A stretch of 64,000 bases of DNA from Microbulbifer flavimaris (GTDB taxonomy: Bacteria; Pseudomonadota; Gammaproteobacteria; Pseudomonadales; Cellvibrionaceae). Both the position numbers and the translations under genes were made by a program. The notes beneath the pieces are model-generated. The model did not search any database. It was not told the origin of the DNA and worked only from the letters and a program-made list of their open reading frames with translations. Numbering within the stretch: position 1 is the stretch's first letter; the number at the start of each line of letters is the position of its first letter. This document shows positions 1 through 64,000 of the stretch, in pieces. The stretch spans positions 1 to 64,000 of the forward strand of contig NZ_LRFG02000004.1 of the NCBI RefSeq assembly GCF_001641755.2. The letters run 5' to 3'.

Positions 1-450
1 CCATAAACCACTGAGCGTCGTGAAACCATAACCCCCTGGCTCAGCCACAACACTGGATGCCGACCTTCGCCGGCATAACGATGGTGGGATTGGCGACCAC
101 AGCGCGCTGCAATACACACCGTCGTCACCCCGGCGCAGGCCGGGGTCCATAAACCACTGAGCGTCGTGAAACCATAACCCCCTGGCTCAGCCACAACACT
201 GGATGCCGACCTTCGCCGGCATAACGATGGTGGGATTGGCGGCCACAGCGCGCTGCAATACACACCGTCGTCACCCCGGACTTGATCCGGGGTCCATAAA
301 CCACTGAGCGTCGTGGCACCAGAAGACCCAAGCTCGGCCACAACACTGGATGCCAGCCTTCGCCGGCCTGACGATGGTGGGACTGGCGACCACAGCGCGC
401 TGCACTACACACCGTCGTCACCCCGGCGAAGGCGGGGGTCCAGCTCCTAC
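1..450. repeat. tandem GC-rich palindromic repeat array, about 147-bp unit, 3 copies
   Basis: A unit beginning CCATAAACCACTGAGCG starts at 1, 147 and 294. Each unit carries one palindrome of the CCGACCTTCGCCGG type followed by ATAACGATGG, and one of the CACCCCGG...CCGGGGT type. The short ORFs across it read the palindromes in translation and are not genes. No gene is seen between 450 and 509. Confidence 0.85.
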
Positions 451-509
451 AGGCGCGCTGAAATAATAAGCCTCAAACAGCGCGTCGGGGTTGGACTAGA
501 GACATCCGA

Positions 510-2237
510 TTAGAAAGGAAACACCACCGGCAACAGCAGCAGCACGGTGATGGAGTAGGCAATGGTCAGCGGCAATCCCGCGCGCACGAAATCCCGCAGG
601 TGGTAGCCACCGAGGTTCTGCACCATCAGGTTGGTCTGGTAGCCAAACGGCGTCAGGAAACTGGCACTGGCACCATAAGCTACCGCCATCACGAACGGCA
701 TCCAGCTGACACCGAAACTTTCCGCCAGGCTCCAAGCCAGCGGGAACGCCAGCGCCGCAGCGGCATTGTTGGTCATCAGTTCCGTCAGGGCCAGGGTCAG
801 GAAGAAAATGCCTACCAGCGCCACATAGGGGCCCGCGCCGTCCAGTGTCTGCCGGAAACCGGCGGCCAGGGCATCGGCAAGGCCGCTGCCAGAAAAAGCC
901 TCGGCCAGCACCAGCGCACTGGCGATAATGATCCAGATCTGGAAGGGGAAGCGCCGCTGCAACTCGGTGGTGGAAACGATGCCAAAGGCGATCATGCCAC
1001 CCAGCAGAATCACCAAACCTTTCAGCAATGAGAAGTAACCCAACGCGGCACCGGCAATCGCTGCGGCAAAGCCCAGTCCCAGCAGCCAGTTGTCGCGCTT
1101 GGGCAGCTGGCGCTGCACTTCACTGCCGCTGATCACATAGAAGTTCTTGGTGATGTTCAGGTGATGCTTGAAGTCCGGCCCCTCGGCCAACAACAGGGCA
1201 TCCCCGGCCTGCAGCTCGACCTCACCCAGCTTGCCCGATAGCCGATCACCGCCCCGGCGCATGGCCACCACCGCCGCATCAAAGCGTGTACGGAACTTGG
1301 CGCTCTTCAGGCTCTGGCCGATCAGGCTGGAGGTGGGAGTAATCACCACCTCAGTCAGATCCATGTTCAGCGCCTCATCCTCCAGTGCGAACAGGCGCAG
1401 CCCTTCAATATCCTGCAGCCGCCCCAGATCCCGCACGTCGCCACTGAAGATCAGCTTGTCACCGCTTTTCAGCACCTCCGTCGGCGATACCGGGCTGATC
1501 ACCTGCCCCCGCCGGACGATCTCGATCAGGTACAGGGTCTCCAGCTGACGCAGCTGGTTCTCCTCGACGGTCTTGCCGTCCAGAGGGGAGTCCGCCACTA
1601 CTTCGGCTTCCAGCAGGTACTCGGTCAGCGGTTCATCGGAAACAGCTTTCTCCGGCAGTAAGCGGTTGCTCACAAACAACACCACCAGGCCAACCAGTGC
1701 CGCCGCCGCGCCAATGGGGAAGAAGGCGAAGAAATCGAGCCCGGGCAGGTCGCGGTCCAGCACGAAGCTGTTCACGATCAGGTTGGTGGAGGTGCCGATC
1801 AGGGTCATGGTGCCGCCGAGAATTGCGGCGTAGGAAAGCGGCATCAGCAGCTTGGCGGCAGGATAACGGCGCTGGGCCCGGACACTAGAGGCAAGAGCAG
1901 CCACTACCGCGGTGTTATTCAGAAAGGCAGAGCTCACGGCCGTCGCGGTGGTCAGCTTCAACAGGCTGGTCTTCAGCGAGCCATTGATCAAGCCATCGGA
2001 AACCGAGCGCAGCCAGCGGGTCTTTTCCAGACCCACCGATACCAGAATCAACACCACCAACGTCACCAGCCCCGGGTTTACTGCCTTCTGCAGCGCAGAC
2101 TCCGCCGGCACAAGGCCGGTCAGAAAACAGACGCCGGCAGCAGAGGCAAACACCAGTGACGGCCTGACGCGGGAGAAGATCAGCGCAGCGATGACCAGGG
2201 CAAAAAGCCCCGCAACAAAAATCTGGGTGATGGTCAT
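510..2237 (-). CDS. SLC13-family anion permease with two TrkA-C (RCK_C) domains
   Basis: 575-residue inner-membrane permease of the divalent anion:Na+ symporter/ArsB-NhaD superfamily. Hydrophobic halves (about residues 1-200 and 385-575) flank a soluble insert with two RCK_C-like modules at roughly 205-290 and 295-370, a common layout in bacterial SLC13 permeases annotated for sulfate or other small anions. Both halves carry a family loop: LIGTSTNLIVNS in the first and TPFGYQTNLMV in the second. The length is normal and the gene intact. It stands alone between repeat arrays. The substrate cannot be read from sequence; sulfate would fit the nearby sulfotransferase, but that is inference. Confidence 0.85.
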   Translation of the reverse strand: MTITQIFVAGLFALVIAALIFSRVRPSLVFASAAGVCFLTGLVPAESALQKAVNPGLVTLVVLILVSVGLEKTRWLRSVSDGLINGSLKTSLLKLTTATAVSSAFLNNTAVVAALASSVRAQRRYPAAKLLMPLSYAAILGGTMTLIGTSTNLIVNSFVLDRDLPGLDFFAFFPIGAAAALVGLVVLFVSNRLLPEKAVSDEPLTEYLLEAEVVADSPLDGKTVEENQLRQLETLYLIEIVRRGQVISPVSPTEVLKSGDKLIFSGDVRDLGRLQDIEGLRLFALEDEALNMDLTEVVITPTSSLIGQSLKSAKFRTRFDAAVVAMRRGGDRLSGKLGEVELQAGDALLLAEGPDFKHHLNITKNFYVISGSEVQRQLPKRDNWLLGLGFAAAIAGAALGYFSLLKGLVILLGGMIAFGIVSTTELQRRFPFQIWIIIASALVLAEAFSGSGLADALAAGFRQTLDGAGPYVALVGIFFLTLALTELMTNNAAAALAFPLAWSLAESFGVSWMPFVMAVAYGASASFLTPFGYQTNLMVQNLGGYHLRDFVRAGLPLTIAYSITVLLLLPVVFPF

Positions 2238-3117
2238 AAATCGAGATCGCCGGCGCGTCCGCCTCTGTGATTATTTTTCGTGCATGACGTGGCAGGTAAT
2301 TATGCCAAAACTGCCAGAGGGGCCCAATGTGGTTTTGGTTCTAGGGTTATTTCCGTGATTGCGGTGAGCACTGCGTCATGTTGTGGCCACACTGCAGCCC
2401 GTTGGCTCCGAGGACTCTGGATACCGGCCTGCGCCGGTATGACGACAGGAGAACAAGCCAACCGCCTAGCAACCCACCCCCACCATCGTCATCCCGGACT
2501 CGATCCGGACACGGAGGCGTGAACGCTGTAGTGAGCAATCGCATTGCTATTGACCCGGAGGGCCGGCGCCTTGGCGCCGTGTTATCCACAAACCACTGAA
2601 CGCAACACACCACAACAGGCCGATTCGAACCACTAACTGGATACCGGCCTGCGCCGGTATGACGACAGAGGGGCAATCTGGCTACGAAAGGGACAGCCTA
2701 ACTAAAGAACGCCCCACTACACACCGTCGTCATCCCGGCGCAGGCCGGGATCCAGTGGAGGGGAGTGGGAAACGCGGGGCCTCATACGGAGTGAGCGAAT
2801 GCTGGGGACTAAATGACGATCAACTACCCCGACAAACCGCCAACGTCGGCTTCGGCTCGGGCGCCTGGGCAATGGTGCGGCAGGCGGAGACTTCCTGGGC
2901 GTATTGCTCCACCGGCCGCTGACTAGACCACGACCCTGGATAACGGCCTGCGCCGGTATGACGAGAAGTGGGGAGGTCTAACGACAGAAGGGCCACCCGA
3001 CTAAAGAGCGCCCCACTCCCACCGTCGTCATCCCGGCGCAGGCCGGGATCCAGTGGAGCGGAGTGAGATACGCGGAGGCTCGAACGGAGTGAGTGAATGC
3101 TGGGGACTAAATAACGA
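2238..3117. repeat. palindromic repeats and a roughly 300-bp tandem duplication
   Basis: Palindromes of the GGATACCGGCCTGCGCCGG type occur near 2418, 2638 and 2938, and partners of the CGTCATCCCGG type near 2489, 2728 and 3025. The segments starting near 2638 and 2938 are about 298 bp apart and match along most of their length, including the 3' end of the neighbouring EPS gene. Apart from that gene fragment no coding sequence is supported here. Confidence 0.8.
2820..2923 (-). pseudogene. duplicated C-terminal fragment of the TPR/VpsP-like EPS gene
   Basis: Read on the minus strand, this stretch encodes the last 32 residues of the intact gene ending at 3118, with four substitutions (for example VCRGS instead of VCRDS at the end) and a stop codon in the equivalent place. 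Upstream of the match the frame runs into repeat sequence, so there is no start or domain of its own. It is a remnant of the tandem duplication and is unlikely to be expressed as a protein. Confidence 0.75.
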
Positions 3118-3864
3118 TCAACTATCCCGACAAACCCCCAACGTCGGCTTGGGCTCCGGCGCCAGGGCAATGGTGCGGCAGGCGGAGACTTCCTGGGCGT
3201 ATTGCTCCACCAGCCGCTGTATTTCCCGCCGGCTGCGGTGGTCGTTGAGGCCGCGCAGTAGATGTCGGTCCAGCAGCGGGCGCTGTTCGAAGGGGTATTG
3301 CTGCTTCAGGGCATATTCTGCGCGCACGATCGCCGTGTGCACTGCGGGGATATAGGGCCCCATCTCATCGGCCCGCTGCATAAACGTCTGCAGCTCCTTG
3401 TCCAGCTCGCCAAGATTCAGCTTTACATTGATCATCTCCGCCCAGGTATCCGGCCAGAGCGGGCGCAATGCAGCTGCTTCTTTATAAAGGGCCAGTGCGG
3501 CGCGGTAATCGGCGGCCCTGCCCTCACCTTCCTCTGCACCAAAGGCACGCCATTCCAGCAGGCGCGCTTTCAGGGAAAGCTGGTAGGGATTGTCTTCATG
3601 CAGGGTGATGGCACGGTCGATGGAAGCGAAGGCCGTTTCCAGGTCCCGCTCGGAAGAAACCTTGCCGTTCTCGCCCCAGCGCTTGAGAGTATTCTCCACG
3701 GCCACCACCTGCAAGTGCGCCATGCCCCAGGCGCCTGCGCGCCAGGCGAGCCCGATCAGCACCAGCAGCAATACACCGGTAAAAAACAGGCGCGGCCTGC
3801 TCACATCCCGATACCACTTTTTATACCAGGGCGAGCGCCGGCGGCGTTTGCGTTCAGCTGGCAT
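3118..3864 (-). CDS. TPR-containing VpsP-like polysaccharide biosynthesis protein
   Basis: 248 residues. A basic N-terminus (ERKRRRR) and one membrane segment at about residues 25-45 are followed by a soluble, helical, TPR-like domain probably facing the periplasm. The ATG at 3864 was chosen because it overlaps the 3' end of the phosphatase gene by 11 bp; longer reading in this frame only shadows that gene. It is last in the leftward EPS operon, the place VpsP has after VpsO in Vibrio. That synteny, rather than a diagnostic motif, supports the name. Its 3' end is duplicated downstream at 2820-2923. Confidence 0.65.
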   Translation of the reverse strand: MPAERKRRRRSPWYKKWYRDVSRPRLFFTGVLLLVLIGLAWRAGAWGMAHLQVVAVENTLKRWGENGKVSSERDLETAFASIDRAITLHEDNPYQLSLKARLLEWRAFGAEEGEGRAADYRAALALYKEAAALRPLWPDTWAEMINVKLNLGELDKELQTFMQRADEMGPYIPAVHTAIVRAEYALKQQYPFEQRPLLDRHLLRGLNDHRSRREIQRLVEQYAQEVSACRTIALAPEPKPTLGVCRDS

Positions 3865-4609
3865 TGCGCGCCTCCACACCGGCAAGCACAAAATGCCCGG
3901 CGGCAATGCGGCCCGGGTTGTGGCGCACCAGGTCCCAGGCGCGGGATTCACCCACAATCGCCTCGGCAGCACGGCGGCCCTTGTCCAGTACCGGCGGGCG
4001 GCGGACTTCGTGGTGGGCGTCGGTGGCGAGGATGGTGACCAGGTCTTCCTGCAATAATTCTTCCGCGCGCTGCTCCGGGCCCTGGCCGAAGTCGCCAGCC
4101 ACCGCACCGGCGGTCACCTGGAACAGGCAGCCCAGCCGCGCCAGTGGCAGCACTTTATTGAAGTCGCGCAGGATGTCCTTATTGCGCTCCGGGTGGGCGA
4201 TCATCGGGCGGATGTTTTGCTTCAGCAGCCAGCGGATCAGCTGTTCAGTGCCGGGCGGGATATGGCTGTGGGGCAGTTCCAGCAGCAGTACGCGGTCACC
4301 TTCCCACTTGCCCAGGAAAGGCACCTGGCCACTGGCCACCATGGCCAGGATCTCATCGGAAAGACGAATCTCCGCCGCCATGCCCAGCTGCAGGGGAATG
4401 CCCTCTTCTGCCAGCTTTGCCTTAAAGGCAACAAAGGTTTCGGTGATGCTGGCGAGGGTGTTGTCCCAGCGGCCGGGATGAATGTGCGGGGTGGCCACGC
4501 AGTGGGTGATGCCATCGTCCACCGCCATGCGGGCCAACAGCAGCGCCTGCTCTAGATCCCGGGCACCGTCATCGATGCCCGGCAGCAGGTGGCAGTGCAG
4601 GTCGATCAT
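3854..4609 (-). CDS. PHP-family tyrosine-protein phosphatase (CpsB/YwqE type)
   Basis: 251 residues. The N-terminus has the PHP metal-binding signature DLHCHLLPGIDDGA, and further metal-site regions follow (TPHIHPG, AHPERN, TDAHH). This family contains manganese-dependent protein-tyrosine phosphatases that dephosphorylate the autokinase of capsule and EPS systems. The gene overlaps the kinase gene by 4 bp (ATGA type), so the two are probably translationally coupled and the kinase is the likely substrate. PHP-type phosphatases are typical of Gram-positive capsule loci; many Gram-negative systems use a Wzb-type low-molecular-weight phosphatase instead. Confidence 0.88.
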   Translation of the reverse strand: MIDLHCHLLPGIDDGARDLEQALLLARMAVDDGITHCVATPHIHPGRWDNTLASITETFVAFKAKLAEEGIPLQLGMAAEIRLSDEILAMVASGQVPFLGKWEGDRVLLLELPHSHIPPGTEQLIRWLLKQNIRPMIAHPERNKDILRDFNKVLPLARLGCLFQVTAGAVAGDFGQGPEQRAEELLQEDLVTILATDAHHEVRRPPVLDKGRRAAEAIVGESRAWDLVRHNPGRIAAGHFVLAGVEARNAS

Positions 4610-6864
4610 GCCACTTCCAGATCTTTCTCACTGACCTTGGTGGTTTGCTTGGCAACCTGCGGTCTGGCGGTGGCGCTGTAACTGCCGTACTCGCCATCGT
4701 ACCCGTAATAGTCGCCGTAGTAGGTAGCCTTGTTGGACGTATCCAGCTGGTTCAGGACCACACCATCCACCTTGGCGCCCACTTGCAGCAGGCGGCCAAT
4801 ACCGTTGGTGACCATCTTCTGGCGGGTGCTGTCGGCCTTCACCACATACAGCATGGAATCCGCCACGCGGGAAACGATCAGCGCATCACTCACCACCTGC
4901 GCGGGCGCGGTATCGAGAATCACACGATCGTACTTGTCCATCAGCACCTGCAGTGCCTTGGTAAAGCGCGGGGAGGAAAGCATCTCCTGCGGGTTCGGCG
5001 GCACGACACCGGCGGGCATCACATCCAGGCTACTCTTTTCGTCGTGGTGGATACACTCCGCCAGGGTATTGCTGCCGGCAATCAGGTTGGACAGGCCCGG
5101 GTGGTACACCGGCAGGCCGAAATCCTTGCCCACGGAAGGACGGCGCATATCGGCGTCGATCAGCAGTACCTTTTCCATCTGCGCCAGGGCGAAGCCCAGG
5201 TTTTCCGCCACGGTGGTCTTGCCCTCACCCGGTACGGATGAGGTGACGGAAATCACCTTGGCCGGCGTCTCCAAGTGCGAAAGCACCAGGCTGGTGCGCA
5301 GGGTACGCACCGCCTCGGCAAACTGGTGGTGGGCGCTGTCGAAGAAGGTAGCCAGACTCAGGCGCTCTTCCTTGTCATGCTTCACCCAGGGCAGCATGCC
5401 GATCATGCGCTGGCCCAGTTTGTTTTCCACATCTTCCGGATTGCGGATGCCGTCGTTCAGCGCCTCGATCAGGAAGGCCAGCATCACGCCGAACATGGCA
5501 CTTACCACTAAGGCCAGGGCCACGATCAGCTTCTTCTTGGGCTTGGCCGGTTCACGCGGGGAAACCGCCGGGTCCATCAGGCGAGCGTTGGCAGCCTCGA
5601 AGCCGGAGGTCTCGCTGGTTTCCTTAAAGCGGGTCAGGAAGGCGCTGTACAGCTGGCGGTTCACTTCCACTTCGCGCTTCAGCTCGTTGTAGCGGGTCTC
5701 CTTGCGAGAGATCTGCTGGTACTCGCCCTTCGCCTGGTTCAGCTCGCGCTCCAGTGCGCGCACGTCGGCCTGCGCTGTCTGGTAATCGTTCTGGATACCG
5801 CTGATCAGCTGGCGCACTTCACTGCGCAGCTTGTCCTGCACCGATTCCAGCTCGTCGCGGGCAGCGATCATTTTCGGGTGCTTGGGTCCGTAACGGCGCG
5901 CCAGCTCGGAGACCTTGCGCGAAGCCTCGGTCTCGGCCTGCTTGATGTTGGCAATCACCGAGTGGTTCAGCACCTCCGGAAGACTCGCCAGCGCATCGAT
6001 ATCCGTACCGCGGCTCTGCACCAGCGCATGGATGCTCTCCGCCTGCTTCAGCTCCCTGCGGGCATCGATCAGCTGGGTGGTAATCTCATTCAGTTCCTGC
6101 GCGGCCAGGCCCTGTACGCCGGCCACATCCACCAGGCCCTGGGATTCCTGGAACGCCTGCAATTGCGCCTCGGAACTCTCCAGCTTCACGCGCAGGTCTT
6201 CCAGGCGGTCGTTCAGCCAGGAAGTGGCCTGCTGGGTCATGTCCAGCTTGGCTTCCAGGTGGCTGTCGATAAATACCGCCGCTACCGTGTTGGCAATCTC
6301 GGCAGCCAGCTGCGGGGATTCGGATTCGAAGGTGATCTTCACCAGCTGGGTGTTGCGCACCGGCGAGATGGTCAGGTTTTCACTGACTGCATCGGTCACC
6401 TCTTCCAGTTTCAGCTGCCGGGCTTCTTCCTCGGTGAGGATTTCATTGGAAGCCAGGAACGGCAGCCAGCCCTTTACCTTCTCCTTGAAGGAAGGCTCCT
6501 GCTGGTCCGGATCGAACAGCGGGTGCTCGGTCAGGTTCAGCCGTGCTACCACCTGCTCGGCAATGGTGCGGGACTTCAGAATCTCGAACTGGGTCAGGAA
6601 GTATTCCTTGCGGCTGGAGTCCAGCCCGTACACTTCCTCAATGGAGAGCGCCTTGGGCTGCTCTGCCTCGATCATCAGGGTCGCGGTTGCCTGGTAGCGC
6701 GGTGTCATGGAGAACACCACCATCGCCGTCAGCATGGCCACGGCCACGGCCAGCGCGGCAATGCGCCACTTGAACCGGTCCACAATGCGCCAGTACTGGC
6801 GCAGGTCAATCACTTCCTCCTGAAGTAAGCGCTCCTGCTGCATGTTGTTGTCTTGCGCGTTCAT
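4606..6864 (-). CDS. Wzc/VpsO-like polysaccharide co-polymerase tyrosine autokinase
   Basis: 752-residue inner-membrane BY-kinase that sets polymer length and export by cycles of tyrosine phosphorylation. It has an N-terminal Wzz domain with a membrane segment near residues 33-52, a long periplasmic coiled-coil region, a second membrane segment near 430-450, and a cytoplasmic kinase domain. Walker A (SSVPGEGKTT, about 542-551), Walker A' (LLIDAD, about 568) and Walker B (VILDTAP, about 648) are intact. The C-terminus has a tyrosine cluster (YYGDYYGYDGEYGSY, about 715-729), the expected autophosphorylation site. It lies between the export gene and the phosphatase gene. Confidence 0.93.
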   Translation of the reverse strand: MNAQDNNMQQERLLQEEVIDLRQYWRIVDRFKWRIAALAVAVAMLTAMVVFSMTPRYQATATLMIEAEQPKALSIEEVYGLDSSRKEYFLTQFEILKSRTIAEQVVARLNLTEHPLFDPDQQEPSFKEKVKGWLPFLASNEILTEEEARQLKLEEVTDAVSENLTISPVRNTQLVKITFESESPQLAAEIANTVAAVFIDSHLEAKLDMTQQATSWLNDRLEDLRVKLESSEAQLQAFQESQGLVDVAGVQGLAAQELNEITTQLIDARRELKQAESIHALVQSRGTDIDALASLPEVLNHSVIANIKQAETEASRKVSELARRYGPKHPKMIAARDELESVQDKLRSEVRQLISGIQNDYQTAQADVRALERELNQAKGEYQQISRKETRYNELKREVEVNRQLYSAFLTRFKETSETSGFEAANARLMDPAVSPREPAKPKKKLIVALALVVSAMFGVMLAFLIEALNDGIRNPEDVENKLGQRMIGMLPWVKHDKEERLSLATFFDSAHHQFAEAVRTLRTSLVLSHLETPAKVISVTSSVPGEGKTTVAENLGFALAQMEKVLLIDADMRRPSVGKDFGLPVYHPGLSNLIAGSNTLAECIHHDEKSSLDVMPAGVVPPNPQEMLSSPRFTKALQVLMDKYDRVILDTAPAQVVSDALIVSRVADSMLYVVKADSTRQKMVTNGIGRLLQVGAKVDGVVLNQLDTSNKATYYGDYYGYDGEYGSYSATARPQVAKQTTKVSEKDLEVA

Positions 6865-6872
6865 GATTTACC

Positions 6873-7472
6873 TCAGAAGAAACTCTGCTCCACAGTGATC
6901 ACATCACCGGGGCGCAGTTGGGCATTCAGGCTGACTTTTTCCGGTGTCTGGCTCGGGTCATCCCCGCGCACCACAAAAATCTTGGATTCGGAGGCACGCT
7001 CGGTAAAGCCCTGGGCCAGCGCCGCCGCCTTGCTCACGGTCAGGCCCGGCTGGTACGGGTAACCGCCCGGCTTTTCCACTTCACCGTGAATATAAAACGG
7101 GCGGTACTCCAGGATGGATACATGCACATTGGGGTTTACCAGGTAATCCCCTTTCAGGCCCTGGTGAATCCGCGCCTCCAGCTCGGCCACGGTCATGCCG
7201 TTGACCTTCAGCTCGCCCAGGAACGGATAGTTCACCAGGCCGCTGTCGCTCAGCTGGGTCTCCACCGTCAGGTCATCCTCGCCGTAGACGTTGATGAGGA
7301 TCTTGTCCCCGGAGCCCAGGCGATAGTTACTCTCAAGGCTGCCCTGGGTAATCGCCAGCGCAGCCGATGTGCCCATTGCCAGCCACAGAACGGAGAAGAT
7401 GGGGAAGATGGAGAGCACAGCGCGCAGTGCGCGCCGCCCCAGTGTGCTTGTGTATCCCATAACGGTTACCAA
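6873..7472 (-). CDS. Wza-like polysaccharide export protein (SLBB domains)
   Basis: 199 residues with an N-terminal signal-like hydrophobic segment and a Poly_export (Caps_synth/SLBB) domain beginning YRLGSGDKILINVYGEDDL. It is short compared with E. coli Wza (about 380), like VpsN-type export proteins, and no lipobox cysteine is visible. The TTG at 7472 has a GAGGT about 5 nt upstream; the in-frame ATG at 7460 is the alternative. It should form the outer-membrane or periplasmic exit path for EPS with the kinase, whose gene starts 8 bp downstream, and the beta-barrel upstream. Confidence 0.88.
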   Translation of the reverse strand: MVTVMGYTSTLGRRALRAVLSIFPIFSVLWLAMGTSAALAITQGSLESNYRLGSGDKILINVYGEDDLTVETQLSDSGLVNYPFLGELKVNGMTVAELEARIHQGLKGDYLVNPNVHVSILEYRPFYIHGEVEKPGGYPYQPGLTVSKAAALAQGFTERASESKIFVVRGDDPSQTPEKVSLNAQLRPGDVITVEQSFF

Positions 7473-7558
7473 TGTTTACCTCAATCGTGCCAAACCGCTG
7501 CGTGGGCTCAGCTCGCGTTTCATCGGGCTGAGCCGCACTTAACCAGACTCAACTGAAT

Positions 7559-8779
7559 TTACAGCGTCGCGCGGAAGCCAAGGGTGGTGACAGCGCGGTC
7601 GTAGTCATAGCCCGCCAATGTGCTGTCCTGGCTGCCGGTGGCGTAGCCCAGGGTAAAGGTCAGCCAGCGGCGCATTTCATAGTTTGCATTGACGGCAGCA
7701 CCGCTCACGTCTTCGGTGCGGTCGATGCCTTCGTAATCCATGTTCTGGTGATACACGGTCACGTCGGTGGAAAGGCGATCCGCCCAACCATGGCCCCAGG
7801 ACGCAGACAGCACTTCCACATCGGCAAAGTTGCCGGCACCGCGGGCCTCCTCAAAGCGGCTGGCGGCGGTGAATTCGAAGGTGCTGTAGCTCTTCGGCTC
7901 CCACATCACGCCGATTTCCCATGCCGGCGCGGCGAAGTCCTCACGGGAGGGCTCATCGAATTTCTTGGAGCGCGCGCCCAGTTTTACAGAACCGGTGGTC
8001 TTGGCGGTGCCTTCCCAGGTCAGGCCAAACAGGACCTTGTTCTCGGCGCTGTCGCGGCTGGCAACGTCAACAACAGTTTCGTCGTAACCAATCTGGCGAT
8101 GGTTCACTTCTGCCACCAGCTTGGTCTTGCCGCCGGTGTTGTAGAAGAAACGGGCAGCGCCGTAGTTAGTGCCGTAATCGCGGCCGCGGATCAGCTGCTC
8201 GGCTTCCAGGCCATCGACGAACTTGGTCTCGTCGTAGTCGCGGGCGCGGGTACCGACTTCCAGCTCCAGGTTACCGCGGGCGGTCTCGGCGCCGTAGCGG
8301 TAAGTACCGTGTACATCACTCTGGGAGTAACGGTCCGGCTCGGCCAGCAACTGGCCAAAGCCCTGAGAGTAACCGGTACCGCGGGCCTCATGCAGGTCCA
8401 GGTAACTGGCGGCCAGGCTGAAGCGGTTGCGGTCGTTCATTTCCCAGCTGGCATCGGCTTCCAGCGCGTGGTCGGTGTAGTTATCCGCATCGCTATCCTG
8501 GTAATCGCCACGGGCCAGGGTGTAGCGCAGGTTGTATTCAGACAAACCATTCTCGGCAGACAGCAGGAAGCTCGGCTTCAGCTCGGTCATCCAGCTGTCA
8601 GTCGGGTTCTCGTCGGTATGGATGACGTTATCATCGTGCAGCAGGTTCACATCCAGAACCGGCGTGAACAGCACGCCCTTGCCCAGCTCGATCGCGCCGG
8701 CTTCACTCTCTGCCATGGCAGAGGTCGCCCCCACAGATACAGCCATGCCGATGGCCAGAGAAAGTCTCGCTTTTGTCAT
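7559..8779 (-). CDS. outer-membrane beta-barrel protein of the EPS locus (VpsM-like position)
   Basis: 406 residues from the ATG at 8779. A signal peptide (TKARLSLAIGMAV..., cleavage after AMA near residue 23) is followed by alternating polar/aromatic strands rich in Asp, Tyr, Arg and Gly, ending in a typical barrel C-terminus (GFRATL). Such barrels accompany Wza-short export proteins and probably supply the outer-membrane pore or anchor. It occupies the position of vpsM between the transferase (vpsL) and export (vpsN) genes. A longer in-frame start at 8848 would run through strong hairpins and was rejected. Confidence 0.75.
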   Translation of the reverse strand: MTKARLSLAIGMAVSVGATSAMAESEAGAIELGKGVLFTPVLDVNLLHDDNVIHTDENPTDSWMTELKPSFLLSAENGLSEYNLRYTLARGDYQDSDADNYTDHALEADASWEMNDRNRFSLAASYLDLHEARGTGYSQGFGQLLAEPDRYSQSDVHGTYRYGAETARGNLELEVGTRARDYDETKFVDGLEAEQLIRGRDYGTNYGAARFFYNTGGKTKLVAEVNHRQIGYDETVVDVASRDSAENKVLFGLTWEGTAKTTGSVKLGARSKKFDEPSREDFAAPAWEIGVMWEPKSYSTFEFTAASRFEEARGAGNFADVEVLSASWGHGWADRLSTDVTVYHQNMDYEGIDRTEDVSGAAVNANYEMRRWLTFTLGYATGSQDSTLAGYDYDRAVTTLGFRATL

Positions 8780-8814
8780 CGTAATTATTCCAACAGTCCC
8801 TAAAAACAAGTTAT

Positions 8815-8840
8815 GCACCGCCGGCTGAGCCGTGCGGTGC
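8815..8840 (-). terminator. strong nested hairpin between EPS genes, possible internal terminator or attenuator
   Basis: GCACCGC pairs with GCGGTGC, and inside it CGGCT pairs with AGCCG, giving a 12-bp stem with a single bulged T. On the minus (transcribed) strand a T-rich stretch (TTGTTTTTA) begins about 6 nt after the stem, so a rho-independent terminator is possible but imperfect. Confidence 0.5.
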
Positions 8841-8862
8841 CCCAACAATTCCAGTTTTACGC

Positions 8863-8882
8863 GGCCGGCTTCTGGGCCGGCC
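8863..8882 (-). other. second GC hairpin between transferase and beta-barrel genes
   Basis: GGCCGGC pairs perfectly with GCCGGCC around a 6-nt loop. There is no T-run after it on the transcribed strand, so it is a structural element (RNA processing, stability or polarity) more than a terminator. Confidence 0.5.
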
Positions 8883-8923
8883 TCAATCTCTGCGCGTCCA
8901 CACCGGGCGAGTCCACGCCGGGA

Positions 8924-10333
8924 TCAATAAGCATTCTTCCCGGTAAAACCCTTGAAGATCGTCATCAGCACGATGCGGATATCCAGCCACAACGACCAGT
9001 GGCGGATGTAATGCAAATCGTGCTCCACCCGCTTGCTCATCTTCTCGAGCGTATCGGTCTCACCGCGCCAGCCATTCACCTGCGCCCAACCGGTAATGCC
9101 CGGCTTCACCTTGTGCCGCAGCATGTAACCGTCAACCAGACGACGGTACTCCTCGTTGTGCGCCACCGCATGCGGGCGCGGACCGACGATGGACATGCGC
9201 CCCTGCAGTACATTGAAAAACTGCGGCAATTCATCCAGGGACGTACGGCGCAGGAAGGCGCCGATGGGCGTAATGCGCGCATCACCCTTTTTGGCCTGCA
9301 CCACCTTGTCGCCGTTGTCCTGGGCCGTCATTGAGCGGAACTTCCACACCTTGATGGCACGCCCGTCCAGGCCATAGCGGTGCTGCTTGAAAATCACCGG
9401 CCCCGGCGAGGTCAATTTGATCGCCGCGGCAATAATCAGCATCAGTGGTGAAATCATCACCAGAATGACGGATGACAGCACCACATCCTCAAGCCGCTTG
9501 AGCCAGCTGTTCAGGCCCTCGATGGGCGTGTCATACACGCTCAACAGGCTGGAATCACCCACATTGCGCCAGCGGGTGTGCAGCAGGTTGGTGACAAACA
9601 TGTCGGTTATCAGCTGCACGGTGGCTGTGGTATCTGCCAGCGCCTGCAGGATGCGGGCAATCTGCTCTTCTTCACGCATCGGCAGCGCAATGTAAATCAG
9701 GTCCACCTCTCCGGCGCGGGCCGCTGCCACGGCATCTTCTACACTGCCGAGCAGATTTACCGGCTCCAGTTCCAGCATGGACTGATTGCAGGCATCGCTG
9801 CCGGCCACCTGATAGAAACCCTGCACACGGATGCCCAGCTGCGGCTCACGGCTCAGGTTGCGGGCCAGGCGCAGGCCGGATTCGGTCACGCCGATAATGG
9901 CCGCACTACGGCTGTTGTAACCCTGGGAACGCAGGAAGAAGAGCAGCTGGCGCAAACCAAAGCGCCAGGCACAGAGCAGTACTAAGGTGGAGGATGCCCA
10001 GGTGCCAATCACCAAGCGCGAGTACCCAACGCTGGTCTTGCTGAAATAGCCCACCAACAGCAGCACTGCACAGAGCACACACCAGGCAAAAGCCGTATAA
10101 GCCACCATCTGCAGGTAAGTATCCGCTCGCCAGGAGCGATACAGATCCACAGATTCCGCGAACAGCGCAAAGCCCACAGCCGCTATCAGGCCGAGTAAGA
10201 ACCAGTCACTGGTGATGCTGTGGCCGAATATGGCCAGGCAGGCAAACAGCACCCCCAGAATCAGCGCGCCGTCCAATAAACGATACACCGCAGCCAGACT
10301 ACTCTGGTGGCTACGTATCCATCCTTGCCCCAC
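8924..10333 (-). CDS. undecaprenyl-phosphate glucose phosphotransferase (WcaJ/VpsL type)
   Basis: 469 residues from the GTG at 10333. It transfers a hexose-1-phosphate, typically glucose, to undecaprenyl phosphate to start the repeat unit at the inner membrane. The N-terminus has four to five membrane segments, then a CoA-binding-like domain, a fifth or sixth segment (about 275-300), and the C-terminal bacterial sugar-transferase domain with KVWKFRSM and DELPQFFNVLQGRMSIVGPRP. The GTG at 10333 is preferred because AGGGGG lies 7 nt upstream; the longer GTG start at 10378 lacks a good ribosome site. First gene of the vpsL-P-like set. Confidence 0.92.
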   Translation of the reverse strand: MGQGWIRSHQSSLAAVYRLLDGALILGVLFACLAIFGHSITSDWFLLGLIAAVGFALFAESVDLYRSWRADTYLQMVAYTAFAWCVLCAVLLLVGYFSKTSVGYSRLVIGTWASSTLVLLCAWRFGLRQLLFFLRSQGYNSRSAAIIGVTESGLRLARNLSREPQLGIRVQGFYQVAGSDACNQSMLELEPVNLLGSVEDAVAAARAGEVDLIYIALPMREEEQIARILQALADTTATVQLITDMFVTNLLHTRWRNVGDSSLLSVYDTPIEGLNSWLKRLEDVVLSSVILVMISPLMLIIAAAIKLTSPGPVIFKQHRYGLDGRAIKVWKFRSMTAQDNGDKVVQAKKGDARITPIGAFLRRTSLDELPQFFNVLQGRMSIVGPRPHAVAHNEEYRRLVDGYMLRHKVKPGITGWAQVNGWRGETDTLEKMSKRVEHDLHYIRHWSLWLDIRIVLMTIFKGFTGKNAY

Positions 10334-10391
10334 GGCAATTCCCCCTAAAAAATCATCCCTGCCAGATTCCGTGGTCACCCCATTTGGAACC

Positions 10392-10440
10392 GGGCCCCGC
10401 TACAAGGTGGATACTCCACCCTGTTCCCCAAGCGGGACCC
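10392..10440 (-). promoter_or_regulatory. structured 5' leader upstream of the EPS transferase gene
   Basis: The outer arms GGGCCCCGC (10392-10400) and GCGGGACCC (10432-10440) pair over 9 bp (one G-U). Between them GGTGGA and TCCACC (10406-10420) form a 6-bp stem with a 3-nt loop. The structure ends about 60 nt before the chosen start codon. It does not match any riboswitch class I can recall. Confidence 0.45.
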
Positions 10441-10548
10441 GATCTTTAATGACCCCTGGCCAACCCTTTCGGGCCCTTGTTTTTGTATCCTAAATGATGC
10501 CACAGATGTGACACCAATCAACACAAAAACGAGATGCAAATCACGATT

Positions 10549-10953
10549 TTATTTTGAATTTTTGATCGATATTTCAACAAACCCCATCTTTTTATCCACT
10601 CGCGACAAGACAAACCTGCTTAAAAGCATCATTGAGAGCCAACCGCAAAAAACACCGAGCGTATTGGCCAACATGTCCCAGCCATCGGCTGTCCGGCCCG
10701 GCAGCATCCAGCCCTGCCACACTTCAATCCCCAGCCCAATAGCAACCAGTACCGCAATACCAACTAGAGGCCGCGCAAAACCAATCACCCAAAGCCCTGA
10801 AAGCGCTGCGAAAGCACCGAAGTGAAGGATCAGGTCAAAGTGTGAAACCACCTGAGGTACCGGCCTCGCCTTCAGGCCAGCGAAAAGCGCAATGGCCAGC
10901 AACAATACAAACAGGCCCCGCGCAGCAATTTTAATCACACCTTTACATCCCAA
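10549..10953 (-). CDS. VanZ-like small membrane protein
   Basis: 134 residues with about four hydrophobic segments and a VanZ-like core (HFDLILHFGAFAALSGLWVIG, then GIEVWQGWMLPGRTADGWDMLANTLG). VanZ-family proteins are polytopic membrane proteins of unclear role, common in polysaccharide and cell-surface loci. The start is a TTG at 10953 with AAAGGG 8 nt upstream, and that ribosome site lies inside a small hairpin. It sits between Wzx and the initiating transferase on the same strand. The function in EPS is unknown. Confidence 0.8.
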   Translation of the reverse strand: MGCKGVIKIAARGLFVLLLAIALFAGLKARPVPQVVSHFDLILHFGAFAALSGLWVIGFARPLVGIAVLVAIGLGIEVWQGWMLPGRTADGWDMLANTLGVFCGWLSMMLLSRFVLSRVDKKMGFVEISIKNSK

Positions 10954-10957
10954 ATGA

Positions 10958-10975
10958 ATAGCCCTTTGGGGCTAT
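10958..10975 (-). promoter_or_regulatory. hairpin enclosing the ribosome binding site of the VanZ gene
   Basis: ATAGCCC and GGGCTAT pair over 7 bp. On the minus strand the AAAGGG Shine-Dalgarno of the TTG-started VanZ gene lies in the loop and 3' arm, so the hairpin could hide it. Confidence 0.35.
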
Positions 10976-11062
10976 ATCGATTACATGACATTACACCAGC
11001 CACCTCGGCGCTGGTTAGCGGATATCACTGCCATGAGGCTGAAAAAGAAGGGGCAGTAGAGC

Positions 11063-12394
11063 CTACCTAGTACGCCAAACCGCCAAAGTATTGATCCCAA
11101 GTCGGCGCTTAACCTGCCACACTGCCAGAAGATTCTGCGTAGCTACGGCCAAAGCAGTAGCAACAGCACTACCGGTTGCCCCCCATACTGGAGTCAATGT
11201 AAGCGCCAGCCCAATAGCTACCGGACCTGAAATTAATACTGTATTTCTTAGATCCTTTTCATGCCCAGACATGCTCAGTAAATAGCCTACGGATCCAGTG
11301 GCCACATTGACAAACTGTCCGACCACCAATATTTGTAATAAGTGTGCTCCTTTGCTAAAACCCTCGCCAAACAACGACATGAGGAATTCTGGAAATACAA
11401 CCATAAAAAGCACGACAGGTAACGCTGAAAGCACCATCAACCTAACCGATGTCACTGCAAGTTCATGAAGTTCCTTCATCTGCCCCTGTTTGTACATAGC
11501 TGCAAAGCGTGGAGCAACAACAAGATTGACTGCCATCAACACAAAGCTAGTTAACATTGCCGTGCGCTGCGCGACCGCTAGCTGGGCTACTATTCCTGAA
11601 TCAACATAGGCACCAGCCACAAACTGACCTGACCACTGAACCAACTGCCCCATCATCAACACTACCCACAGGGGCATACAACTATGAAAAAGCTTAGTCC
11701 AACTAACCCTTGAAGTATCGTTTTTGTCTCGATTTTCAGTAGGCATAAAGCCCCGGCGCCTTAAAGCCACCACCCAAAGATAGCCACCTGAGACTGCTGC
11801 CAATGCTGCTGCGATACTATATGCGTTAGCCGCATCTATTGCTGAGCTAACTCCAAGCCCGAACAATAAGCAGATCAAAAATGCGTTACTAAATATATTC
11901 AGAGTCATTATAGAGGCAACTATCTTATGCAACCCTTGGAGACCCATTGCAAACAAAGTAAAAAAAGCTAAACCAATTATTCCGGGCGCCATAGCGGAAA
12001 AAACTCCACCCAGCTGAGGCTTCGAAAAAACAACTCGCGCGAAATAATCACTCCCAAAATAAAGAGTTAAAGCCACAAATATAGAGCTTAGACCAGTCAA
12101 AACCAGTCCTTTCACCATTACTGATTGCGCTAAACTCCAATCTTTATCAGAAGATGCAGCACTAACAAAACGAAGCACTGAATTATCTAGACCCATTCGG
12201 CACATTCCTGCCAAAAACGTTATTACACTAAATGCAAGAAAGTAATAACCAGACTCAAACGCACCTAATAGCCTCCCTAGGAAAATACTTACCAAGAAAA
12301 GGGCAATCGCGGACAATGCTCGAACGAAGAAACTTATCCCGATATTGACAACTAGTGACCGCTGTAGCGAGCCATATAAAGACAAAATAGCCAT
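11063..12394 (-). CDS. oligosaccharide flippase (Wzx, MOP/MATE-like superfamily)
   Basis: 443 residues with about 12 predicted membrane segments and no long soluble domain. The N-terminus (NIGISFFVRALSAIALFLVS) and the FESGYYFLAFSVITFLAG segment are typical of polysaccharide-export flippases. Its expected role is to flip the undecaprenyl-linked repeat unit across the inner membrane for polymerisation. Base composition is clearly richer in A and T than in the assembly genes to the left, as for the next genes up to about 18 kb. Confidence 0.85.
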   Translation of the reverse strand: MAILSLYGSLQRSLVVNIGISFFVRALSAIALFLVSIFLGRLLGAFESGYYFLAFSVITFLAGMCRMGLDNSVLRFVSAASSDKDWSLAQSVMVKGLVLTGLSSIFVALTLYFGSDYFARVVFSKPQLGGVFSAMAPGIIGLAFFTLFAMGLQGLHKIVASIMTLNIFSNAFLICLLFGLGVSSAIDAANAYSIAAALAAVSGGYLWVVALRRRGFMPTENRDKNDTSRVSWTKLFHSCMPLWVVLMMGQLVQWSGQFVAGAYVDSGIVAQLAVAQRTAMLTSFVLMAVNLVVAPRFAAMYKQGQMKELHELAVTSVRLMVLSALPVVLFMVVFPEFLMSLFGEGFSKGAHLLQILVVGQFVNVATGSVGYLLSMSGHEKDLRNTVLISGPVAIGLALTLTPVWGATGSAVATALAVATQNLLAVWQVKRRLGINTLAVWRTR

Positions 12395-12485
12395 TTATTC
12401 CATCTCTGATAAACAACACATAGAGTACTTCAAATAGCTGCCACAATTAGCTCAAGCGACAGCCACTAGCAAACGCCAGGAACAT

Positions 12486-13259
12486 TCAAATTCTACGAGA
12501 ATGCCGAAAAAAAGCCCAAACAGCACGAATATTGGTAGTTGCATATCTAACAAAAAGCTTCCTCGGGTTCTTCCAGAGCCTATGCAGCCACTCGAGCCCC
12601 ATCGACTGCATAAGCACCGGCGCTCTCTCATTCTTTCCGGAAAGAAAATCAAACAGGCCGCCACAGGTCTTAATCCACCCGACCGACTCTAAATGCTTTT
12701 TCAGCTGAATCGCGACATACTCCTGCCTTGGCTTACCCATTGCCAACCAAAGAACATCTGGAGCACACTCATCAATATCTCTTGCAACCGCAGGAATCTC
12801 ATCATTTGAAAAATAACCATCCCTCCAACCTACAACATCTACATGAGGATACTTTTGTTTTACCTCTTTTACAGCCAAGGCGCATTGGTCAGGAGTTGCA
12901 CCCAGGAAATAATAACGAATACGCTGACCTTTCATACGCGCAACATCCGAAAGCACATGAATGAAATCTGTTGTCGGAATCCTCTCAGGAAGGGTAGACG
13001 AACCAAAAATACGAGATGCAAATACAATAGACATACCATCGGCATGAATAATATCGGCCTCACACATAGCAGCCATAAAGTTATGATCACTATTAGCTAA
13101 TGCAACCCCCTGACCATTCGAGGAAAATACTAACTTCGGCTTAACTCTATCATTATGTGTGTGTTTACAATCACTCAGACATATCTCCGCTAGCTCTACA
13201 GCTGTACACGCCAATGTCGGAAGCCCGCCTACATTGACTGTATTAAACTCTGTAACCAT
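12486..13259 (-). CDS. WecG/TagA/CpsF-family glycosyltransferase (GT26)
   Basis: 257 residues. Family signatures are visible: ALANSDHNFMAAMCEADIIHADGMSIV near the N-terminus and DVLWLAMGKPRQEYVAIQL in the C-terminal half. GT26 enzymes transfer sugars such as ManNAcA, ManNAc or hexoses onto a lipid-linked first sugar. This is the only clear non-initiating glycosyltransferase in the locus. It overlaps the sulfotransferase gene by 17 bp. Confidence 0.88.
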   Translation of the reverse strand: MVTEFNTVNVGGLPTLACTAVELAEICLSDCKHTHNDRVKPKLVFSSNGQGVALANSDHNFMAAMCEADIIHADGMSIVFASRIFGSSTLPERIPTTDFIHVLSDVARMKGQRIRYYFLGATPDQCALAVKEVKQKYPHVDVVGWRDGYFSNDEIPAVARDIDECAPDVLWLAMGKPRQEYVAIQLKKHLESVGWIKTCGGLFDFLSGKNERAPVLMQSMGLEWLHRLWKNPRKLFVRYATTNIRAVWAFFRHSRRI

Positions 13260-14085
13260 ACTGAATCATTCCCTCACCACAAATATTTAAAAACACATCT
13301 ACTTCCTGAGAAGTAAGTTCCATCTTCCATTTAGCCACGCTCGACGAGTCTATAGGCTTATTTAGTTTTATGAACTCCCTCTTTGAAGCTCGGTGGTCTT
13401 CGCGGGGCAAGCTTATTAAGCGATCATCAAAATGTAACCCTAAAAACTCAAACAGCCCCTTAAGACTATCATTAGGATTAACCACCAAATCTTCATACTT
13501 AACCGTATATATTCGACTTTTATTTCCGCATGCGTTAACAGCAGAAATGCAATCCCGCCAATACTTTGCATAAGACATGCAGGATCTTGCCTGCGGAATA
13601 TTCTTACCGCTCAAACCCGATAGATATGCATCCCTAGGATCCCTAACAACATTGACAATCTTAGCGGAACGGAAGGAGCGAAAAATTTCATCCAGAAAAA
13701 AAACATGCTGCGGCGTCTTTTCCAAAAAGACGCGTGAATTAAATTTTCTTTCATGCCATCTGAGCAAAAACTCTGAACGGGACGAACTTGAGGCCACCAA
13801 ATCAAGGTATTCTTGCTTCGAGATAAACTCTGAAAATCTAAAATAATCAAAAATATTTTTTTTCGAATAAACCTCGGTTTCAAATTCGAAAGAAGAAACC
13901 TCACTCGCATTACCAATAAGCTTCTGAATTAATGTTGTACCACTTCTAGGAGCACCAACAACAAAGATAAACTCTTGATTACTTGCAAAGCTTTTTTTCG
14001 CCCAACGGTAATTCCTTATCAGGTGCCATGGATTCCTCAAATAACTCAAGACATGGTAGAATTGTGAATGTTTCTTATACTTCAT
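13243..14085 (-). CDS. PAPS-dependent sulfotransferase family protein
   Basis: 280 residues from the ATG at 14085. The 5'-phosphosulfate-binding loop VVGAPRSGTTLIQKLI (about 37-52) and the 3'-phosphate motif KIVNVVRDPRDAYLSG are both present, so the PAPS fold looks intact. A short N-terminal extension may tether it near the membrane. It overlaps genes on both sides (11 bp with the polymerase, 17 bp with GT26), which places it within the EPS operon. The likely role is sulfation of the EPS repeat unit, which would give an anionic marine-type polymer. No PAPS synthesis genes are in the window. Confidence 0.8.
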   Translation of the reverse strand: MKYKKHSQFYHVLSYLRNPWHLIRNYRWAKKSFASNQEFIFVVGAPRSGTTLIQKLIGNASEVSSFEFETEVYSKKNIFDYFRFSEFISKQEYLDLVASSSSRSEFLLRWHERKFNSRVFLEKTPQHVFFLDEIFRSFRSAKIVNVVRDPRDAYLSGLSGKNIPQARSCMSYAKYWRDCISAVNACGNKSRIYTVKYEDLVVNPNDSLKGLFEFLGLHFDDRLISLPREDHRASKREFIKLNKPIDSSSVAKWKMELTSQEVDVFLNICGEGMIQYGYRV

Positions 14086-15298
14086 TAAACGAGCGCCTTT
14101 GAAGAACACCAAATACAGAAAAACACAACAGTGCCTGAAGAGCATATGCATCAACATCTTGGAACAACATCCAGAGAATGACTGGAACGACCCCTCGAAC
14201 AGCGACCGCAACTCCTGACCGCCTTACACAATCCCTCACACAACCAGCGAAAAAGACAACCACCGCGAAAGCGCCCAAATAGCCAAATTTTACCAACGTA
14301 GACAACAAAGTTGAATGCGAGCCAACCGGTATGTGTATATCACTCAACCCCAACGGCTTCACTCCAATCCCAAAAAAGGGATGATCTAAACTTAACTCTA
14401 TAGCCAGAAGATATGACTCCAATCTAACGCTTCCAGAATTACTTCTTAAACTGGCAATATGCGGGAGATAATTGATCGCATAAAATACAACCAAGCACCA
14501 GAGCATAACGAACAAGCCAACGAATAATGACCTATATTTTCTTAACTTCCCCCAATAAACCACACAATACCAAACAAGCGCAGCAACAATATAGCTCAAA
14601 AACATTACCCGACTGAGAGTTGTTGCAACAGCCAGCACAGCAAGAAAATCAACGGTCAGCGCTTGATAAAACGTGACACAGGAACCTCTTAAATAAAAGA
14701 ATGCAAAGGACAGCACTGCGATTAGCAGCGCAGCCGAAGTGGGGAAATCAGACAAAAACACCACTCTTGGCGTACTAAAACCAAAGCCCCACTCAACCCT
14801 CGAGTAAATTGCTGTTTTAGCCGCATTAAGAATGCCAGGAAGATCAACTCCCGAAAAAATATGCCCAAGTAAAGTAAGATGCTCTAACTGAAAATTACCA
14901 ACAACAAATGCATACAAGAAAATCAATACATAAGCTGATGCCACATAGAAAAATGACACTGAGAGAATTTCGCAATAAGCCAAAGAGTATCTTTTTGATT
15001 GCTTTAATATGAGATAGAAACCAAATCCCGATGCCATCAACATAAGATTGTAAAAGCTCGCCGCCCACCTACTCAGGTCAACCCATGGAAGCAATAACAA
15101 CAACCTAGAAAAGCAATAAAGTAGAAAGAAAACAAAAAACACCTCTTTGAAACCAAGAGAAAGCTTTAATCTTTTTATACCCAATATGCAACAGGCCAAC
15201 ACAAAAAAAGGGTAAATAAATACATTGAATCCCAGCACCCACCAGAGAGGTGCTAGAATTAGAAAAAATGAAAACAAACTTTTATATGTTAAGGTCAT
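14075..15298 (-). CDS. Wzy/O-antigen-ligase-like polysaccharide polymerase
   Basis: 407 residues from the ATG at 15298 (a TTG at 15319 is an alternative), with about ten membrane segments. It has a Wzy_C-like periplasmic loop region containing LELSLDHPFFGIGVKPLG and VGSHSTLLSTLVKFGYLG, typical of O-antigen polymerase/ligase proteins. It probably polymerises the lipid-linked repeats after Wzx flipping. AT-rich, like its neighbours. Sequence is poorly conserved in this family, so polymerase versus ligase is decided by locus context only. Confidence 0.75.
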   Translation of the reverse strand: MTLTYKSLFSFFLILAPLWWVLGFNVFIYPFFVLACCILGIKRLKLSLGFKEVFFVFFLLYCFSRLLLLLPWVDLSRWAASFYNLMLMASGFGFYLILKQSKRYSLAYCEILSVSFFYVASAYVLIFLYAFVVGNFQLEHLTLLGHIFSGVDLPGILNAAKTAIYSRVEWGFGFSTPRVVFLSDFPTSAALLIAVLSFAFFYLRGSCVTFYQALTVDFLAVLAVATTLSRVMFLSYIVAALVWYCVVYWGKLRKYRSLFVGLFVMLWCLVVFYAINYLPHIASLRSNSGSVRLESYLLAIELSLDHPFFGIGVKPLGLSDIHIPVGSHSTLLSTLVKFGYLGAFAVVVFFAGCVRDCVRRSGVAVAVRGVVPVILWMLFQDVDAYALQALLCFSVFGVLQRRSFNEV

Positions 15299-15698
15299 AG
15301 AAAAATCAGGTACAAACAAGCAAAAAAGGCTCAGAAACAGTAGGCCATTGCAGCACTATGCAGCGACTTTAGAATTTGGCTCTGAGCTTCAACCCATGAC
15401 GGCAGTGATAACAATTCTTCGCAGGCGGCAAACCACCCAAACCATTCAAAAATTCAGCTCATTAAGAATCATGTGGCGGATCCACTTGGCCATACAGATC
15501 CAATCTATATAATATTCATTTAGGAGAAACAACGACACCGATTACCAAATTAAATAATGCAAGCCACGATACATTCACCAAAACCACATGCTCGCTCGTT
15601 TCCACCTATAGTCGACAATTATTATAGAACCCACTTCAATATCAATTTATGACAGTATCATACAGAGCGTTAAATTCAGAAGCTTCACTGCATGTAAC
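15299..15698. other. AT-rich 400-bp intergenic gap inside the EPS locus
   Basis: No gene is supported. The stretch is AT-rich (for example ATCTATATAATATTCATTT near 15505-15523) and is the only long gap between the sugar-nucleotide genes and the polymerase gene, so it may hold a leftward promoter for the 14-11 kb genes. No clear -35/-10 pair could be fixed. Confidence 0.4.
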
Positions 15699-16754
15699 TC
15701 AAGTTGCATACTCGGCTTGACTATACTCTCCCTCAGCCAATGGATGACGGACTTGCACTCCCGTAAGTTTATTGTAATCGAGATACCACTCTACCAATCT
15801 TTTCACACCAAGCTCTACCTCCGTACAAGGTTGATAGCCAGTTACTGCAGCCAGAGCCTCGGTGCTCGCAAATGTTTGAGTTACATCACCATCTTGCATT
15901 GGCAAATAATTCTTTTTTGCTTTTTTACCTAAGGCCCTCTCCAAGCATGCAATAAAGCTCTCAAGCTCAACTGGATTTGAGTTTCCAATATTATAGATGC
16001 TGTAAGGGGCCTCTCTACGTACATTCCCACTTTCAAAACTGATATAGGGGATATGATCTTGCACTCTAACGACCCCCTCGACGATATCATCGATATAGGT
16101 AAAATCACGCTTCATTTTACCTCCATTGAAGACATTGATCGGCCTATCGTTGGCTATAGCATCCAAAAATAGATAAGGGGCCATATCTGGCCTACCCCAA
16201 GGGCCATATACTGTAAAAAATCTCAACCCTGTAGTTGGTAAACCGTAAAGATGGCTATAAGAGTGAGCTAAAAGCTCATTGGATTTCTTGGTGGCCGCAT
16301 ACAAGGAAACAGGGTGATCCACCCTATCGCTCTCCGCGAATGGAACTTTCTCATTCATCCCATAAACCGAACTGGAAGAGGCGTAGACTAGGTGTTCAAC
16401 CTTGTGGTGACGACACCCCTCCAAAATCGTCATCATCCCGGTAAGATTGGAGTCCACATAGGCCATGGGATTTTCTATTGAGTAGCGCACCCCAGCCTGC
16501 GCCCCCAAATGAATAACACGCTTAAAGTTTTCTCGAGCGAATAATGACGAAATCCCATCTCTATCGGCCAGGTCTAACTTGATAAACCTGAAGCCCTCTA
16601 AATTCTGAAGCTTCATCAACCTAAGGTTCTTCAGCTTCGGATCGTAATAACTATTCAGATTATCAACACCGACAACTTCATGACCCAGATTACAAAGCTT
16701 TTCGGCAACAAAACTACCAATAAAACCAGCTGCGCCCGTTACCAAGAACTTCAT
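15699..16754 (-). CDS. NAD-dependent UDP-sugar epimerase (UDP-glucuronate 4-epimerase-like)
   Basis: 351-residue short-chain dehydrogenase of the extended type. The Rossmann motif [14 protein letters not shown] is at the N-terminus, and the catalytic YAATKKSNE (YxxxK) lies near residue 150 with an upstream serine cluster (YASSSSVYG). The [21 protein letters not shown] block is characteristic of UDP-GlcA 4-epimerases, which make UDP-galacturonate. It overlaps ugd by 4 bp, so UDP-GlcA produced by Ugd would feed it directly. Confidence 0.88.
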
Positions 16755-18133
16755 CTTTCACTCCCTTGCATATTAGATGAGCGACCAATCGAATAGTATG
16801 CATACCCTTTCATCTTCATACGCTCAGGCTCATACATATTTCTTCCATCAAAGATAACGGGCGCACTTAGTTGTGTCTTCACATATTCGTCGTCGAAAGT
16901 TCGGAAATTCTTCCACTCCGTACAAATAACAAGGGCATCCGCACCTCGCAGCGCAGCCTCTTTTGTTCCGACCAGAGAGAGATCTCCTCGCAACCCGTAA
17001 ATTCTCTGTATTTCTTCCATAGCCTCTGGATCAAAAGCTTGTACTTTAGCTCCTGCCTTCCATAGCAACTCCAACAAAACCCGACTTGGAGCATCGCGGA
17101 CATCGTCGGTATTCGGTTTGAATGCCAAGCCCCACAGAGAAAAAGTCTTTCCCTTTAGCGCTTTACTGGCATCCTCTTTGGAGCAATTGAAGTGCCGGCA
17201 AATCAAATCAAACAACTTGTGCTTTTGTGTGTTATTAACAGTCTCTACAGCTTCAAGTATTTTCGATTGGTACTGTAATTCTTTGGAAGTATTGATTAGT
17301 GCTTTTACGTCTTTGGGGAAGCATGAACCACCATAGCCACAACCCGGGTAAATAAATTGATAACCAATTCTTGGATCCGAGCCTATACCCTGGCGCACAA
17401 ACTCGATGTCAGCGCCAACTCGTTCAGCAATATTCGCCATCTCGTTCATGAAACTGATTTTAGTTGCGAGCATGCAGTTTGCAGCATACTTAGTCAGTTC
17501 TGCACTACGAACATCCATAAACAGGATTTTTTCGTGGTTACGGTTAAATGGGGCATAGAGTTCGCGCATAGCTGTTTCTACCGTGCGACGAGATTCGCCA
17601 TGCAGATCTAAACCAATAACGATACGATCCGGACGCATGCAGTCATTTACAGCAGCACCTTCTTTCAAGAACTCCGGATTTGAGATCACTGTGAAGGGAA
17701 CTTCTAAACTACGATTCCGAAGCGTCGTTTCTACCAGATTCCTCACTTTATCCGCTGTACCTACAGGCACAGTAGACTTATTGACGATGATCTTTTCATC
17801 ATCCATATGCGTAGCGATGGATTCAGCTACTGCCAATACATATTGCAGATCCGCAGAGCCATCCTCATCTGGCGGGGTACCCACGGCGATGATCTGAACT
17901 TGCCCATGGTTTACCGCTTCTTCGGTGCTAGTAGTAAACAGCAGGTTGCCGGACTCGATATTCGACTTGACGATTGGCTCTAGACCAGGCTCATATATAG
18001 GAATGAGCCCATCTTTGAGCCGATCAATTTTGTTGACATCAACATCCATGCACATGACGTGATGGCCAACCTCTGCCAGACAGGCGCCAGTGACTAAGCC
18101 TACGTAGCCAGTACCGAAGATAGTAACTTTCAT
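16751..18133 (-). CDS. ugd: UDP-glucose 6-dehydrogenase
   Basis: 460 residues. Oxidises UDP-glucose to UDP-glucuronate with two NAD+. The N-terminal Rossmann motif [18 protein letters not shown], the substrate-contact segment ([23 protein letters not shown]) and the catalytic cysteine motif [16 protein letters not shown] are intact. It lies between galU (supplies UDP-glucose) and the epimerase (consumes UDP-GlcA), a compact uronic-acid precursor pathway for the EPS. Confidence 0.95.
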
Positions 18134-18231
18134 TCCTTTATTGCCTTCATACTACTTTTTTCAAATTACATCGAGCAGCCTCCAGATCGAAGGTTGCGCG
18201 GCGCGACTACGTGGGGAACCCTAAGGCTCTC

Positions 18232-19143
18232 TTAAGCTGTTTCAGTAGTCTCGATGGCTTGTGTACTGAGGAATATTTTCAGGCTGCTACCGATTTCCTC
18301 ATGATGCAGACCGTATTCAAACTGGGCCTTCATGTAGCCGAGCTTGTTGCCGCAGTCGTGGCTGTGGCCGACGATGCGGTAGGCTTCTACGGTTTGCTGC
18401 TTCAGCAGTTCATCGATCGCGTCGGTTAGCTGGATTTCCCCCCCGGCGCCAGGCTGAGTAGTGTCTAACAGGCTCCAAATCTCTGCGGGCAGTACATAGC
18501 GGCCGACGACGGCCATATTAGAGGGGGCGGCGTCTACTTCTGGCTTTTCTATCATGCCATCGATCTTGGCGGTGCCGCCGGTTTGCAGATCGGCACCCAG
18601 GCAATCCACCACACCGTATTTGCTGACCTGATCCCATTCCACGGCTTCCACCATTATCTGGCTGGCCTTGGTAGCTGCAAAGTTGCGCACCATGTCTGCC
18701 AGGTTGCTGGTGCTAAGGTCTGCAGCGTACTGGTCGATCAGTACATCCGGCAGCAGCACTGCGAAGGGGTTATCTCCCACCACCGGGCGCGCGCAGCTGA
18801 TGGCGTGGCCCAGGCCTTTGGCCTCGGCCTGACGCACAGAAATCACCGTCACGTCTTTGGGCACGATGGAGCGCACTTCTTCCAGTAGCTGGCGCTTAAG
18901 GCGATTTTCCAGCTGGGCTTCGAGTTCGAAGGATGTGTCGAAGTGGTTCTCGATGGCGTTCTTGCTGGCGTGGGTAACCAACACGATTTCCTTGATGCCT
19001 GCTGCTACTGCCTCATTCACCACGTACTGGATCAACGGCTTGTCCACGATCGGCAGCATTTCTTTGGGGATGGCCTTGGTGGCGGGCAGCATGCGGGTGC
19101 CGAGGCCGGCGACCGGGATAACCGCTTTCTTGACTTGGTGCAT
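18232..19143 (-). CDS. galU: UTP-glucose-1-phosphate uridylyltransferase
   Basis: 303 residues from the ATG at 19143, chosen because AAGGAAG lies about 7 nt upstream; the frame is open to 19173 but without a better site. It makes UDP-glucose from glucose-1-phosphate and UTP. The nucleotide-binding motif [21 protein letters not shown] and the [14 protein letters not shown] segment are classical GalU. GC-rich again, unlike the block to its left. Probably the first gene of the leftward galU-ugd-epimerase unit. Confidence 0.95.
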
Positions 19144-19981
19144 CGTGCTTCCTTCTTGTTCTTGCGTTGCCATCGCCCGTCAGCTGGGCCGGATGAATCG
19201 TTTTCTTTCGGGATAGGCCAAAAGGACCATACCCAGAGGAGGCCTGGTGGAATCGACGGTATTGATTGGGATCGGCCGGGCACGCCAAACCTGATGGCGT
19301 ACCCATGCCTGGAGACGCCGTTGCGCCCACCCCCATGGGCAGCAAGCGGCGTTGGTATGAGATGATTCCCCAATTCCCGCTGCTGATGATCAGCAGCGAA
19401 CCCCCCGAGCCTGTCCTACTTCATGCCGCACTTGCGCTTTTTTGTGCCTTCGAGTGTTCGAGACGGCTGCCGGTGTTTGACCGTGGCCAGCCTCAGTAAC
19501 GAGGCGTGCAAGTGCGATCTGTCTATTTAATAACCGCCGCCATTGGCGTCGGCTTCCCCACGTGACAGGCATCACACTTTATCAAAAACCGAGCCCTGTT
19601 CAAGATGAAGTGAATCCCTTTTGTCGTTTATTCATGACGGAATTTTGCCATCTGGTGTCACAGCCAGTTTTTTCAACTAGAAGGTACATTTGTGCCACTT
19701 ATGGATCGTCGTCGTTTTGCCTTCTTGTGCCAGCTCGTAAAGTATTTTTGCCGGCGCCCGGCTTTCAGTGTTCATTTTCCATACGCCGCTCACTTGGCTG
19801 CGGGCATTCTCTCTTTCTCTAATTCCCGTTCTCTGTACTTCAGCTTCCATAAAGCATCATTTTCCATTCCCGGCGCGCGCCCTCACCTGAAATCGCGATT
19901 TCCTCGCACGATCATTTTTTGAGCTGCCAAACTGATTTGGCCAGCTGTGTGGCCGTTGGTGATGGTTTTTGGTGGTGCTCT
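19144..19981. other. 838-bp divergent intergenic region between galU and lapG
   Basis: No convincing gene: the ORFs here lack ribosome sites and coding character. It must hold promoters for galU (leftward) and lapG (rightward). A CRP-like site lies at 19561-19576. The left 200 bp is the galU leader and contains imperfect GC hairpins. Confidence 0.5.
19561..19576. promoter_or_regulatory. CRP/Vfr-like operator candidate
   Basis: CGTGA-CAGGCA-TCACA matches the CRP consensus TGTGA-N6-TCACA in 9 of 10 half-site bases. It is about 405 bp from the lapG start and 418 bp from galU, far for direct activation. The same core GACAGGCATCACA recurs at 37553-37568. Confidence 0.4.
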
Positions 19982-20698
19982 ATGGGTAGTGTCCTTTTTG
20001 TTTCAGCTTTGGGATCACGTTACAGGCTTTCGGGTTGCGGCTTGCGGCTCGGGCTGTGGGCCCTGCTCTGCCTGGGCTTGCTCTCAGCTGCCAATGCCCT
20101 GCCGGCCCGCACGCCACTGATGGCGCCGGGGTTATTGGCACAGATGAATGCACGTTTCGGACCAGAGGCGAGCGGGCGCTTACTGGGCTGGCAGCAGTTC
20201 GTCGAGGCCCAGGGTGGCGTCGGCGAGGGCTTGCGGCTGTGGCGGGTAAACCTTTTTCTGAACCGCGTTCCGTTTGTGGAGGACGCAGCCCATTGGGGGC
20301 TGGAGGATTACTGGGCCACACCCGCGGAGTTTGTCGCCTCCCGTGGCGGGGATTGTGAGGATTTTGCCATTGCCAAGTTGTTTACCCTGCAGGCGCTGGA
20401 GTTACCCACTGCACGGCTGCGGCTGATGTACGTGAATGCGCTGACGCTGAACCAGGCGCATATGGTGCTGCTGTATACCCCCTACCCCGGCGCCATGCCC
20501 CTGGTGCTGGATAACCTGACCAATACCGTAGTGCCAGCCACCCAGCGCAAAGATCTGGAACCGGTCTACAGTTTCAATTCCAGCGGGCTGTGGCTGGAGC
20601 CAGATTCCGCCACCCCCCGGCAGGTGCGGGACCACAGCGGCTCCCTGCTGTGGGAGGACCTGCGCCGGCGGCTGCAGGCACAGGGGCTGGATATTTAA
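19982..20698 (+). CDS. lapG: LapG-type transglutaminase-like cysteine protease
   Basis: 238 residues from the ATG at 19982 (a TTG start at 19919 is possible but less likely). LapG is a calcium-dependent periplasmic protease that cleaves the N-terminus of LapA-type adhesins and so releases biofilm cells. A secretion signal near residues 20-40 ends at ANA-LPA. The catalytic triad of bacterial transglutaminase-like cysteine proteases is visible: C125 in GGDCEDFAIAKL, H160 in LNQAHMVLL, D177 in LVLDNL. The DYWATPAEF segment before the Cys is also LapG-typical. It is followed by a LapD-like gene; no LapA adhesin is in the window. Confidence 0.88.
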   Translation: MGSVLFVSALGSRYRLSGCGLRLGLWALLCLGLLSAANALPARTPLMAPGLLAQMNARFGPEASGRLLGWQQFVEAQGGVGEGLRLWRVNLFLNRVPFVEDAAHWGLEDYWATPAEFVASRGGDCEDFAIAKLFTLQALELPTARLRLMYVNALTLNQAHMVLLYTPYPGAMPLVLDNLTNTVVPATQRKDLEPVYSFNSSGLWLEPDSATPRQVRDHSGSLLWEDLRRRLQAQGLDI

Positions 20699-20829
20699 CG
20701 TCACCTCTCGTGACTAACAGCCAGTGGCGACCTGTGGCAACCGCCCGATGCCCAGAAGCTATCCATAGAAGCCCTGACGCTATCTAGAAAAAGACCCTGA
20801 AGATACCTATATAAGAAGGAAGATTTGTC

Positions 20830-22023
20830 ATGGACCGACAAATTGCCGCCGCAGCGGGCAACCTGTTGCGGTTGTCGCTGCTGCTGGCGCTCACTCTGGC
20901 CGGCTGCCTGTGGCTGGCCATGGCCACCACGCGGGATTACCTGCAGGAGGAACTGCAGGGCAGCGCACGGGATAGCGCCAATACCCTGGCCCTGGCTCTG
21001 CGCCCCTACCTGGTTGAAGACGACACCCTCAGCCTGGAAACCGCCGTGACTGCCCTGGTACAGGGCGGGCATTACCAATCCATTATTGTGCGATCCACCG
21101 GCGGCGAAACACTGGTCAATAAATTTGCACCTACGCTACAGCCACTGGTACCGGAATGGTTTACCCGCTGGACGGCACTGCAACCGCCGCTGGCCGGTGC
21201 GACTATTGATGAGAGCTGGCAGCCGATTGCACAGGTACAGGTACAAATTCATCCGACTCCTGCGCAGCAACAGCTGTGGCGCCTGGCGAAGGGGTTTGCC
21301 GGCTTGGCACTGGCAGGGCTGGCGATGGTGCTGTTACTGGCCTGGCCACGTAGTGGCATGCTTGGAAAACGACAAAATAGCGGCCCAGCGATAATGACCT
21401 TGCCCGGCAACCGGCGGGATTTTGTCCGTGCATTGCGCCGCAGTGCCCGGCGGGCCAACCGCGCTGGCGGCGAGTTCTGGCTGGTGATCGACACTGGCAG
21501 CGGTTCACCAATCAATGGCTGCAATCGGCAGTCCAATAGTTCTGCGCTGGCGGAACTGCTGAGGGCGCACCTGGAAGCCTGGGTGCCCGGGGTGCAGCTC
21601 TATCAACTGAGCCCGCATGAGTTCGCGCTCAACCTGAGCCATAGCCACCATGCCGCGGCCTGTGGCCTGGCGGGCTGGTTGTGTGCCGCGCTGGGATCCG
21701 TGCAGCGGGGGGAGGAGAGGCAGCGAGAATCAGCAGGGCACAACCTGAACAATACCGGCCTGCGTGTTGCGGTGGTGCCGATGCCCGCAAATATTCACCT
21801 GCGCGCAGCGGTGGAACGCTGCAACTGGGCGTTTGCCCAGGCGCGGCAGCTGGAGGCGTTTGGTTGGTGTGTATACGGGGAGCACTCTGCTGCATCTGAT
21901 ATTCCGGTGTTGAAGGTGAAAGTGCGGCGCACGGCAGACAGCCCAACCGCCCCAATTACTGAAAAAGAAAAAGGCCTGGATAAAAAAACAGCGACCCAGC
22001 CGAGTCGGTATGAACCGGCGTGA
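20830..22023 (+). CDS. LapD-like membrane protein with degenerate GGDEF and no EAL domain
   Basis: 397 residues; AAGGAAG lies 8 nt before the ATG. A membrane segment (about 12-34), a periplasmic LapD/MoxY-N-type domain (about 35-145) with YLQEELQGSARDSANTLA, and a second membrane segment (about 148-172) are followed by a cytoplasmic region resembling a GGDEF domain. Its active site reads SPHEF (in YQLSPHEFALNL) instead of GGDEF. The EAL domain that binds c-di-GMP in LapD is absent; the protein ends in a low-complexity Lys/Thr/Pro tail, and no EAL sequence follows in any frame before the next gene. It probably holds or regulates LapG, but signal input must differ from canonical LapD. Confidence 0.7.
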   Translation: MDRQIAAAAGNLLRLSLLLALTLAGCLWLAMATTRDYLQEELQGSARDSANTLALALRPYLVEDDTLSLETAVTALVQGGHYQSIIVRSTGGETLVNKFAPTLQPLVPEWFTRWTALQPPLAGATIDESWQPIAQVQVQIHPTPAQQQLWRLAKGFAGLALAGLAMVLLLAWPRSGMLGKRQNSGPAIMTLPGNRRDFVRALRRSARRANRAGGEFWLVIDTGSGSPINGCNRQSNSSALAELLRAHLEAWVPGVQLYQLSPHEFALNLSHSHHAAACGLAGWLCAALGSVQRGEERQRESAGHNLNNTGLRVAVVPMPANIHLRAAVERCNWAFAQARQLEAFGWCVYGEHSAASDIPVLKVKVRRTADSPTAPITEKEKGLDKKTATQPSRYEPA

Positions 22024-22135
22024 ACTCGACCAGCTTGCATTTAGCCAGCATCGATTGCCTGTGCGTGACAATGGCCCCAAATGGCTATTTGCGCTGCGTT
22101 CTTGGTTTGAGAAACTGTTAGCGCGTTTGTTGTGA
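22010..22135 (+). CDS. possible 41-residue small protein overlapping the LapD-like gene
   Basis: An ATG at 22010 overlaps the last codons of the upstream gene and opens a 41-codon frame, MNRRELDQLAFSQHRLPVRD through to a basic amphipathic C-terminus (WFEKLLARLL), ending in TGA at 22135. Composition looks protein-like and the 14-bp overlap suggests coupling. The ribosome site is weak and no family is recognised. It could be a chance frame. Confidence 0.35.
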   Translation: MNRRELDQLAFSQHRLPVRDNGPKWLFALRSWFEKLLARLL

Positions 22136-22138
22136 GCT

Positions 22139-22189
22139 CTTCCCATTTGCGGTAGGGCCGGTACAATCAGGCGCAACTTTGGGGAAATA
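22139..22189 (+). promoter_or_regulatory. promoter and leader element shared by the two Ala-rich protein genes (copy 1)
   Basis: GCTCTT, 19 bp, then GTACAATCA (containing a TACAAT -10-like hexamer at 22162-22167), then CGC..C.TTGGGGAA. The same elements occur with identical spacing upstream of the gene at 25586. The leader runs to AAAGGAG just before the ATG at 22214. Confidence 0.6.
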
Positions 22190-22213
22190 CCACAAGATCA
22201 AAAAGGAGCCACC

Positions 22214-22675
22214 ATGAAGAAGGCGGTTTGGGGGGTTGCACTGGGCGCGAGCTTGCTCAGTGGTGTCGCCACAGCGGGCGTAGCCGAATACATCAAAGCC
22301 GGTTACACCATGAACCAGGTTATCGCCAATGCGATTGCCGAGGGCACTGCGGTTGAAGCTGCGGTAACAGAAGCCCTGGCCGTTGCTCCGGAAGAGGCGG
22401 AAGCGATTGTCGCTGCTGCGGTTGCATCGCGCCCCAACAAGGCTCAGGAAATTGTCGATGCGGCCGTTGCCGCCGGCATGAAACCCCGTGATGCGGTTGC
22501 TGCAGCCATCTCCGGTGGCGCCGACCCGAGCACGGTTTCTGCGGCGACTGCTGCAGGCCGCTCTTCACTGGCTCCGGGCCGCAGCGGTGTAGCACCGGGC
22601 AGCCTGCGCGGCTCCCCGCCCCCGATCGCCGGTGCCGGCGGCGGTGGTGGTGACGACGCTGCCTCTGACAACTGA
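22214..22675 (+). CDS. small exported Ala-rich protein, paralogue of the protein at 25586
   Basis: 153 residues with a signal peptide (cleavage near VATA-GVA, residue 21) and AAAGGAG before the ATG. The mature part is nearly all small residues arranged as helical repeats. A core at about 60-115 (EEAEAIVAAAV...EIVDAAVAAG...GGADPSTVSAATAAG) also forms the C-terminal domain of the protein at 25586. The tail is Gly/Pro/Ser-rich, ending GAGGGGGDDAASDN. It has its own conserved promoter and strong terminator. Periplasmic or secreted; function unknown. Its place between lapG/lapD-like and a polysaccharide ligase suggests a matrix or envelope role, by inference only. Confidence 0.75.
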   Translation: MKKAVWGVALGASLLSGVATAGVAEYIKAGYTMNQVIANAIAEGTAVEAAVTEALAVAPEEAEAIVAAAVASRPNKAQEIVDAAVAAGMKPRDAVAAAISGGADPSTVSAATAAGRSSLAPGRSGVAPGSLRGSPPPIAGAGGGGGDDAASDN

Positions 22676-22694
22676 TCACTACGGTGTACCAAGG

Positions 22695-22716
22695 AAAGGC
22701 CCCGCGAGGGGCTTTT
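22695..22716 (+). terminator. rho-independent terminator
   Basis: GGCCCC-GCG-AGGGGC-type hairpin followed by TTTTCTTGTTTT, 20 bp after the stop codon of the gene at 22214. Confidence 0.85.
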
Positions 22717-22787
22717 CTTGTTTTGGGTTGGGGATAATGTTGGGTTGGGGCCGGGTGCCTGTAGTTCGGCGGGCGCAGAGGTATCTG

Positions 22788-23545
22788 GATACCGGCCTGC
22801 GCCGGTATGACGATGGAAGGGACGGCTCGACCACACGACACGACAATAACCACTGTCGTCATCCCGGACTTGATCCGGGATCCACAGACCACTGAGGGTT
22901 TTGATAGCCCAGTACTGAATACCGGCCTTCGCCGGTATGACGATGGAAGGGGCAGCCCGACCACACGACACAGCAATAACTTGTGTCGTCACCTCGGACT
23001 CGATCCGGGGTCCACAGGCCACTGGGCGGCCCCACAGCACGTCGATGCCAACCCAGTGCTGGATTCCGGCCTGCGCCGGCATGACGACGGAGGGTGTTTC
23101 CACCACCATCGTCACCCCGGACTTGATCCGGGGTCCATGGCCGCTGCAGGTTTGGATGGCTCGGTCGGTGCTGGATGCCGGCCTGCGCCGGCATGACGAC
23201 GGAGGGTGTTTCCACCACCATCGTCACCCCGGACTTGATCCGGGGTCCATGGCCACAGCAGGTTTGGGTGGCTCAGTGGCTTATGGATGCCGGCCTGCGC
23301 CGGCATGACGACGGAGGGTGTTTCCACTACTGTCGTCACCCCGGGGTTGATCCGGGGTCCATGGCCACTGCAGGTCCGGATGGCTCGGTGGGTTATGGAT
23401 GCCGGCCTGCGCCGGCATGACGACGGAGGGTGTTTGCACCACTGTCGTCACCCCGGACTTGATCCGGAGCCCAGAGCCACCGCAGGTCTGGATGGCCCGG
23501 TGGGTGCTAGATACCGGCCTGCTCCAGTATGATGACGGAAGGGAA
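22788..23545. repeat. palindromic repeat cluster with an exact 112-bp tandem array (5 units)
   Basis: The palindrome CCGGCCTGCGCCGG starts at 23066, 23178, 23290, 23402 and (diverged) 23514, exactly 112 bp apart. Each unit also carries the partner palindrome CACCCCGGACTTGATCCGGGG and a conserved spacer (GCAGGTTTGGATGGCTC). Three less regular palindrome pairs lie at 22788-23060. ORFs reading through it are repeat translations. Confidence 0.9.
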
Positions 23546-23646
23546 ACACTGGTAAGGCGTAGCGAGAGAGTCCTCTTTTTTGTACAAACTATTTATTGTT
23601 CACACGAATAGAAAAACAACAGCGATACACGAACAACACTCCTCCC

Positions 23647-25041
23647 ATGATTGAAGCCAGCCCCCGCATCCAGCGCCTCGAGCGCGGCCTGTTTTATGCC
23701 TTTCTGGCGTTGCTGTTCTGGCTGCCGATTCCGCTGGGCTCGCATCGACCCTGGGCCTGGTCACTGGTGGAAGTGTGGGCATTTGCGCTGCTGGGTGGCT
23801 GGCTGGTGGTGAATGCCTACGCACCACGCCTGCATTCTCTCCGGCCCTATGCACCGTTACTGGGGCTGTTTGCGCTGTTCCAGCTGTGGGTGGGTTTGCA
23901 GGTGTTGCCGCTGCCGATCGGTTGGCTGGAAGCTATCTCCCCGGAGCGGGCGGCGCACTTCCTGGCTGCAGACCCGGCGATTGCTACCGGCACCCTTTCC
24001 CTCGACCCGAACCAAACCCGTATCGGTTTACTTAAAGGCTTGAGCTACTGGTGCCTGTTGTTTCTGGCCCTGGCACTGGTGAATACCTCTCGGCGGCTGA
24101 AACTGGCCGCATTGGTGATTGTGATTACCGGCACTTTCCAGGCGTTTTATGGGGTGCTGCTGGCGTTGTCCGGTTCTGAGACGACCTGGCTGCTGGGCTT
24201 TCCTAACAGCGATATTGCTACCGGCGGTTTCCGCTACAAGAATCACTTTGGCAACTTCCTGGTGCTGTGCCTGTGCTTTGGTACCGGCCTGCTGATTGCC
24301 AGCCTGTCCCGCAAGCGGGCAGGCTCAGTGCGGGAATTCTTGCGCGGTGCGCTGGCCACGCTGATGAACGGCAAGGCGGTGGTGCGCCTGTGCCTGGCGA
24401 TGATGGTGATCGGTCTGGTGATGTCCCACTCGCGCATGCCCAATACGGCGTTTTTTGTCAGTCTCTCCATCACCGGTGTTCTGGGCCTGCTGCTGATCCG
24501 TAAGAAGAGCCGCAGCCTGACGGTTTTGCTGGCGAGCCTGCTCGCCATTGATATGTTTATTGTCGGCAGCTGGTTCGGGCTGGAGCGGGTAAAAAATAAG
24601 CTAGAAAACACCAGCTTCACCCAGGAAACCCGGGACGAAGTCGTTCGGGACGGGCTGGGTCTGATCGAGCAGTACCCGCTGGCCGGTACCGGCGGCGGCG
24701 GTTTTTATTCTGCCTTCCCTATGGTGAAGGGGCCAGACATACAGCAATACTACGACCTGGCCCATAACGATTACCTGCAGTTCGCCATCGAGTTCGGCCT
24801 GCCGGCGACACTGTTGCTGGGTGTAGCGGTATTGTGGAGCCTGGCCCTCGCCTTCAGCGCCCTGCGCCAGCGGCGCGACAGCCTGATGCAGGGCATGGCC
24901 TTTGCGGCGGTGATGGCGATCATTGCCGAACTGATCATGCTACTGACGGATTTCCACCTGCAGGCGCCGGCTACGGCGATTTATTTTCTGCTGTGCCTGG
25001 CGCTGGCCTGGCAGGCGCGGTTTATGCAGGTCGAGAAGTAA
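23647..25041 (+). CDS. O-antigen ligase/polymerase-like membrane protein (Wzy_C family)
   Basis: 464 residues from the ATG at 23647. About ten membrane segments, with a large periplasmic loop holding the Wzy_C-type sequence (GLGLIEQYPLAGTGGGGFYSAFPMV and YYDLAHNDYLQFAIEFG); the HNDYLQ motif is typical of O-antigen ligase-like proteins. It polymerises polysaccharide repeats or ligates them to an acceptor. It is a second Wzy_C protein besides the one at 14075, and lies between the two paralogous Ala-rich protein genes. No clear ribosome site is visible, so the start is moderately uncertain. Confidence 0.82.
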   Translation: MIEASPRIQRLERGLFYAFLALLFWLPIPLGSHRPWAWSLVEVWAFALLGGWLVVNAYAPRLHSLRPYAPLLGLFALFQLWVGLQVLPLPIGWLEAISPERAAHFLAADPAIATGTLSLDPNQTRIGLLKGLSYWCLLFLALALVNTSRRLKLAALVIVITGTFQAFYGVLLALSGSETTWLLGFPNSDIATGGFRYKNHFGNFLVLCLCFGTGLLIASLSRKRAGSVREFLRGALATLMNGKAVVRLCLAMMVIGLVMSHSRMPNTAFFVSLSITGVLGLLLIRKKSRSLTVLLASLLAIDMFIVGSWFGLERVKNKLENTSFTQETRDEVVRDGLGLIEQYPLAGTGGGGFYSAFPMVKGPDIQQYYDLAHNDYLQFAIEFGLPATLLLGVAVLWSLALAFSALRQRRDSLMQGMAFAAVMAIIAELIMLLTDFHLQAPATAIYFLLCLALAWQARFMQVEK

Positions 25042-25124
25042 GTTTTTACTGACTTCTTCTTACCCATCCCCCTTACCGCCCCTTCTTATCCATCCTTCTT
25101 ACCGCACTCAGCTTTTGTGAATGC

Positions 25125-25230
25125 TGGATGCCGTTACCGGATCAAGTCCGGTACAGGTTCTGCGCTGGCATGACGATGGGGAGTTATTAACCACCGTCGT
25201 CATCCCGGACTTGATCCGGGATCCAGTGGC
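25125..25230. repeat. one palindrome pair of the dispersed repeat family
   Basis: Contains a TGGATGCCGTTACCGGATC type element, GCGCTGGCATGACGATGGG, and CGTCATCCCGGACTTGATCC. No gene is seen from here to the promoter near 25507. Confidence 0.75.
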
Positions 25231-25506
25231 GAGGGGAGCGAAACCCGGGCGGTTGTGGAAGGCTACCTTTGCCTGCTCTTCGCGCTGCGAGTGCATTCAC
25301 CATCCTCCTCGCCAAACTTCTGACCTGTAACCCATTTCCTAACAGACATGCTTGTGATGATGGGGATTTATTCACCAGCTTTGCCGTTCTCCGCACCGAT
25401 GCCATGCGCACGCGCCGTTGCACACCGTTATTTGCACCATTTTTTTACCTTTATCGGTAGGTGACAAAATAATTACTAGTAACCGCGCACGGCGATAGTG
25501 TGCGCT

Positions 25507-25557
25507 CTTTCTATTTTTATTATTGCCAGTACAATCATCCGCTTCATTGGGGAACTT
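25507..25557 (+). promoter_or_regulatory. promoter and leader element shared by the two Ala-rich protein genes (copy 2)
   Basis: GCTCTT, 19 bp, GTACAATCA (TACAAT at 25530-25535), then CGC..C.TTGGGGAA.T, aligned without gaps to the element at 22139-22189. The start codon follows about 30 nt later with AAGGGA as ribosome site. Confidence 0.6.
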
Positions 25558-25585
25558 TCTGAAAGACAACAACAAGGGATTCAGA

Positions 25586-26512
25586 ATGAAGAAGACGTTT
25601 TTTTGGGGGCCATTGGGGGTCGCAGTGTTAGTTGTGGCGGTAGCCTACACCGCTTATGAATATTTTTATGGCGAGCCCAGTGAGGAGCAATCCGCTCAGG
25701 CAGAAATTGCCGAAGAAGTAAAAACTGAAGAAGCCACAGAAGTGCTCGCGGAAGACAAAGCCGCAGTGGCAGCTGAAGAAGAAATTGCAGAGGAAGCTGA
25801 AGAAACAGCTACAGAGGCTGCTGCAGAAGTGGCCGAGCCTGAGGCCGATACCACTCCAGCAGCGGAAGCAGCTGCAGTACTGCCTAAGGAACCCGCTCAG
25901 GCCGTCAAGCCGGCTGTGGCCCAATCAATGAACGAGACCGAAAGCAACAGCAAGCCGGCAGTGGCAGCACCGGCAGAAAAAGAGCCTGCACCGGTCGCCC
26001 GGGAGCCCGCGCCGGTAACTGAAGAAGAGCCGATGGTCGAAGCCCTGGCTGCTGCCGTGCAAGAAGCCGAAGCGGAGCAGGCTGGCAATGAGGAGAGCCT
26101 GCAGCTGGCCATGGCGGATACCGAAGAAGAGTCTGCCGAGCAGGACCTGGTAGTAATGCCCGCGGAAGAAGACGCAGCGAGCGATCAGCTCAGCATTGGT
26201 GAGCAGGTTCAGCGAGACATTGCTGCCAACCCGGAAAACGCCGATGCGATCATCGCCGATGCCGTGGCCGCCAACCCTGACCAGGCCAAGGAAATCACTG
26301 ATGCCGCGGTAGCCGCTGGTGTGAATGAAAGCGATGCCGCTGCCGCAGCGATTGCCGGTGGTGCAGAGCCGAGCACTGTCTCCCCCGCTACTGCTGCGGG
26401 TGCTACTCCGCTGGCCACTGCCCGCACCCGCGCCGTACCCACCCTGCCCACACTGCCGCCGGTAGTGACTGGTGCCGGCGGTTGCGACGACAAGTGCCCG
26501 TCAAAGAACTGA
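25586..26512 (+). CDS. membrane-anchored Ala/Glu-rich protein, paralogue of the protein at 22214
   Basis: 308 residues from the ATG at 25586 (AAGGGA about 8 nt upstream). One N-terminal membrane segment (about 4-26) without an obvious cleavage site, then roughly 175 residues of low-complexity Glu/Ala/Pro-rich sequence, reminiscent of periplasm-spanning linkers. The C-terminal domain (about 205-272; IIADAVAANPDQAKEITDAA..., GGAEPSTVSPATAAG) is shared with the exported protein at 22214. The end GAGGCDDKCPSKN adds two cysteines. Probably inner-membrane anchored and reaching into the periplasm. Function unknown; coregulation with its paralogue is likely from the shared promoter. Confidence 0.75.
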   Translation: MKKTFFWGPLGVAVLVVAVAYTAYEYFYGEPSEEQSAQAEIAEEVKTEEATEVLAEDKAAVAAEEEIAEEAEETATEAAAEVAEPEADTTPAAEAAAVLPKEPAQAVKPAVAQSMNETESNSKPAVAAPAEKEPAPVAREPAPVTEEEPMVEALAAAVQEAEAEQAGNEESLQLAMADTEEESAEQDLVVMPAEEDAASDQLSIGEQVQRDIAANPENADAIIADAVAANPDQAKEITDAAVAAGVNESDAAAAAIAGGAEPSTVSPATAAGATPLATARTRAVPTLPTLPPVVTGAGGCDDKCPSKN

Positions 26513-26530
26513 TACTTATTCGGTTCCAGT

Positions 26531-26557
26531 AAAAAAGGCCCTGCGGGGCCTTTTTTT
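26531..26557 (+). terminator. rho-independent terminator
   Basis: AAAAAAGGCCC-TGC-GGGGCC hairpin followed by seven T, 18 bp after the stop of the gene at 25586. Confidence 0.92.
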
Positions 26558-26629
26558 GTTTCCGGCGTTACCGACTTTCGGTTTACTTGCAGATTCTGAC
26601 CTTTCCGGGGCGACTGGCTCAGGGGAACA

Positions 26630-26845
26630 TGGATACCGGCCTGCGCCGGCATGACGACGGAGGGTGTTTCCACCACCATCGTCACCCCGGACTTGATCCG
26701 GGGTCCACTTCCATAGCCAGCGTTGGTTCAAGCGTTATGAATACCAGTACCAGATCAAGTCCGGCACAGGCTCTATGGCGGCATGACGAAGAACCGCAGA
26801 CAAAACTACTGTCGTCATCCCGGACTTGATCCGGGATCCACTCTT
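26630..26845. repeat. palindromic repeat pairs between the Ala-rich gene and the XRE region
   Basis: CCGGCCTGCGCCGGCATGACGA near 26636 with CACCCCGGACTTGATCCGGGG near 26684, then a diverged element near 26750 and CGTCATCCCGGACTTGATCC near 26813. Same family as the arrays at 23.1, 28.2, 30.3 and 33.7 kb. Confidence 0.85.
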
Positions 26846-27609
26846 ACAGCCGCAGGCTGGCGCAAAGCCCCTGGATACAGTTCGGGGCTGGCACGACAAG
26901 AGGTCAGTTTAGCGAGCAACTCAGGCTGGCAGGGTATGCTTTTCCCGCAGGACTTCGCGCAGCACCTCTTAAAGTGCGTTACTTCGGTGCCGCTGTTCAG
27001 TACCGGTTTCCCAAAATACGCCGGCTGTCCAGCATGTTGTTGGTCGGTTGCGGAGCTGCTAGCGGGAACTCGGTGTGGTAAACAGGATTGTGGTGTCGCA
27101 AGGCACTTGTTGAAGCATTACAAACTTTGCCGAGCGCTCCGCCCGGTAAAAAGAGCATCCCTGCAAAACGCCAGTGACCATATCGGGCGCGAGCCCGATC
27201 ACTGGCATGTAGTCCATTACATTCAATACCTGGATCAGGATGCCCAGTTCTCGAAACACCAGGGATGCCCGGCAACCCTCCCCAAAGGGTCTGATACCCG
27301 GCCCGACATCCACCCGGGGCCCCTACCGGCAACGGCAAGTTGCCCCCCGGCTTGTGAGTTCCCCTCTCTTCCGGCGCGATCAGTATGCTAGCGATTAGCT
27401 GGGCGCTAGAGGACTGACGCGGCTGGGCGCGGTTAAACGCGATTCAGAGGGATGGCTTCCAACTCCAGGTGCCATGACAGCCGCATTCCGGGAGTTGCAA
27501 TGCTTCCCACCACGGGATGCGTGCGGCGGTCCTGGCGAGCGGAGAATTCTACCGACCGCGGCTTTTCGTGGAATGGTCTAGATTCAAGTTCCGTCCAAGA
27601 AAACATGGA
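26846..27609. other. 764-bp region with no supported gene
   Basis: Open frames exist on both strands (for example 27059-27313 minus, 84 codons) but none has a ribosome site, recognisable family or consistent coding composition. It may be degraded coding sequence. The last part should contain the promoter of the XRE regulator. Confidence 0.4.
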
Positions 27610-28152
27610 ATGGAGCTGTCTTTGGCACAGACACCGACAAATGAGCGGATCGGCCAGAATATCAAGCATGTCCGCGAGGAAATTTACGGCATGACCCAGG
27701 AGCAGGTGGCCAGGAAGGTGGGCGTGTCGAAGAATGCGTGGTCGAAATACGAGACTGGCGAGGTGAGCCCCAAGCTGGAGACACTGCTGAAGTTTTTGCG
27801 CCTGCAGCCCAACTTTACCGTGGCGCCGGGCATCATCACCTCGGACTATATCGAAAAAGACAGCCCCTATTACATCATTGCGGTGTGCCTGATCACCGAG
27901 TACCTGTCCCGGCGCAACGGGGCCTTTCTGACGGTCTGGGCCCAGCACATTTTGTCGGACCTGATCTGGCAGGCAAACTCGATGGCGTTGAACAGGGAAG
28001 TCGATGAGATGATGGGAGCGGTACGGCGCCTGAGAGGCCCCTCGGCGAAGGAGTTTCTCAGCACCATGTCCACCATTGGCCTGGCGGACTATGGCGAGAT
28101 CAGCAAACCGCGGGAGAGCGCTACCAAGAAATCCCCGAAAAAATCAGGGTAG
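27610..28152 (+). CDS. XRE-family helix-turn-helix regulator
   Basis: 180 residues from the ATG at 27610; the open frame extends upstream to 27517 but without HTH-related sequence. The HTH lies at about residues 12-65: ERIGQNIKHVREE, then MTQEQVARKVGVSKNAWSKYETG and a SPKLETLLKFL third-helix region. The C-terminal 110 residues are mostly helical with no recognised domain and may dimerise or sense a signal. It is a single gene between repeat arrays, next to ManC and near the EPS accessory genes, so an EPS regulatory role is possible but unproven. Confidence 0.8.
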   Translation: MELSLAQTPTNERIGQNIKHVREEIYGMTQEQVARKVGVSKNAWSKYETGEVSPKLETLLKFLRLQPNFTVAPGIITSDYIEKDSPYYIIAVCLITEYLSRRNGAFLTVWAQHILSDLIWQANSMALNREVDEMMGAVRRLRGPSAKEFLSTMSTIGLADYGEISKPRESATKKSPKKSG

Positions 28153-28154
28153 CG

Positions 28155-28570
28155 GGTACCGGCCTGCGCCGGCATGACGACGGAGGGTATTTCCACCACT
28201 GTCGTCACCCCGGACTTGATCCGGGGTCCATGGCCACAGCAGGTTTGGATGGCTCAGCGGCTTATGGATGCCGGCCTGCGCCGGCATGACGGTGGGGGCG
28301 GTAAAGTCCGCCCTCGTCATCCCGGACCTGATCCGGGATCCAATTGTGGAGGCGCGTGAACTCCCGCGGTCTGTGGATGCCGGCCTGCGCCGGCATGACG
28401 ACGGAGGGTATTTCCACCACTGTCGTCACCCCGGACTTGATCCGGGGTCCAGAGCCACAGCAGGTTTGGATGGCTCAGTGGCTTACGGACGCCGGCCTGC
28501 GCCGGCATGACGGTGGGGGCGGTAAAGTCCGCCCTCGTCATTCCGGACCTGATCCGGGATCCAGATTCAC
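28155..28570. repeat. palindromic repeat array with alternating 112/109-bp units
   Basis: CCGGCCTGCGCCGG starts at 28159, 28271, 28380 and 28492. Two spacer types alternate: one with GCAGGTTTGGATGGCTCAG, shared with the 23-kb array, and one with CAATTGTGGAGGCGCGTGAA, shared with the 30-kb array. Confidence 0.9.
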
Positions 28571-28594
28571 AGGGCAAGAAGGCAGAGCCGGACC

Positions 28595-30001
28595 TTATGC
28601 GCGCTGGTACTGGTCCTCGAAGCGCACGATGTCGTCTTCGCCCAGGTAAGAGCCGGACTGCACTTCGATCAGCTCCAGCGGGATGGAGCCCGGGTTTTCC
28701 AGCCGGTGGGTCACCCCCAGCGGGATATAGGTGGACTGGTTCTCGGTCACCAGCATCTCTTTATCACCATTGGTCACCATGGCGGTACCGCTGACCACGA
28801 TCCAGTGCTCAGCGCGGTGGTGGTGCATCTGCAGGCTGAGCTTGGCACCCGGCTTGACCACGATGCGCTTCACCTGGAAACGGTCGCCGGCATCGACGGA
28901 ATCGTAGAAGCCCCAGGGGCGGTAAACCTTGCGGTGGACCTGCGCTTCGGAGCGGTTCTCTGCCTTGAGCTGGTTCACTACTTTTTTGATGTCCTGCACG
29001 CGGTCCTTGGCGGCGACGAGAATGGCATCATCACTCTCCACCACGACCACATCTTCCAAGCCGACGGTGGCGATCAGCTTGCTGTCGCTCTGCACGTAGC
29101 AGCCCTTGGAGTCCTGCAGGATCACATCACCGCGGGTAGTGTTGCCGTTGTCGTCCTTGTCGGACACTTCCCACAGCGCCGACCAGGAGCCCACATCGCT
29201 CCAGCCGCAGTCCATGGGTACCACGACGGCATCGCGGGTCTTCTCCATCACGGCGTAGTCGATGGAGTCATCCGGGCAGGCGAGGAAGCTCTCCGCCGCA
29301 GGGCGCACAAAGTCGATATCGACGGCCGCGCCACTCATGGCCTTCTCGCAAGCGGCGAGCATATCCGGGCGGTGGGCTTTCAGTTCTTCCAGGTAACGGC
29401 TGGCGCGGAACAGGAACATGCCGCTGTTCCAGTAGAAATCACCGCTGGCTACGTATTTCTCAGCGGTAGCCAGGTCGGGCTTCTCGACGAACTCTTCCAC
29501 GGCGAAGGCGGTGTCGCCATCGGCATTGCGACGGATATAGCCGTAGCCGGTCTCCGGGCCTGTCGGCACAATGCCGAAGGTCACCAGCTTGCCCTGCTCG
29601 GCATGAGGAATGGCTTTGTTCACTGCGTCCTGGAAAGCAGCCACATCGCGGATCACATGGTCAGCCGCCAGTACCAGCAGCAGCGGGTCGCTTTCGCTAC
29701 CGACTGTTGCGCGCAATGCCGCGAGGGCCACTGCCGGTGCGGTATTGCGGCCGGCCGGTTCCAGCACGATGCCACTGTGGCCCTGCTTTGCTTCCCGCAG
29801 CTGCTCCGCCACGGTAAAGCGGTGGTCGTCACCACAGATGAGCAGCGGCGGCTGGTGCTCGAGGCCCTCCAGGCGCGCACAGGTTTCCTGCAGCATGGTG
29901 GATTCGCCCGTGAGGGGCAAAAACTGCTTGGGGAAGAGCTGACGGGAGAGGGGCCACAAACGAGAACCGGAACCACCGGCCATGATGACGGGCAGGATCA
30001 T
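28595..30001 (-). CDS. manC: mannose-1-phosphate guanylyltransferase / mannose-6-phosphate isomerase
   Basis: 468 residues, bifunctional type II PMI. The N-terminal nucleotidyltransferase has [23 protein letters not shown]; the [24 protein letters not shown] block follows; and the C-terminal cupin isomerase domain contains [12 protein letters not shown] and [18 protein letters not shown]. It makes GDP-mannose for polysaccharides. GAAGGT lies 7 nt before the ATG. Monocistronic, outside the main EPS operons but probably supplying the EPS or another mannose-containing glycan. Confidence 0.94.
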
Positions 30002-30047
30002 GCCATTACCTTCTTTTTTACTTCTCTGGAGGACTGCCGCACAAATC

Positions 30048-30065
30048 TTGATCGTTTTTTGATCG
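30048..30065 (-). promoter_or_regulatory. direct repeat TTGATCG upstream of manC
   Basis: TTGATCG-TTTT-TTGATCG, repeated exactly at 11-bp phase, 47-64 bp upstream of the manC start codon. The one-turn spacing is what a dimeric or side-by-side regulator would use; the regulator is unknown. Confidence 0.3.
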
Positions 30066-30261
30066 AGGCAGCATTACGCGAATTAGGGCGCCTAGTTTAC
30101 TGATCGCTGAGAGGATTGCACGTGCAGGTAAGTGGCTACTTCGGCGCTTGGGGGACTTTATCTTGTCCTAGCATGACAGCTGAACAAACAAGCACCACCT
30201 TTGTCACCAGGGACTTCATCAGAGATCCAGCCCCCTGACAGGTACTGGTGCTCTGTGGTTT

Positions 30262-30785
30262 CTGGATGCCGGCCTGCGCCGGCATGACGACAAGGACATT
30301 AAAGCCCTCCTCGTCACCCCGGACCTGATCCAGGATCCAATTGTGGAGATGCGAGAAGCCCCGAGGGTTGTGGATGCCGGCCTGCGCCGGCATGACGATG
30401 TGGGCTGTAAAATTGCCCCTCGTCACCCCGGACTTGATCCGGGGTCCAGAGCCACAGCAGGTTTGGATGGCTCAGTGGCTTATGGATGCCGGCCTGCGCC
30501 GGCATGACGACAAGGACATTAAAGCCCTCCTCGTCACCCCGGACCTGATCCAGGATCCAATTGTGGAGATGCGTGAACCCCCGCGGTCTGTGGATGCCGG
30601 CCTGCGCCGGCATGACGACAAGAGATTGACCACCCACAGCCGTCATCCCGGACTTGATCCGGGATCCAGTCCCCCAACAGCTTCAAGTGCTCGGTGGTTT
30701 CTGGATACTAACCAGCGCCGGTATGGCGATGAAGGAGAGCTAATCCCCTGCTGTCGCGCCAGACCTGATTCGGGGTCCAATTCCT
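30262..30785. repeat. palindromic repeat array upstream of the S8 protease
   Basis: CCGGCCTGCGCCGGCATGACGA recurs near 30269, 30379, 30489 and 30599, with partner palindromes CACCCCGGACCTGATCC or CATCCCGGACTTGATCC between them. Spacers match those of the 28-kb array. From 30786 to 31061 no gene is seen; this stretch should contain the protease promoter. Confidence 0.88.
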
Positions 30786-31061
30786 GCCCCGGATGACACT
30801 GACGACAGCCTCCCCGAAGGTGTCACCAGAATCCACCGCGTCTTGCTGACCACCTCTCGTTTTTTGCTTTTTCCGCTTGATCGGGCGCAGGCTTTGGAAA
30901 AAGGTTTGAATGCCGGCGTTTATCTCCGCAACCCTCCTGCCCAGAGTCTCCGGGCAATGGCTGCCGGACAACGCCGCAGGTAAGGACGCCACTCGCCAAC
31001 CTTGGGCTTGGTGTACCCACCACCTACCCACTCCAACGCAAATCTAGGGAGAACAATAAGA

Positions 31062-33032
31062 ATGAAATCCATTCTACAGGGGTCCCGCATTACTGCTGCT
31101 GCGCTCGCCGTTACCCTCGGCGCTGCCGCTTTCAGCAGCCAAACTGCTGCTGCAGGCAAAGACTATTCCAATGTGCCGCAGCGCATCATCGTGCAATACA
31201 GTGACACGCAACAGCGCGACTGGCCGGCACAGGCCAAGGCGTTTGGTGCGCGCGGCGGTGTGAACCTGGCCCATGTGCGCGGCATGGCGCTGCGCGACCG
31301 GCAGGTATACCGGCTGACCCAACGCATGCCGGCCGCGCAACTGGATAAATTCATGGCGGCACTCGAAGCCGACCCGAACGTGGTATCGGTGGAAGAAGAT
31401 GCGCTGATGCAGCCGCAGTTCGTGCCCAACGATACTTCCTACAACGTCCAGTGGCACTACTTCGAGCCCACCGGCGGCATCAACCTGGAGGCGGCCTGGG
31501 ACAAGCAGACCGGCACCGGCGCCACCGTGGCGGTACTGGATACCGGCTACGTATTCCACTCAGACCTGGATGCCAACATGCTGGCCGGGTATGACTTTAT
31601 CAGTGATACCTTCGTGTCCAACGACGGCGACGGCCGCGACGGTGATGCCAGCGACCCGGGCGATGCGGTGAGCTTCAACGAGTGCAGTTTCTTGAGCCCG
31701 GCCCGGGACAGCAGCTGGCACGGCACCCATGTGGCCGGTACTGTCGCTGCGGTGACGAACAACGGCAAGGGCGTTGCCGGGGTCGCGTTCGATGCGAAAG
31801 TGGTCCCGGTACGTGTACTGGGTAAATGTGGTGGCTACCTTTCCGATATTGCCGACGGTATCGTCTGGGCTTCCGGTGGCAGTGTTGCCGGGGTGCCGGT
31901 GAATGCCAACCCGGCTCAGGTAATCAACATGAGCCTGGGCGGCAGCGGTGCCTGTGATTCCACCTACCAGGCCGCGATCGATACCGCCGTGGCCAACGGC
32001 GCAACCGTGGTGGTGAGTGCCGGCAACAGCGATGCCGATGCCTCCGGCTTCCGCCCGGCCAGCTGTAACAATGTCATTTCAGTAGCCGCCACCGAGCGCT
32101 TTGGGGCCAGGGCCTACTACTCCAACTTCGGTTCCATCGTGGATCTGAGTGCGCCGGGTGGTGACCTGCAGTACGCCAGCGATCACGGTGTGGCTTCCAC
32201 TTTAAACGACGGCCTGACCAGCCCGGGCAATGAGAGCTATGCCTATTATCAGGGCACTTCCATGGCGGCCCCCCACGTCTCCGGTGCTGCGGCCCTGCTC
32301 TATGCCACCGACAGCAGCCTGACCCCGGCCCAGGTGGAGAGCACCCTGAAATCCACTGCCCGCCCACTGCCAGGCGCCTGTAGCGGTGGCTGTGGTACCG
32401 GTATTATCGATGCCAGTGCGGCCATCGATGCGGTAGGCGGCGGTGGCGGTACACCCACCAACCAGGCTCCCACCGCAGCCTTCACGTTCAGTGCCAGCGA
32501 TCTGTTCGTGACCTTTACCGATGCCAGCTCCGATAGCGATGGTAGCGTCGTCAGTTATAGCTGGGACTTTGGGGACGGCGGTACCTCCACCGACCAGAAT
32601 CCCACTTATACCTACGCCGCAGCGGGCACCTACTCGGTCACCCTCACCGTCACCGATGACGATGGCGCGACCGATAGCGATACCCAGTCTGTCACGGTCA
32701 CTGATGGCAGCGGTGGCCCCACCAGTGACGGCTTTACGCAGACCAATATCAACCTCGGGCGGGATGAGTGGCAGTACTTCACCATTGAGGTACCCGCAGG
32801 TGCTACAAGCCTGGATGTTTCCACTTCCGGCGGTAGCGGCAATGTGGACCTCTACGTGCGCTTTGGTGCCAACCCTAACCGTTCGACTTACGACTGCAAG
32901 GATGGCGGTGGTGGCAACAACGAAAGCTGCACCATCACCAATCCGGCAGCCGGTACCTGGCACATCGGCCTGGAAGCCAGGCGCCGTGGCGCCAGTGGCG
33001 TGCAGCTGGATGCCTACTGGAGCAGCAACTGA
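31062..33032 (+). CDS. secreted subtilisin-like serine protease (S8) with PKD and PPC domains
   Basis: 656 residues from the ATG at 31062 (GGGAG ribosome site). Signal peptide about 1-31, I9-like propeptide about 40-120, S8 domain about 140-440 with catalytic D160 (AVLDTGY), H220 (HGTHVAGT), oxyanion N322 (SAGNSD) and S400 (GTSMAAPH). A PKD domain follows (about 466-560; VSYSWDFGDGG), then a C-terminal pre-peptidase (PPC) domain (about 565-655). Extracellular protein degradation is the expected role; PKD and PPC modules are typical of marine bacterial proteases and help secretion or substrate binding. Monocistronic. Confidence 0.94.
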   Translation: MKSILQGSRITAAALAVTLGAAAFSSQTAAAGKDYSNVPQRIIVQYSDTQQRDWPAQAKAFGARGGVNLAHVRGMALRDRQVYRLTQRMPAAQLDKFMAALEADPNVVSVEEDALMQPQFVPNDTSYNVQWHYFEPTGGINLEAAWDKQTGTGATVAVLDTGYVFHSDLDANMLAGYDFISDTFVSNDGDGRDGDASDPGDAVSFNECSFLSPARDSSWHGTHVAGTVAAVTNNGKGVAGVAFDAKVVPVRVLGKCGGYLSDIADGIVWASGGSVAGVPVNANPAQVINMSLGGSGACDSTYQAAIDTAVANGATVVVSAGNSDADASGFRPASCNNVISVAATERFGARAYYSNFGSIVDLSAPGGDLQYASDHGVASTLNDGLTSPGNESYAYYQGTSMAAPHVSGAAALLYATDSSLTPAQVESTLKSTARPLPGACSGGCGTGIIDASAAIDAVGGGGGTPTNQAPTAAFTFSASDLFVTFTDASSDSDGSVVSYSWDFGDGGTSTDQNPTYTYAAAGTYSVTLTVTDDDGATDSDTQSVTVTDGSGGPTSDGFTQTNINLGRDEWQYFTIEVPAGATSLDVSTSGGSGNVDLYVRFGANPNRSTYDCKDGGGGNNESCTITNPAAGTWHIGLEARRRGASGVQLDAYWSSN

Positions 33033-33060
33033 TTTAGCTTCCTGATTTTTCAGTAAACAC

Positions 33061-33082
33061 AAGGGGCGCAATGCGCCCCTTT
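33061..33082 (+). terminator. rho-independent terminator of the S8 protease gene
   Basis: AAGGGGCGCA-AT-GCGCCCCTTT hairpin followed by TTTCTC, 28 bp after the stop codon. Confidence 0.85.
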
Positions 33083-33272
33083 CTCTTGCTGACAGCCTGC
33101 GCTCTTGTCAGACATGATCAACGTATCCGACGCCGGGCTGACTTTTCCTCAATACTCAATGTCGAACGGCTGTTGATGCAGATCAACTCGCCTGTGGTAG
33201 CTACCGGTAATATCCACATATCTGACCCCGGAGGCACCAATTTAACCTCCAATCGATACAAGGAGATGTGAA

Positions 33273-33656
33273 ATGCTGAGTATCAAAAAGCACGGAGAGA
33301 ACCGACTCGAAATCGAGTTTTCCGGCGACCTGAACGGCAAAGAGATGGAAAAAGGCCTGGACGATTTTGTCGCTCTCTCACAAGGTATTGATGAGGGCAG
33401 AATGCTGTATCGTATCCGGGATTTTCACCTGCCGAGTTTCGGGGCCATGGTGATCAAGTTCTCCCGCCTGCCGGAACTGCTGCGCACCATGGCGCACTAC
33501 GACCGGGTAGCAATACTGACCGACACCGACTGGCTGCAGACGGTTGCCGAACTGGAGGGCAAGCTGTTTCCGGGACTGGAGATCAAGGCGTTTGACCTGG
33601 ATGAGGAGGACGAGGCAGCAGCCTGGTTGGTGGACGGTGTCGCACAGCTGGCCTGA
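33273..33656 (+). CDS. SpoIIAA-like (STAS-fold) protein
   Basis: 127 residues with AAGGAG 8 nt before the ATG. The sequence fits the SpoIIAA-like family: a beta start (LSIKKHGENRLEIEFSG), a middle RDFHLPSFGAMVIKF, and LLRTMAHYDRVAILTD before the last helix (DEEDEAAAWLVDG). These small proteins have a STAS-like fold; in most bacteria the role is unknown. No anti-sigma factor or other partner lies next to it. Confidence 0.8.
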   Translation: MLSIKKHGENRLEIEFSGDLNGKEMEKGLDDFVALSQGIDEGRMLYRIRDFHLPSFGAMVIKFSRLPELLRTMAHYDRVAILTDTDWLQTVAELEGKLFPGLEIKAFDLDEEDEAAAWLVDGVAQLA

Positions 33657-33659
33657 AGC

Positions 33660-34665
33660 TCAGCCCTGGATGCCGGCCTGCGCCGGCATGACGACAAACC
33701 CAAAGCACACGACTGTCGTCATCCCGGACTTGATCCGGGATCCATTTGCACTGGAAGACCATTCAGCTCTGCTGCGCGGGCAATCCCAGTGGACTCTGGA
33801 TACCGGCCTGCGCCGGCATGACGACAAAACCAAAGCACACCACTGTCGTCATCCCGGACTCGATCCGGGATTCATTTCTACTGGAAGACCATTCAGCTCT
33901 GCGGTGCTGGCACACTCAGTGGACTCTGGATACCGGCCTGCGCCGGCATGACGACAAACCCAAAGCACACCACTTTCGTCATTCCGGATTCGATCCGGGA
34001 TCCACTTGCATGGGAAGACCATTCAGCTCTTCGGCGCGGGCCCACCCAGTGGGCTCTGGATACCGGCCTGCGCCGGCATGACGACAAACCCAAAGCACAC
34101 CACTGTCGTCATCCCGGACTTGATCCGGGATCCATTTACACGGCAAGACCACTCAGCTCTGCGGGGTGGGCACACGCAGTGGACTCTGGATACCGGCCTG
34201 CGCCGGCATGACGACAAGCCTAAAGCACTCCACTGTCGTCATCCCGGACTTGATCCGGGATCCATTTGTACTGGAAGACCATTCAGCTCTTCGGTGCTGG
34301 CACACTCAGTGGACTCTGGATACCGGCCTGCGCCGGCATGACGACAACCCCAAAGCACTCCACTGTCGTCATCCCGGGCTCGATCCGCGATCCATTTGCA
34401 CTGGGAGACCATTCAGCTCTTCGGTGCTGGCACACTCAGTGGACTCTGGATACCGGCCTGCCGGCATGACGACAAACTGAAGCACACCACTGTCGTCATT
34501 CCGGACTCGATCCGGAATCCATTTGCACTGGAAGACCATTCAGCTCTTCGGTGGTGGCACACTCAGTGGACTCTGGATACCGGCCTGCGCCGGTATGACG
34601 ATAAAGCTGGGGTCGGCCCTTCCCTCATCATCCCGGACTTGATCCGAGATCCACTCACACCCTTT
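33660..34665. repeat. 130-bp tandem repeat array, about 8 units
   Basis: The motif CTCTGGATACCGGCCTGCGCC begins at 33794, 33924, 34054, 34184, 34314 and 34444 (exact 130-bp steps) and 34571 (127 bp, after a 3-bp loss in the palindrome of the preceding unit). A diverged first unit is at 33664. Each unit holds two palindromes and a conserved spacer (GAAGACCATTCAGCTCT). The array fills the gap between the convergent SpoIIAA-like and aminotransferase genes. Confidence 0.93.
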
Positions 34666-34670
34666 CCGCT

Positions 34671-35870
34671 TTAGCCAAAATCCTGCTTTTCCATCCACGG
34701 AATAATCCGCTCAAACGCCTGCTCGATATTTTCGATAGAGGTGGCGTAGCTGATGCGGATGGCATTGCGGCAGGATTCGCCGAAGGTATCGCCGGCGATG
34801 GTGCAGACGCCGGTCTCACGCAACATGCGCAGGGCGACGTTGTTGCCGTTGACCCCCTCTGGCAAGGCGGGGAACAGATAGAAAGCACCTTCCGGGGTGT
34901 AACCCTCCAGGTAGGGCGTCTGTTCAACCAGTTGCACGAGTCGGTCGCGACGCTGGCGGTAGGTTTCGATGGTCTTGTCCACATACGAGCGATCACCCCG
35001 CAGTGCCGCCACCCCGGCCCACTGGCAGGGGGTATTGGCAACAGTGGTGGTGAACATATGGTAGCGGCGCAATTTGCGGATGGCGCCCTGGCTGGCGATC
35101 AGCCAGCCAATACGCATGCCCGCCATGCTGAAAGTCTTGGAAAAGCTACTCATGATCATGACGTGATCCAGATCTGAGCAGCAGGACAAAACGCTGGCGT
35201 AATCGCGGTTGTCGTAGATCAGGTGATCGTAGACTTCGTCGCTCAGTACATAGATACCGCGATAGGCGGCTTCCTGCACAATGGCTTCTACTGTCTCTCG
35301 CGGATAGACAGTGCCGGTGGGGTTGCTGGGGGAATTCAGGATGATGGCATGGGTGTTGCCGTCAATCGCATCGATGACCTCCTGAGGGTCCAGCTGGTGA
35401 TTGTTTTCCGCCCGTGTGGGGATGTATTTCACCTCGCCGCCATTCATGCGGATCAACGGTGCGTACAGCATGAAAGACGGATCCGGCACGATAAATTCCC
35501 GCCCCGGCGCGGACACGGCGGTGAGAGCCAGGTAAATAGCCTCGGTAGCGCCGGTGGTGACGAGAATGTTTTCCGGCGAGATTGGCCGCCCATACCGCTC
35601 GGTGTTGTACTCCGCCAGTGCCTCCAGCAGTTCAGGCAACCCGGCATCCATGGTGTAACCGGTCTGCCCCGCCTCCAGCGCATCGATGGTGGCCTGGATC
35701 ACATGGGGCGGCGTGGGCGCATCCGGCTGGCCGATGGACAGGTGAATCACATCGTCCATGGTGGCCGCCAAGTTCACCATCTTGCGGATACCGGGCACCG
35801 GAATGGTCAGCAGTGCCGGGTTCCAGACCGGATCCTCGGACTCGTAGAAATCAAAATCCAGCCGACTCAC
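34671..35870 (-). CDS. PLP-dependent class I/II aminotransferase
   Basis: 399 residues, fold-type I. The PLP-lysine motif SSFSKTFSMAGMRIGWL is intact, as are NSPSNPTGTVY (Asn contacting PLP) and the C-terminal NAIRISYATS (Arg binding the substrate carboxylate). The start is a GTG overlapping the stop of the amidase gene by 4 bp, so the two form an operon. The amino donor and acceptor cannot be read from sequence. With an amidase partner, a role in amide or amino-acid catabolism is plausible. Confidence 0.9.
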   Translation of the reverse strand: MSRLDFDFYESEDPVWNPALLTIPVPGIRKMVNLAATMDDVIHLSIGQPDAPTPPHVIQATIDALEAGQTGYTMDAGLPELLEALAEYNTERYGRPISPENILVTTGATEAIYLALTAVSAPGREFIVPDPSFMLYAPLIRMNGGEVKYIPTRAENNHQLDPQEVIDAIDGNTHAIILNSPSNPTGTVYPRETVEAIVQEAAYRGIYVLSDEVYDHLIYDNRDYASVLSCCSDLDHVMIMSSFSKTFSMAGMRIGWLIASQGAIRKLRRYHMFTTTVANTPCQWAGVAALRGDRSYVDKTIETYRQRRDRLVQLVEQTPYLEGYTPEGAFYLFPALPEGVNGNNVALRMLRETGVCTIAGDTFGESCRNAIRISYATSIENIEQAFERIIPWMEKQDFG

Positions 35871-37309
35871 GCCTGCGCCCCTTCAGCCGCATTTTCATAA
35901 AAAAGCTCGGGACGCTTGTCGGTGAGTGGCGCTGCCAGCTGGTAGGCCTGGCCCGCGCGCATTACGAGGGCATCCTCGAATTTGCGGCCGACAATCTGCA
36001 GGCCGATGGGCAGGCCATCGCTGGAGAAACCACAGGGTACCGACAGCGCCGGCTGGCCGGTGAGGTTGAACGGATAGGTAAACGGTGTCCACGACGGCCA
36101 GCGGGTGCTGGGCCAGTCTTCGGGCACCTCGCGCCCTGCCTTGAAGGCGGTAATCGGCAGCGTGGGTGTGAGCAGGAGATCATATTTACGATGGAAGCTG
36201 ACCATCCGCTCGCACAGTGCCATGCGCTCGTTGACGGCGCCGAGGTAATCCAGCATGGACAGTTGCGCGGCTTTTTCCGACACCGCTACCAGCTGCGGAT
36301 CCATCAGGCCGCGCTGGCGCTTGTTGAGGTCTCGCAGGGCATTGGCAGCGCCGCCGTAAAAGAGGTGGCCGAATGGCGCCAGGGGATCGTCGAAGCCGGG
36401 CGCTACCTCCACAATTTCTGCACCGAGGGACTGCAGCAAGTGCGCGGCCTTGCGCACACTCTCTTCCACTTCCTGCTCCACCTGCACGTAGCCCAGCGTG
36501 GCGCTGAAGGCGATCTTCAACCCTTTCAGTAATTCACCGGGTTCACCGCGGATGGCCGCGAGGTAATCGATCCCGCGCCGGGGAATGGCGTTGGTGTCGC
36601 GGTCGTCCGCCTCACTGAGCACATTCATCATTAACGCGCAGTCGGCAACGGTCCAGGTCATGGGGCCGGCGTGGGCGAGGGTGCCGAAGGGGCTGGCAGG
36701 CCAGTGGGGCACTTCGCCAAAGCTGGGCTTCAGGCCCACATGGCCACAGAAACCTGCTGGGATGCGGATGGAACCGCCGGCATCAGTGCCCAGCGCCAGT
36801 GGCCCCATGCCCAGCGGTACCGCCGCGGCGCTGCCACCACTGGAACCACCGGCGGTCTTGTCCGGGTTCCAGGGGTTGCGGGTGACGCCGTCGATAGGAT
36901 TATCAGTAACGCCTTTCCAGCCGAATTCCGGCGTCGTGGTCTTGCCCAGCGGCACGTAACCGTTGCGCTCCAGTGCCGCCACGGCAGGCGCCGACTTGTC
37001 CAATGTGGATTTGGGGTCGATAGTCTTGGAGCCCTTCAGGGTGGGCCACATGGGGGTAAGGAACACGTCCTTGATCGCCACGGGCACGCCATCCAGCTGG
37101 CCGCGGGTCTCACCGGACTGATAGCGCTGCTCGGAGGCGCGGGCAAACTGCAGGGTGGTGTCCCGGTCGACCAGGTTGTAGGCGTTGACGGCAGGGTTGC
37201 ACCGCTCGATCTGTTTGAGCAGTGCCTCGGTGACCTCAACGGGGGAAAATGATTTGTCCCGATAGCCTTGGAGCAATTCGAGAGCGGTCATGGCGACGAA
37301 ATCATTCAT
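35867..37309 (-). CDS. amidase (amidase signature family)
   Basis: 480 residues with the Ser-cisSer-Lys catalytic set: Lys in VAIKDVFLT, the Gly/Ser-rich core GGSSGGSAAAVPLG, and the nucleophile in GTDAGGSIRIPAGFCG. Hydrolyses a carboxamide to acid and ammonia; the substrate is unknown. It is too long and lacks partners to be GatA (no gatB/C nearby). First gene of a two-gene operon with the aminotransferase. Confidence 0.92.
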   Translation of the reverse strand: MNDFVAMTALELLQGYRDKSFSPVEVTEALLKQIERCNPAVNAYNLVDRDTTLQFARASEQRYQSGETRGQLDGVPVAIKDVFLTPMWPTLKGSKTIDPKSTLDKSAPAVAALERNGYVPLGKTTTPEFGWKGVTDNPIDGVTRNPWNPDKTAGGSSGGSAAAVPLGMGPLALGTDAGGSIRIPAGFCGHVGLKPSFGEVPHWPASPFGTLAHAGPMTWTVADCALMMNVLSEADDRDTNAIPRRGIDYLAAIRGEPGELLKGLKIAFSATLGYVQVEQEVEESVRKAAHLLQSLGAEIVEVAPGFDDPLAPFGHLFYGGAANALRDLNKRQRGLMDPQLVAVSEKAAQLSMLDYLGAVNERMALCERMVSFHRKYDLLLTPTLPITAFKAGREVPEDWPSTRWPSWTPFTYPFNLTGQPALSVPCGFSSDGLPIGLQIVGRKFEDALVMRAGQAYQLAAPLTDKRPELFYENAAEGAQA

Positions 37310-37656
37310 CCGCGTGTCCTCTTTCCTTATTAGCTGTATAAGCTGTCTGTTCTTTTTAGCTGCCCCCCTATCCTAGTACTCACTGGCGCGTTTTCGGGCT
37401 TGTTGTTGTTGAACCAGACGCCCCGATTTTCACCATCCAGATGAATAAGGCGCCACCCACGCTCAGGGCTCGGACTTCTGCGTCGAACGGGGAACTCTGG
37501 GGCGCAATCCGGTCACACTGCACATCAAGCCAGCATCAGGTTCCGCAAATTTTGCGACAGGCATCACAATTCACCGATTCTCTTCAGGTTGTAGTCAGCC
37601 CCATTGCGATACCTTAGGCGCCCTGATCATCACGGTTACTGGGGAAAGGAAAACTC
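37310..37656. other. divergent promoter region between the amidase and DUF2799 genes
   Basis: 347 bp without a gene. It carries a CRP-like site at 37553-37568 and the ribosome site GGGGAAAGGA just before the GTG at 37657. No other structure was recognised. Confidence 0.5.
37553..37568. promoter_or_regulatory. CRP/Vfr-like operator candidate
   Basis: TGCGA-CAGGCA-TCACA matches TGTGA-N6-TCACA with one mismatch. It lies about 90 bp before the lipoprotein start codon, a normal activator distance. The 13-bp core is identical to that at 19564-19576. Confidence 0.4.
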
Positions 37657-38283
37657 GTGAATACCGCCAAGAGAGTCGCCATGCTGGCGACCGCAGCGCT
37701 GCTACTGAACGGCTGCGCCACCATGAGTGAAGAGGAATGCATCACCGCCGACTGGCACACCCTCGGCTACGAGGACGGCGCGGCCGGCCAGACCGTGGCC
37801 ATGCTGGGCAAGCGCCGCCAGGCCTGTGCCGATCACGGTGTACAGCCGGATGCCAATGCCTACCGGGCGGGTCGTGATCAGGGGCTGGAGCTGTACTGCA
37901 CCGAGATGCGCGGATATCGCATTGGCCGCGCCGGCGGCAGTTACGGCGGTGTCTGCCCGCGAGACCTGGAAGGTGTCTTCCTGGTGGGCTACGAATCGGG
38001 GCGCGAACTGTACCGGGCGCAGCGGGCAGTGAATGAAGTTGCCAACGCCATCGAGAGCGCCCACAACGAGCGCGAACATATCCTCGACGACATCACCGAA
38101 ATGAGTGCGCACCTGGTAAGCGATGAGGCGACCAAGGAAGAGCGCATCGAGCTACTGGCGGATATCGCCCGGCTCAAGACCCGCCATACGGAGCTGGGCC
38201 ATGAGATCGAGGAGATGGAACACGAGCTGGTGCTGAGGGAAGCGGCATTCCACGAGGTGGAGATGCGCACGCCCTACAAATAA
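37657..38283 (+). CDS. DUF2799 family lipoprotein
   Basis: 208 residues, GTG start with GGGGAAAGGA upstream. The N-terminal signal ends in a lipobox (LLLNGC, Cys19), so it should be lipidated. The DUF2799 core follows: a conserved Cys/Trp segment (CITADWHTLGYEDGAAG), then YRAGRDQGLELYC and the glycine/tyrosine-rich GYRIGRAGGSYGGVCP. A long charged coiled-coil tail (about 125-200) ends the protein. Function unknown; likely in the envelope. Confidence 0.85.
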   Translation: MNTAKRVAMLATAALLLNGCATMSEEECITADWHTLGYEDGAAGQTVAMLGKRRQACADHGVQPDANAYRAGRDQGLELYCTEMRGYRIGRAGGSYGGVCPRDLEGVFLVGYESGRELYRAQRAVNEVANAIESAHNEREHILDDITEMSAHLVSDEATKEERIELLADIARLKTRHTELGHEIEEMEHELVLREAAFHEVEMRTPYK

Positions 38284-38301
38284 AGCCAGGGTTGTCGAAT
38301 T

Positions 38302-38333
38302 GAAAAGCGCGCAGCGGATACTGCGCGTTTTTT
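38302..38333 (+). terminator. rho-independent terminator
   Basis: GCGCGCAG-CGGATA-CTGCGCG hairpin preceded by A's and followed by TTTTTT. It ends the DUF2799 gene and may also serve the opposing gene ending at 38375. Confidence 0.88.
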
Positions 38334-38374
38334 ATTGCCGGTAATTTACTCGCTCTTACTGGCCTTTTCTGACA

Positions 38375-38971
38375 CTACTTGAGAATGCCCTCTTCCACCG
38401 CACCCTGAAGCCGGGCCTGCAATACCTCCCATAGCGCACTGCTGCCTTTGCCGATGCGGCTATTGAGTTGCAGGACTTTTTCCTTCGGCACACTGTGCTC
38501 ACGCCAGCTGTGGCCGCCGCCGTGCAGGTTGTGCAGCAACGGGGGGACACGATCCACGGCGCGGGCGTAACGGGAGTCCGCGCTCTCGCCCGCTTCAAAC
38601 TCTTGCCACAGGGCAAAATATTCTTCCAGCTTATTACCGGGCAGCATTGCAAGGATACGCTTTACCCCCTCCGCCTCTGCCTGCTTTTGCTCGGGGGTCT
38701 CGCTGGCATAGATAATGGTATCCCCCGCGTCGATCTCGCCCAGGTCGTGGATCAGCAGCATGCGGATGACCCGGTTGATATCGACAGGCTCATCGGCGAA
38801 GTCTTTCAGCATCAGTGCGGACAGGCACACGTGCCAGCTGTGCTCGGCGGAATTCTCGTACCGGTCCATGCCCACCGGGCGGGTATTGCGCACCACGGTT
38901 TTGAGCTTTTCGATCTCGACGATAAAGGCCAGGGTTTGCTCAATGTTTTTAAGGGTCTGTGAATCACTCAC
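38375..38971 (-). CDS. HD-domain hydrolase (YfbR/HDDC2-like 5'-nucleotidase)
   Basis: 198 residues. The HD motif set is visible: H in SAEHSWHV, HD in LLIHDLGEIDAGD, and a later Asp in ARAVDRVPPLLHN. YfbR-type proteins dephosphorylate deoxyribonucleoside 5'-monophosphates. The GTG start overlaps the stop of the upstream GFA gene by 4 bp, so they are cotranscribed. The residues that set YfbR substrate choice were not checked, so 'HD hydrolase' is the safe name. Confidence 0.86.
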   Translation of the reverse strand: MSDSQTLKNIEQTLAFIVEIEKLKTVVRNTRPVGMDRYENSAEHSWHVCLSALMLKDFADEPVDINRVIRMLLIHDLGEIDAGDTIIYASETPEQKQAEAEGVKRILAMLPGNKLEEYFALWQEFEAGESADSRYARAVDRVPPLLHNLHGGGHSWREHSVPKEKVLQLNSRIGKGSSALWEVLQARLQGAVEEGILK

Positions 38972-39378
38972 TCCGCTGCGCCCTCCCTGTCCGCCGGGTG
39001 GTTGACCCCATCCATCACCGGCACGGCCCCCAGGTCAAAGGGATTGACCCCGTCCAGGCACGCCAAATTAAAGCCGTACTGCTCCAGATTGGAGCGACGC
39101 TGGTGATGGGTGTAAACACCGCAGTTGCCGCAGAAGTAATGCCTGGCGGTGTTGGTATTGAACTGGTACAGGCGCAGGTGCTCCTGCCCTCTGACAATTC
39201 GGATACCGGATAGCGGCACCGAAGCGGCAATGGCGCCACGGCGGCGGCACAGGGAGCAATCGCAGCGGCGCGGGTCGACGATGCCATCCGGCAGGCTCAG
39301 TTCCAGCTCCACCGCCCCGCAGTGACAGGTGGCACGGTGTCGTGGACCGATCTCGGTCGGGCCGATTTTTTTAATCAT
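38968..39378 (-). CDS. GFA-family zinc protein (CENP-V/Gfa-like)
   Basis: 136 residues with the zinc-binding cysteine pattern of the family: CHCG near residue 19, CDCSLC near 41, and CGNCG near 92. GFA proteins are small zinc proteins, a few of which catalyse glutathione-formaldehyde adduct formation; most are uncharacterised. It ends in an overlap with the HD hydrolase gene and starts 21 bp after the Ldh-family gene, suggesting a three-gene transcript. Confidence 0.88.
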   Translation of the reverse strand: MIKKIGPTEIGPRHRATCHCGAVELELSLPDGIVDPRRCDCSLCRRRGAIAASVPLSGIRIVRGQEHLRLYQFNTNTARHYFCGNCGVYTHHQRRSNLEQYGFNLACLDGVNPFDLGAVPVMDGVNHPADREGAAE

Positions 39379-39399
39379 TATTTTTCCCTGAGCTTTATT

Positions 39400-40461
39400 T
39401 CAGTCGATCGGCTTTGGGGCGATGACATCGAGTTTGTCCGCCCAGGGGTCCAGGTCTTCCATGATGGATGGATACAGCTCCACTCCTTCCTCCAGCTGCC
39501 GTGCGCGCGCGTTCCAGGCCCGCTGGCCGGGCACGCGGACGTCACTGTTGCTGCCCTCGTCCGGGCGGCAGGATTCCCACAGATTACACAGGGCGGTAGT
39601 CTGGCGCAGGAAGTCGGCAGACTTGCCGAAAGCTTCAGGGTCGATCACCTGCAGGAAAACCGAGTTGGCCTCGTCATCGTGCGCTGCCTGTTCATCACCG
39701 CGGCCGTAGCCGCTGAGCCCCATGGACAGCACTTCCAGCATCGCGCTCAGTGCGGCGCCCTTGTAGCCGTGGTCGGCACCACCGACTGGCAGGATGCTGC
39801 CGCCATCCTCGAACGCAGCCGGGTCATTGGACAGCCGGCCCTGGCTGTCCTTGAGGCACTCGGTGGGTAGCATGCGCTTCTCCCGCTTGGCGCGGGACAC
39901 GTAACCACCGGCGGTGACCGACATGCTGATATCAAACAGTAACGGGTACTCCCCTGCCGGTGCGGCAAAGGCGATCGGGTTGGCGGAAAACAGGGCATCG
40001 CGGCTGCCCTGGGGGGAAACAGTACGCTCCGCCGGTGTGGAACAGGTGAGAATGGCCACGCAGCCTTTTTCGATGATGGGTGGCAGATACGCGGCGAGGC
40101 AAGCAATGTGCTGGCTGCGACGCAGGGTGGCGGTAACGGCACCGTGCTCCTTGACCCGCTGCAGCGCGTGCCCGACCGCCTGGGACAGCACCCAGGGGCC
40201 GGGCAGGAAATTGGCATCCCAGTTAAAGCAGCTGCCGCGGTCCGACAGCACTTCGGGCTCGCCCTCCTTGCGGGTCTCACCGTTCACCAGCCAGGTCAGG
40301 TTACTGGAGACCCGGTTGAGCCCGTGGGTGGTAAACCCCAGCAGGTCTGCCTGCAGGAAGACGTTGGCCATCACGGCCGCCCGCTCTTCCGCCAGCCCGG
40401 CACGATGGAACAACTGGGTGACGAATGCGTGCAGGTCCTCGGCGGTGTAGTGATTGCTCAT
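39400..40461 (-). CDS. Ldh2-family NAD(P)-dependent oxidoreductase (malate/L-lactate dehydrogenase type)
   Basis: 353 residues; AAGGAGG lies 6 nt before the ATG. The family pattern is clear: N-terminal helical segment with ADLLGFTTHGLNRV, SQHIACLAAYLPP (the catalytic His region), SANPIAFAAPAG, and HGYKGAALSAMLEVLSMGLSG towards the C-terminus. These enzymes reduce 2-oxoacids such as pyruvate or oxaloacetate, or delta-piperideine-2-carboxylate; the substrate cannot be chosen here. Confidence 0.88.
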   Translation of the reverse strand: MSNHYTAEDLHAFVTQLFHRAGLAEERAAVMANVFLQADLLGFTTHGLNRVSSNLTWLVNGETRKEGEPEVLSDRGSCFNWDANFLPGPWVLSQAVGHALQRVKEHGAVTATLRRSQHIACLAAYLPPIIEKGCVAILTCSTPAERTVSPQGSRDALFSANPIAFAAPAGEYPLLFDISMSVTAGGYVSRAKREKRMLPTECLKDSQGRLSNDPAAFEDGGSILPVGGADHGYKGAALSAMLEVLSMGLSGYGRGDEQAAHDDEANSVFLQVIDPEAFGKSADFLRQTTALCNLWESCRPDEGSNSDVRVPGQRAWNARARQLEEGVELYPSIMEDLDPWADKLDVIAPKPID

Positions 40462-40545
40462 AACATCCTCCTTTGCTCAATCTCTCGATAGTTTTTCTCG
40501 ACGTCTTCCGATGGCACTGAAACTGCCCCAGCGCCACCCTCCGGA

Positions 40546-40962
40546 TCAGTGATCACTCACTTTGCCCCGCATCGACTTGATCTGCCCTCGGCGGGTTTTC
40601 TGCTTCAGTCGGCGTTCTTTTGAGGCACGCGTGGGCTTGGTGGGCACGCGCTTCTTTCGGCTGCGGGCGGCACTTGCAATTAGCTCCCGCAATCGCTCCA
40701 GTGCATCAGCACGGTTTTTTTCCTGGGTACGGAAGCGCTGCGCCTTGATCACGATAACACCGTCACTGGAGATGCGCTGGTCGCCCTGTGCCAACAGGCG
40801 CTCCTTTATTTTTTCCGGCAGCGAAGACGCGGCGATATCAAAGCGCAGATGGATGGCACTGGCCACCTTGTTGACGTTCTGCCCGCCGGCGCCCTGGGAG
40901 CGCACTGCGTGCATTTCGACCTCGTCCAGCGGGATCGACAGTTTGCTAGAAATTTTCAACAT
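40546..40962 (-). CDS. arfB: alternative ribosome-rescue factor ArfB (YaeJ), peptidyl-tRNA hydrolase
   Basis: 138 residues. The catalytic GGQ is in [13 protein letters not shown] (about residues 23-35), and the lysine/arginine-rich C-terminal tail ([13 protein letters not shown]) is the part that enters the empty mRNA channel of a stalled ribosome. ArfB hydrolyses peptidyl-tRNA on nonstop ribosomes. The length matches E. coli YaeJ (140). Separate from release factors, which are about 360 residues. Confidence 0.93.
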
Positions 40963-41077
40963 GTCAGCCTGATTTCTTATGAGACTTCCTGATAACAGCG
41001 TTCATTGTCTATGCTGTGTCCGATAGGCGCAAAATCTCACCGCTCTTCAAGTCCGCATTTTAAGTGGTAACCGCGCA

Positions 41078-43063
41078 ATGACCGAGAAAAATCCCCAGAA
41101 ACTGGCTCACTACGACCCTCCGGTTTTTTATACATCCACTGGCGTACTCCTGTTGCTGGTCGCCTTTGCGGTGTTCTTTCCGGACACGGCGAATACGTTT
41201 TTCAGCGACGTGCAGGCCTGGGTGGTGGACCAGTGGAGCTGGTACTACGTGCTGGTGGTGGCCATCATCCTGATGAGTGTCATTGTTATCGGGGTCTCGA
41301 GTCTGGGCAGTGTCAAACTCGGGCCCCAGCATGTGGAGCCAGACTACGGATTCGGCTCCTGGTTTGCCATGCTGTTTTCCGCCGGCATGGGGATCGGCCT
41401 GCTGTTCTTCGGGGTCGCAGAACCGGTCATGCACTACCTGAACCCGCCACAGGCTGACATGACTGGGGTTGATGCGGCCCGCCAGGCCATGGTGCTGACA
41501 TTTTTCCACTGGGGGTTCCACGCCTGGGCAATTTACGCCATCGTGGCGATGATCCTCGCCTACTTCAGTTATCGCCACAATCTGCCACTGACACTGCGCT
41601 CAGCGCTTTACCCGATGATCGGTGAGCGCGTGCATGGACCGATCGGACACGCGGTGGATATCTTTGCCATCGTGGGCACTGTCTGTGGTGTAGCGACGAC
41701 ACTGGGCTACGGCGTCCTGCAGATCAACTCTGGCCTCAACCACCTGTTCGGGCTACCTGTCGGTGAAGGCGTACAGGTTGCGCTGATTGTCGTCACCACC
41801 ATTCTCGCCACCATATCCGTAGTGATGGGGCTCGATGCGGGCATCAAGCGACTGTCACAGCTCAATATGACCCTCGCCGGCATCCTGCTGGTCATGGTAC
41901 TGCTGCTTGGTAGCACTGTTTACCTGCTTCAGGCCTTCGTACAGAATTTCGGTAACTACCTGTCAGTGCTCGTCAACAAGACTTTCAACCTCTATGCCTA
42001 CGAGCCCACCGACTGGCTCGGCGGCTGGACCATTCTCTACTGGGGCTGGTGGATGTCCTGGTCACCGTTTGTGGGTCTGTTTATCGCGCGGATTTCCCGC
42101 GGTCGAACCATTCGCGAGTTTGTCATGGGCGCCATGCTGGTTCCCGCTACCGTGACGCTGCTATGGATGACCTTTTTCGGTAATTCCGCCATCCATATGA
42201 TCCTGAACGAGGGCCTGACTCAACTTGGGGAAGTGGTAGCTCAAGACCAGTCGGTAGCGTTGTTCCAGTTTCTGGAGCAGTTCCCGTTCTCCGGTGTCTT
42301 CTCGTTTGTCGCCGTGCTGATGGTCATCGTGTTTTTCGTGACCTCGGCGGATTCCGGTGCGCTGGTAGTCAATATGCTTTCCTCCCACGGGCGCGACGAT
42401 ACGCCACTCTGGCAAAGAATTTTCTGGTGCTTCCTGATCGGCGCCGTGGCCATTGCCCTGCTGCTGGCCGGGGGACTGTCCTCGCTGCAAACAGCGGTCA
42501 TCGTCAGCGCCCTGCCCTTCTCGGCAATCTTGCTGATCGCGACTTACGGACTGATCAAAGCGTTACGAATCGACACGATGAAAAAGGTTTCCCGCCACGC
42601 CCCGGTAGCGCCCATCAGTGCGCGCAACCCGGTCGTCTGGCAGCGGCGCCTGAAGAATGCCATGCAGTTGCCGAGCCTGGCCGAGGTGCACCAGTTCATT
42701 CGCGAGATTGGCAAACCCTCACTGGAGGAGTTCGCCGAAGAGATGCGAAAAAACGGCTATACGGCAACGGTGACCGAGGGTGAAAACCAGTACGTGGAGG
42801 TAGAGGTATTGCAGGGCGAGGAGCTCAGCTTTATTTACGGAATACAACCCAGGGCCACCCTCAAGCCCGAAACCAGCGATCCAGACAAGGTACTGAGCGA
42901 CAGCCATGATGACGGTTCCAGCGATGTGTATTTCCGCGCAGAAGTGCACCTGTTCGAGGGCGGCCAGGACTACGATGTGATGGGCTGGACCAAGGACCAG
43001 GTACTCACCGACATGGTTTCCCAATACGAGCGCCATTTGCAGTACCTGCATACCCTGCGTTGA
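41078..43063 (+). CDS. BCCT-family osmolyte transporter (BetT-like), copy 1
   Basis: 661 residues, 12 membrane segments plus a long C-terminal cytoplasmic domain, as in BetT-type choline carriers. The BCCT signature is intact: YWGWWMSWSPFVGLFIARISRGRT, including the adjacent Trp pair and the Trp three residues on that build the aromatic substrate box in BetP. The other box segment reads HWGFHAWAIYA. Imports choline or betaine with an ion gradient; no bet genes are adjacent. A closely similar copy follows 130 bp downstream. Confidence 0.92.
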   Translation: MTEKNPQKLAHYDPPVFYTSTGVLLLLVAFAVFFPDTANTFFSDVQAWVVDQWSWYYVLVVAIILMSVIVIGVSSLGSVKLGPQHVEPDYGFGSWFAMLFSAGMGIGLLFFGVAEPVMHYLNPPQADMTGVDAARQAMVLTFFHWGFHAWAIYAIVAMILAYFSYRHNLPLTLRSALYPMIGERVHGPIGHAVDIFAIVGTVCGVATTLGYGVLQINSGLNHLFGLPVGEGVQVALIVVTTILATISVVMGLDAGIKRLSQLNMTLAGILLVMVLLLGSTVYLLQAFVQNFGNYLSVLVNKTFNLYAYEPTDWLGGWTILYWGWWMSWSPFVGLFIARISRGRTIREFVMGAMLVPATVTLLWMTFFGNSAIHMILNEGLTQLGEVVAQDQSVALFQFLEQFPFSGVFSFVAVLMVIVFFVTSADSGALVVNMLSSHGRDDTPLWQRIFWCFLIGAVAIALLLAGGLSSLQTAVIVSALPFSAILLIATYGLIKALRIDTMKKVSRHAPVAPISARNPVVWQRRLKNAMQLPSLAEVHQFIREIGKPSLEEFAEEMRKNGYTATVTEGENQYVEVEVLQGEELSFIYGIQPRATLKPETSDPDKVLSDSHDDGSSDVYFRAEVHLFEGGQDYDVMGWTKDQVLTDMVSQYERHLQYLHTLR

Positions 43064-43192
43064 CGGCCGTCAATGCCGTACAGGCCTGCCACAGGGCAAT
43101 GTGAATGCACTGGAGCAAGAATTGGCAACGTACGCCGATCGAGACACTACGGCTACCGATGGATCACCGGCTGAGTTGAGGACACGCATCCC

Positions 43193-45190
43193 ATGAACCA
43201 GCAGATGCCCGTCCATGAGAAGCATGGCAAAGCGCGCTTCGATCCCCCGGTCTTCTACACGGCTACCGGACTGCTGTTACTGCTGGTCGCCTTTGCCGTG
43301 TTCTTTCCGGAAAAGGCCACGGCCCTGTTCGAGGGCATGCAAACCACCATCGTCGACTATTTTGGCTGGTACTACATCCTGATAGTGGCGATTCTGCTCA
43401 TCACCGTGGTGGTTCTGGGCCTGTCCCGACTCGGCGATATCAAGCTGGGACCGGAACATTCCAAGCCTGACTACAGTTTCGCTTCCTGGCTCGCCATGCT
43501 GTTTTCCGCGGGCATTGGTATCGGCCTGCTGTTTTTCGGTGTGGCGGAACCGGTGATGCACTACCTGACGCCCCCGGATGCGGACAGCGGCACGGTTGAA
43601 GCGGCCCGGCAGGCCATGGTACTGAGTATCTTTCACTGGGGCTTTCACGTCTGGGCGATCTTCGCCGGCGTGGCGCTGATCCTCGGCTACTTCAGTTACC
43701 GGCACAACCTGCCACTGACTCTACGATCGGCACTCTACCCGTTGATCGGCGAACGGATTCATGGGCCGATCGGCAACGCGGTGGATATCTTTGCCATTGT
43801 CAGCACCGTCTGTGGTGTGGCGACAACGCTGGGCTTTGGCGTCCTGCAGATGAATGCGGGGCTCAATCACCTGTTCGGCATCCCTGTGGGGTCCGGCACC
43901 CAGGTTATTCTGATTATTGTCACCACTGCCGCAGCGACACTGTCGGTGATGGTGGGGCTGGACTCAGGCATCAAGCGGCTGTCCCAGATCAATATGGGGC
44001 TGGCTGCCATCCTGATGCTGACCATTCTGGTGCTGGGTAGCACCGTCTACCTGCTGCAGGCTTTTGTGCAGAATATTGGTAGCTACCTGACCACATTGGT
44101 CAACCGCACTTTTAACCTCTACGCTTATGCGCCGACAGACTGGATCGGTGGCTGGACAATTCTCTACTGGGGCTGGTGCCTGTCGTGGTCACCGTTTGTC
44201 GGACTCTTTATTGCTCGCATATCCCGTGGCCGCACCATTCGCGAGTTCGCCATCGGTACCCTGCTGATGCCCACCATGCTGACGATTTTATGGCTCACGG
44301 TTTTTGGCAATTCGGCCATCAAGATGATTCGTGATGATGGGCTGCAATCTCTGGCGGACATCATCCAGAAAGACCAGACCGTGGCCTTGTTCCAGTTCCT
44401 GGAGCAGTTTCCGTTCCCCGGCGTGCTGTCGATGCTGGCCATCATTCTGGTGATCATTTTCTTTATTACCTCGGCCGACTCCGGCGCATTGGTAATGAAC
44501 ATGCTGTCGTCCCATGGCCGGGATGACACTCCCATGTGGCAGCGGGTTTTCTGGTCCGCGATTATTGGTGTGGTGGCCATCGCACTGCTGCTGGCAGGCG
44601 GACTCACTTCTCTACAGACCGCGGCGATCGCCAGTGCGCTGCCATTTTCGGTCATACTGCTGGTCGCCATCTATGGCTTGATCGTGGCACTGCGAACCGA
44701 CTCTGCCAAGCGCGATGCCCAGAGTGCGCCGGTGGCCCCCATTACCGCGCGCAACCCCGTCGCCTGGGAGCGCCGCCTGAAAAACCTGGTACAGCTGCCC
44801 TCCCTGCAAGAGGTACACCAGTACATCGAGGAGGTCGGCCTTCCTGCTCTGGAAAATTTTGCGTCGGAGATGCAGAAAAACGGATTTAACACGGAAGTGA
44901 GCTCTGGTGAAAATCATTCCGCCCACCTCAAGGTGTTCCAGGGCGATGAAGTGGACTTTCTGTACAGCCTGCACCCCAAGGCATTGCTCAAGCCCAGCGC
45001 CACCAATGCAGACGCGGAACTGGACGATAGCTACGACGACGGTTCCGAGGACAAGTATTTCCGGGCAGAGGTACACCTGAGTGAGGGCGGCCAGGATTAC
45101 GATGTGATGGGCTGGACCCGGGACCAGCTACTGACCGATATTCTCAGCCAGTACGAACGCCACCTGCAGTTTCTGCACACTTTGCGCTAG
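43193..45190 (+). CDS. BCCT-family osmolyte transporter (BetT-like), copy 2
   Basis: 665 residues, strongly similar to copy 1 throughout, including the C-terminal domain (both end in YERHLQ.LHTLR). Two substrate-box positions differ: YWGWCLSW replaces YWGWWMSW (second Trp of the pair to Cys) and HWGFHVWAIFA replaces HWGFHAWAIYA (Tyr to Phe). This points to divergence of substrate or affinity after duplication. GAGG lies about 12 nt before the ATG. It could be cotranscribed with copy 1. Confidence 0.92.
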   Translation: MNQQMPVHEKHGKARFDPPVFYTATGLLLLLVAFAVFFPEKATALFEGMQTTIVDYFGWYYILIVAILLITVVVLGLSRLGDIKLGPEHSKPDYSFASWLAMLFSAGIGIGLLFFGVAEPVMHYLTPPDADSGTVEAARQAMVLSIFHWGFHVWAIFAGVALILGYFSYRHNLPLTLRSALYPLIGERIHGPIGNAVDIFAIVSTVCGVATTLGFGVLQMNAGLNHLFGIPVGSGTQVILIIVTTAAATLSVMVGLDSGIKRLSQINMGLAAILMLTILVLGSTVYLLQAFVQNIGSYLTTLVNRTFNLYAYAPTDWIGGWTILYWGWCLSWSPFVGLFIARISRGRTIREFAIGTLLMPTMLTILWLTVFGNSAIKMIRDDGLQSLADIIQKDQTVALFQFLEQFPFPGVLSMLAIILVIIFFITSADSGALVMNMLSSHGRDDTPMWQRVFWSAIIGVVAIALLLAGGLTSLQTAAIASALPFSVILLVAIYGLIVALRTDSAKRDAQSAPVAPITARNPVAWERRLKNLVQLPSLQEVHQYIEEVGLPALENFASEMQKNGFNTEVSSGENHSAHLKVFQGDEVDFLYSLHPKALLKPSATNADAELDDSYDDGSEDKYFRAEVHLSEGGQDYDVMGWTRDQLLTDILSQYERHLQFLHTLR

Positions 45191-45434
45191 CAGTGCGCGG
45201 TTTTTCCATCCCCGGCGCTGCTCGCGCAAACCAGGAATATGACCAACCGGCCACAAAGCTGCAGAAGAATCCCTTTTATTGCGCTAATGCAATCCGCTAG
45301 TATTGTCCAGGTTCCTAGAGGTGCAGGAATAAAAAAATAAATAATATGTTGCGCCCAGATTAAGCGAATGGACTCTCTGATTCAGGCGAGTAGACAAGCA
45401 TTGGGCGCAGACAATCTGCGATCAGGAGAGAACC

Positions 45435-47693
45435 ATGCCCAACGTAAAGCGCAGCCTGGCTGCGGCCATCGCCCTTGCCTCACTTTCCAGCCCATTTGCC
45501 TCCGCCAATGAGCCCGCTTTTTCCCAGGTGATTGCCTTCGGTGACAGCCTCACCGATGTCGGCAATGCGGGGATCTTCACCAGTGGTGACGACAAGCAGG
45601 CGGCCATCAGCATCATGTCACAGCAGCTGGGCCTTGGCCCGGTCACTCCGTCCTGCGCCGGGCTGAGCCTGTGCCTGCCGGAGGTCAACCCGGCACTCAG
45701 CCCGGAAGAACTGCTGGCTTCGGCCCAAGCCCAGGTGCAGGCCGCACTGCCCAATGTTGGCGGTGGCTGGGCGGTGGGCGGCCACCGCGCCGCCGATGTA
45801 TTGCTGAATATTCTCGGCACCGAGGGTTACTTCAACTACCTGGCCCAAAACGGCATGACGCTGGACGTCAACGACCATAACTTCGTCAGTGCCCTGCTGC
45901 CGGACCCTACCCGGGAAACCAGCACCGGCCTCTACCCGGACCTCAACCTGCTCGGGGCTTTCCTGGCCGGTGACCCGAATGCTGCGGCTGCCATTGTGGC
46001 GGATTCCGGCATCACCGGTAATCCGCACCCGTTGGGCCTGGGTTACCTGGAAACCACAGCGGGCCGCGCCGACGGTAAGGCACTCTACTGGGTGAATGGT
46101 GGCGGTAACGATCTGCTGGGAGGCTTCCAGGCCGTGCTGGGAGGCAGTATCACCCAGGCACAATTTGGTGAAGATATCGGTACTGCCGCCAATATGCTGG
46201 CCGATGGTGCTAATGCCCTCTCTGCTGCCGGCGCCAACTACATTCTGGTCTCCAACGTTCCTGACATCAGCAGCACACCGGGAATGTTTGCTGCGGTGAG
46301 CCAGGCAGTGCTGGCGAGCCCTGAGGCGGCGCAGCTCGCCGACGCCGTTGCTGCCGGCCTGATCACGCAGGCAGAGGCGGACGCCCAGCTGGCCGCTGCC
46401 GTCAGCGATACGCTATCGATCGCAGGCGGCGCTGTGGATGCGTTCAACAGCACCCTGATGGCCGCTGCCGGCGATATCGACGGCGTCCTGCTGGTGGACC
46501 AGAACGGTGTACTGAAGGTCTCCCTCGCCAATGCCGGTACTCTTGGCTTTGCCTCCGGATTCCAGCAGACACAGTTCTGTTATGACGGCAGTGGCGGCTG
46601 TATCGAGCACCCGGTTTACGGCATCAACGGTACCAATCCGGATGACAGCCAGCTGATCTTCAACGACGCGGTGCACCCGACCCAGGCCGCACAGAACATG
46701 CTGGCCGACTACTACACCGGCATCGTCAATGCTGCACAGGTGGCCGGGCAACTGCCGGATATCGGCGTACAGGCGGCCCGCACCCACACCAACACCCTGG
46801 AAGAAAACCTGCTCGGCGCGCGCTACAGCGATGCGCAGACCGGTGTGTTTGTGGGTGGCGTGTTCGGCAATACGGATTACAGCAGTGGCTTTGCGCCCAA
46901 CCTGAGTGGTGATGGCAGCGGCGGCATTCTCGGTGCTACCTACGCCCTGCGCAGCAATACTGAGCTGGGCTTCGCCCTGAGCCGTTCCGATATCTCCCTC
47001 GACAATGCACAATCCGTCGTGGACTCCACCTCCACCAATTACAGTGTCTTCGGCCGCTTCCACTACGACGTACTGTTTGTGGATGCCAGCGTAACGATGA
47101 CGGATGTGGATTACGACAACGTCAGCCGCGCCTTCCGCCTCGGTAGCAGCTTCAACAGCAGCCTCGACGCCGATACTTCCGGTGAAAACCTCTCCCTGAG
47201 CATGACCGCGGGTGCCAACATTCTCACTGGCCCCACCCGCCTCGGGCCGTTTGCCAATGTCACCCGGGCAACGGTTGAGGTGGAAGGTTACACCGAGGAC
47301 GCCATTGATGGCTTTACCTACACCGACGCCAGCGGCACGGAGCAGGATCCCTTTGGCATGCACTTTGCCAGCCAGGAGCGCCGCTACACCACCATGCGCG
47401 TCGGCGGTTTTGCCAGCCATAGCTGGGACAGCATCAGTGCCTACGGACAACTCTGGTATGAGGACACTACCGGCACTGATGACGACTCCCTGGAGGTCGG
47501 CATCAAATCCATGGGCGGCAACATGAATGCGATGCCCAGCTATGCCAGTGAGGGGGTGGGCCTGTTCGAGGATGGAGCCGGTGCCATGGTCGGCCTGCGC
47601 TGGCAGGCGGCCAGCCGCCTTGCCGTCAGCGCCAATCTCACCGCGCGCCCCACTTCCGAGACCGGTTCCATCAGCGTGAATTACCTGTTCTGA
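45435..47693 (+). CDS. GDSL/SGNH esterase autotransporter
   Basis: 752 residues; AGGAGAG precedes the ATG. Signal peptide about 1-24. The passenger is a GDSL lipase/esterase: VIAFGDSLTDVGNAG (nucleophile Ser), YWVNGGGNDLLGG (block III Asn), and NDAVHPTQAAQ (catalytic Asp/His). The C-terminal 260 residues form an autotransporter beta-barrel ending in NYLF. This is the architecture of Pseudomonas EstA-type outer-membrane esterases. An Ala-rich stretch of about 60 residues (about 290-345) interrupts the passenger. Confidence 0.93.
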   Translation: MPNVKRSLAAAIALASLSSPFASANEPAFSQVIAFGDSLTDVGNAGIFTSGDDKQAAISIMSQQLGLGPVTPSCAGLSLCLPEVNPALSPEELLASAQAQVQAALPNVGGGWAVGGHRAADVLLNILGTEGYFNYLAQNGMTLDVNDHNFVSALLPDPTRETSTGLYPDLNLLGAFLAGDPNAAAAIVADSGITGNPHPLGLGYLETTAGRADGKALYWVNGGGNDLLGGFQAVLGGSITQAQFGEDIGTAANMLADGANALSAAGANYILVSNVPDISSTPGMFAAVSQAVLASPEAAQLADAVAAGLITQAEADAQLAAAVSDTLSIAGGAVDAFNSTLMAAAGDIDGVLLVDQNGVLKVSLANAGTLGFASGFQQTQFCYDGSGGCIEHPVYGINGTNPDDSQLIFNDAVHPTQAAQNMLADYYTGIVNAAQVAGQLPDIGVQAARTHTNTLEENLLGARYSDAQTGVFVGGVFGNTDYSSGFAPNLSGDGSGGILGATYALRSNTELGFALSRSDISLDNAQSVVDSTSTNYSVFGRFHYDVLFVDASVTMTDVDYDNVSRAFRLGSSFNSSLDADTSGENLSLSMTAGANILTGPTRLGPFANVTRATVEVEGYTEDAIDGFTYTDASGTEQDPFGMHFASQERRYTTMRVGGFASHSWDSISAYGQLWYEDTTGTDDDSLEVGIKSMGGNMNAMPSYASEGVGLFEDGAGAMVGLRWQAASRLAVSANLTARPTSETGSISVNYLF

Positions 47694-47710
47694 TTTGCCG
47701 GGCTAACCAC

Positions 47711-47732
47711 AGGCGCCCCATCCGGGGCGCCT
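47711..47732 (+). terminator. GC hairpin after the esterase gene, terminator-like
   Basis: GGCGCCCC-ATCC-GGGGCGCC, a perfect 8-bp stem 18 bp after the stop codon. Only a weak T-rich tail follows (TCACCGTTTCC). Confidence 0.6.
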
Positions 47733-47858
47733 CACCGTTTCCCCCCAGCCCGTACAATCTACTTCTTCACGGCCGACTCATTCATCCATTAGAGAGGATT
47801 ACCACTGCCTTCATCGGCTGCTAACATTGACGCCACCCCTTTTTCTCTTCCTGCTGAC

Positions 47859-48368
47859 ATGTTCAAACTCAAAACCACACGCCTGCTCCTCCGTGAAATG
47901 ACGGAAGAAGACGCTCCACTGATGCTTGCCGTCCTCAATGACCCCGACTTCCTGCGCAATGTCGGTGATCGGGGCGTGCATAACGAAGAAGATGCCCGCC
48001 GCTATATCGTCAACGGCCCCATTGCTGACTACAAGCGACAGAATTTCGGCATGTACAAAGTGGAGCTGAGAGACGGCACCCCCATCGGCCTGTGTGGGCT
48101 GGTCAAGCGTGATGGGCTGGACGATGTAGATATCGGTTTTGCCCTATTGCCCGACTATCGAGGCCAGGGTTATGCGCTGGAGGCGGCCACGGCGGTAATG
48201 GCTTTTGCCCGCGACAAAGTCGGCCTTGAACGGGTGGTCGCCATTGCCCAACCGGCCAACCTGCCGTCCGTACAATTGCTGGAAAAACTGGGAATGCAGC
48301 AGGAGCGCAAAATCCAGCTACCCAATGACGACGAGGAATTACTGCTGATGGCCTGGAGTGCGAACTAG
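47859..48368 (+). CDS. GNAT-family N-acetyltransferase (RimJ/RimL-like)
   Basis: 169 residues. Begins with TTRLLLREMTEEDAPLML, typical of the Acetyltransf_3 group, and contains the acetyl-CoA loop LPDYRGQGYALEAATAVMAFA followed by NLPSVQLLEKLGM. The acceptor (protein N-terminus or small molecule) is unknown. No obvious ribosome site precedes the ATG. Stands alone. Confidence 0.88.
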   Translation: MFKLKTTRLLLREMTEEDAPLMLAVLNDPDFLRNVGDRGVHNEEDARRYIVNGPIADYKRQNFGMYKVELRDGTPIGLCGLVKRDGLDDVDIGFALLPDYRGQGYALEAATAVMAFARDKVGLERVVAIAQPANLPSVQLLEKLGMQQERKIQLPNDDEELLLMAWSAN

Positions 48369-48484
48369 CGGATCCGGCTGAAAGGAGAGTGCAGGAGAAA
48401 AAAAAGCGGGTGTTCTATCAAGGAGCCGGAACAACCCGCAAGGATGGTACAGCACTTCAGTCAACGTCTGACTGAGAACAAGAA

Positions 48485-48507
48485 TGGCCCCGCGCGATGC
48501 GGGGCCG
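48485..48507 (-). terminator. terminator hairpin of the acetate-uptake operon
   Basis: GGCCCCGC-...-GCGGGGCC stem (8 bp) just after the symporter stop codon on the minus strand, followed by ATTCTTGTT. Confidence 0.65.
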
Positions 48508-48522
48508 GAGAGGTTGGAGTGA

Positions 48523-50229
48523 TTAGTGCGCGCTGGCCTCACCCGCCCCTTTCGGGAAGCGGATACTAGCCACCATTTCCTGCACATGCTTGGGCGCATC
48601 CTCGGTCATGCGTGCCACGGCAATGGCAACACCGAAGTTGAGCAGCATACCCAGTGTGCCGATACCCTCGGGGGAGATACCAAACCACCAGTTGTCCGGA
48701 GTGTTGGCGGCCGGATTGATGAACTTGAAGTAGATGATGTAGGCCGCGGTAAAGGTGATACCGGAGATCATGCCCGCAATCGCCCCTTCCTTGTTCATGC
48801 GCTTGCTGAAGATGCCCAGGATGATCGCCGGGAAGAACGACGAGGCTGCAAGCCCGAAGGCGAACGCCACCACCTGGGCCACGAAGCCCGGCGGATTGAT
48901 CCCCAGGTAACCGGCGATACAGATGGCCACCGCCGAGGCAATCCGCGCGTAGCGCAATTCCTGTTTATCACTGATGTTAGGCATCAGGTTACGCTTCAAC
49001 AGGTCGTGGGAAATCGACGTCGAGATCACCAGCAACAGGCCCGCTGAAGTGGATAGCGCTGCGGCAATGCCACCTGCTGCTACCAGCGCGATAACCCAGG
49101 CCGGCAGGTCGGCGATCTCCGGGTTGGCCAGCACCATGATATCGCGGTCGATATTCATCTCGTTGCGCTCATCACCGGAATAGAACATCTTGCCGTCGCC
49201 GTTCTTGTCTTCCCAGGAAATCAGGCCGGTGTTTTCCCAGTTAGAGATCCAGCTTGGAGCCTCCTCATAGGCAGTACCCTGCGCGTCCGGGCCGTTGATG
49301 GTGTCGATCATGTTCACCCGTGCGAAGGTGGCAATAGCCGGCGCAGTGGTGTAGAGCAGAGCGATAAACAGCAGCGCCCAGCCAGCGGACTTGCGCGCAT
49401 CGCGCACTTTGGGCACGGTAAAGAAACGCACAATCACGTGGGGCAGACCGGCAGTACCCACCATCAGTGCAGCGGTGATAAAGAACACATCGATGGTGCT
49501 CTTGGTCCCCGACGTGTACTCCGCAAAGCCCAGTTCCGTCGACAGGCCATCCAGTTTATCCAGCAGGAAAGTTCCGGAACCATCGGACAGCTCGCTGCCA
49601 AAGCCGATTTGCGGGATGACATGACCGGTCATCATGATGGAGATGAAAATCGCCGGTACCAGGTAAGCGCAGATCAGTACGCAGTACTGGGCCACCTGGG
49701 TATAGGTGATGCCCTTCATGCCGCCGAGCACCGCATAGAAGAACACGATGGCCATACCGATGATCACACCCGCGGTAATGTCCACCTCAAGGAAGCGGGA
49801 GAACACCACACCCACGCCACGCATCTGGCCCGCCACATAGGTGAAGCAGACAAACACGGCACAGATGACGGCAACCGTGCGCGCCGTATTCGAGTAATAG
49901 CGATCGCCGATAAAGGCCGGCACCGTGAATTTGCCGAACTTGCGCAGGTAAGGCGCCAGGCACAGAGCCAAAAGCACGTAGCCTCCGGTCCAGCCCATCA
50001 GGTAGACGGCACCGTCGTAGCCCATAAAGCTGATCAGGCCCGCCATGGAGATGAACGACGCTGCCGACATCCAGTCTGCCGCCGTGGCCATGCCATTGGC
50101 AACCGGGTTGACGCCGCCGCTGGCGACATAGAAGTCGTGGGTGGAACCGGCGCGGGACCAGATGGCAATACCGATATAGACCGCAAAGGTAATCCCCACG
50201 ATGATGAATGTGAGAGTTTGAATATCCAT
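48523..50229 (-). CDS. sodium:solute symporter (SSS), acetate/short-chain-acid type (VC_2705-like)
   Basis: 568 residues, about 13 membrane segments; AGGAG lies 7 nt before the ATG. The N-terminus ([38 protein letters not shown]) is close to acetate permease ActP. A hydrophilic loop of about 75 residues with Asp-rich [16 protein letters not shown] is typical of the VC_2705 subgroup. Partner of the DUF4212 subunit encoded 9 bp upstream. Context with acs, crbR and crbS points to acetate or other short-chain carboxylate import. Confidence 0.9.
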
Positions 50230-50238
50230 GACCCGCTC

Positions 50239-50556
50239 CTAGTGTGTGAACTCTTCTTCGAGGGCTTCTTCGAATTCATCTGGTTCTTCGTGATCCTCAT
50301 GTACGTTGTACTTGCGGTCGAGCTTGTTCATCTTGACCACGTACACCACGATCAGAGCCAGGAATACATAGATAGAGCCCTGCTGGGCAAACCAGAAGCC
50401 GAGCTTGAAACCGCCCAGGCGGATCGCATTCAGCTCTTCCACAAACAGGATGCCCGCACCAAAAGACACCGCAAACCAGATACAGAGCAGGGTCAGCATC
50501 ATGCGGAGATTTTCTTTCCAGTAGTCATCCGCGTGTTTTTCACTTTCGAAACTCAT
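50239..50556 (-). CDS. DUF4212 small membrane subunit of the SSS symporter
   Basis: 105 residues with two membrane segments and the family N-terminal motif DDYWKENLRMMLTLLCIWF. It is almost always encoded directly before a VC_2705-type symporter, as here (9-bp gap), and is thought to be its small subunit. The C-terminus is acidic (EEPDEFEEALEEEF). Confidence 0.92.
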   Translation of the reverse strand: MSFESEKHADDYWKENLRMMLTLLCIWFAVSFGAGILFVEELNAIRLGGFKLGFWFAQQGSIYVFLALIVVYVVKMNKLDRKYNVHEDHEEPDEFEEALEEEFTH

Positions 50557-50594
50557 CGCTTATCTCCCATCGTTTCTCGATTATTGTTTTTTCC

Positions 50595-51941
50595 TCAGAA
50601 GGCATATTTGACGGAAAACTGCAGGCGCTGCAAGTCGCCCTCGTCATCCGCCAACAGTCCACTGACATTTTCCACCTGCTTACTGGCCAGAATGTACTCG
50701 CCACCGAGGGTGAGCTTTGGTACCGGTGAATAGAGCAGATTCAGGTGGGCGCTGCGGTACTCGGCCGCAGTGGTGTCAGAGACCGTATCCGGATTGTCGG
50801 CAGAGCTCATGGAGAGCACGACATTGGTCCGCCAGGCCTGACTCCAGGGGTGGCGCCAGGCAATGAAACCACCGGACTGGTCGATCAAGTCGATATCACC
50901 ATCCACATCGATAATGCCGGCGCGGTAGCCGTTAAGGCCCATATAGCGCCCCAACGCATTGCCGTAGTTGTACATAAAGCGGATATCGTCCGTCCCCAGC
51001 TGGAGCTTGCCGGACAGGCTGATGGCATAACCGCGCCGGGATTCGCGGAGATCCCCGGCTTCATAGGCCAGCTCGCGGCTCATGGAGGCGATGGAATAAC
51101 TGAGGCCGCCCGCACTGTTGTTGTAACGCACAATAAAGTCCGGGCTGCCGTTATCGTCGTAGGGGTTCTCAGTACCGTTGTAGAGCGTGGTGGCAGGGTT
51201 TTCTGCCGCGACTTGCAGGCTGCCGGAACCAACCTTCTGGGTGAAGCGCAGTTGCGGCTGGCGCTCGAAAATCGTTCCCACCGGCCCGACGAAATCCATC
51301 CCTTCCGGCAATGCGCCCACATTGAAGAAGGTGGACCAGCTCTGGCCTGCCAGCAGGCTGCGGCTTTCATCCATCTGCCAGTCCACATAGGCATGGCGCA
51401 AACGCTGTGCGTAGGAATTACTGATGCGCTCGTCCCCCTGGCCACTGGCCATGGCGTCGATTTCGAGATGGGTATTCACCTGACCCGAACCCGCAGCCGT
51501 GCTGGTTTTGATAAACAGGCGGGTGGATTTGGCATGGGCGTGATACTTGGCGTCACCGCTCTCACCACCGACAGGGATGGTTGAAGGCACGAGGAAATCC
51601 TCGCCGATGCCCGCTGTGGCCGAGGCGCCATCAGAGTAATCACTCAGGTTGCTGTCCAGTTTGACGTAGCCGCCGATCTGCAGCTTGGTGCCACTGGCCG
51701 GCGCCTGCTCCGGCTCCGGATCCGGCAGCGACGCCATACGCTGTTCGGCGCGCTCCGCCTGTTCGGCCAGTTTGCTGATCTGGGCCTGCAGTTCCTCGAT
51801 GCGCAGCTGCAGCTCCTCGGGGCTGGGCTCATCCGCGACGGACTTCTGCGCACTGGCGACACTGGCAAAGCCCAGACAGGCCGATGAAATGATCAGACCC
51901 GCCGAGAGGCGAGCCACGAATTTTCCGATTGGTTTGGTCAT
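50595..51941 (-). CDS. DcaP-like outer-membrane porin
   Basis: 448 residues from the ATG at 51941, chosen for GGGAG 7 nt upstream (an ATG at 51956 lacks one). A signal peptide (to about residue 32, SVASA-QK) and a short coiled coil (ELQLRIEELQAQISKLAEQ) precede a barrel beginning LQIGGYVKLDSNLSD and ending in LQRLQFSVKYAF with a terminal Phe. DcaP porins take up dicarboxylates and other small acids. First gene of the leftward porin-DUF4212-symporter unit, which starts at the promoter shared with acs. Confidence 0.85.
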   Translation of the reverse strand: MTKPIGKFVARLSAGLIISSACLGFASVASAQKSVADEPSPEELQLRIEELQAQISKLAEQAERAEQRMASLPDPEPEQAPASGTKLQIGGYVKLDSNLSDYSDGASATAGIGEDFLVPSTIPVGGESGDAKYHAHAKSTRLFIKTSTAAGSGQVNTHLEIDAMASGQGDERISNSYAQRLRHAYVDWQMDESRSLLAGQSWSTFFNVGALPEGMDFVGPVGTIFERQPQLRFTQKVGSGSLQVAAENPATTLYNGTENPYDDNGSPDFIVRYNNSAGGLSYSIASMSRELAYEAGDLRESRRGYAISLSGKLQLGTDDIRFMYNYGNALGRYMGLNGYRAGIIDVDGDIDLIDQSGGFIAWRHPWSQAWRTNVVLSMSSADNPDTVSDTTAAEYRSAHLNLLYSPVPKLTLGGEYILASKQVENVSGLLADDEGDLQRLQFSVKYAF

Positions 51942-52013
51942 ACCGTTCTCCCTCATCGCTGGCTAATTGATTGGTGCAGTAGCGATATAAGCGCGTTTGC
52001 GAAAATTCGGGTA

Positions 52014-52110
52014 TTAACCATTGGTCTAAATCCAGGGGCTATTTCGACCAATGTCTAAGTGTGGGAGGGAAATGCCGGTCAATCACAGCGGATTTCGACT
52101 TATGTCTAAT
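52014..52110. promoter_or_regulatory. three copies of a roughly 19-bp motif in the divergent porin/acs promoter
   Basis: Direct copies ATTTCGACCAATGTCTAAG (52041-52059) and ATTTCGACTTATGTCTAAT (52092-52110) are 51 bp apart. An inverted copy lies at 52014-52031 (on the minus strand ATTTAGACCAATGGTTAA). They sit in the 260-bp gap between the porin and acs genes, beside a LuxR-type regulator and its kinase, and are candidate CrbR operators. Confidence 0.55.
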
Positions 52111-52201
52111 ACGCGCTTTTGCGGGCGCGGGGCATGATGTTCATAAACACAAAACCCGATGCCGGGCAGCCGGCTTTGAATAATCAGCGAGGTCCGCCAA
52201 C

Positions 52202-54160
52202 GTGAAAGAAGCAACTGTCTACCCCGTGCCCGCGCACTACGCCGAACAATCCCTGTTGAATGAGCAGCAGTACCTGGAGCTGTACCGGCGCTCCATAGAG
52301 GACAATGAGGGCTTCTGGCGCGAGCAGGGGCAGCGGCTCGACTGGATCAAGCCATTCACGCAGGTAAAGAACACATCTTTCGACAAGGATGACCTGCATA
52401 TCCGCTGGTACGAGGACGGTACGCTCAATGTCGCCGCCAACTGCCTGGACCGGCACCTGGCGGAACATGCCGACAGCAACGCTATCCTGTGGGTGGGCGA
52501 CGAACCCGGCCAGAGTCGCGAGATCAGCTACCGCGAGCTGCATCGGGAAGTGTGCCAGTTCGCCAACGGCCTGAAATCCCTCGGGGTGAAAAAGGGGGAT
52601 GTGGTGACCATCTATCTGCCAATGATTCCCCAGGCGGCCGCTGCCATGCTCGCCTGTGCCCGTATCGGTGCGATGCACTCGGTGGTGTTTGCCGGCTTCT
52701 CTCCGGAGGCTCTCGCCGGGCGCATGGATGATGGGCACTCCCGTATCGTCATCACCGCCAATGCCGGCAAACGCGGCGGCCGCTCGGTGGTGCTGAAAGA
52801 AAACGTGGACCGGGCGATCGAACTCTGTAAGGAAACCACCGTCGAGAAAGCGGTAGTCGTGGACTACACCGATGATCAGGTCAACATGGTGCCGGGTCGC
52901 GATGTGGACTATGCGACGCTACTGGCGGAGCAGAGCGACGATTGCCCGGCAGAAGAAATGAGCGCAGAGGATCCACTGTTCATCCTCTACACCTCCGGCT
53001 CCACCGGCAAGCCCAAGGGGGTGCTGCACACCAGCGGCGGCTACCTGACCTACGCCAGTCTCACCCATGAATATGTGTTCGACTATCGCCGCGGTGAGCG
53101 TTTCTGGTGTGCCGCCGACATCGGCTGGGTCACCGGCCACAGCTACATCATCTACGGACCGCTGGCCAACGGCGCAACCACGGTGATGTACGAAGGTGTG
53201 CCCAACTATCCCGATGTAAGCCGTGTGGCCAGCATTATCGACGAGCACCAGATCGATGTGCTCTACATTGCTCCCACCGCGATTCGTGCATTGATGGCCG
53301 AGGGCGACAAACCCACCGCAGGTGCTGACCTCTCCTCCCTGCGCCTGCTGGGGACCGTGGGCGAACCGATCAATCCGGAGGCCTGGCGCTGGTACCACGA
53401 TCACTTCGGCCGCGGCCGGTGCCCGATTGTGGATACCTGGTGGCAGACTGAGACCGGTGCGGCCCTGTTGACGCCCCTGCCCGGAGCCACCGCCCTGAAG
53501 CCCGGTTCCGCTACCCGCCCCTTCTTCGGCATCCGCCCGGCACTGGTGGACAACGAGGGGAATGTCCTGGAGGGCGCCGCCGAGGGCAACCTGGTCCTGC
53601 TGGATAGCTGGCCGGGGCAGATGCGCACCGTGTTCGGGGATCACCAGCGCTTTATCGATACCTACTTCAGCACCTTCAACGGCATGTACTTCACCGGCGA
53701 CGGCGCCCGTCGGGACGAGGATGGCTACTATTGGATCACCGGACGCGTGGACGATGTTTTGAACGTATCCGGTCACCGCATGGGCACTGCCGAGCTGGAG
53801 AGCGCACTGGTGGCGCATCCCGCTGTGGCCGAAGCCGCCGTGGTGGGCTTCCCCCACGACATCAAAGGTCAGGGAATCTATATCTACGTGACCCTGAACA
53901 GCGACCGGCAACCCAGCGAGGAAATGCACCGCACCCTGCGCGACTGGCTGCGCAGTGAGATCGGTCCCATTGCCACACCCGATGTGATTCAGTGGGCTCC
54001 CGGGCTGCCCAAGACCCGCTCCGGCAAGATCATGCGCCGCATCCTGCGCAAGATTGCTGCCGATGAAGTGGATCAGCTGGGGGACATCTCTACACTGGCA
54101 GACCCGTCGGTGGTGGCTGAACTGATTGCCCGCCACGAGGCCCTGGCGGAGAGCGCCTGA
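52202..54160 (+). CDS. acs: acetyl-CoA synthetase
   Basis: 652 residues, GTG start with GAGG 9 nt upstream. Activates acetate to acetyl-CoA with ATP through acetyl-AMP. The AMP-binding motif [19 protein letters not shown], the WWQTETGA core, [19 protein letters not shown] and the C-terminal RSGKIMRR are intact; the Lys of the last motif is the site acetylated by Pat-type enzymes in other bacteria. Full normal length. Diverges from the porin/symporter operon and is followed by the response regulator. Confidence 0.97.
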
Positions 54161-54194
54161 TTCGACGACTGACTCCACCGAGTCGATCCTTGCA

Positions 54195-54227
54195 CCGGCC
54201 CCGCCTCAGGCGGCGGCCGGTTTTTTC
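54195..54227 (+). terminator. rho-independent terminator after acs
   Basis: CCGGCC-type stem with CCGCCTCAGGCGG inside, followed by TTTTTT. It separates acs from the response-regulator gene. Confidence 0.85.
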
Positions 54228-54311
54228 CCATCGGCAGCGGATGGGCGTAAACTGGATCTGTCCAGACTAAGAATAAAAAGCCCTGCAGGGCCTCAAAATG
54301 ATGAGGGAGCC

Positions 54312-55022
54312 ATGACCAACCCAAACGGTCCCGGCGCCGGCCGCCGCAAATTTATTGTGGCCGACGACCATCCGCTGTTTCGCGGAGCCCTTTGCCAGTC
54401 CATCCGCACCACCTTTGCTGACGCCGAGATCGTCGAGGCAATGGACATGGAGAGTTTGCAACGCTGCGCTGCGGAGCACAGTGACGCAGACCTGCTGCTA
54501 CTCGATTTGCATATGCCGGGCGCCCATGGCTTCAGCGGCCTCATCTTCCTGAGCGGCCAGCACCCGCAGCTACCGGTGATGGTGGTCTCTGCCAACGAGA
54601 AACCGGAAGTCATGTGTCGGTCGGTGGATTACGGGGCCTGCGGCTTCCTGCCGAAATCCGCGCCGGTGGAAACCATTGGTGAAGCTCTGCAAGCCGCCCT
54701 GGCGGGGGATATCTGGCTGCCAGCGGATGTGGCCCGGCAGCGCACGACCGGGGGTGCTGAGCATGACGACGTCGCCGATGTGGTGGCATCACTGACTCCG
54801 CAGCAATTCCGCGTGGCCACCATGCTGGCCGAAGGCCTGCTGAACAAGCAGATTGCCTACGAGATGAATGTCACCGAGGCGACCGTGAAGGCCCACCTCA
54901 CCGCCCTGTTCCGCAAGCTGGGTGTGAATTCACGTACCCAGGCGGTACTGGCCATCAGCAGTCTGGATGTGGAGGCGCCGGGGCAGTTCACGCCTCCGCC
55001 GAAGCAGCCCGCCCCCGCCTGA
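54312..55022 (+). CDS. crbR: LuxR-type response regulator CrbR/ErdR-like
   Basis: 236 residues from the ATG at 54312 (GAGGGAG 5 nt upstream; the frame is open further but would run through the acs terminator). The receiver domain has the acidic pair in VADDHPLFRG, the phosphoacceptor Asp in LLLLDLHMPGAHG and Lys in GFLPKSAPVE. The LuxR HTH is LTPQQFRVATMLAEGLLNKQIAYEMN...VKAHLTALFRKLGV. Regulators of this type, with the SSS-domain kinase CrbS/MxtR, activate acs in Vibrio and Pseudomonas; both partners are here beside acs. Confidence 0.88.
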   Translation: MTNPNGPGAGRRKFIVADDHPLFRGALCQSIRTTFADAEIVEAMDMESLQRCAAEHSDADLLLLDLHMPGAHGFSGLIFLSGQHPQLPVMVVSANEKPEVMCRSVDYGACGFLPKSAPVETIGEALQAALAGDIWLPADVARQRTTGGAEHDDVADVVASLTPQQFRVATMLAEGLLNKQIAYEMNVTEATVKAHLTALFRKLGVNSRTQAVLAISSLDVEAPGQFTPPPKQPAPA

Positions 55023-55161
55023 TAGCCCATGCGTAAAGTCGTGTAACAGCTCGCTTCGCCAACCCCTCCAGCTTTGTGTGGGAAAGCTGGAAACAGAACC
55101 ACTGTTCCTGCGCTTCCTCGCTCATCTGCCCGCGCTGGCCGAGCCCCATTGTCAGCGAACT

Positions 55162-58100
55162 TTACACATGGCCCACTGGCGTTTTCGACAGCCGCCTGAC
55201 CAGGTTGCGCAGTGCCGCCGGCTTGACCGGTTTCGGCAGATAGAAAAGCCCCGCGTCGCGGGCACTATCGCGCACTGTCTCGGAAATATCGGCGCTGACC
55301 AGGATGCCGGGAACTTCTGACTGCCAGTCATCACAGAGCGCCTCGATCGCCTCGATACCTGTCGCGCCATCATCCAGGTGGTAGTCGGCAATGACTAGCT
55401 GTGGCGGACCCCCTTTCCACGCCGCGCGCGCCTCAGTAAGTGAACGGGCCACCGTCACCTGACACCCCCACCCCTCCAGCAGACTCTGCATACCACGCAC
55501 GATAGAGGCTTCATTGTCGATACAGAGGACCCGGACCCCATCCAGCTCTGCCCCCAGCGCGGCCTGCTCGGAGGGCACTGATTCCTGTGAACGGCTTGCA
55601 GGCACACCCGCAGGCAACAGGATTGAAAACAGGGTGCCACGCCCGGGCACGGAGTGGAGGTGCACCGGGTGGCCCAGTAGATCGGCACTGCGACGGGCGA
55701 TAGCGAGCCCCAGGCCCAAGCCTTTTTCACTGGCATTTTCCGCCGATGCCAGCCGCACAAACTCATCGAAAATCTGCGCCTGCGCTTCCTCGGCAATACC
55801 GGGGCCAGTGTCGAGTACCTGCACCTCCAGACCCTCGGGCCGACGGCGCACGCCGATGAGGACCCGGCCACGGCGCGTGTACTGCAGCGCATTACTGAGA
55901 AAGTTCTGCAGGATCCGCCGCAACAGATGGCGGTCACTGTAGACCCAGGCACTGCTGCGGGGATGACGGAGCTGCAGGCCACGTGCAGCGGCAATGGCCT
56001 GCATTTCAGTCGCAAGTCCATCGAGCAAGTCGTTCAGCGGGAAGTGCTCCAGCTTAGGGGTCAGCTTGCCGGAGTCCAGCCGGCTGATCTCCCGCAGGGC
56101 GCCGATCAGGTGCTCGGCGGATTCCAGTGCGCTGTCGATATTGGCAATGTCCGACAGGGTCTCGGGCCACTGCTCCCGCGCGGCCTTCTGCTGTGCCGAG
56201 GCAATAAACAAGCGCGCCGCATTGATGGGCTGCAGGAGGTCGTGGCTGGTGTGGGCCAGGAACCGCGACTTGGCCGCGTGCAGGGACTGCAGCTCTGCCG
56301 TCCTCTGCTCTACCCGCTGCTCCAGTGTGCGCTGGTTTTCCTCCAGTGCATCCACCGCAGCCCGGTAGTCGCTGATATCGGTGAAGGTGGTCACAAAGCC
56401 GCCGCCGGGCATGGGCGTCCCACGTACCTCGACGATGACACCATTCGGCAATCGCCGCTCGAAGCGATGTGCGCTGCCGTGACGCAATAATTCCAGCCGC
56501 CGTTGCACCTGGGCATCCAGATCGCGGTTCTGGTCGCCGTACAGGCCGCGCTCCGCATTGTGGCGATAGAGGCGTTCTACCGGACAACCGATATATAGTA
56601 GCCGCGAGGGATACCCGAACAGCTCCCGGTACTGCTGGTTCCAGGCTACCAGGCGCAGATCCGCGTCCACCACGGAAATCCCCTGACTGATGGTCTCCAC
56701 CGTTGTCTGCAGCAACTCCTGGCTGAAACGCAATTTCTGCGAAGTGCCATCCACCAGCCGGGCGATATGCTCCACCTTGAGTGGCTTATTGCGGCGCAGC
56801 AGCTCCAGCACCTGCTGTGCAGTGCCGGAGCCGACAATCCCCGCCAGGATCGTCTCTGTCTCCCACACAACAAACCTCGGCGCCCGGTCATCGGGGAGCA
56901 ACCGCTGGCCGGCACGCAATTCAAAACCCTGCCAGATTTCATCCAGCCGATCAGAACCGATGAACGGCTGCATCAGGCTGTGCAGCTGTGCGACCTGCAC
57001 ACTGGTCGGCGCCAGCTCGGCACTGGCGTCCCGGCGGCGCACACCCTCATCGACGAAGGCGCTGGCCTGGCGACGGTCGCGGCCATCCTGCTGGCTCAGC
57101 CTGGACACCAGCACAAACAGGAACACATTGGCCACAAGGCTCCAGAACACACCGTGGCTCAGGGGATCGAGGCCCGTCAGTCCAAAAAGTGCCTGTGGCC
57201 GCAGCCAGGAAACACCAGCCAATCCCTGGCCCGTCAGCGGATGGGCCGGGAACACCGCCGGCAACACCAGGCAGAAGAACCACAGGGCATAACCGGCGGC
57301 AAGGCCGGCCCAGACACCGTTGCGGTGGGCCTCCCGCCAGTAGAGGCCACCGATCAGTGCCGGTGCCAGCTGCGCGGCGGCGGCGAAAGACAGCAGGCCG
57401 ATGGGGGCCAGGGTTTCCAGCCCCGTCAGGGCACGGTGCATACCCCAGCCAAGGAGCATCAATAACAGGATACTGACCGCACGGATCTGGCGCAGGTAAT
57501 TACCGAAGGAGACTGCCGACAAGCGCGTGAAACGGCTCAGATAAAGCCAAACCGGCGCCACCAGCTCATTGGAGATCATCACCGCAAGCGTTACTGCCGC
57601 GACAATCACCATGCCAGTGGCGGCGGAGAATCCGCCCAGGTAGGCGAGTGCGGTCAGCGCACTGCTGTCGGCCGCCATCGGCAGCGACAGTACCAGGCTG
57701 TCCGGCGAGAGCGCCCCACCGGTGGCAAGAGGTTGGCCAGCCATGGCGATCGGCAGGATCAACACCGCAAACAGCAGCAGGTAGAGCGGGAACATCCAGC
57801 GTGCGGTATGCAGGTCCTTTGGACCCTGGTACTCCACCACGGCCATATGGAACTGCCGCGGCAGACACAGGATGGCAGCAGCGGCGAGGAGCGTCTGGGT
57901 GAGGAAATTCGCGTCCAGGGTAAGGGGGTCCCAGCGCCGGGCAAGAGCCTCACCGCTAACCAGTGCTTCTGTCACCAGCAGCCAGCAGGCGAGCCCGGCC
58001 ACGGCCGCAAAAGCCAGCAACTTCACCAGGCTTTCCAGCGCGATGGCGCTCACCACGCCGCGATTGCGTTCCCGCCCCTCCAGGTGACGGGTGCCGAACA

Positions 58101-58614
58101 GCACCGCAAACAGCCCCATGAGCAGGGCTGTGGCCAGCGCCGTATCCAGATTCCAGAGACCGGCACCCACATCGCTCGGACCAACGGCATCCCACGCCAT
58201 GGTCACTGCCCGCAGCTGCAGGGCGATATAGGGTAGCGTACCCACAATCGCCAGAACCGTGACCAGCGCAGACAGCCCGCGGCTCTTGCCATAGCGAGAG
58301 CCGATAAAGTCGGCGATGGAAGTGACTTTCTGTCGCTCCCCCACCGTGACCAGCTTGCCCAGCAGCGAACCACCCAACAGAAACAGGAGAATGGGACCCA
58401 GGTAAATGGGCAGGTAACTCCAGGTGCTGGCCACCGCCTGACCCACGCCACCAAAAAAGGTCCAGGAGCTGCAGTAGACCGCCAGCGCCAGCGCGTAGAC
58501 CACCGGCCGGTAGCGCTGACTCCAGGCACCGCGACGCTCAGCCCACCAGGCCACCGCAAACAACAGCGCCACATAAACCAGGGCAAAGAAGAGCAAAAAG
58601 GGCTTGCCTATCAT
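55162..58614 (-). CDS. crbS: CrbS/MxtR-like hybrid sensor histidine kinase with SSS transporter domain
   Basis: 1150 residues. The N-terminal 500 or so residues form a solute:sodium-symporter-like 13-segment domain. A linker (STAC-like) and a PAS domain (about 650-760; GISVVDADLRLVAWNQQYRELFGYP) follow, then HisKA with the phosphoacceptor His in FLAHTSHDLLQPINAARLF, a HATPase domain (GLGLGLAIARRSADLLGH) and a C-terminal receiver (about 1027-1150; Asp in LVIADYHLDDG). This architecture is that of CrbS, which senses carboxylates and drives acs expression through CrbR. Convergent with crbR, 139 bp apart. Confidence 0.9.
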   Translation of the reverse strand: MIGKPFLLFFALVYVALLFAVAWWAERRGAWSQRYRPVVYALALAVYCSSWTFFGGVGQAVASTWSYLPIYLGPILLFLLGGSLLGKLVTVGERQKVTSIADFIGSRYGKSRGLSALVTVLAIVGTLPYIALQLRAVTMAWDAVGPSDVGAGLWNLDTALATALLMGLFAVLFGTRHLEGRERNRGVVSAIALESLVKLLAFAAVAGLACWLLVTEALVSGEALARRWDPLTLDANFLTQTLLAAAAILCLPRQFHMAVVEYQGPKDLHTARWMFPLYLLLFAVLILPIAMAGQPLATGGALSPDSLVLSLPMAADSSALTALAYLGGFSAATGMVIVAAVTLAVMISNELVAPVWLYLSRFTRLSAVSFGNYLRQIRAVSILLLMLLGWGMHRALTGLETLAPIGLLSFAAAAQLAPALIGGLYWREAHRNGVWAGLAAGYALWFFCLVLPAVFPAHPLTGQGLAGVSWLRPQALFGLTGLDPLSHGVFWSLVANVFLFVLVSRLSQQDGRDRRQASAFVDEGVRRRDASAELAPTSVQVAQLHSLMQPFIGSDRLDEIWQGFELRAGQRLLPDDRAPRFVVWETETILAGIVGSGTAQQVLELLRRNKPLKVEHIARLVDGTSQKLRFSQELLQTTVETISQGISVVDADLRLVAWNQQYRELFGYPSRLLYIGCPVERLYRHNAERGLYGDQNRDLDAQVQRRLELLRHGSAHRFERRLPNGVIVEVRGTPMPGGGFVTTFTDISDYRAAVDALEENQRTLEQRVEQRTAELQSLHAAKSRFLAHTSHDLLQPINAARLFIASAQQKAAREQWPETLSDIANIDSALESAEHLIGALREISRLDSGKLTPKLEHFPLNDLLDGLATEMQAIAAARGLQLRHPRSSAWVYSDRHLLRRILQNFLSNALQYTRRGRVLIGVRRRPEGLEVQVLDTGPGIAEEAQAQIFDEFVRLASAENASEKGLGLGLAIARRSADLLGHPVHLHSVPGRGTLFSILLPAGVPASRSQESVPSEQAALGAELDGVRVLCIDNEASIVRGMQSLLEGWGCQVTVARSLTEARAAWKGGPPQLVIADYHLDDGATGIEAIEALCDDWQSEVPGILVSADISETVRDSARDAGLFYLPKPVKPAALRNLVRRLSKTPVGHV

Positions 58615-58733
58615 CGACTAACTCCGGTGCTACTTATTATTCCACCGAAGATAACTGAAGCGCCCTGCAGGTGGCTATTAGCGGATGGTCGCAAATGGAG
58701 ACGCCAGGTACTCGCCCGGTCATCCGGGCGGCG

Positions 58734-58761
58734 TTGACAAGCCAATGGGCTGAACTATTTT
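58734..58761 (+). promoter_or_regulatory. sigma-70-like promoter of the first DUF1540 gene
   Basis: TTGACA (58734-58739), 16 bp, TATTTT (58756-58761), about 60 bp before the ATG at 58821. Confidence 0.45.
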
Positions 58762-58820
58762 CTGCTTGACACCTTCTATCCGTTGTCCTTGCCAAGCGAC
58801 GTTTTTACGAGACCAACACC

Positions 58821-59117
58821 ATGATCATCGCCACCGATATGCCCGAAGTCGCCAAATGCGTCATCAGCCACTGCGCCTACAATGCTGACGAGGCCTGTCA
58901 CGCCCGCGCCATCACCATTGGTGACGGTCCAGATCCAGACTGCGATACCTACTTCGACAGTTCCAAACACACCGACAGCGACCGCACTGCCGGTGTCGGT
59001 GCCTGCAAGATGACAGACTGCGCCCACAACGAAGATTTCGAGTGCAGTGCGGACGCCATCCAGGTGGGCCAGAACGGTAATGCCGTCAACTGTCTCACCT
59101 ACAGCGCAGCCCACTAG
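58821..59117 (+). CDS. DUF1540 cysteine-rich protein, copy 1
   Basis: 98 residues, no signal peptide. Two tandem DUF1540 modules with four cysteines each: C13-x4-C18-x7-C26-x14-C41 and C62-x4-C67-x7-C75-x15-C91. Likely a small metal-binding cytosolic protein; function unknown. It is a close paralogue of the protein at 60234 and shares its start MIIATDMPEVA. A strong terminator follows. Confidence 0.85.
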   Translation: MIIATDMPEVAKCVISHCAYNADEACHARAITIGDGPDPDCDTYFDSSKHTDSDRTAGVGACKMTDCAHNEDFECSADAIQVGQNGNAVNCLTYSAAH

Positions 59118-59140
59118 TTCATCCCTGCAGCTGTGGGCAA

Positions 59141-59172
59141 AAAAAAGCGCCCATGACGGGCGCTGACTTTTT
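59141..59172 (+). terminator. rho-independent terminator
   Basis: AGCGCCC-ATGA-CGGGCGCT hairpin, A-rich before and GACTTTTTAT after. Confidence 0.82.
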
Positions 59173-59279
59173 ATCCTTCCTGATAATCCGTTCTGTTTTT
59201 ATTTCCTCCCTGACTCTCCTCCCTGAGATTTGTTGTTAAGGCGCTCCCTCAGGCTGAGCGCTGTTCTGTCAATGGCTTT

Positions 59280-59996
59280 TCAGTGCATGGTTCCGGGCGC
59301 TGGCCTGGTGCGTGATTCGGGAGACAGAGTCAGCACCCGGTCGGCACGGATCTCCCGCTGTTCAAAGAAATCGAGGTCCAGCTCGCCGGATACGCTGACA
59401 AAATCCCCGGCATCGATCTGCTGATAACCTTCGTCATCCAGTGGGTTGTAGCCGAGGCCGATGGTATCGATTCGCATCTCACGCACGCCGGTGTCCAGGG
59501 TAAACTCGCGGCCTTCGATATCCTTCACCATACCGGTCACACTGACCTCCTGCCCCTCTGTGCGAGGGAACGCAAAGTAACTGCCGACATAGATATTGGT
59601 GATATCTTCCTCATCCACCGGACTGGCGAAGAAAGTGCTGTTGAGGCTGTCCACATGGACACTGGCCGCCTCAATGGAGCGAATCTCGTACAAGTCATCG
59701 TCGATTCGACCGTAGACAATGACTTCCTGCCCTTCGAGCAGTGCTCGCCCCTCCTGGTACCAGTCCCAGTCGTCCATTTCCACCGAGATCACCCCTTCAC
59801 CGAAGTCCAGGGCAAAGCGATCGTCCTGGGCGGCCACCACTTTGCCGCTGATGCTGATCCAGCTATCGTCGGACTTGGCGTAGGGATCCACTGCCATCGC
59901 TGCCGCAGACAACGCCAGCCCAGCAGCCCCCACAGCCATACTCCCGAGAGTGCTGCGGATGCCAGTTGCCAGCCTGTGTGTCTTGTGCGGAATCAT
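59280..59996 (-). CDS. exported protein with two OB-fold-like (BOF-type) domains
   Basis: 238 residues; TGGAGG lies 4-5 nt before the ATG. Signal peptide ends near AAAMA-VDP (residue 35). The mature part has two similar modules of about 85 residues: WISISGKVVAAQDDRFALDFGEG...EVIVYGRIDDDLYEIRSIEA and EVSVTGMVKDIEGREFTLDTG...FVSVSGELDLDFFEQREIRADRV. Both read as bacterial OB folds of the YgiW/YdeI kind, which bind small cationic or hydrophobic ligands in the periplasm. Located between the two DUF1540 genes on the opposite strand. Confidence 0.7.
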   Translation of the reverse strand: MIPHKTHRLATGIRSTLGSMAVGAAGLALSAAAMAVDPYAKSDDSWISISGKVVAAQDDRFALDFGEGVISVEMDDWDWYQEGRALLEGQEVIVYGRIDDDLYEIRSIEAASVHVDSLNSTFFASPVDEEDITNIYVGSYFAFPRTEGQEVSVTGMVKDIEGREFTLDTGVREMRIDTIGLGYNPLDDEGYQQIDAGDFVSVSGELDLDFFEQREIRADRVLTLSPESRTRPAPGTMH

Positions 59997-60233
59997 AAAA
60001 CCTCCATTTTTGCGTTTCCGTTGCCTTCACCTCTAGACCTGCGATCGCCAACGTCATTTTTAAAGGGCACATCGATTCGATCTCGGTATAAGCAAGCAGC
60101 ATCCATAACCAGGAGAGATGTGAATCGAGGCGCCAGATCTGCGCCTCCACTGGCGCAAAATTCAGCAAAGAGCAGACTGAACGGATCGCCCTGAACTAGG
60201 CTTGAGGGAGCGAAAAAGAGAGTGAGGCTCAAG

Positions 60234-60527
60234 ATGATCATCGCCACCGATATGCCGGAAGTCGCACAGTGCGCAATTTCCCAGTGCGCCTACAACACCG
60301 ACAATAACTGCCATGCCCGAGCCATCACCATTGGACATGGTGACATTCCCGGCTGTGATACCTACTTCAATAATTCCAAGCATACCCGCAGTAACCGCTC
60401 TGCCGGGGTCGGGGCCTGTAAAGTCTCGGCGTGCGATCACAATGAGGACTTCGAATGCTGCGCCGACAGTATCAATGTCGGCGAACAGGGTGGCGAGGTT
60501 AGATGCATGACCTGTAGCTGCAACTAG
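60234..60527 (+). CDS. DUF1540 cysteine-rich protein, copy 2
   Basis: 97 residues from the ATG at 60234, which aligns with the start of copy 1 (a GTG at 60222 is possible). The same eight cysteines are kept at 13, 18, 26, 41, 62, 67, 75 and 91, plus extra ones at 76, 94 and 96 (C-terminus RCMTCSCN). Highly similar to copy 1 in spacing and sequence (CAYN, CHARAITIG, AGVGAC, HNEDFEC). Probably metal-binding; role unknown. A strong terminator follows. Confidence 0.85.
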   Translation: MIIATDMPEVAQCAISQCAYNTDNNCHARAITIGHGDIPGCDTYFNNSKHTRSNRSAGVGACKVSACDHNEDFECCADSINVGEQGGEVRCMTCSCN

Positions 60528-60543
60528 CCGTCACCATCAACAC

Positions 60544-60582
60544 AAAAGGCCGGCAAGCTGCACCGCTTGCCGGCCTTTTTTT
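60544..60582. terminator. bidirectional rho-independent terminator
   Basis: AAAAGGCCGGCAAGC-TGCACC-GCTTGCCGGCC followed by TTTTTTTA: an 11-bp GC stem with A's before and T's after. It ends the DUF1540 gene and could also serve the opposing ligase gene. Confidence 0.92.
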
Positions 60583-60673
60583 ACCGCTGAATCACCCCCT
60601 ACCTTACGGGACTGCGACCACCAGTCGCCAGCTGCGGCTGGCAGGCAGCGGGAGCGAATATTCACCAATGCAA

Positions 60674-62413
60674 TCAGGCACTGCCTTCGATATCGGGCTG
60701 GCCCGGCTTGAAAGCGGGGCGACTGTCGGCGGGCGCACCTGTGCCAGCAGGAGACTCCCAAATAATCGGGCCCGCATCCAGATGGCTCTCCAGCCAGGGG
60801 CGGTAGCGCTGCTCAAGCAATTTACGTTTGATTTTCATGGTGGGGGTTAGCAGTTCATTTTGCGGTGTCCACTCCTCCTCCGTAATGAAGATACCCCCGA
60901 TTCTCTCGTGATATTGAAGCCGCGCATTGACGTCACCAAGGGTTTTCTCCAGCTGGTTGGCCACATCGTTCTTGGCCATGCTGCGGGCGAGTTCGGACAA
61001 GGTTGCCAGCATCACAGGTTGCTTCATGCCATGTCCGAGCACGCACACCTGCCCCAGCAACGGTTCGTCACCAAACAACCCTTCCAGCTGCGGCGGTTGC
61101 ACAAACTTGCCCTTGCTGGTTTTGAAGGTATCGGAGATACGACCGGTGACGTGCAGCAATCCCGCCTCATCAATAAAGCCTGCATCCCCGGTGTGATAAT
61201 AACCATCGCGCAACACCTCGGCGGTCTTGTCCGGCTCCCGGTAATACCCCTTCATCAACGCACGACTCTTGAACAGGATCTCGCCCTGGTCGGAGATTTT
61301 TACCTCACAGTCCCAGAAGGGCTTGCCCACGGTGCCCGGTACTGGCGTATCTCCCATATGGGTGATGCAGCCATAAATAAAGTTTTCCGTCATGCCATAG
61401 CCGTCCGTGACCATCATGCCCATCTGGTGATACCAGCGCAGCAAATCGATCGAGATGGGAGACGCCCCCGTTACCAGCATGCGGGCGCGGTCAAGGCCGA
61501 GACCGCCCTGGATCTTGCGGCGCAACCAACCACGCAAACCGGGAACCCTGAGCAGAAACTTCTGCAACGAAGGCGGCAGCTTTGCATCAATCCCCTCTTT
61601 GAACTTGGCCCACAAGCGCGGCACCGAGAAGAACATGGTCGGGCGTGCGCGCTTCAGATCCTCGAGAAAGGTGTCGAGGGATTCCGGAAAATGAACCGGG
61701 GTGCCGGAATACAGACTATGGAACTCAATGACGATCCGCTCAGCCGCATGGGCCAGCGGCAGGTAGGAAAAAAATCGGTCTCTTTCATCGTAGCCGAAGC
61801 CGCGCACCATGTTTGGAACCGCAAAGCTGAGAGCGGACCAGGTGTGCATCACCCCCTTGGGGTTGCCGGTGGTACCGGAGGTGTACATGATGGTGAACAC
61901 TTCGTCTTCACCGAACAGCGGGCTTTCTGGATAGGGCCTGTGGGTTTCCAGAAGCTCCTCGAGGGTGCTGTCACACTCTATTTCACAGCGCTGGATGGCG
62001 ACGGATGGCAAGCGGCCCGCGACCTGCTTCAGGGATTCGTTGTCATCACTGGCACCGCAGAAGAGCAACTTGCTGTCGGAGTGCTGAAGCACATATTCCA
62101 TCGAGCTCGCCGACTGGCCCGGATACAGGGGCACACTCACCATCCCGGCGAGCATGATGCCGATATCCACGATAATCCAGTCTGCGCAGTTCTTGGCATG
62201 AATCGCGATACGATCGCCCGGCTCGAACCGCTCCCGCAAAAAGCTGGCGATCCGCCGCGCGCGATCCATGACTTCACTCCAGGTGTACTCGCGCCACTCG
62301 CGGTTCCACATCTGGCGCAGGTAAACCTCCCCAGCCTGCTCGCGCTCCCGCTGATAGAGAAGTTCCAGTGGCTGCTTGCCAGCCACCAGCTGGTACTTTT
62401 GCTCTGGGGTCAT
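60674..62413 (-). CDS. AMP-binding acyl-CoA ligase (long-chain type)
   Basis: 579 residues; GAGG lies 8 nt before the ATG. Belongs to the ANL superfamily: P-loop-like YTSGTTGNPKGVMHTWSA, SYLPLAHAAERI, YGMTENFIYG (A5 region), YHTGDAGFIDEAGLLHVTGR and a late lid motif. It activates a carboxylic acid, probably a fatty acid, through acyl-AMP to acyl-CoA. The linker after the GDAG motif (SDTFKTSKGKFVQP) is that of FAA1/FadD15-like long-chain ligases. Monocistronic. Confidence 0.88.
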   Translation of the reverse strand: MTPEQKYQLVAGKQPLELLYQREREQAGEVYLRQMWNREWREYTWSEVMDRARRIASFLRERFEPGDRIAIHAKNCADWIIVDIGIMLAGMVSVPLYPGQSASSMEYVLQHSDSKLLFCGASDDNESLKQVAGRLPSVAIQRCEIECDSTLEELLETHRPYPESPLFGEDEVFTIMYTSGTTGNPKGVMHTWSALSFAVPNMVRGFGYDERDRFFSYLPLAHAAERIVIEFHSLYSGTPVHFPESLDTFLEDLKRARPTMFFSVPRLWAKFKEGIDAKLPPSLQKFLLRVPGLRGWLRRKIQGGLGLDRARMLVTGASPISIDLLRWYHQMGMMVTDGYGMTENFIYGCITHMGDTPVPGTVGKPFWDCEVKISDQGEILFKSRALMKGYYREPDKTAEVLRDGYYHTGDAGFIDEAGLLHVTGRISDTFKTSKGKFVQPPQLEGLFGDEPLLGQVCVLGHGMKQPVMLATLSELARSMAKNDVANQLEKTLGDVNARLQYHERIGGIFITEEEWTPQNELLTPTMKIKRKLLEQRYRPWLESHLDAGPIIWESPAGTGAPADSRPAFKPGQPDIEGSA

Positions 62414-62637
62414 GATATTCGCCTCGCGCTTGCTTTTATTATCCGGTTCGACCTTGATCCTGATTCGCCGCGAAACCGCTGCAGGCCACTTACAGAGTAC
62501 TCGTTCTATTTACAGGCAGACCAGTTGAACGGCAGGTTTTGGCGCGCTTTTCACCCACTCTGGCTCGGGCGTCGTGACTGGATTAAGGGAAAGGTTCGCT
62601 AACGGCAGGAATACGAGGCCAGGGAGAACGGCACAGA

Positions 62638-62665
62638 TAATAAAAAGCCCGGCAAGGCCGGGCTC
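62638..62665 (-). terminator. rho-independent terminator of the prolyl oligopeptidase gene
   Basis: AGCCCGGCC-TT-GCCGGGCT on the minus strand followed by TTTTTATTATC, about 30 bp after the stop codon. Confidence 0.85.
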
Positions 62666-62690
62666 AGGTCAATTCAGTTACAGGCTGAAT

Positions 62691-64000
62691 TTATTCAGGC
62701 AGAGCTTCAAAACCCATATTGTACAGGGTGAAGCTGAAGATATCGGCGTACTGCTCGATGCTCTTGGAGACCGGTGTGCCGGCACCGTGACCGGCCTTGG
62801 TCTCGATGCGAATCAACGTCGGCGCCGGACCCGCCTGCTTGTCCTGCAAGTGCGCGGCGAACTTGAACGAATGCGCCGGCACCACACGATCATCGTGATC
62901 GGCAGTAGTCACCAGCGTCGCCGGGTACTGTACATCCGGCTTCACGTTGTGCACCGGTGAGTATCCCTTGAGATACTCAAACATTTCCTCGCTCTCTTCG
63001 GCGGTACCGTAGTCGTATGCCCAGCCAGCACCCGCGGTGAAGGTGTGGTAGCGCAGCATATCCATCACACCCACGGCGGGCAGGGCAACCTTGAACAGGT
63101 CCGGCCGCTGCGTCATAGAAGCGCCCACCAGCAAGCCACCATTGGAGCCACCACGAATTGCGAGGAAGTCGCTGGAGGTATACTTGTTGTCGATCAGGTA
63201 TTCGGCAGCCGTGATGAAGTCATCAAACACATTCTGCTTTTGCAGCTTGGTACCGGCCTTGTGCCACTCCTTACCATACTCACCACCGCCCCTCAGGTTC
63301 GGCACCGCGTAAACGCCACCCAGCTCCAACCAGGCTGCATTGGCAATGCTGAACGAGGGAGTCAGGCTGATATTGAAACCACCATAACCATAGAGAATGG
63401 TCGGGTTCTTGCCATCCAGCTCCAGACCCTTCTTGTAGGTAATCATCATCGGGACACGGGTGCCATCGCGAGAGGTATAGAACACCTGCTTCGACTCGTA
63501 GCGATCCGCTTCAAAGTCAGCACCGGATTCCCGGTAGATGGAAGACTCACCTTCTTTTACGTCGAAAGAGAAAATGGTGGAAGGCGTCTTGTAGTTGGTG
63601 AAAGAGTAGTAAAGGACTTCGTCTTCTTTCTTGCCGCTGATGGAAGTCGCGCTACCCGGCCCCGGCAGGGCAATCTCCCGGATGCGATTCCCCTCGTAGT
63701 CGTACTGGTAAATTTTTGAGAGCGCATCCACCATGTACTCAGCGAAGAAGTAGCCACCGCCAGTGGAGGCCGTCAGGACATTTTCGGTTTCCGGGATGAA
63801 ATCGGCCCAGTTTTCCGGTTCGGGATTCGCCGCGTCAACAGTGACCACTTTCTTGTTCGGGGCACCGCGGTCGGTTACCAGGTACAGCTTGCTGTCGACA
63901 TTATCGATAACATAGGTATCGGACTCAAAATCTGTCAGCACCGGGATCAGGGGCGCATTTTCTTCAGAGAGGTCGCGGATAAACAGGTCATTACCGGAAG
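62691..64000 (-). CDS. prolyl oligopeptidase family serine peptidase (S9A), 5' end outside the window
   Basis: At least 436 residues; the frame continues without stop to 64000, so the start lies beyond the window. An apparent GTG start at 63941 is an internal valine codon. The visible part covers the end of the beta-propeller and the whole alpha/beta-hydrolase domain, with catalytic Ser in [10 protein letters not shown], Asp in [16 protein letters not shown] and His in [11 protein letters not shown]9A enzymes cut short peptides after proline; many marine gammaproteobacteria carry periplasmic versions, but the N-terminus is not visible here. Confidence 0.93.

Follow-up and report, generated by a model that had tools for sequence, protein, structure and literature searches.

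Three ACTU-motif sites between acs and a porin–DUF4212–symporter operon of Microbulbifer flavimaris form a candidate operator of a CrbS/R-type acetate switch

The window, by which we mean the whole 64,000-nucleotide stretch of Microbulbifer flavimaris DNA analysed here, contains two divergent transcription units: acs, which encodes acetate–CoA ligase, and an operon for a DcaP-family porin, a DUF4212 symporter small subunit and a VC_2705-family sodium/solute symporter (Table 1). The gene for a CrbR-type response regulator follows acs, and a CrbS-type hybrid histidine kinase gene is convergent with it. The genome carries a second acs, 62% identical, on another contig; the 450 bp upstream of it (L065) contain no site at up to four mismatches. 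A search of the genome for a DUF485 protein, the ActP partner in P. fluorescens, gave none. Near the locus, positions 45435-47693 hold a 752-aa frame whose sequence resembles a GDSL-type esterase autotransporter.

Table 1. Genes, ACTU sites and putative promoter hexamers at the acs/porin locus (positions in the window)
Feature	Position	Strand	Remarks
VC_2705-family sodium/solute symporter	48523..50229	-	TIGR03648, 880 bits (cut-off 321)
DUF4212, symporter small subunit	50239..50556	-	PF13937, TIGR03647
DcaP-family porin	50595..51956	-	PF19577, 38 bits (cut-off 27); start at 51941 has GGGAG before it
Putative porin -10 hexamer TTATAT	51985..51990	-	Distance from site 1 equals that on the acs side; weaker conservation
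ACTU site 1, porin side	52014..52031	-	ATTTAGACCAATGGTTAA
ACTU site 2, middle	52041..52058	+	ATTTCGACCAATGTCTAA; centre 29 bp from site 1
ACTU site 3, acs side	52092..52109	+	ATTTCGACTTATGTCTAA; 51 bp from site 2
Putative acs -10 hexamer CATGAT	52133..52138	+	Position conserved past the acs-side site; CAGAAT or CAAAAT in most relatives
acs, acetate--CoA ligase	52202..54160	+	TIGR02188, 979 bits (cut-off 725)
CrbR-type response regulator	54312..55022	+	Receiver and LuxR HTH; likely ATG at 54312, listed frame opens at 54126
CrbS-type hybrid histidine kinase	55162..58614	-	PAS, HisKA, HATPase, REC

The 18-bp pattern ATTTMGACYWATGKYTAA has three matches, all of them between the porin operon and acs. 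No further copy was found in the 64-kb window with up to three mismatches, and shuffled controls gave a mean of 0.19 matches and reached three in 0 of 100 shuffles. Across the 3.64-Mb genome, the 17-mer core at up to three mismatches has 24 matches: three are exact and all lie in this region, and the remaining 21 carry three mismatches each, none fewer. As both patterns were derived from the copies themselves, we added tests that are independent of them, namely a matrix trained outside this lineage and Markov resampling. For the matrix, we used four published P. fluorescens sites and 45 acs promoters taken from other lineages, each near a CrbR-type gene; training forced one site on each promoter, including weak ones at L138, L170, L171 and L176. 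On both strands of the window, this matrix places the three copies at ranks 1–3 (23.9, 19.9 and 15.5 bits; next place 11.5). Markov resamples of the intergenic DNA contained at least two sites of at least 12 bits in 0 of 2000 cases and one site in 13, against an observed number of three. A matrix made from only five published sites ranks site 3 first and site 2 third in the window, with site 1 outside its top 14. KACYWAYGTC, the bare core, does not stand out in the window (three matches vs. 0.87 expected, and 8 of 100 shuffles reach three).

Each copy is an imperfect dyad, GAC-N4-GTC, in which site 1 carries GGT instead of GTC. The initial annotation had described two direct copies 51 bp apart and one inverted copy, lying between the porin operon and acs and beside crbR/crbS. 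Pattern search confirms the copies (the direct pair, sites 2 and 3, is 51 bp apart from start to start), and coordinates together with profile matches bear out their placement; given that every copy is itself dyadic, “direct” and “inverted” are loose labels.

Judged by their sequence, the three copies are the ACTU motif published for the CrbS/CrbR (MxtR/ErdR) acetate system (PMC5715377; this and the other studies cited were available to us in part, and what we say of them refers to those parts). In P. fluorescens, the motif spans −52 to −36 of the acs promoter and is required for CrbR-dependent activation, and it was reported in 91 of 112 gammaproteobacterial promoters belonging to acs, actP or two other members of the regulon (PMC5715377). 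The locus described here has much in common with that regulon: a 17-bp imperfect dyad stands 5′ of both acs and an acetate-type symporter operon, whose substrate may be acetate, and a CrbR-type regulator is combined with an SLC5-type kinase. A site may also lie directly upstream of the −35 region, as it does there. As far as the available text of PMC5715377 goes, it differs from P. fluorescens in that three sites share a single divergent region and include a fixed 28–29-bp pair, the symporter is of the DUF4212/VC_2705 rather than the DUF485/ActP type, a DcaP-type porin heads the operon, and regulator, kinase and acs adjoin.

Reports on related regulators are mixed. The regulator type of MxtR/ErdR in P. 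putida and P. aeruginosa is orthologous to the one found here (PMC8402216, PMC9927353). ErdR bound the actP-I operon promoter in vitro and, in P. putida, did not bind the acsA-I promoter (PMC8402216); in a P. aeruginosa erdR mutant, most of the tested genes went up and the actP operon went down, i.e. most tested targets look repressed, whereas we propose activation (PMC9927353). AcsR of V. vulnificus is a LuxR-type regulator that bound the acsA upstream region, and acetyl phosphate gave no help; no motif, footprint or porin link was seen in the available part of that report (PMC4409781).

The best NCBIfam model for the adjacent regulator is that of ErdR (NF041830). Since its score of 248 bits does not reach the cut-off of 390, we name the protein CrbR-type and not ErdR. 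Proteins of Shewanella (255 bits), Marinobacter (291 bits) and Halomonas (266 bits) likewise stay below the cut-off and two Pseudomonas proteins pass; outside Pseudomonas, the curated model fails to capture several probable CrbR proteins. The DNA-reading helix of the adjacent regulator is near that of an above-cut-off Pseudomonas ErdR (L103). In a 94-row tree, the protein belongs to a supported group of eight, made up of regulators of its own genus, G024, Pseudoteredinibacter, Pseudohalioglobus and Vreelandella utahensis, inside a broad ErdR/CrbR-type set whose deep order the tree does not resolve. Pfam finds no domain, and in particular no SSF, in the N-terminal half of the kinase. An AlphaFold model of residues 1–550 (mean pLDDT 80.8, eight sequences), searched against the PDB with Foldseek, retrieved sodium/solute symporters at every rank from 1 to 30; according to this model, the N-terminal half has an SLC5 fold, which is the CrbS design.

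The sites are conserved well beyond their surroundings: across an alignment of seven orthologous regions, 39 of the 56 columns within sites do not vary, vs. 6 of 136 ungapped columns elsewhere. Of 48 genomes of the genus, 29 carry the CrbR-type gene of this locus, and the porin-side site (one mismatch allowed) occurs in 28 of these 29 and in none of the 19 genomes without the regulator. At least three sites are found in 27 of the 29, a count that starts from the regulator and is free of selection for site 1; the other two genomes have two sites each (G469, and G478, where site 1 is not recognisable). The co-occurrence of regulator and sites partly reflects the presence or absence of the whole locus as a block. 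At least three sites are also present at 32 of 33 orthologous loci, most of them found through site 1; as the 33 were found via site 1 or via acs, the presence of site 1 among them is largely by construction. (We read 38 loci, dropped six without acs and two with another acs carrying one site, and added L029–L031 to the remaining 30.)

Across the family, site 1 was matched in 39 of 144 genomes and a reversed control pattern in 12 of 144. In the family sample, all eight acs genes with an adjacent regulator have at least three sites, and two sites occur at none of 29 other acs genes, of which 22 have no regulator in a flank of about 1.5 kb and seven are second copies with a downstream flank too short to judge; five of the 29 have one match with three to four mismatches. 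A class-wide search with site 1 and its flank at up to two mismatches hit 17 of 369 genomes, with an exact match only in the genome of origin, and is uninformative beyond the family. At G475:C8 near 49988 and G487:C1 near 28383 (L263 and L269), the three sites and the porin are kept and the acs match is partial, with the regulator about 6 kb off, as if the acs stretch had been rearranged.

At the 33 loci, −10-like hexamers lie about 22–24 nt past the outer sites, CA[AG]AAT-like on the acs side and weaker on the porin side. With these hexamers taken as putative −10 elements, the spacing would fit the published placement of the motif at −52 to −36 (PMC5715377); a σ70 consensus scan found no promoter in the region and picked up neither hexamer. 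The centres of sites 1 and 2 are 29 bp apart at 18 of 32 loci, 28 bp at 13 and 17 bp at one (the two-site locus L259 is left out of this count), and the acs-side site lies anywhere from 32 to 230 bp from site 2. The largest value comes from G492:C78 (L271), far beyond the other loci, where an insertion is likely. In seven loci, site 2 and the acs-side site seemed well phased on the helix; with 32 loci, helical phasing was dropped as unproven: at 10.5 bp, the Rayleigh p value is 0.019 for 17 distinct lengths and 1e-5 for all 32 lengths with relatives included; for eight length groups it is 0.13, and a 15-bp period fits better than 10.5.

We consider it likely, with a probability of about 0.85, that the region is an operator of a CrbS/R-type acetate switch serving both acs and the porin–DUF4212–symporter operon. 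This reading combines the motif identity, its conservation and spacing, the co-occurrence with the regulator and the domain make-up of the encoded proteins. The SLC5-type kinase would sense acetate or an acetate-derived compound and phosphorylate the CrbR-type regulator, a dimer of which would bind each ACTU dyad. The dimer at site 3 would sit just upstream of the acs −35 region, and the dimer at site 1 would be placed likewise for the oppositely facing operon; this geometry suggests a class II activator position for both outer-site dimers. At site 2, a second dimer 28–29 bp from site 1 would probably strengthen the porin side. The region had been proposed in the initial annotation as a candidate CrbR operator that activates both directions from one region. 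The first part gains support at the sequence level from the ACTU motif, the regulator and SLC5-like kinase, conservation and co-occurrence. As to the second, the sites do face both genes, with binding and activation as predictions, but there is no single shared operator, since the outer sites are equidistant from their own −10-like hexamers and the middle site lies 28–29 bp from the porin-side one.

Several observations speak against a CrbR operator: the unmet ErdR cut-off, the GGT of site 1 and its being missed by the five-site matrix, the lack of a σ70 consensus promoter, and a second ErdR-like regulator in the genome. The latter (C2:758679-759275; 189 bits to the ErdR model) is encoded about 6 kb from a second kinase of the same type (C2:765706-769017, 41% identical), has a related HTH and in the tree groups, on long branches, with the G047 regulator; the acs promoter of G047 is also multi-site. 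We nevertheless regard it as very unlikely that this regulator binds the sites, alone or with the adjacent one: it is encoded away from this locus, the porin-side site is absent from the nine genus genomes that have the second regulator without the first, and its HTH departs from that of the adjacent regulator at residues where the latter is similar to Pseudomonas ErdR (TEPTVKSH vs. TEATVKAH). Chance repeats without regulatory meaning deserve next to no credence. In their favour, allowing one mismatch in the short core reveals no enrichment across the genome, and KACYWAYGTC by itself is no rarity within the window, but the independent matrix puts the copies at ranks 1–3, no resample matched them, and conservation across genera refutes a chance origin.

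Against simple activation stand the mixed ErdR results (PMC8402216, PMC9927353). The regulator might mainly repress one or both promoters, as the rise of most tested ErdR targets in the P. aeruginosa mutant would suggest (PMC9927353), or acs might be the sole real target, with the porin-side sites serving it from afar, with which the less conserved porin-side −10 would be in keeping. Both variants appear unlikely in view of site 1, which is the most fixed in sequence and has an equal distance to its −10-like hexamer, and of the recurrence of one site per facing gene in L183, L195, L200 and L237.

On the reading as a two-sided CrbR operator, and by its sequence, the porin–DUF4212–symporter operon looks like an additional CrbR target. 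A DUF4212 gene is present at 16 named loci, and a site of at least 12 bits lies within 400 bp upstream of it in ten and is absent in six; the clearest examples are Pseudoteredinibacter (L132), Vreelandella utahensis (L184) and Pseudohalioglobus (L198). Six of eight named loci with a porin match have such a site upstream of the porin (none at L182 and L211), and G047 has a single site between kinase and DUF4212. At the Pseudohalioglobus sediminis locus (L198), which is without acs, two strong ACTU sites (20.6 and 21.5 bits) precede DUF4212–symporter genes that adjoin a CrbR-type gene.

A further proposal, which we put forward tentatively and with less than even confidence, is that CrbR runs, out of a single three-site region, a full acetate import line (outer-membrane DcaP-type porin, DUF4212/VC_2705 symporter and Acs), with a cooperative rigid pair that adjusts uptake relative to activation. 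If so, the porin and the DUF4212 symporter would be dedicated short-chain-acid carriers. If the operon is a CrbR target, the CrbR regulon would gain a porin and a little-studied symporter family, each with a testable substrate. Kept across genera, the rigid pair supplies naturally varied operators with which to study the control of two promoters by a single regulator.

Among 46 named acs promoters near a CrbR-type gene (the 45 training promoters included), the number of sites of at least 12 bits is one in 28 promoters, two in 16, three in one and zero in one. The only three-site promoter is that of Pseudoteredinibacter, which belongs to the same family as the window (Cellvibrionaceae, NCBI) and was kept out of matrix training. 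Porin/acs or porin/regulator regions with one ACTU site in each direction and an adjoining CrbR-type gene occur in Ketobacter (L183), Perlucidibaca (L195), a MAG (L200) and G072 (L237); these regions carry two sites each and lack the combination of pair and third site seen here. Multiple sites are therefore not unique, and it is the rigid pair with a further site that marks this group. The motif and the system are already known; the literature searched showed neither the divergent layout with three sites nor the porin/DUF4212 targets, and the word DUF4212 did not occur in it; subscription papers lie largely outside that literature.

A genome-wide motif scan, suggested in the initial annotation as a check, gave exact 17-mer matches only at this locus and no enrichment of the short core: GACYWANGTCKAA with one mismatch has 30 matches in the genome vs. 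113 for the reversed pattern. The 26 short-core places outside the window correspond to 24 stretches that we examined, and five of these reach a matrix score of at least 12: one at the end of the second kinase gene (18.6 bits), one by a lipase-like gene, one by a malate dehydrogenase gene and two inside open frames. We cannot tell these five from chance. The highest-scoring, an ACTU-like 17-mer at C2:765672 (L225:1273), falls within the final codons of that kinase gene, 5′ of an MFS transporter gene, and may be a chance match; at C1:742412 (L219:1212), a weak ACTU-like site of 13.6 bits lies upstream of the malate dehydrogenase gene.
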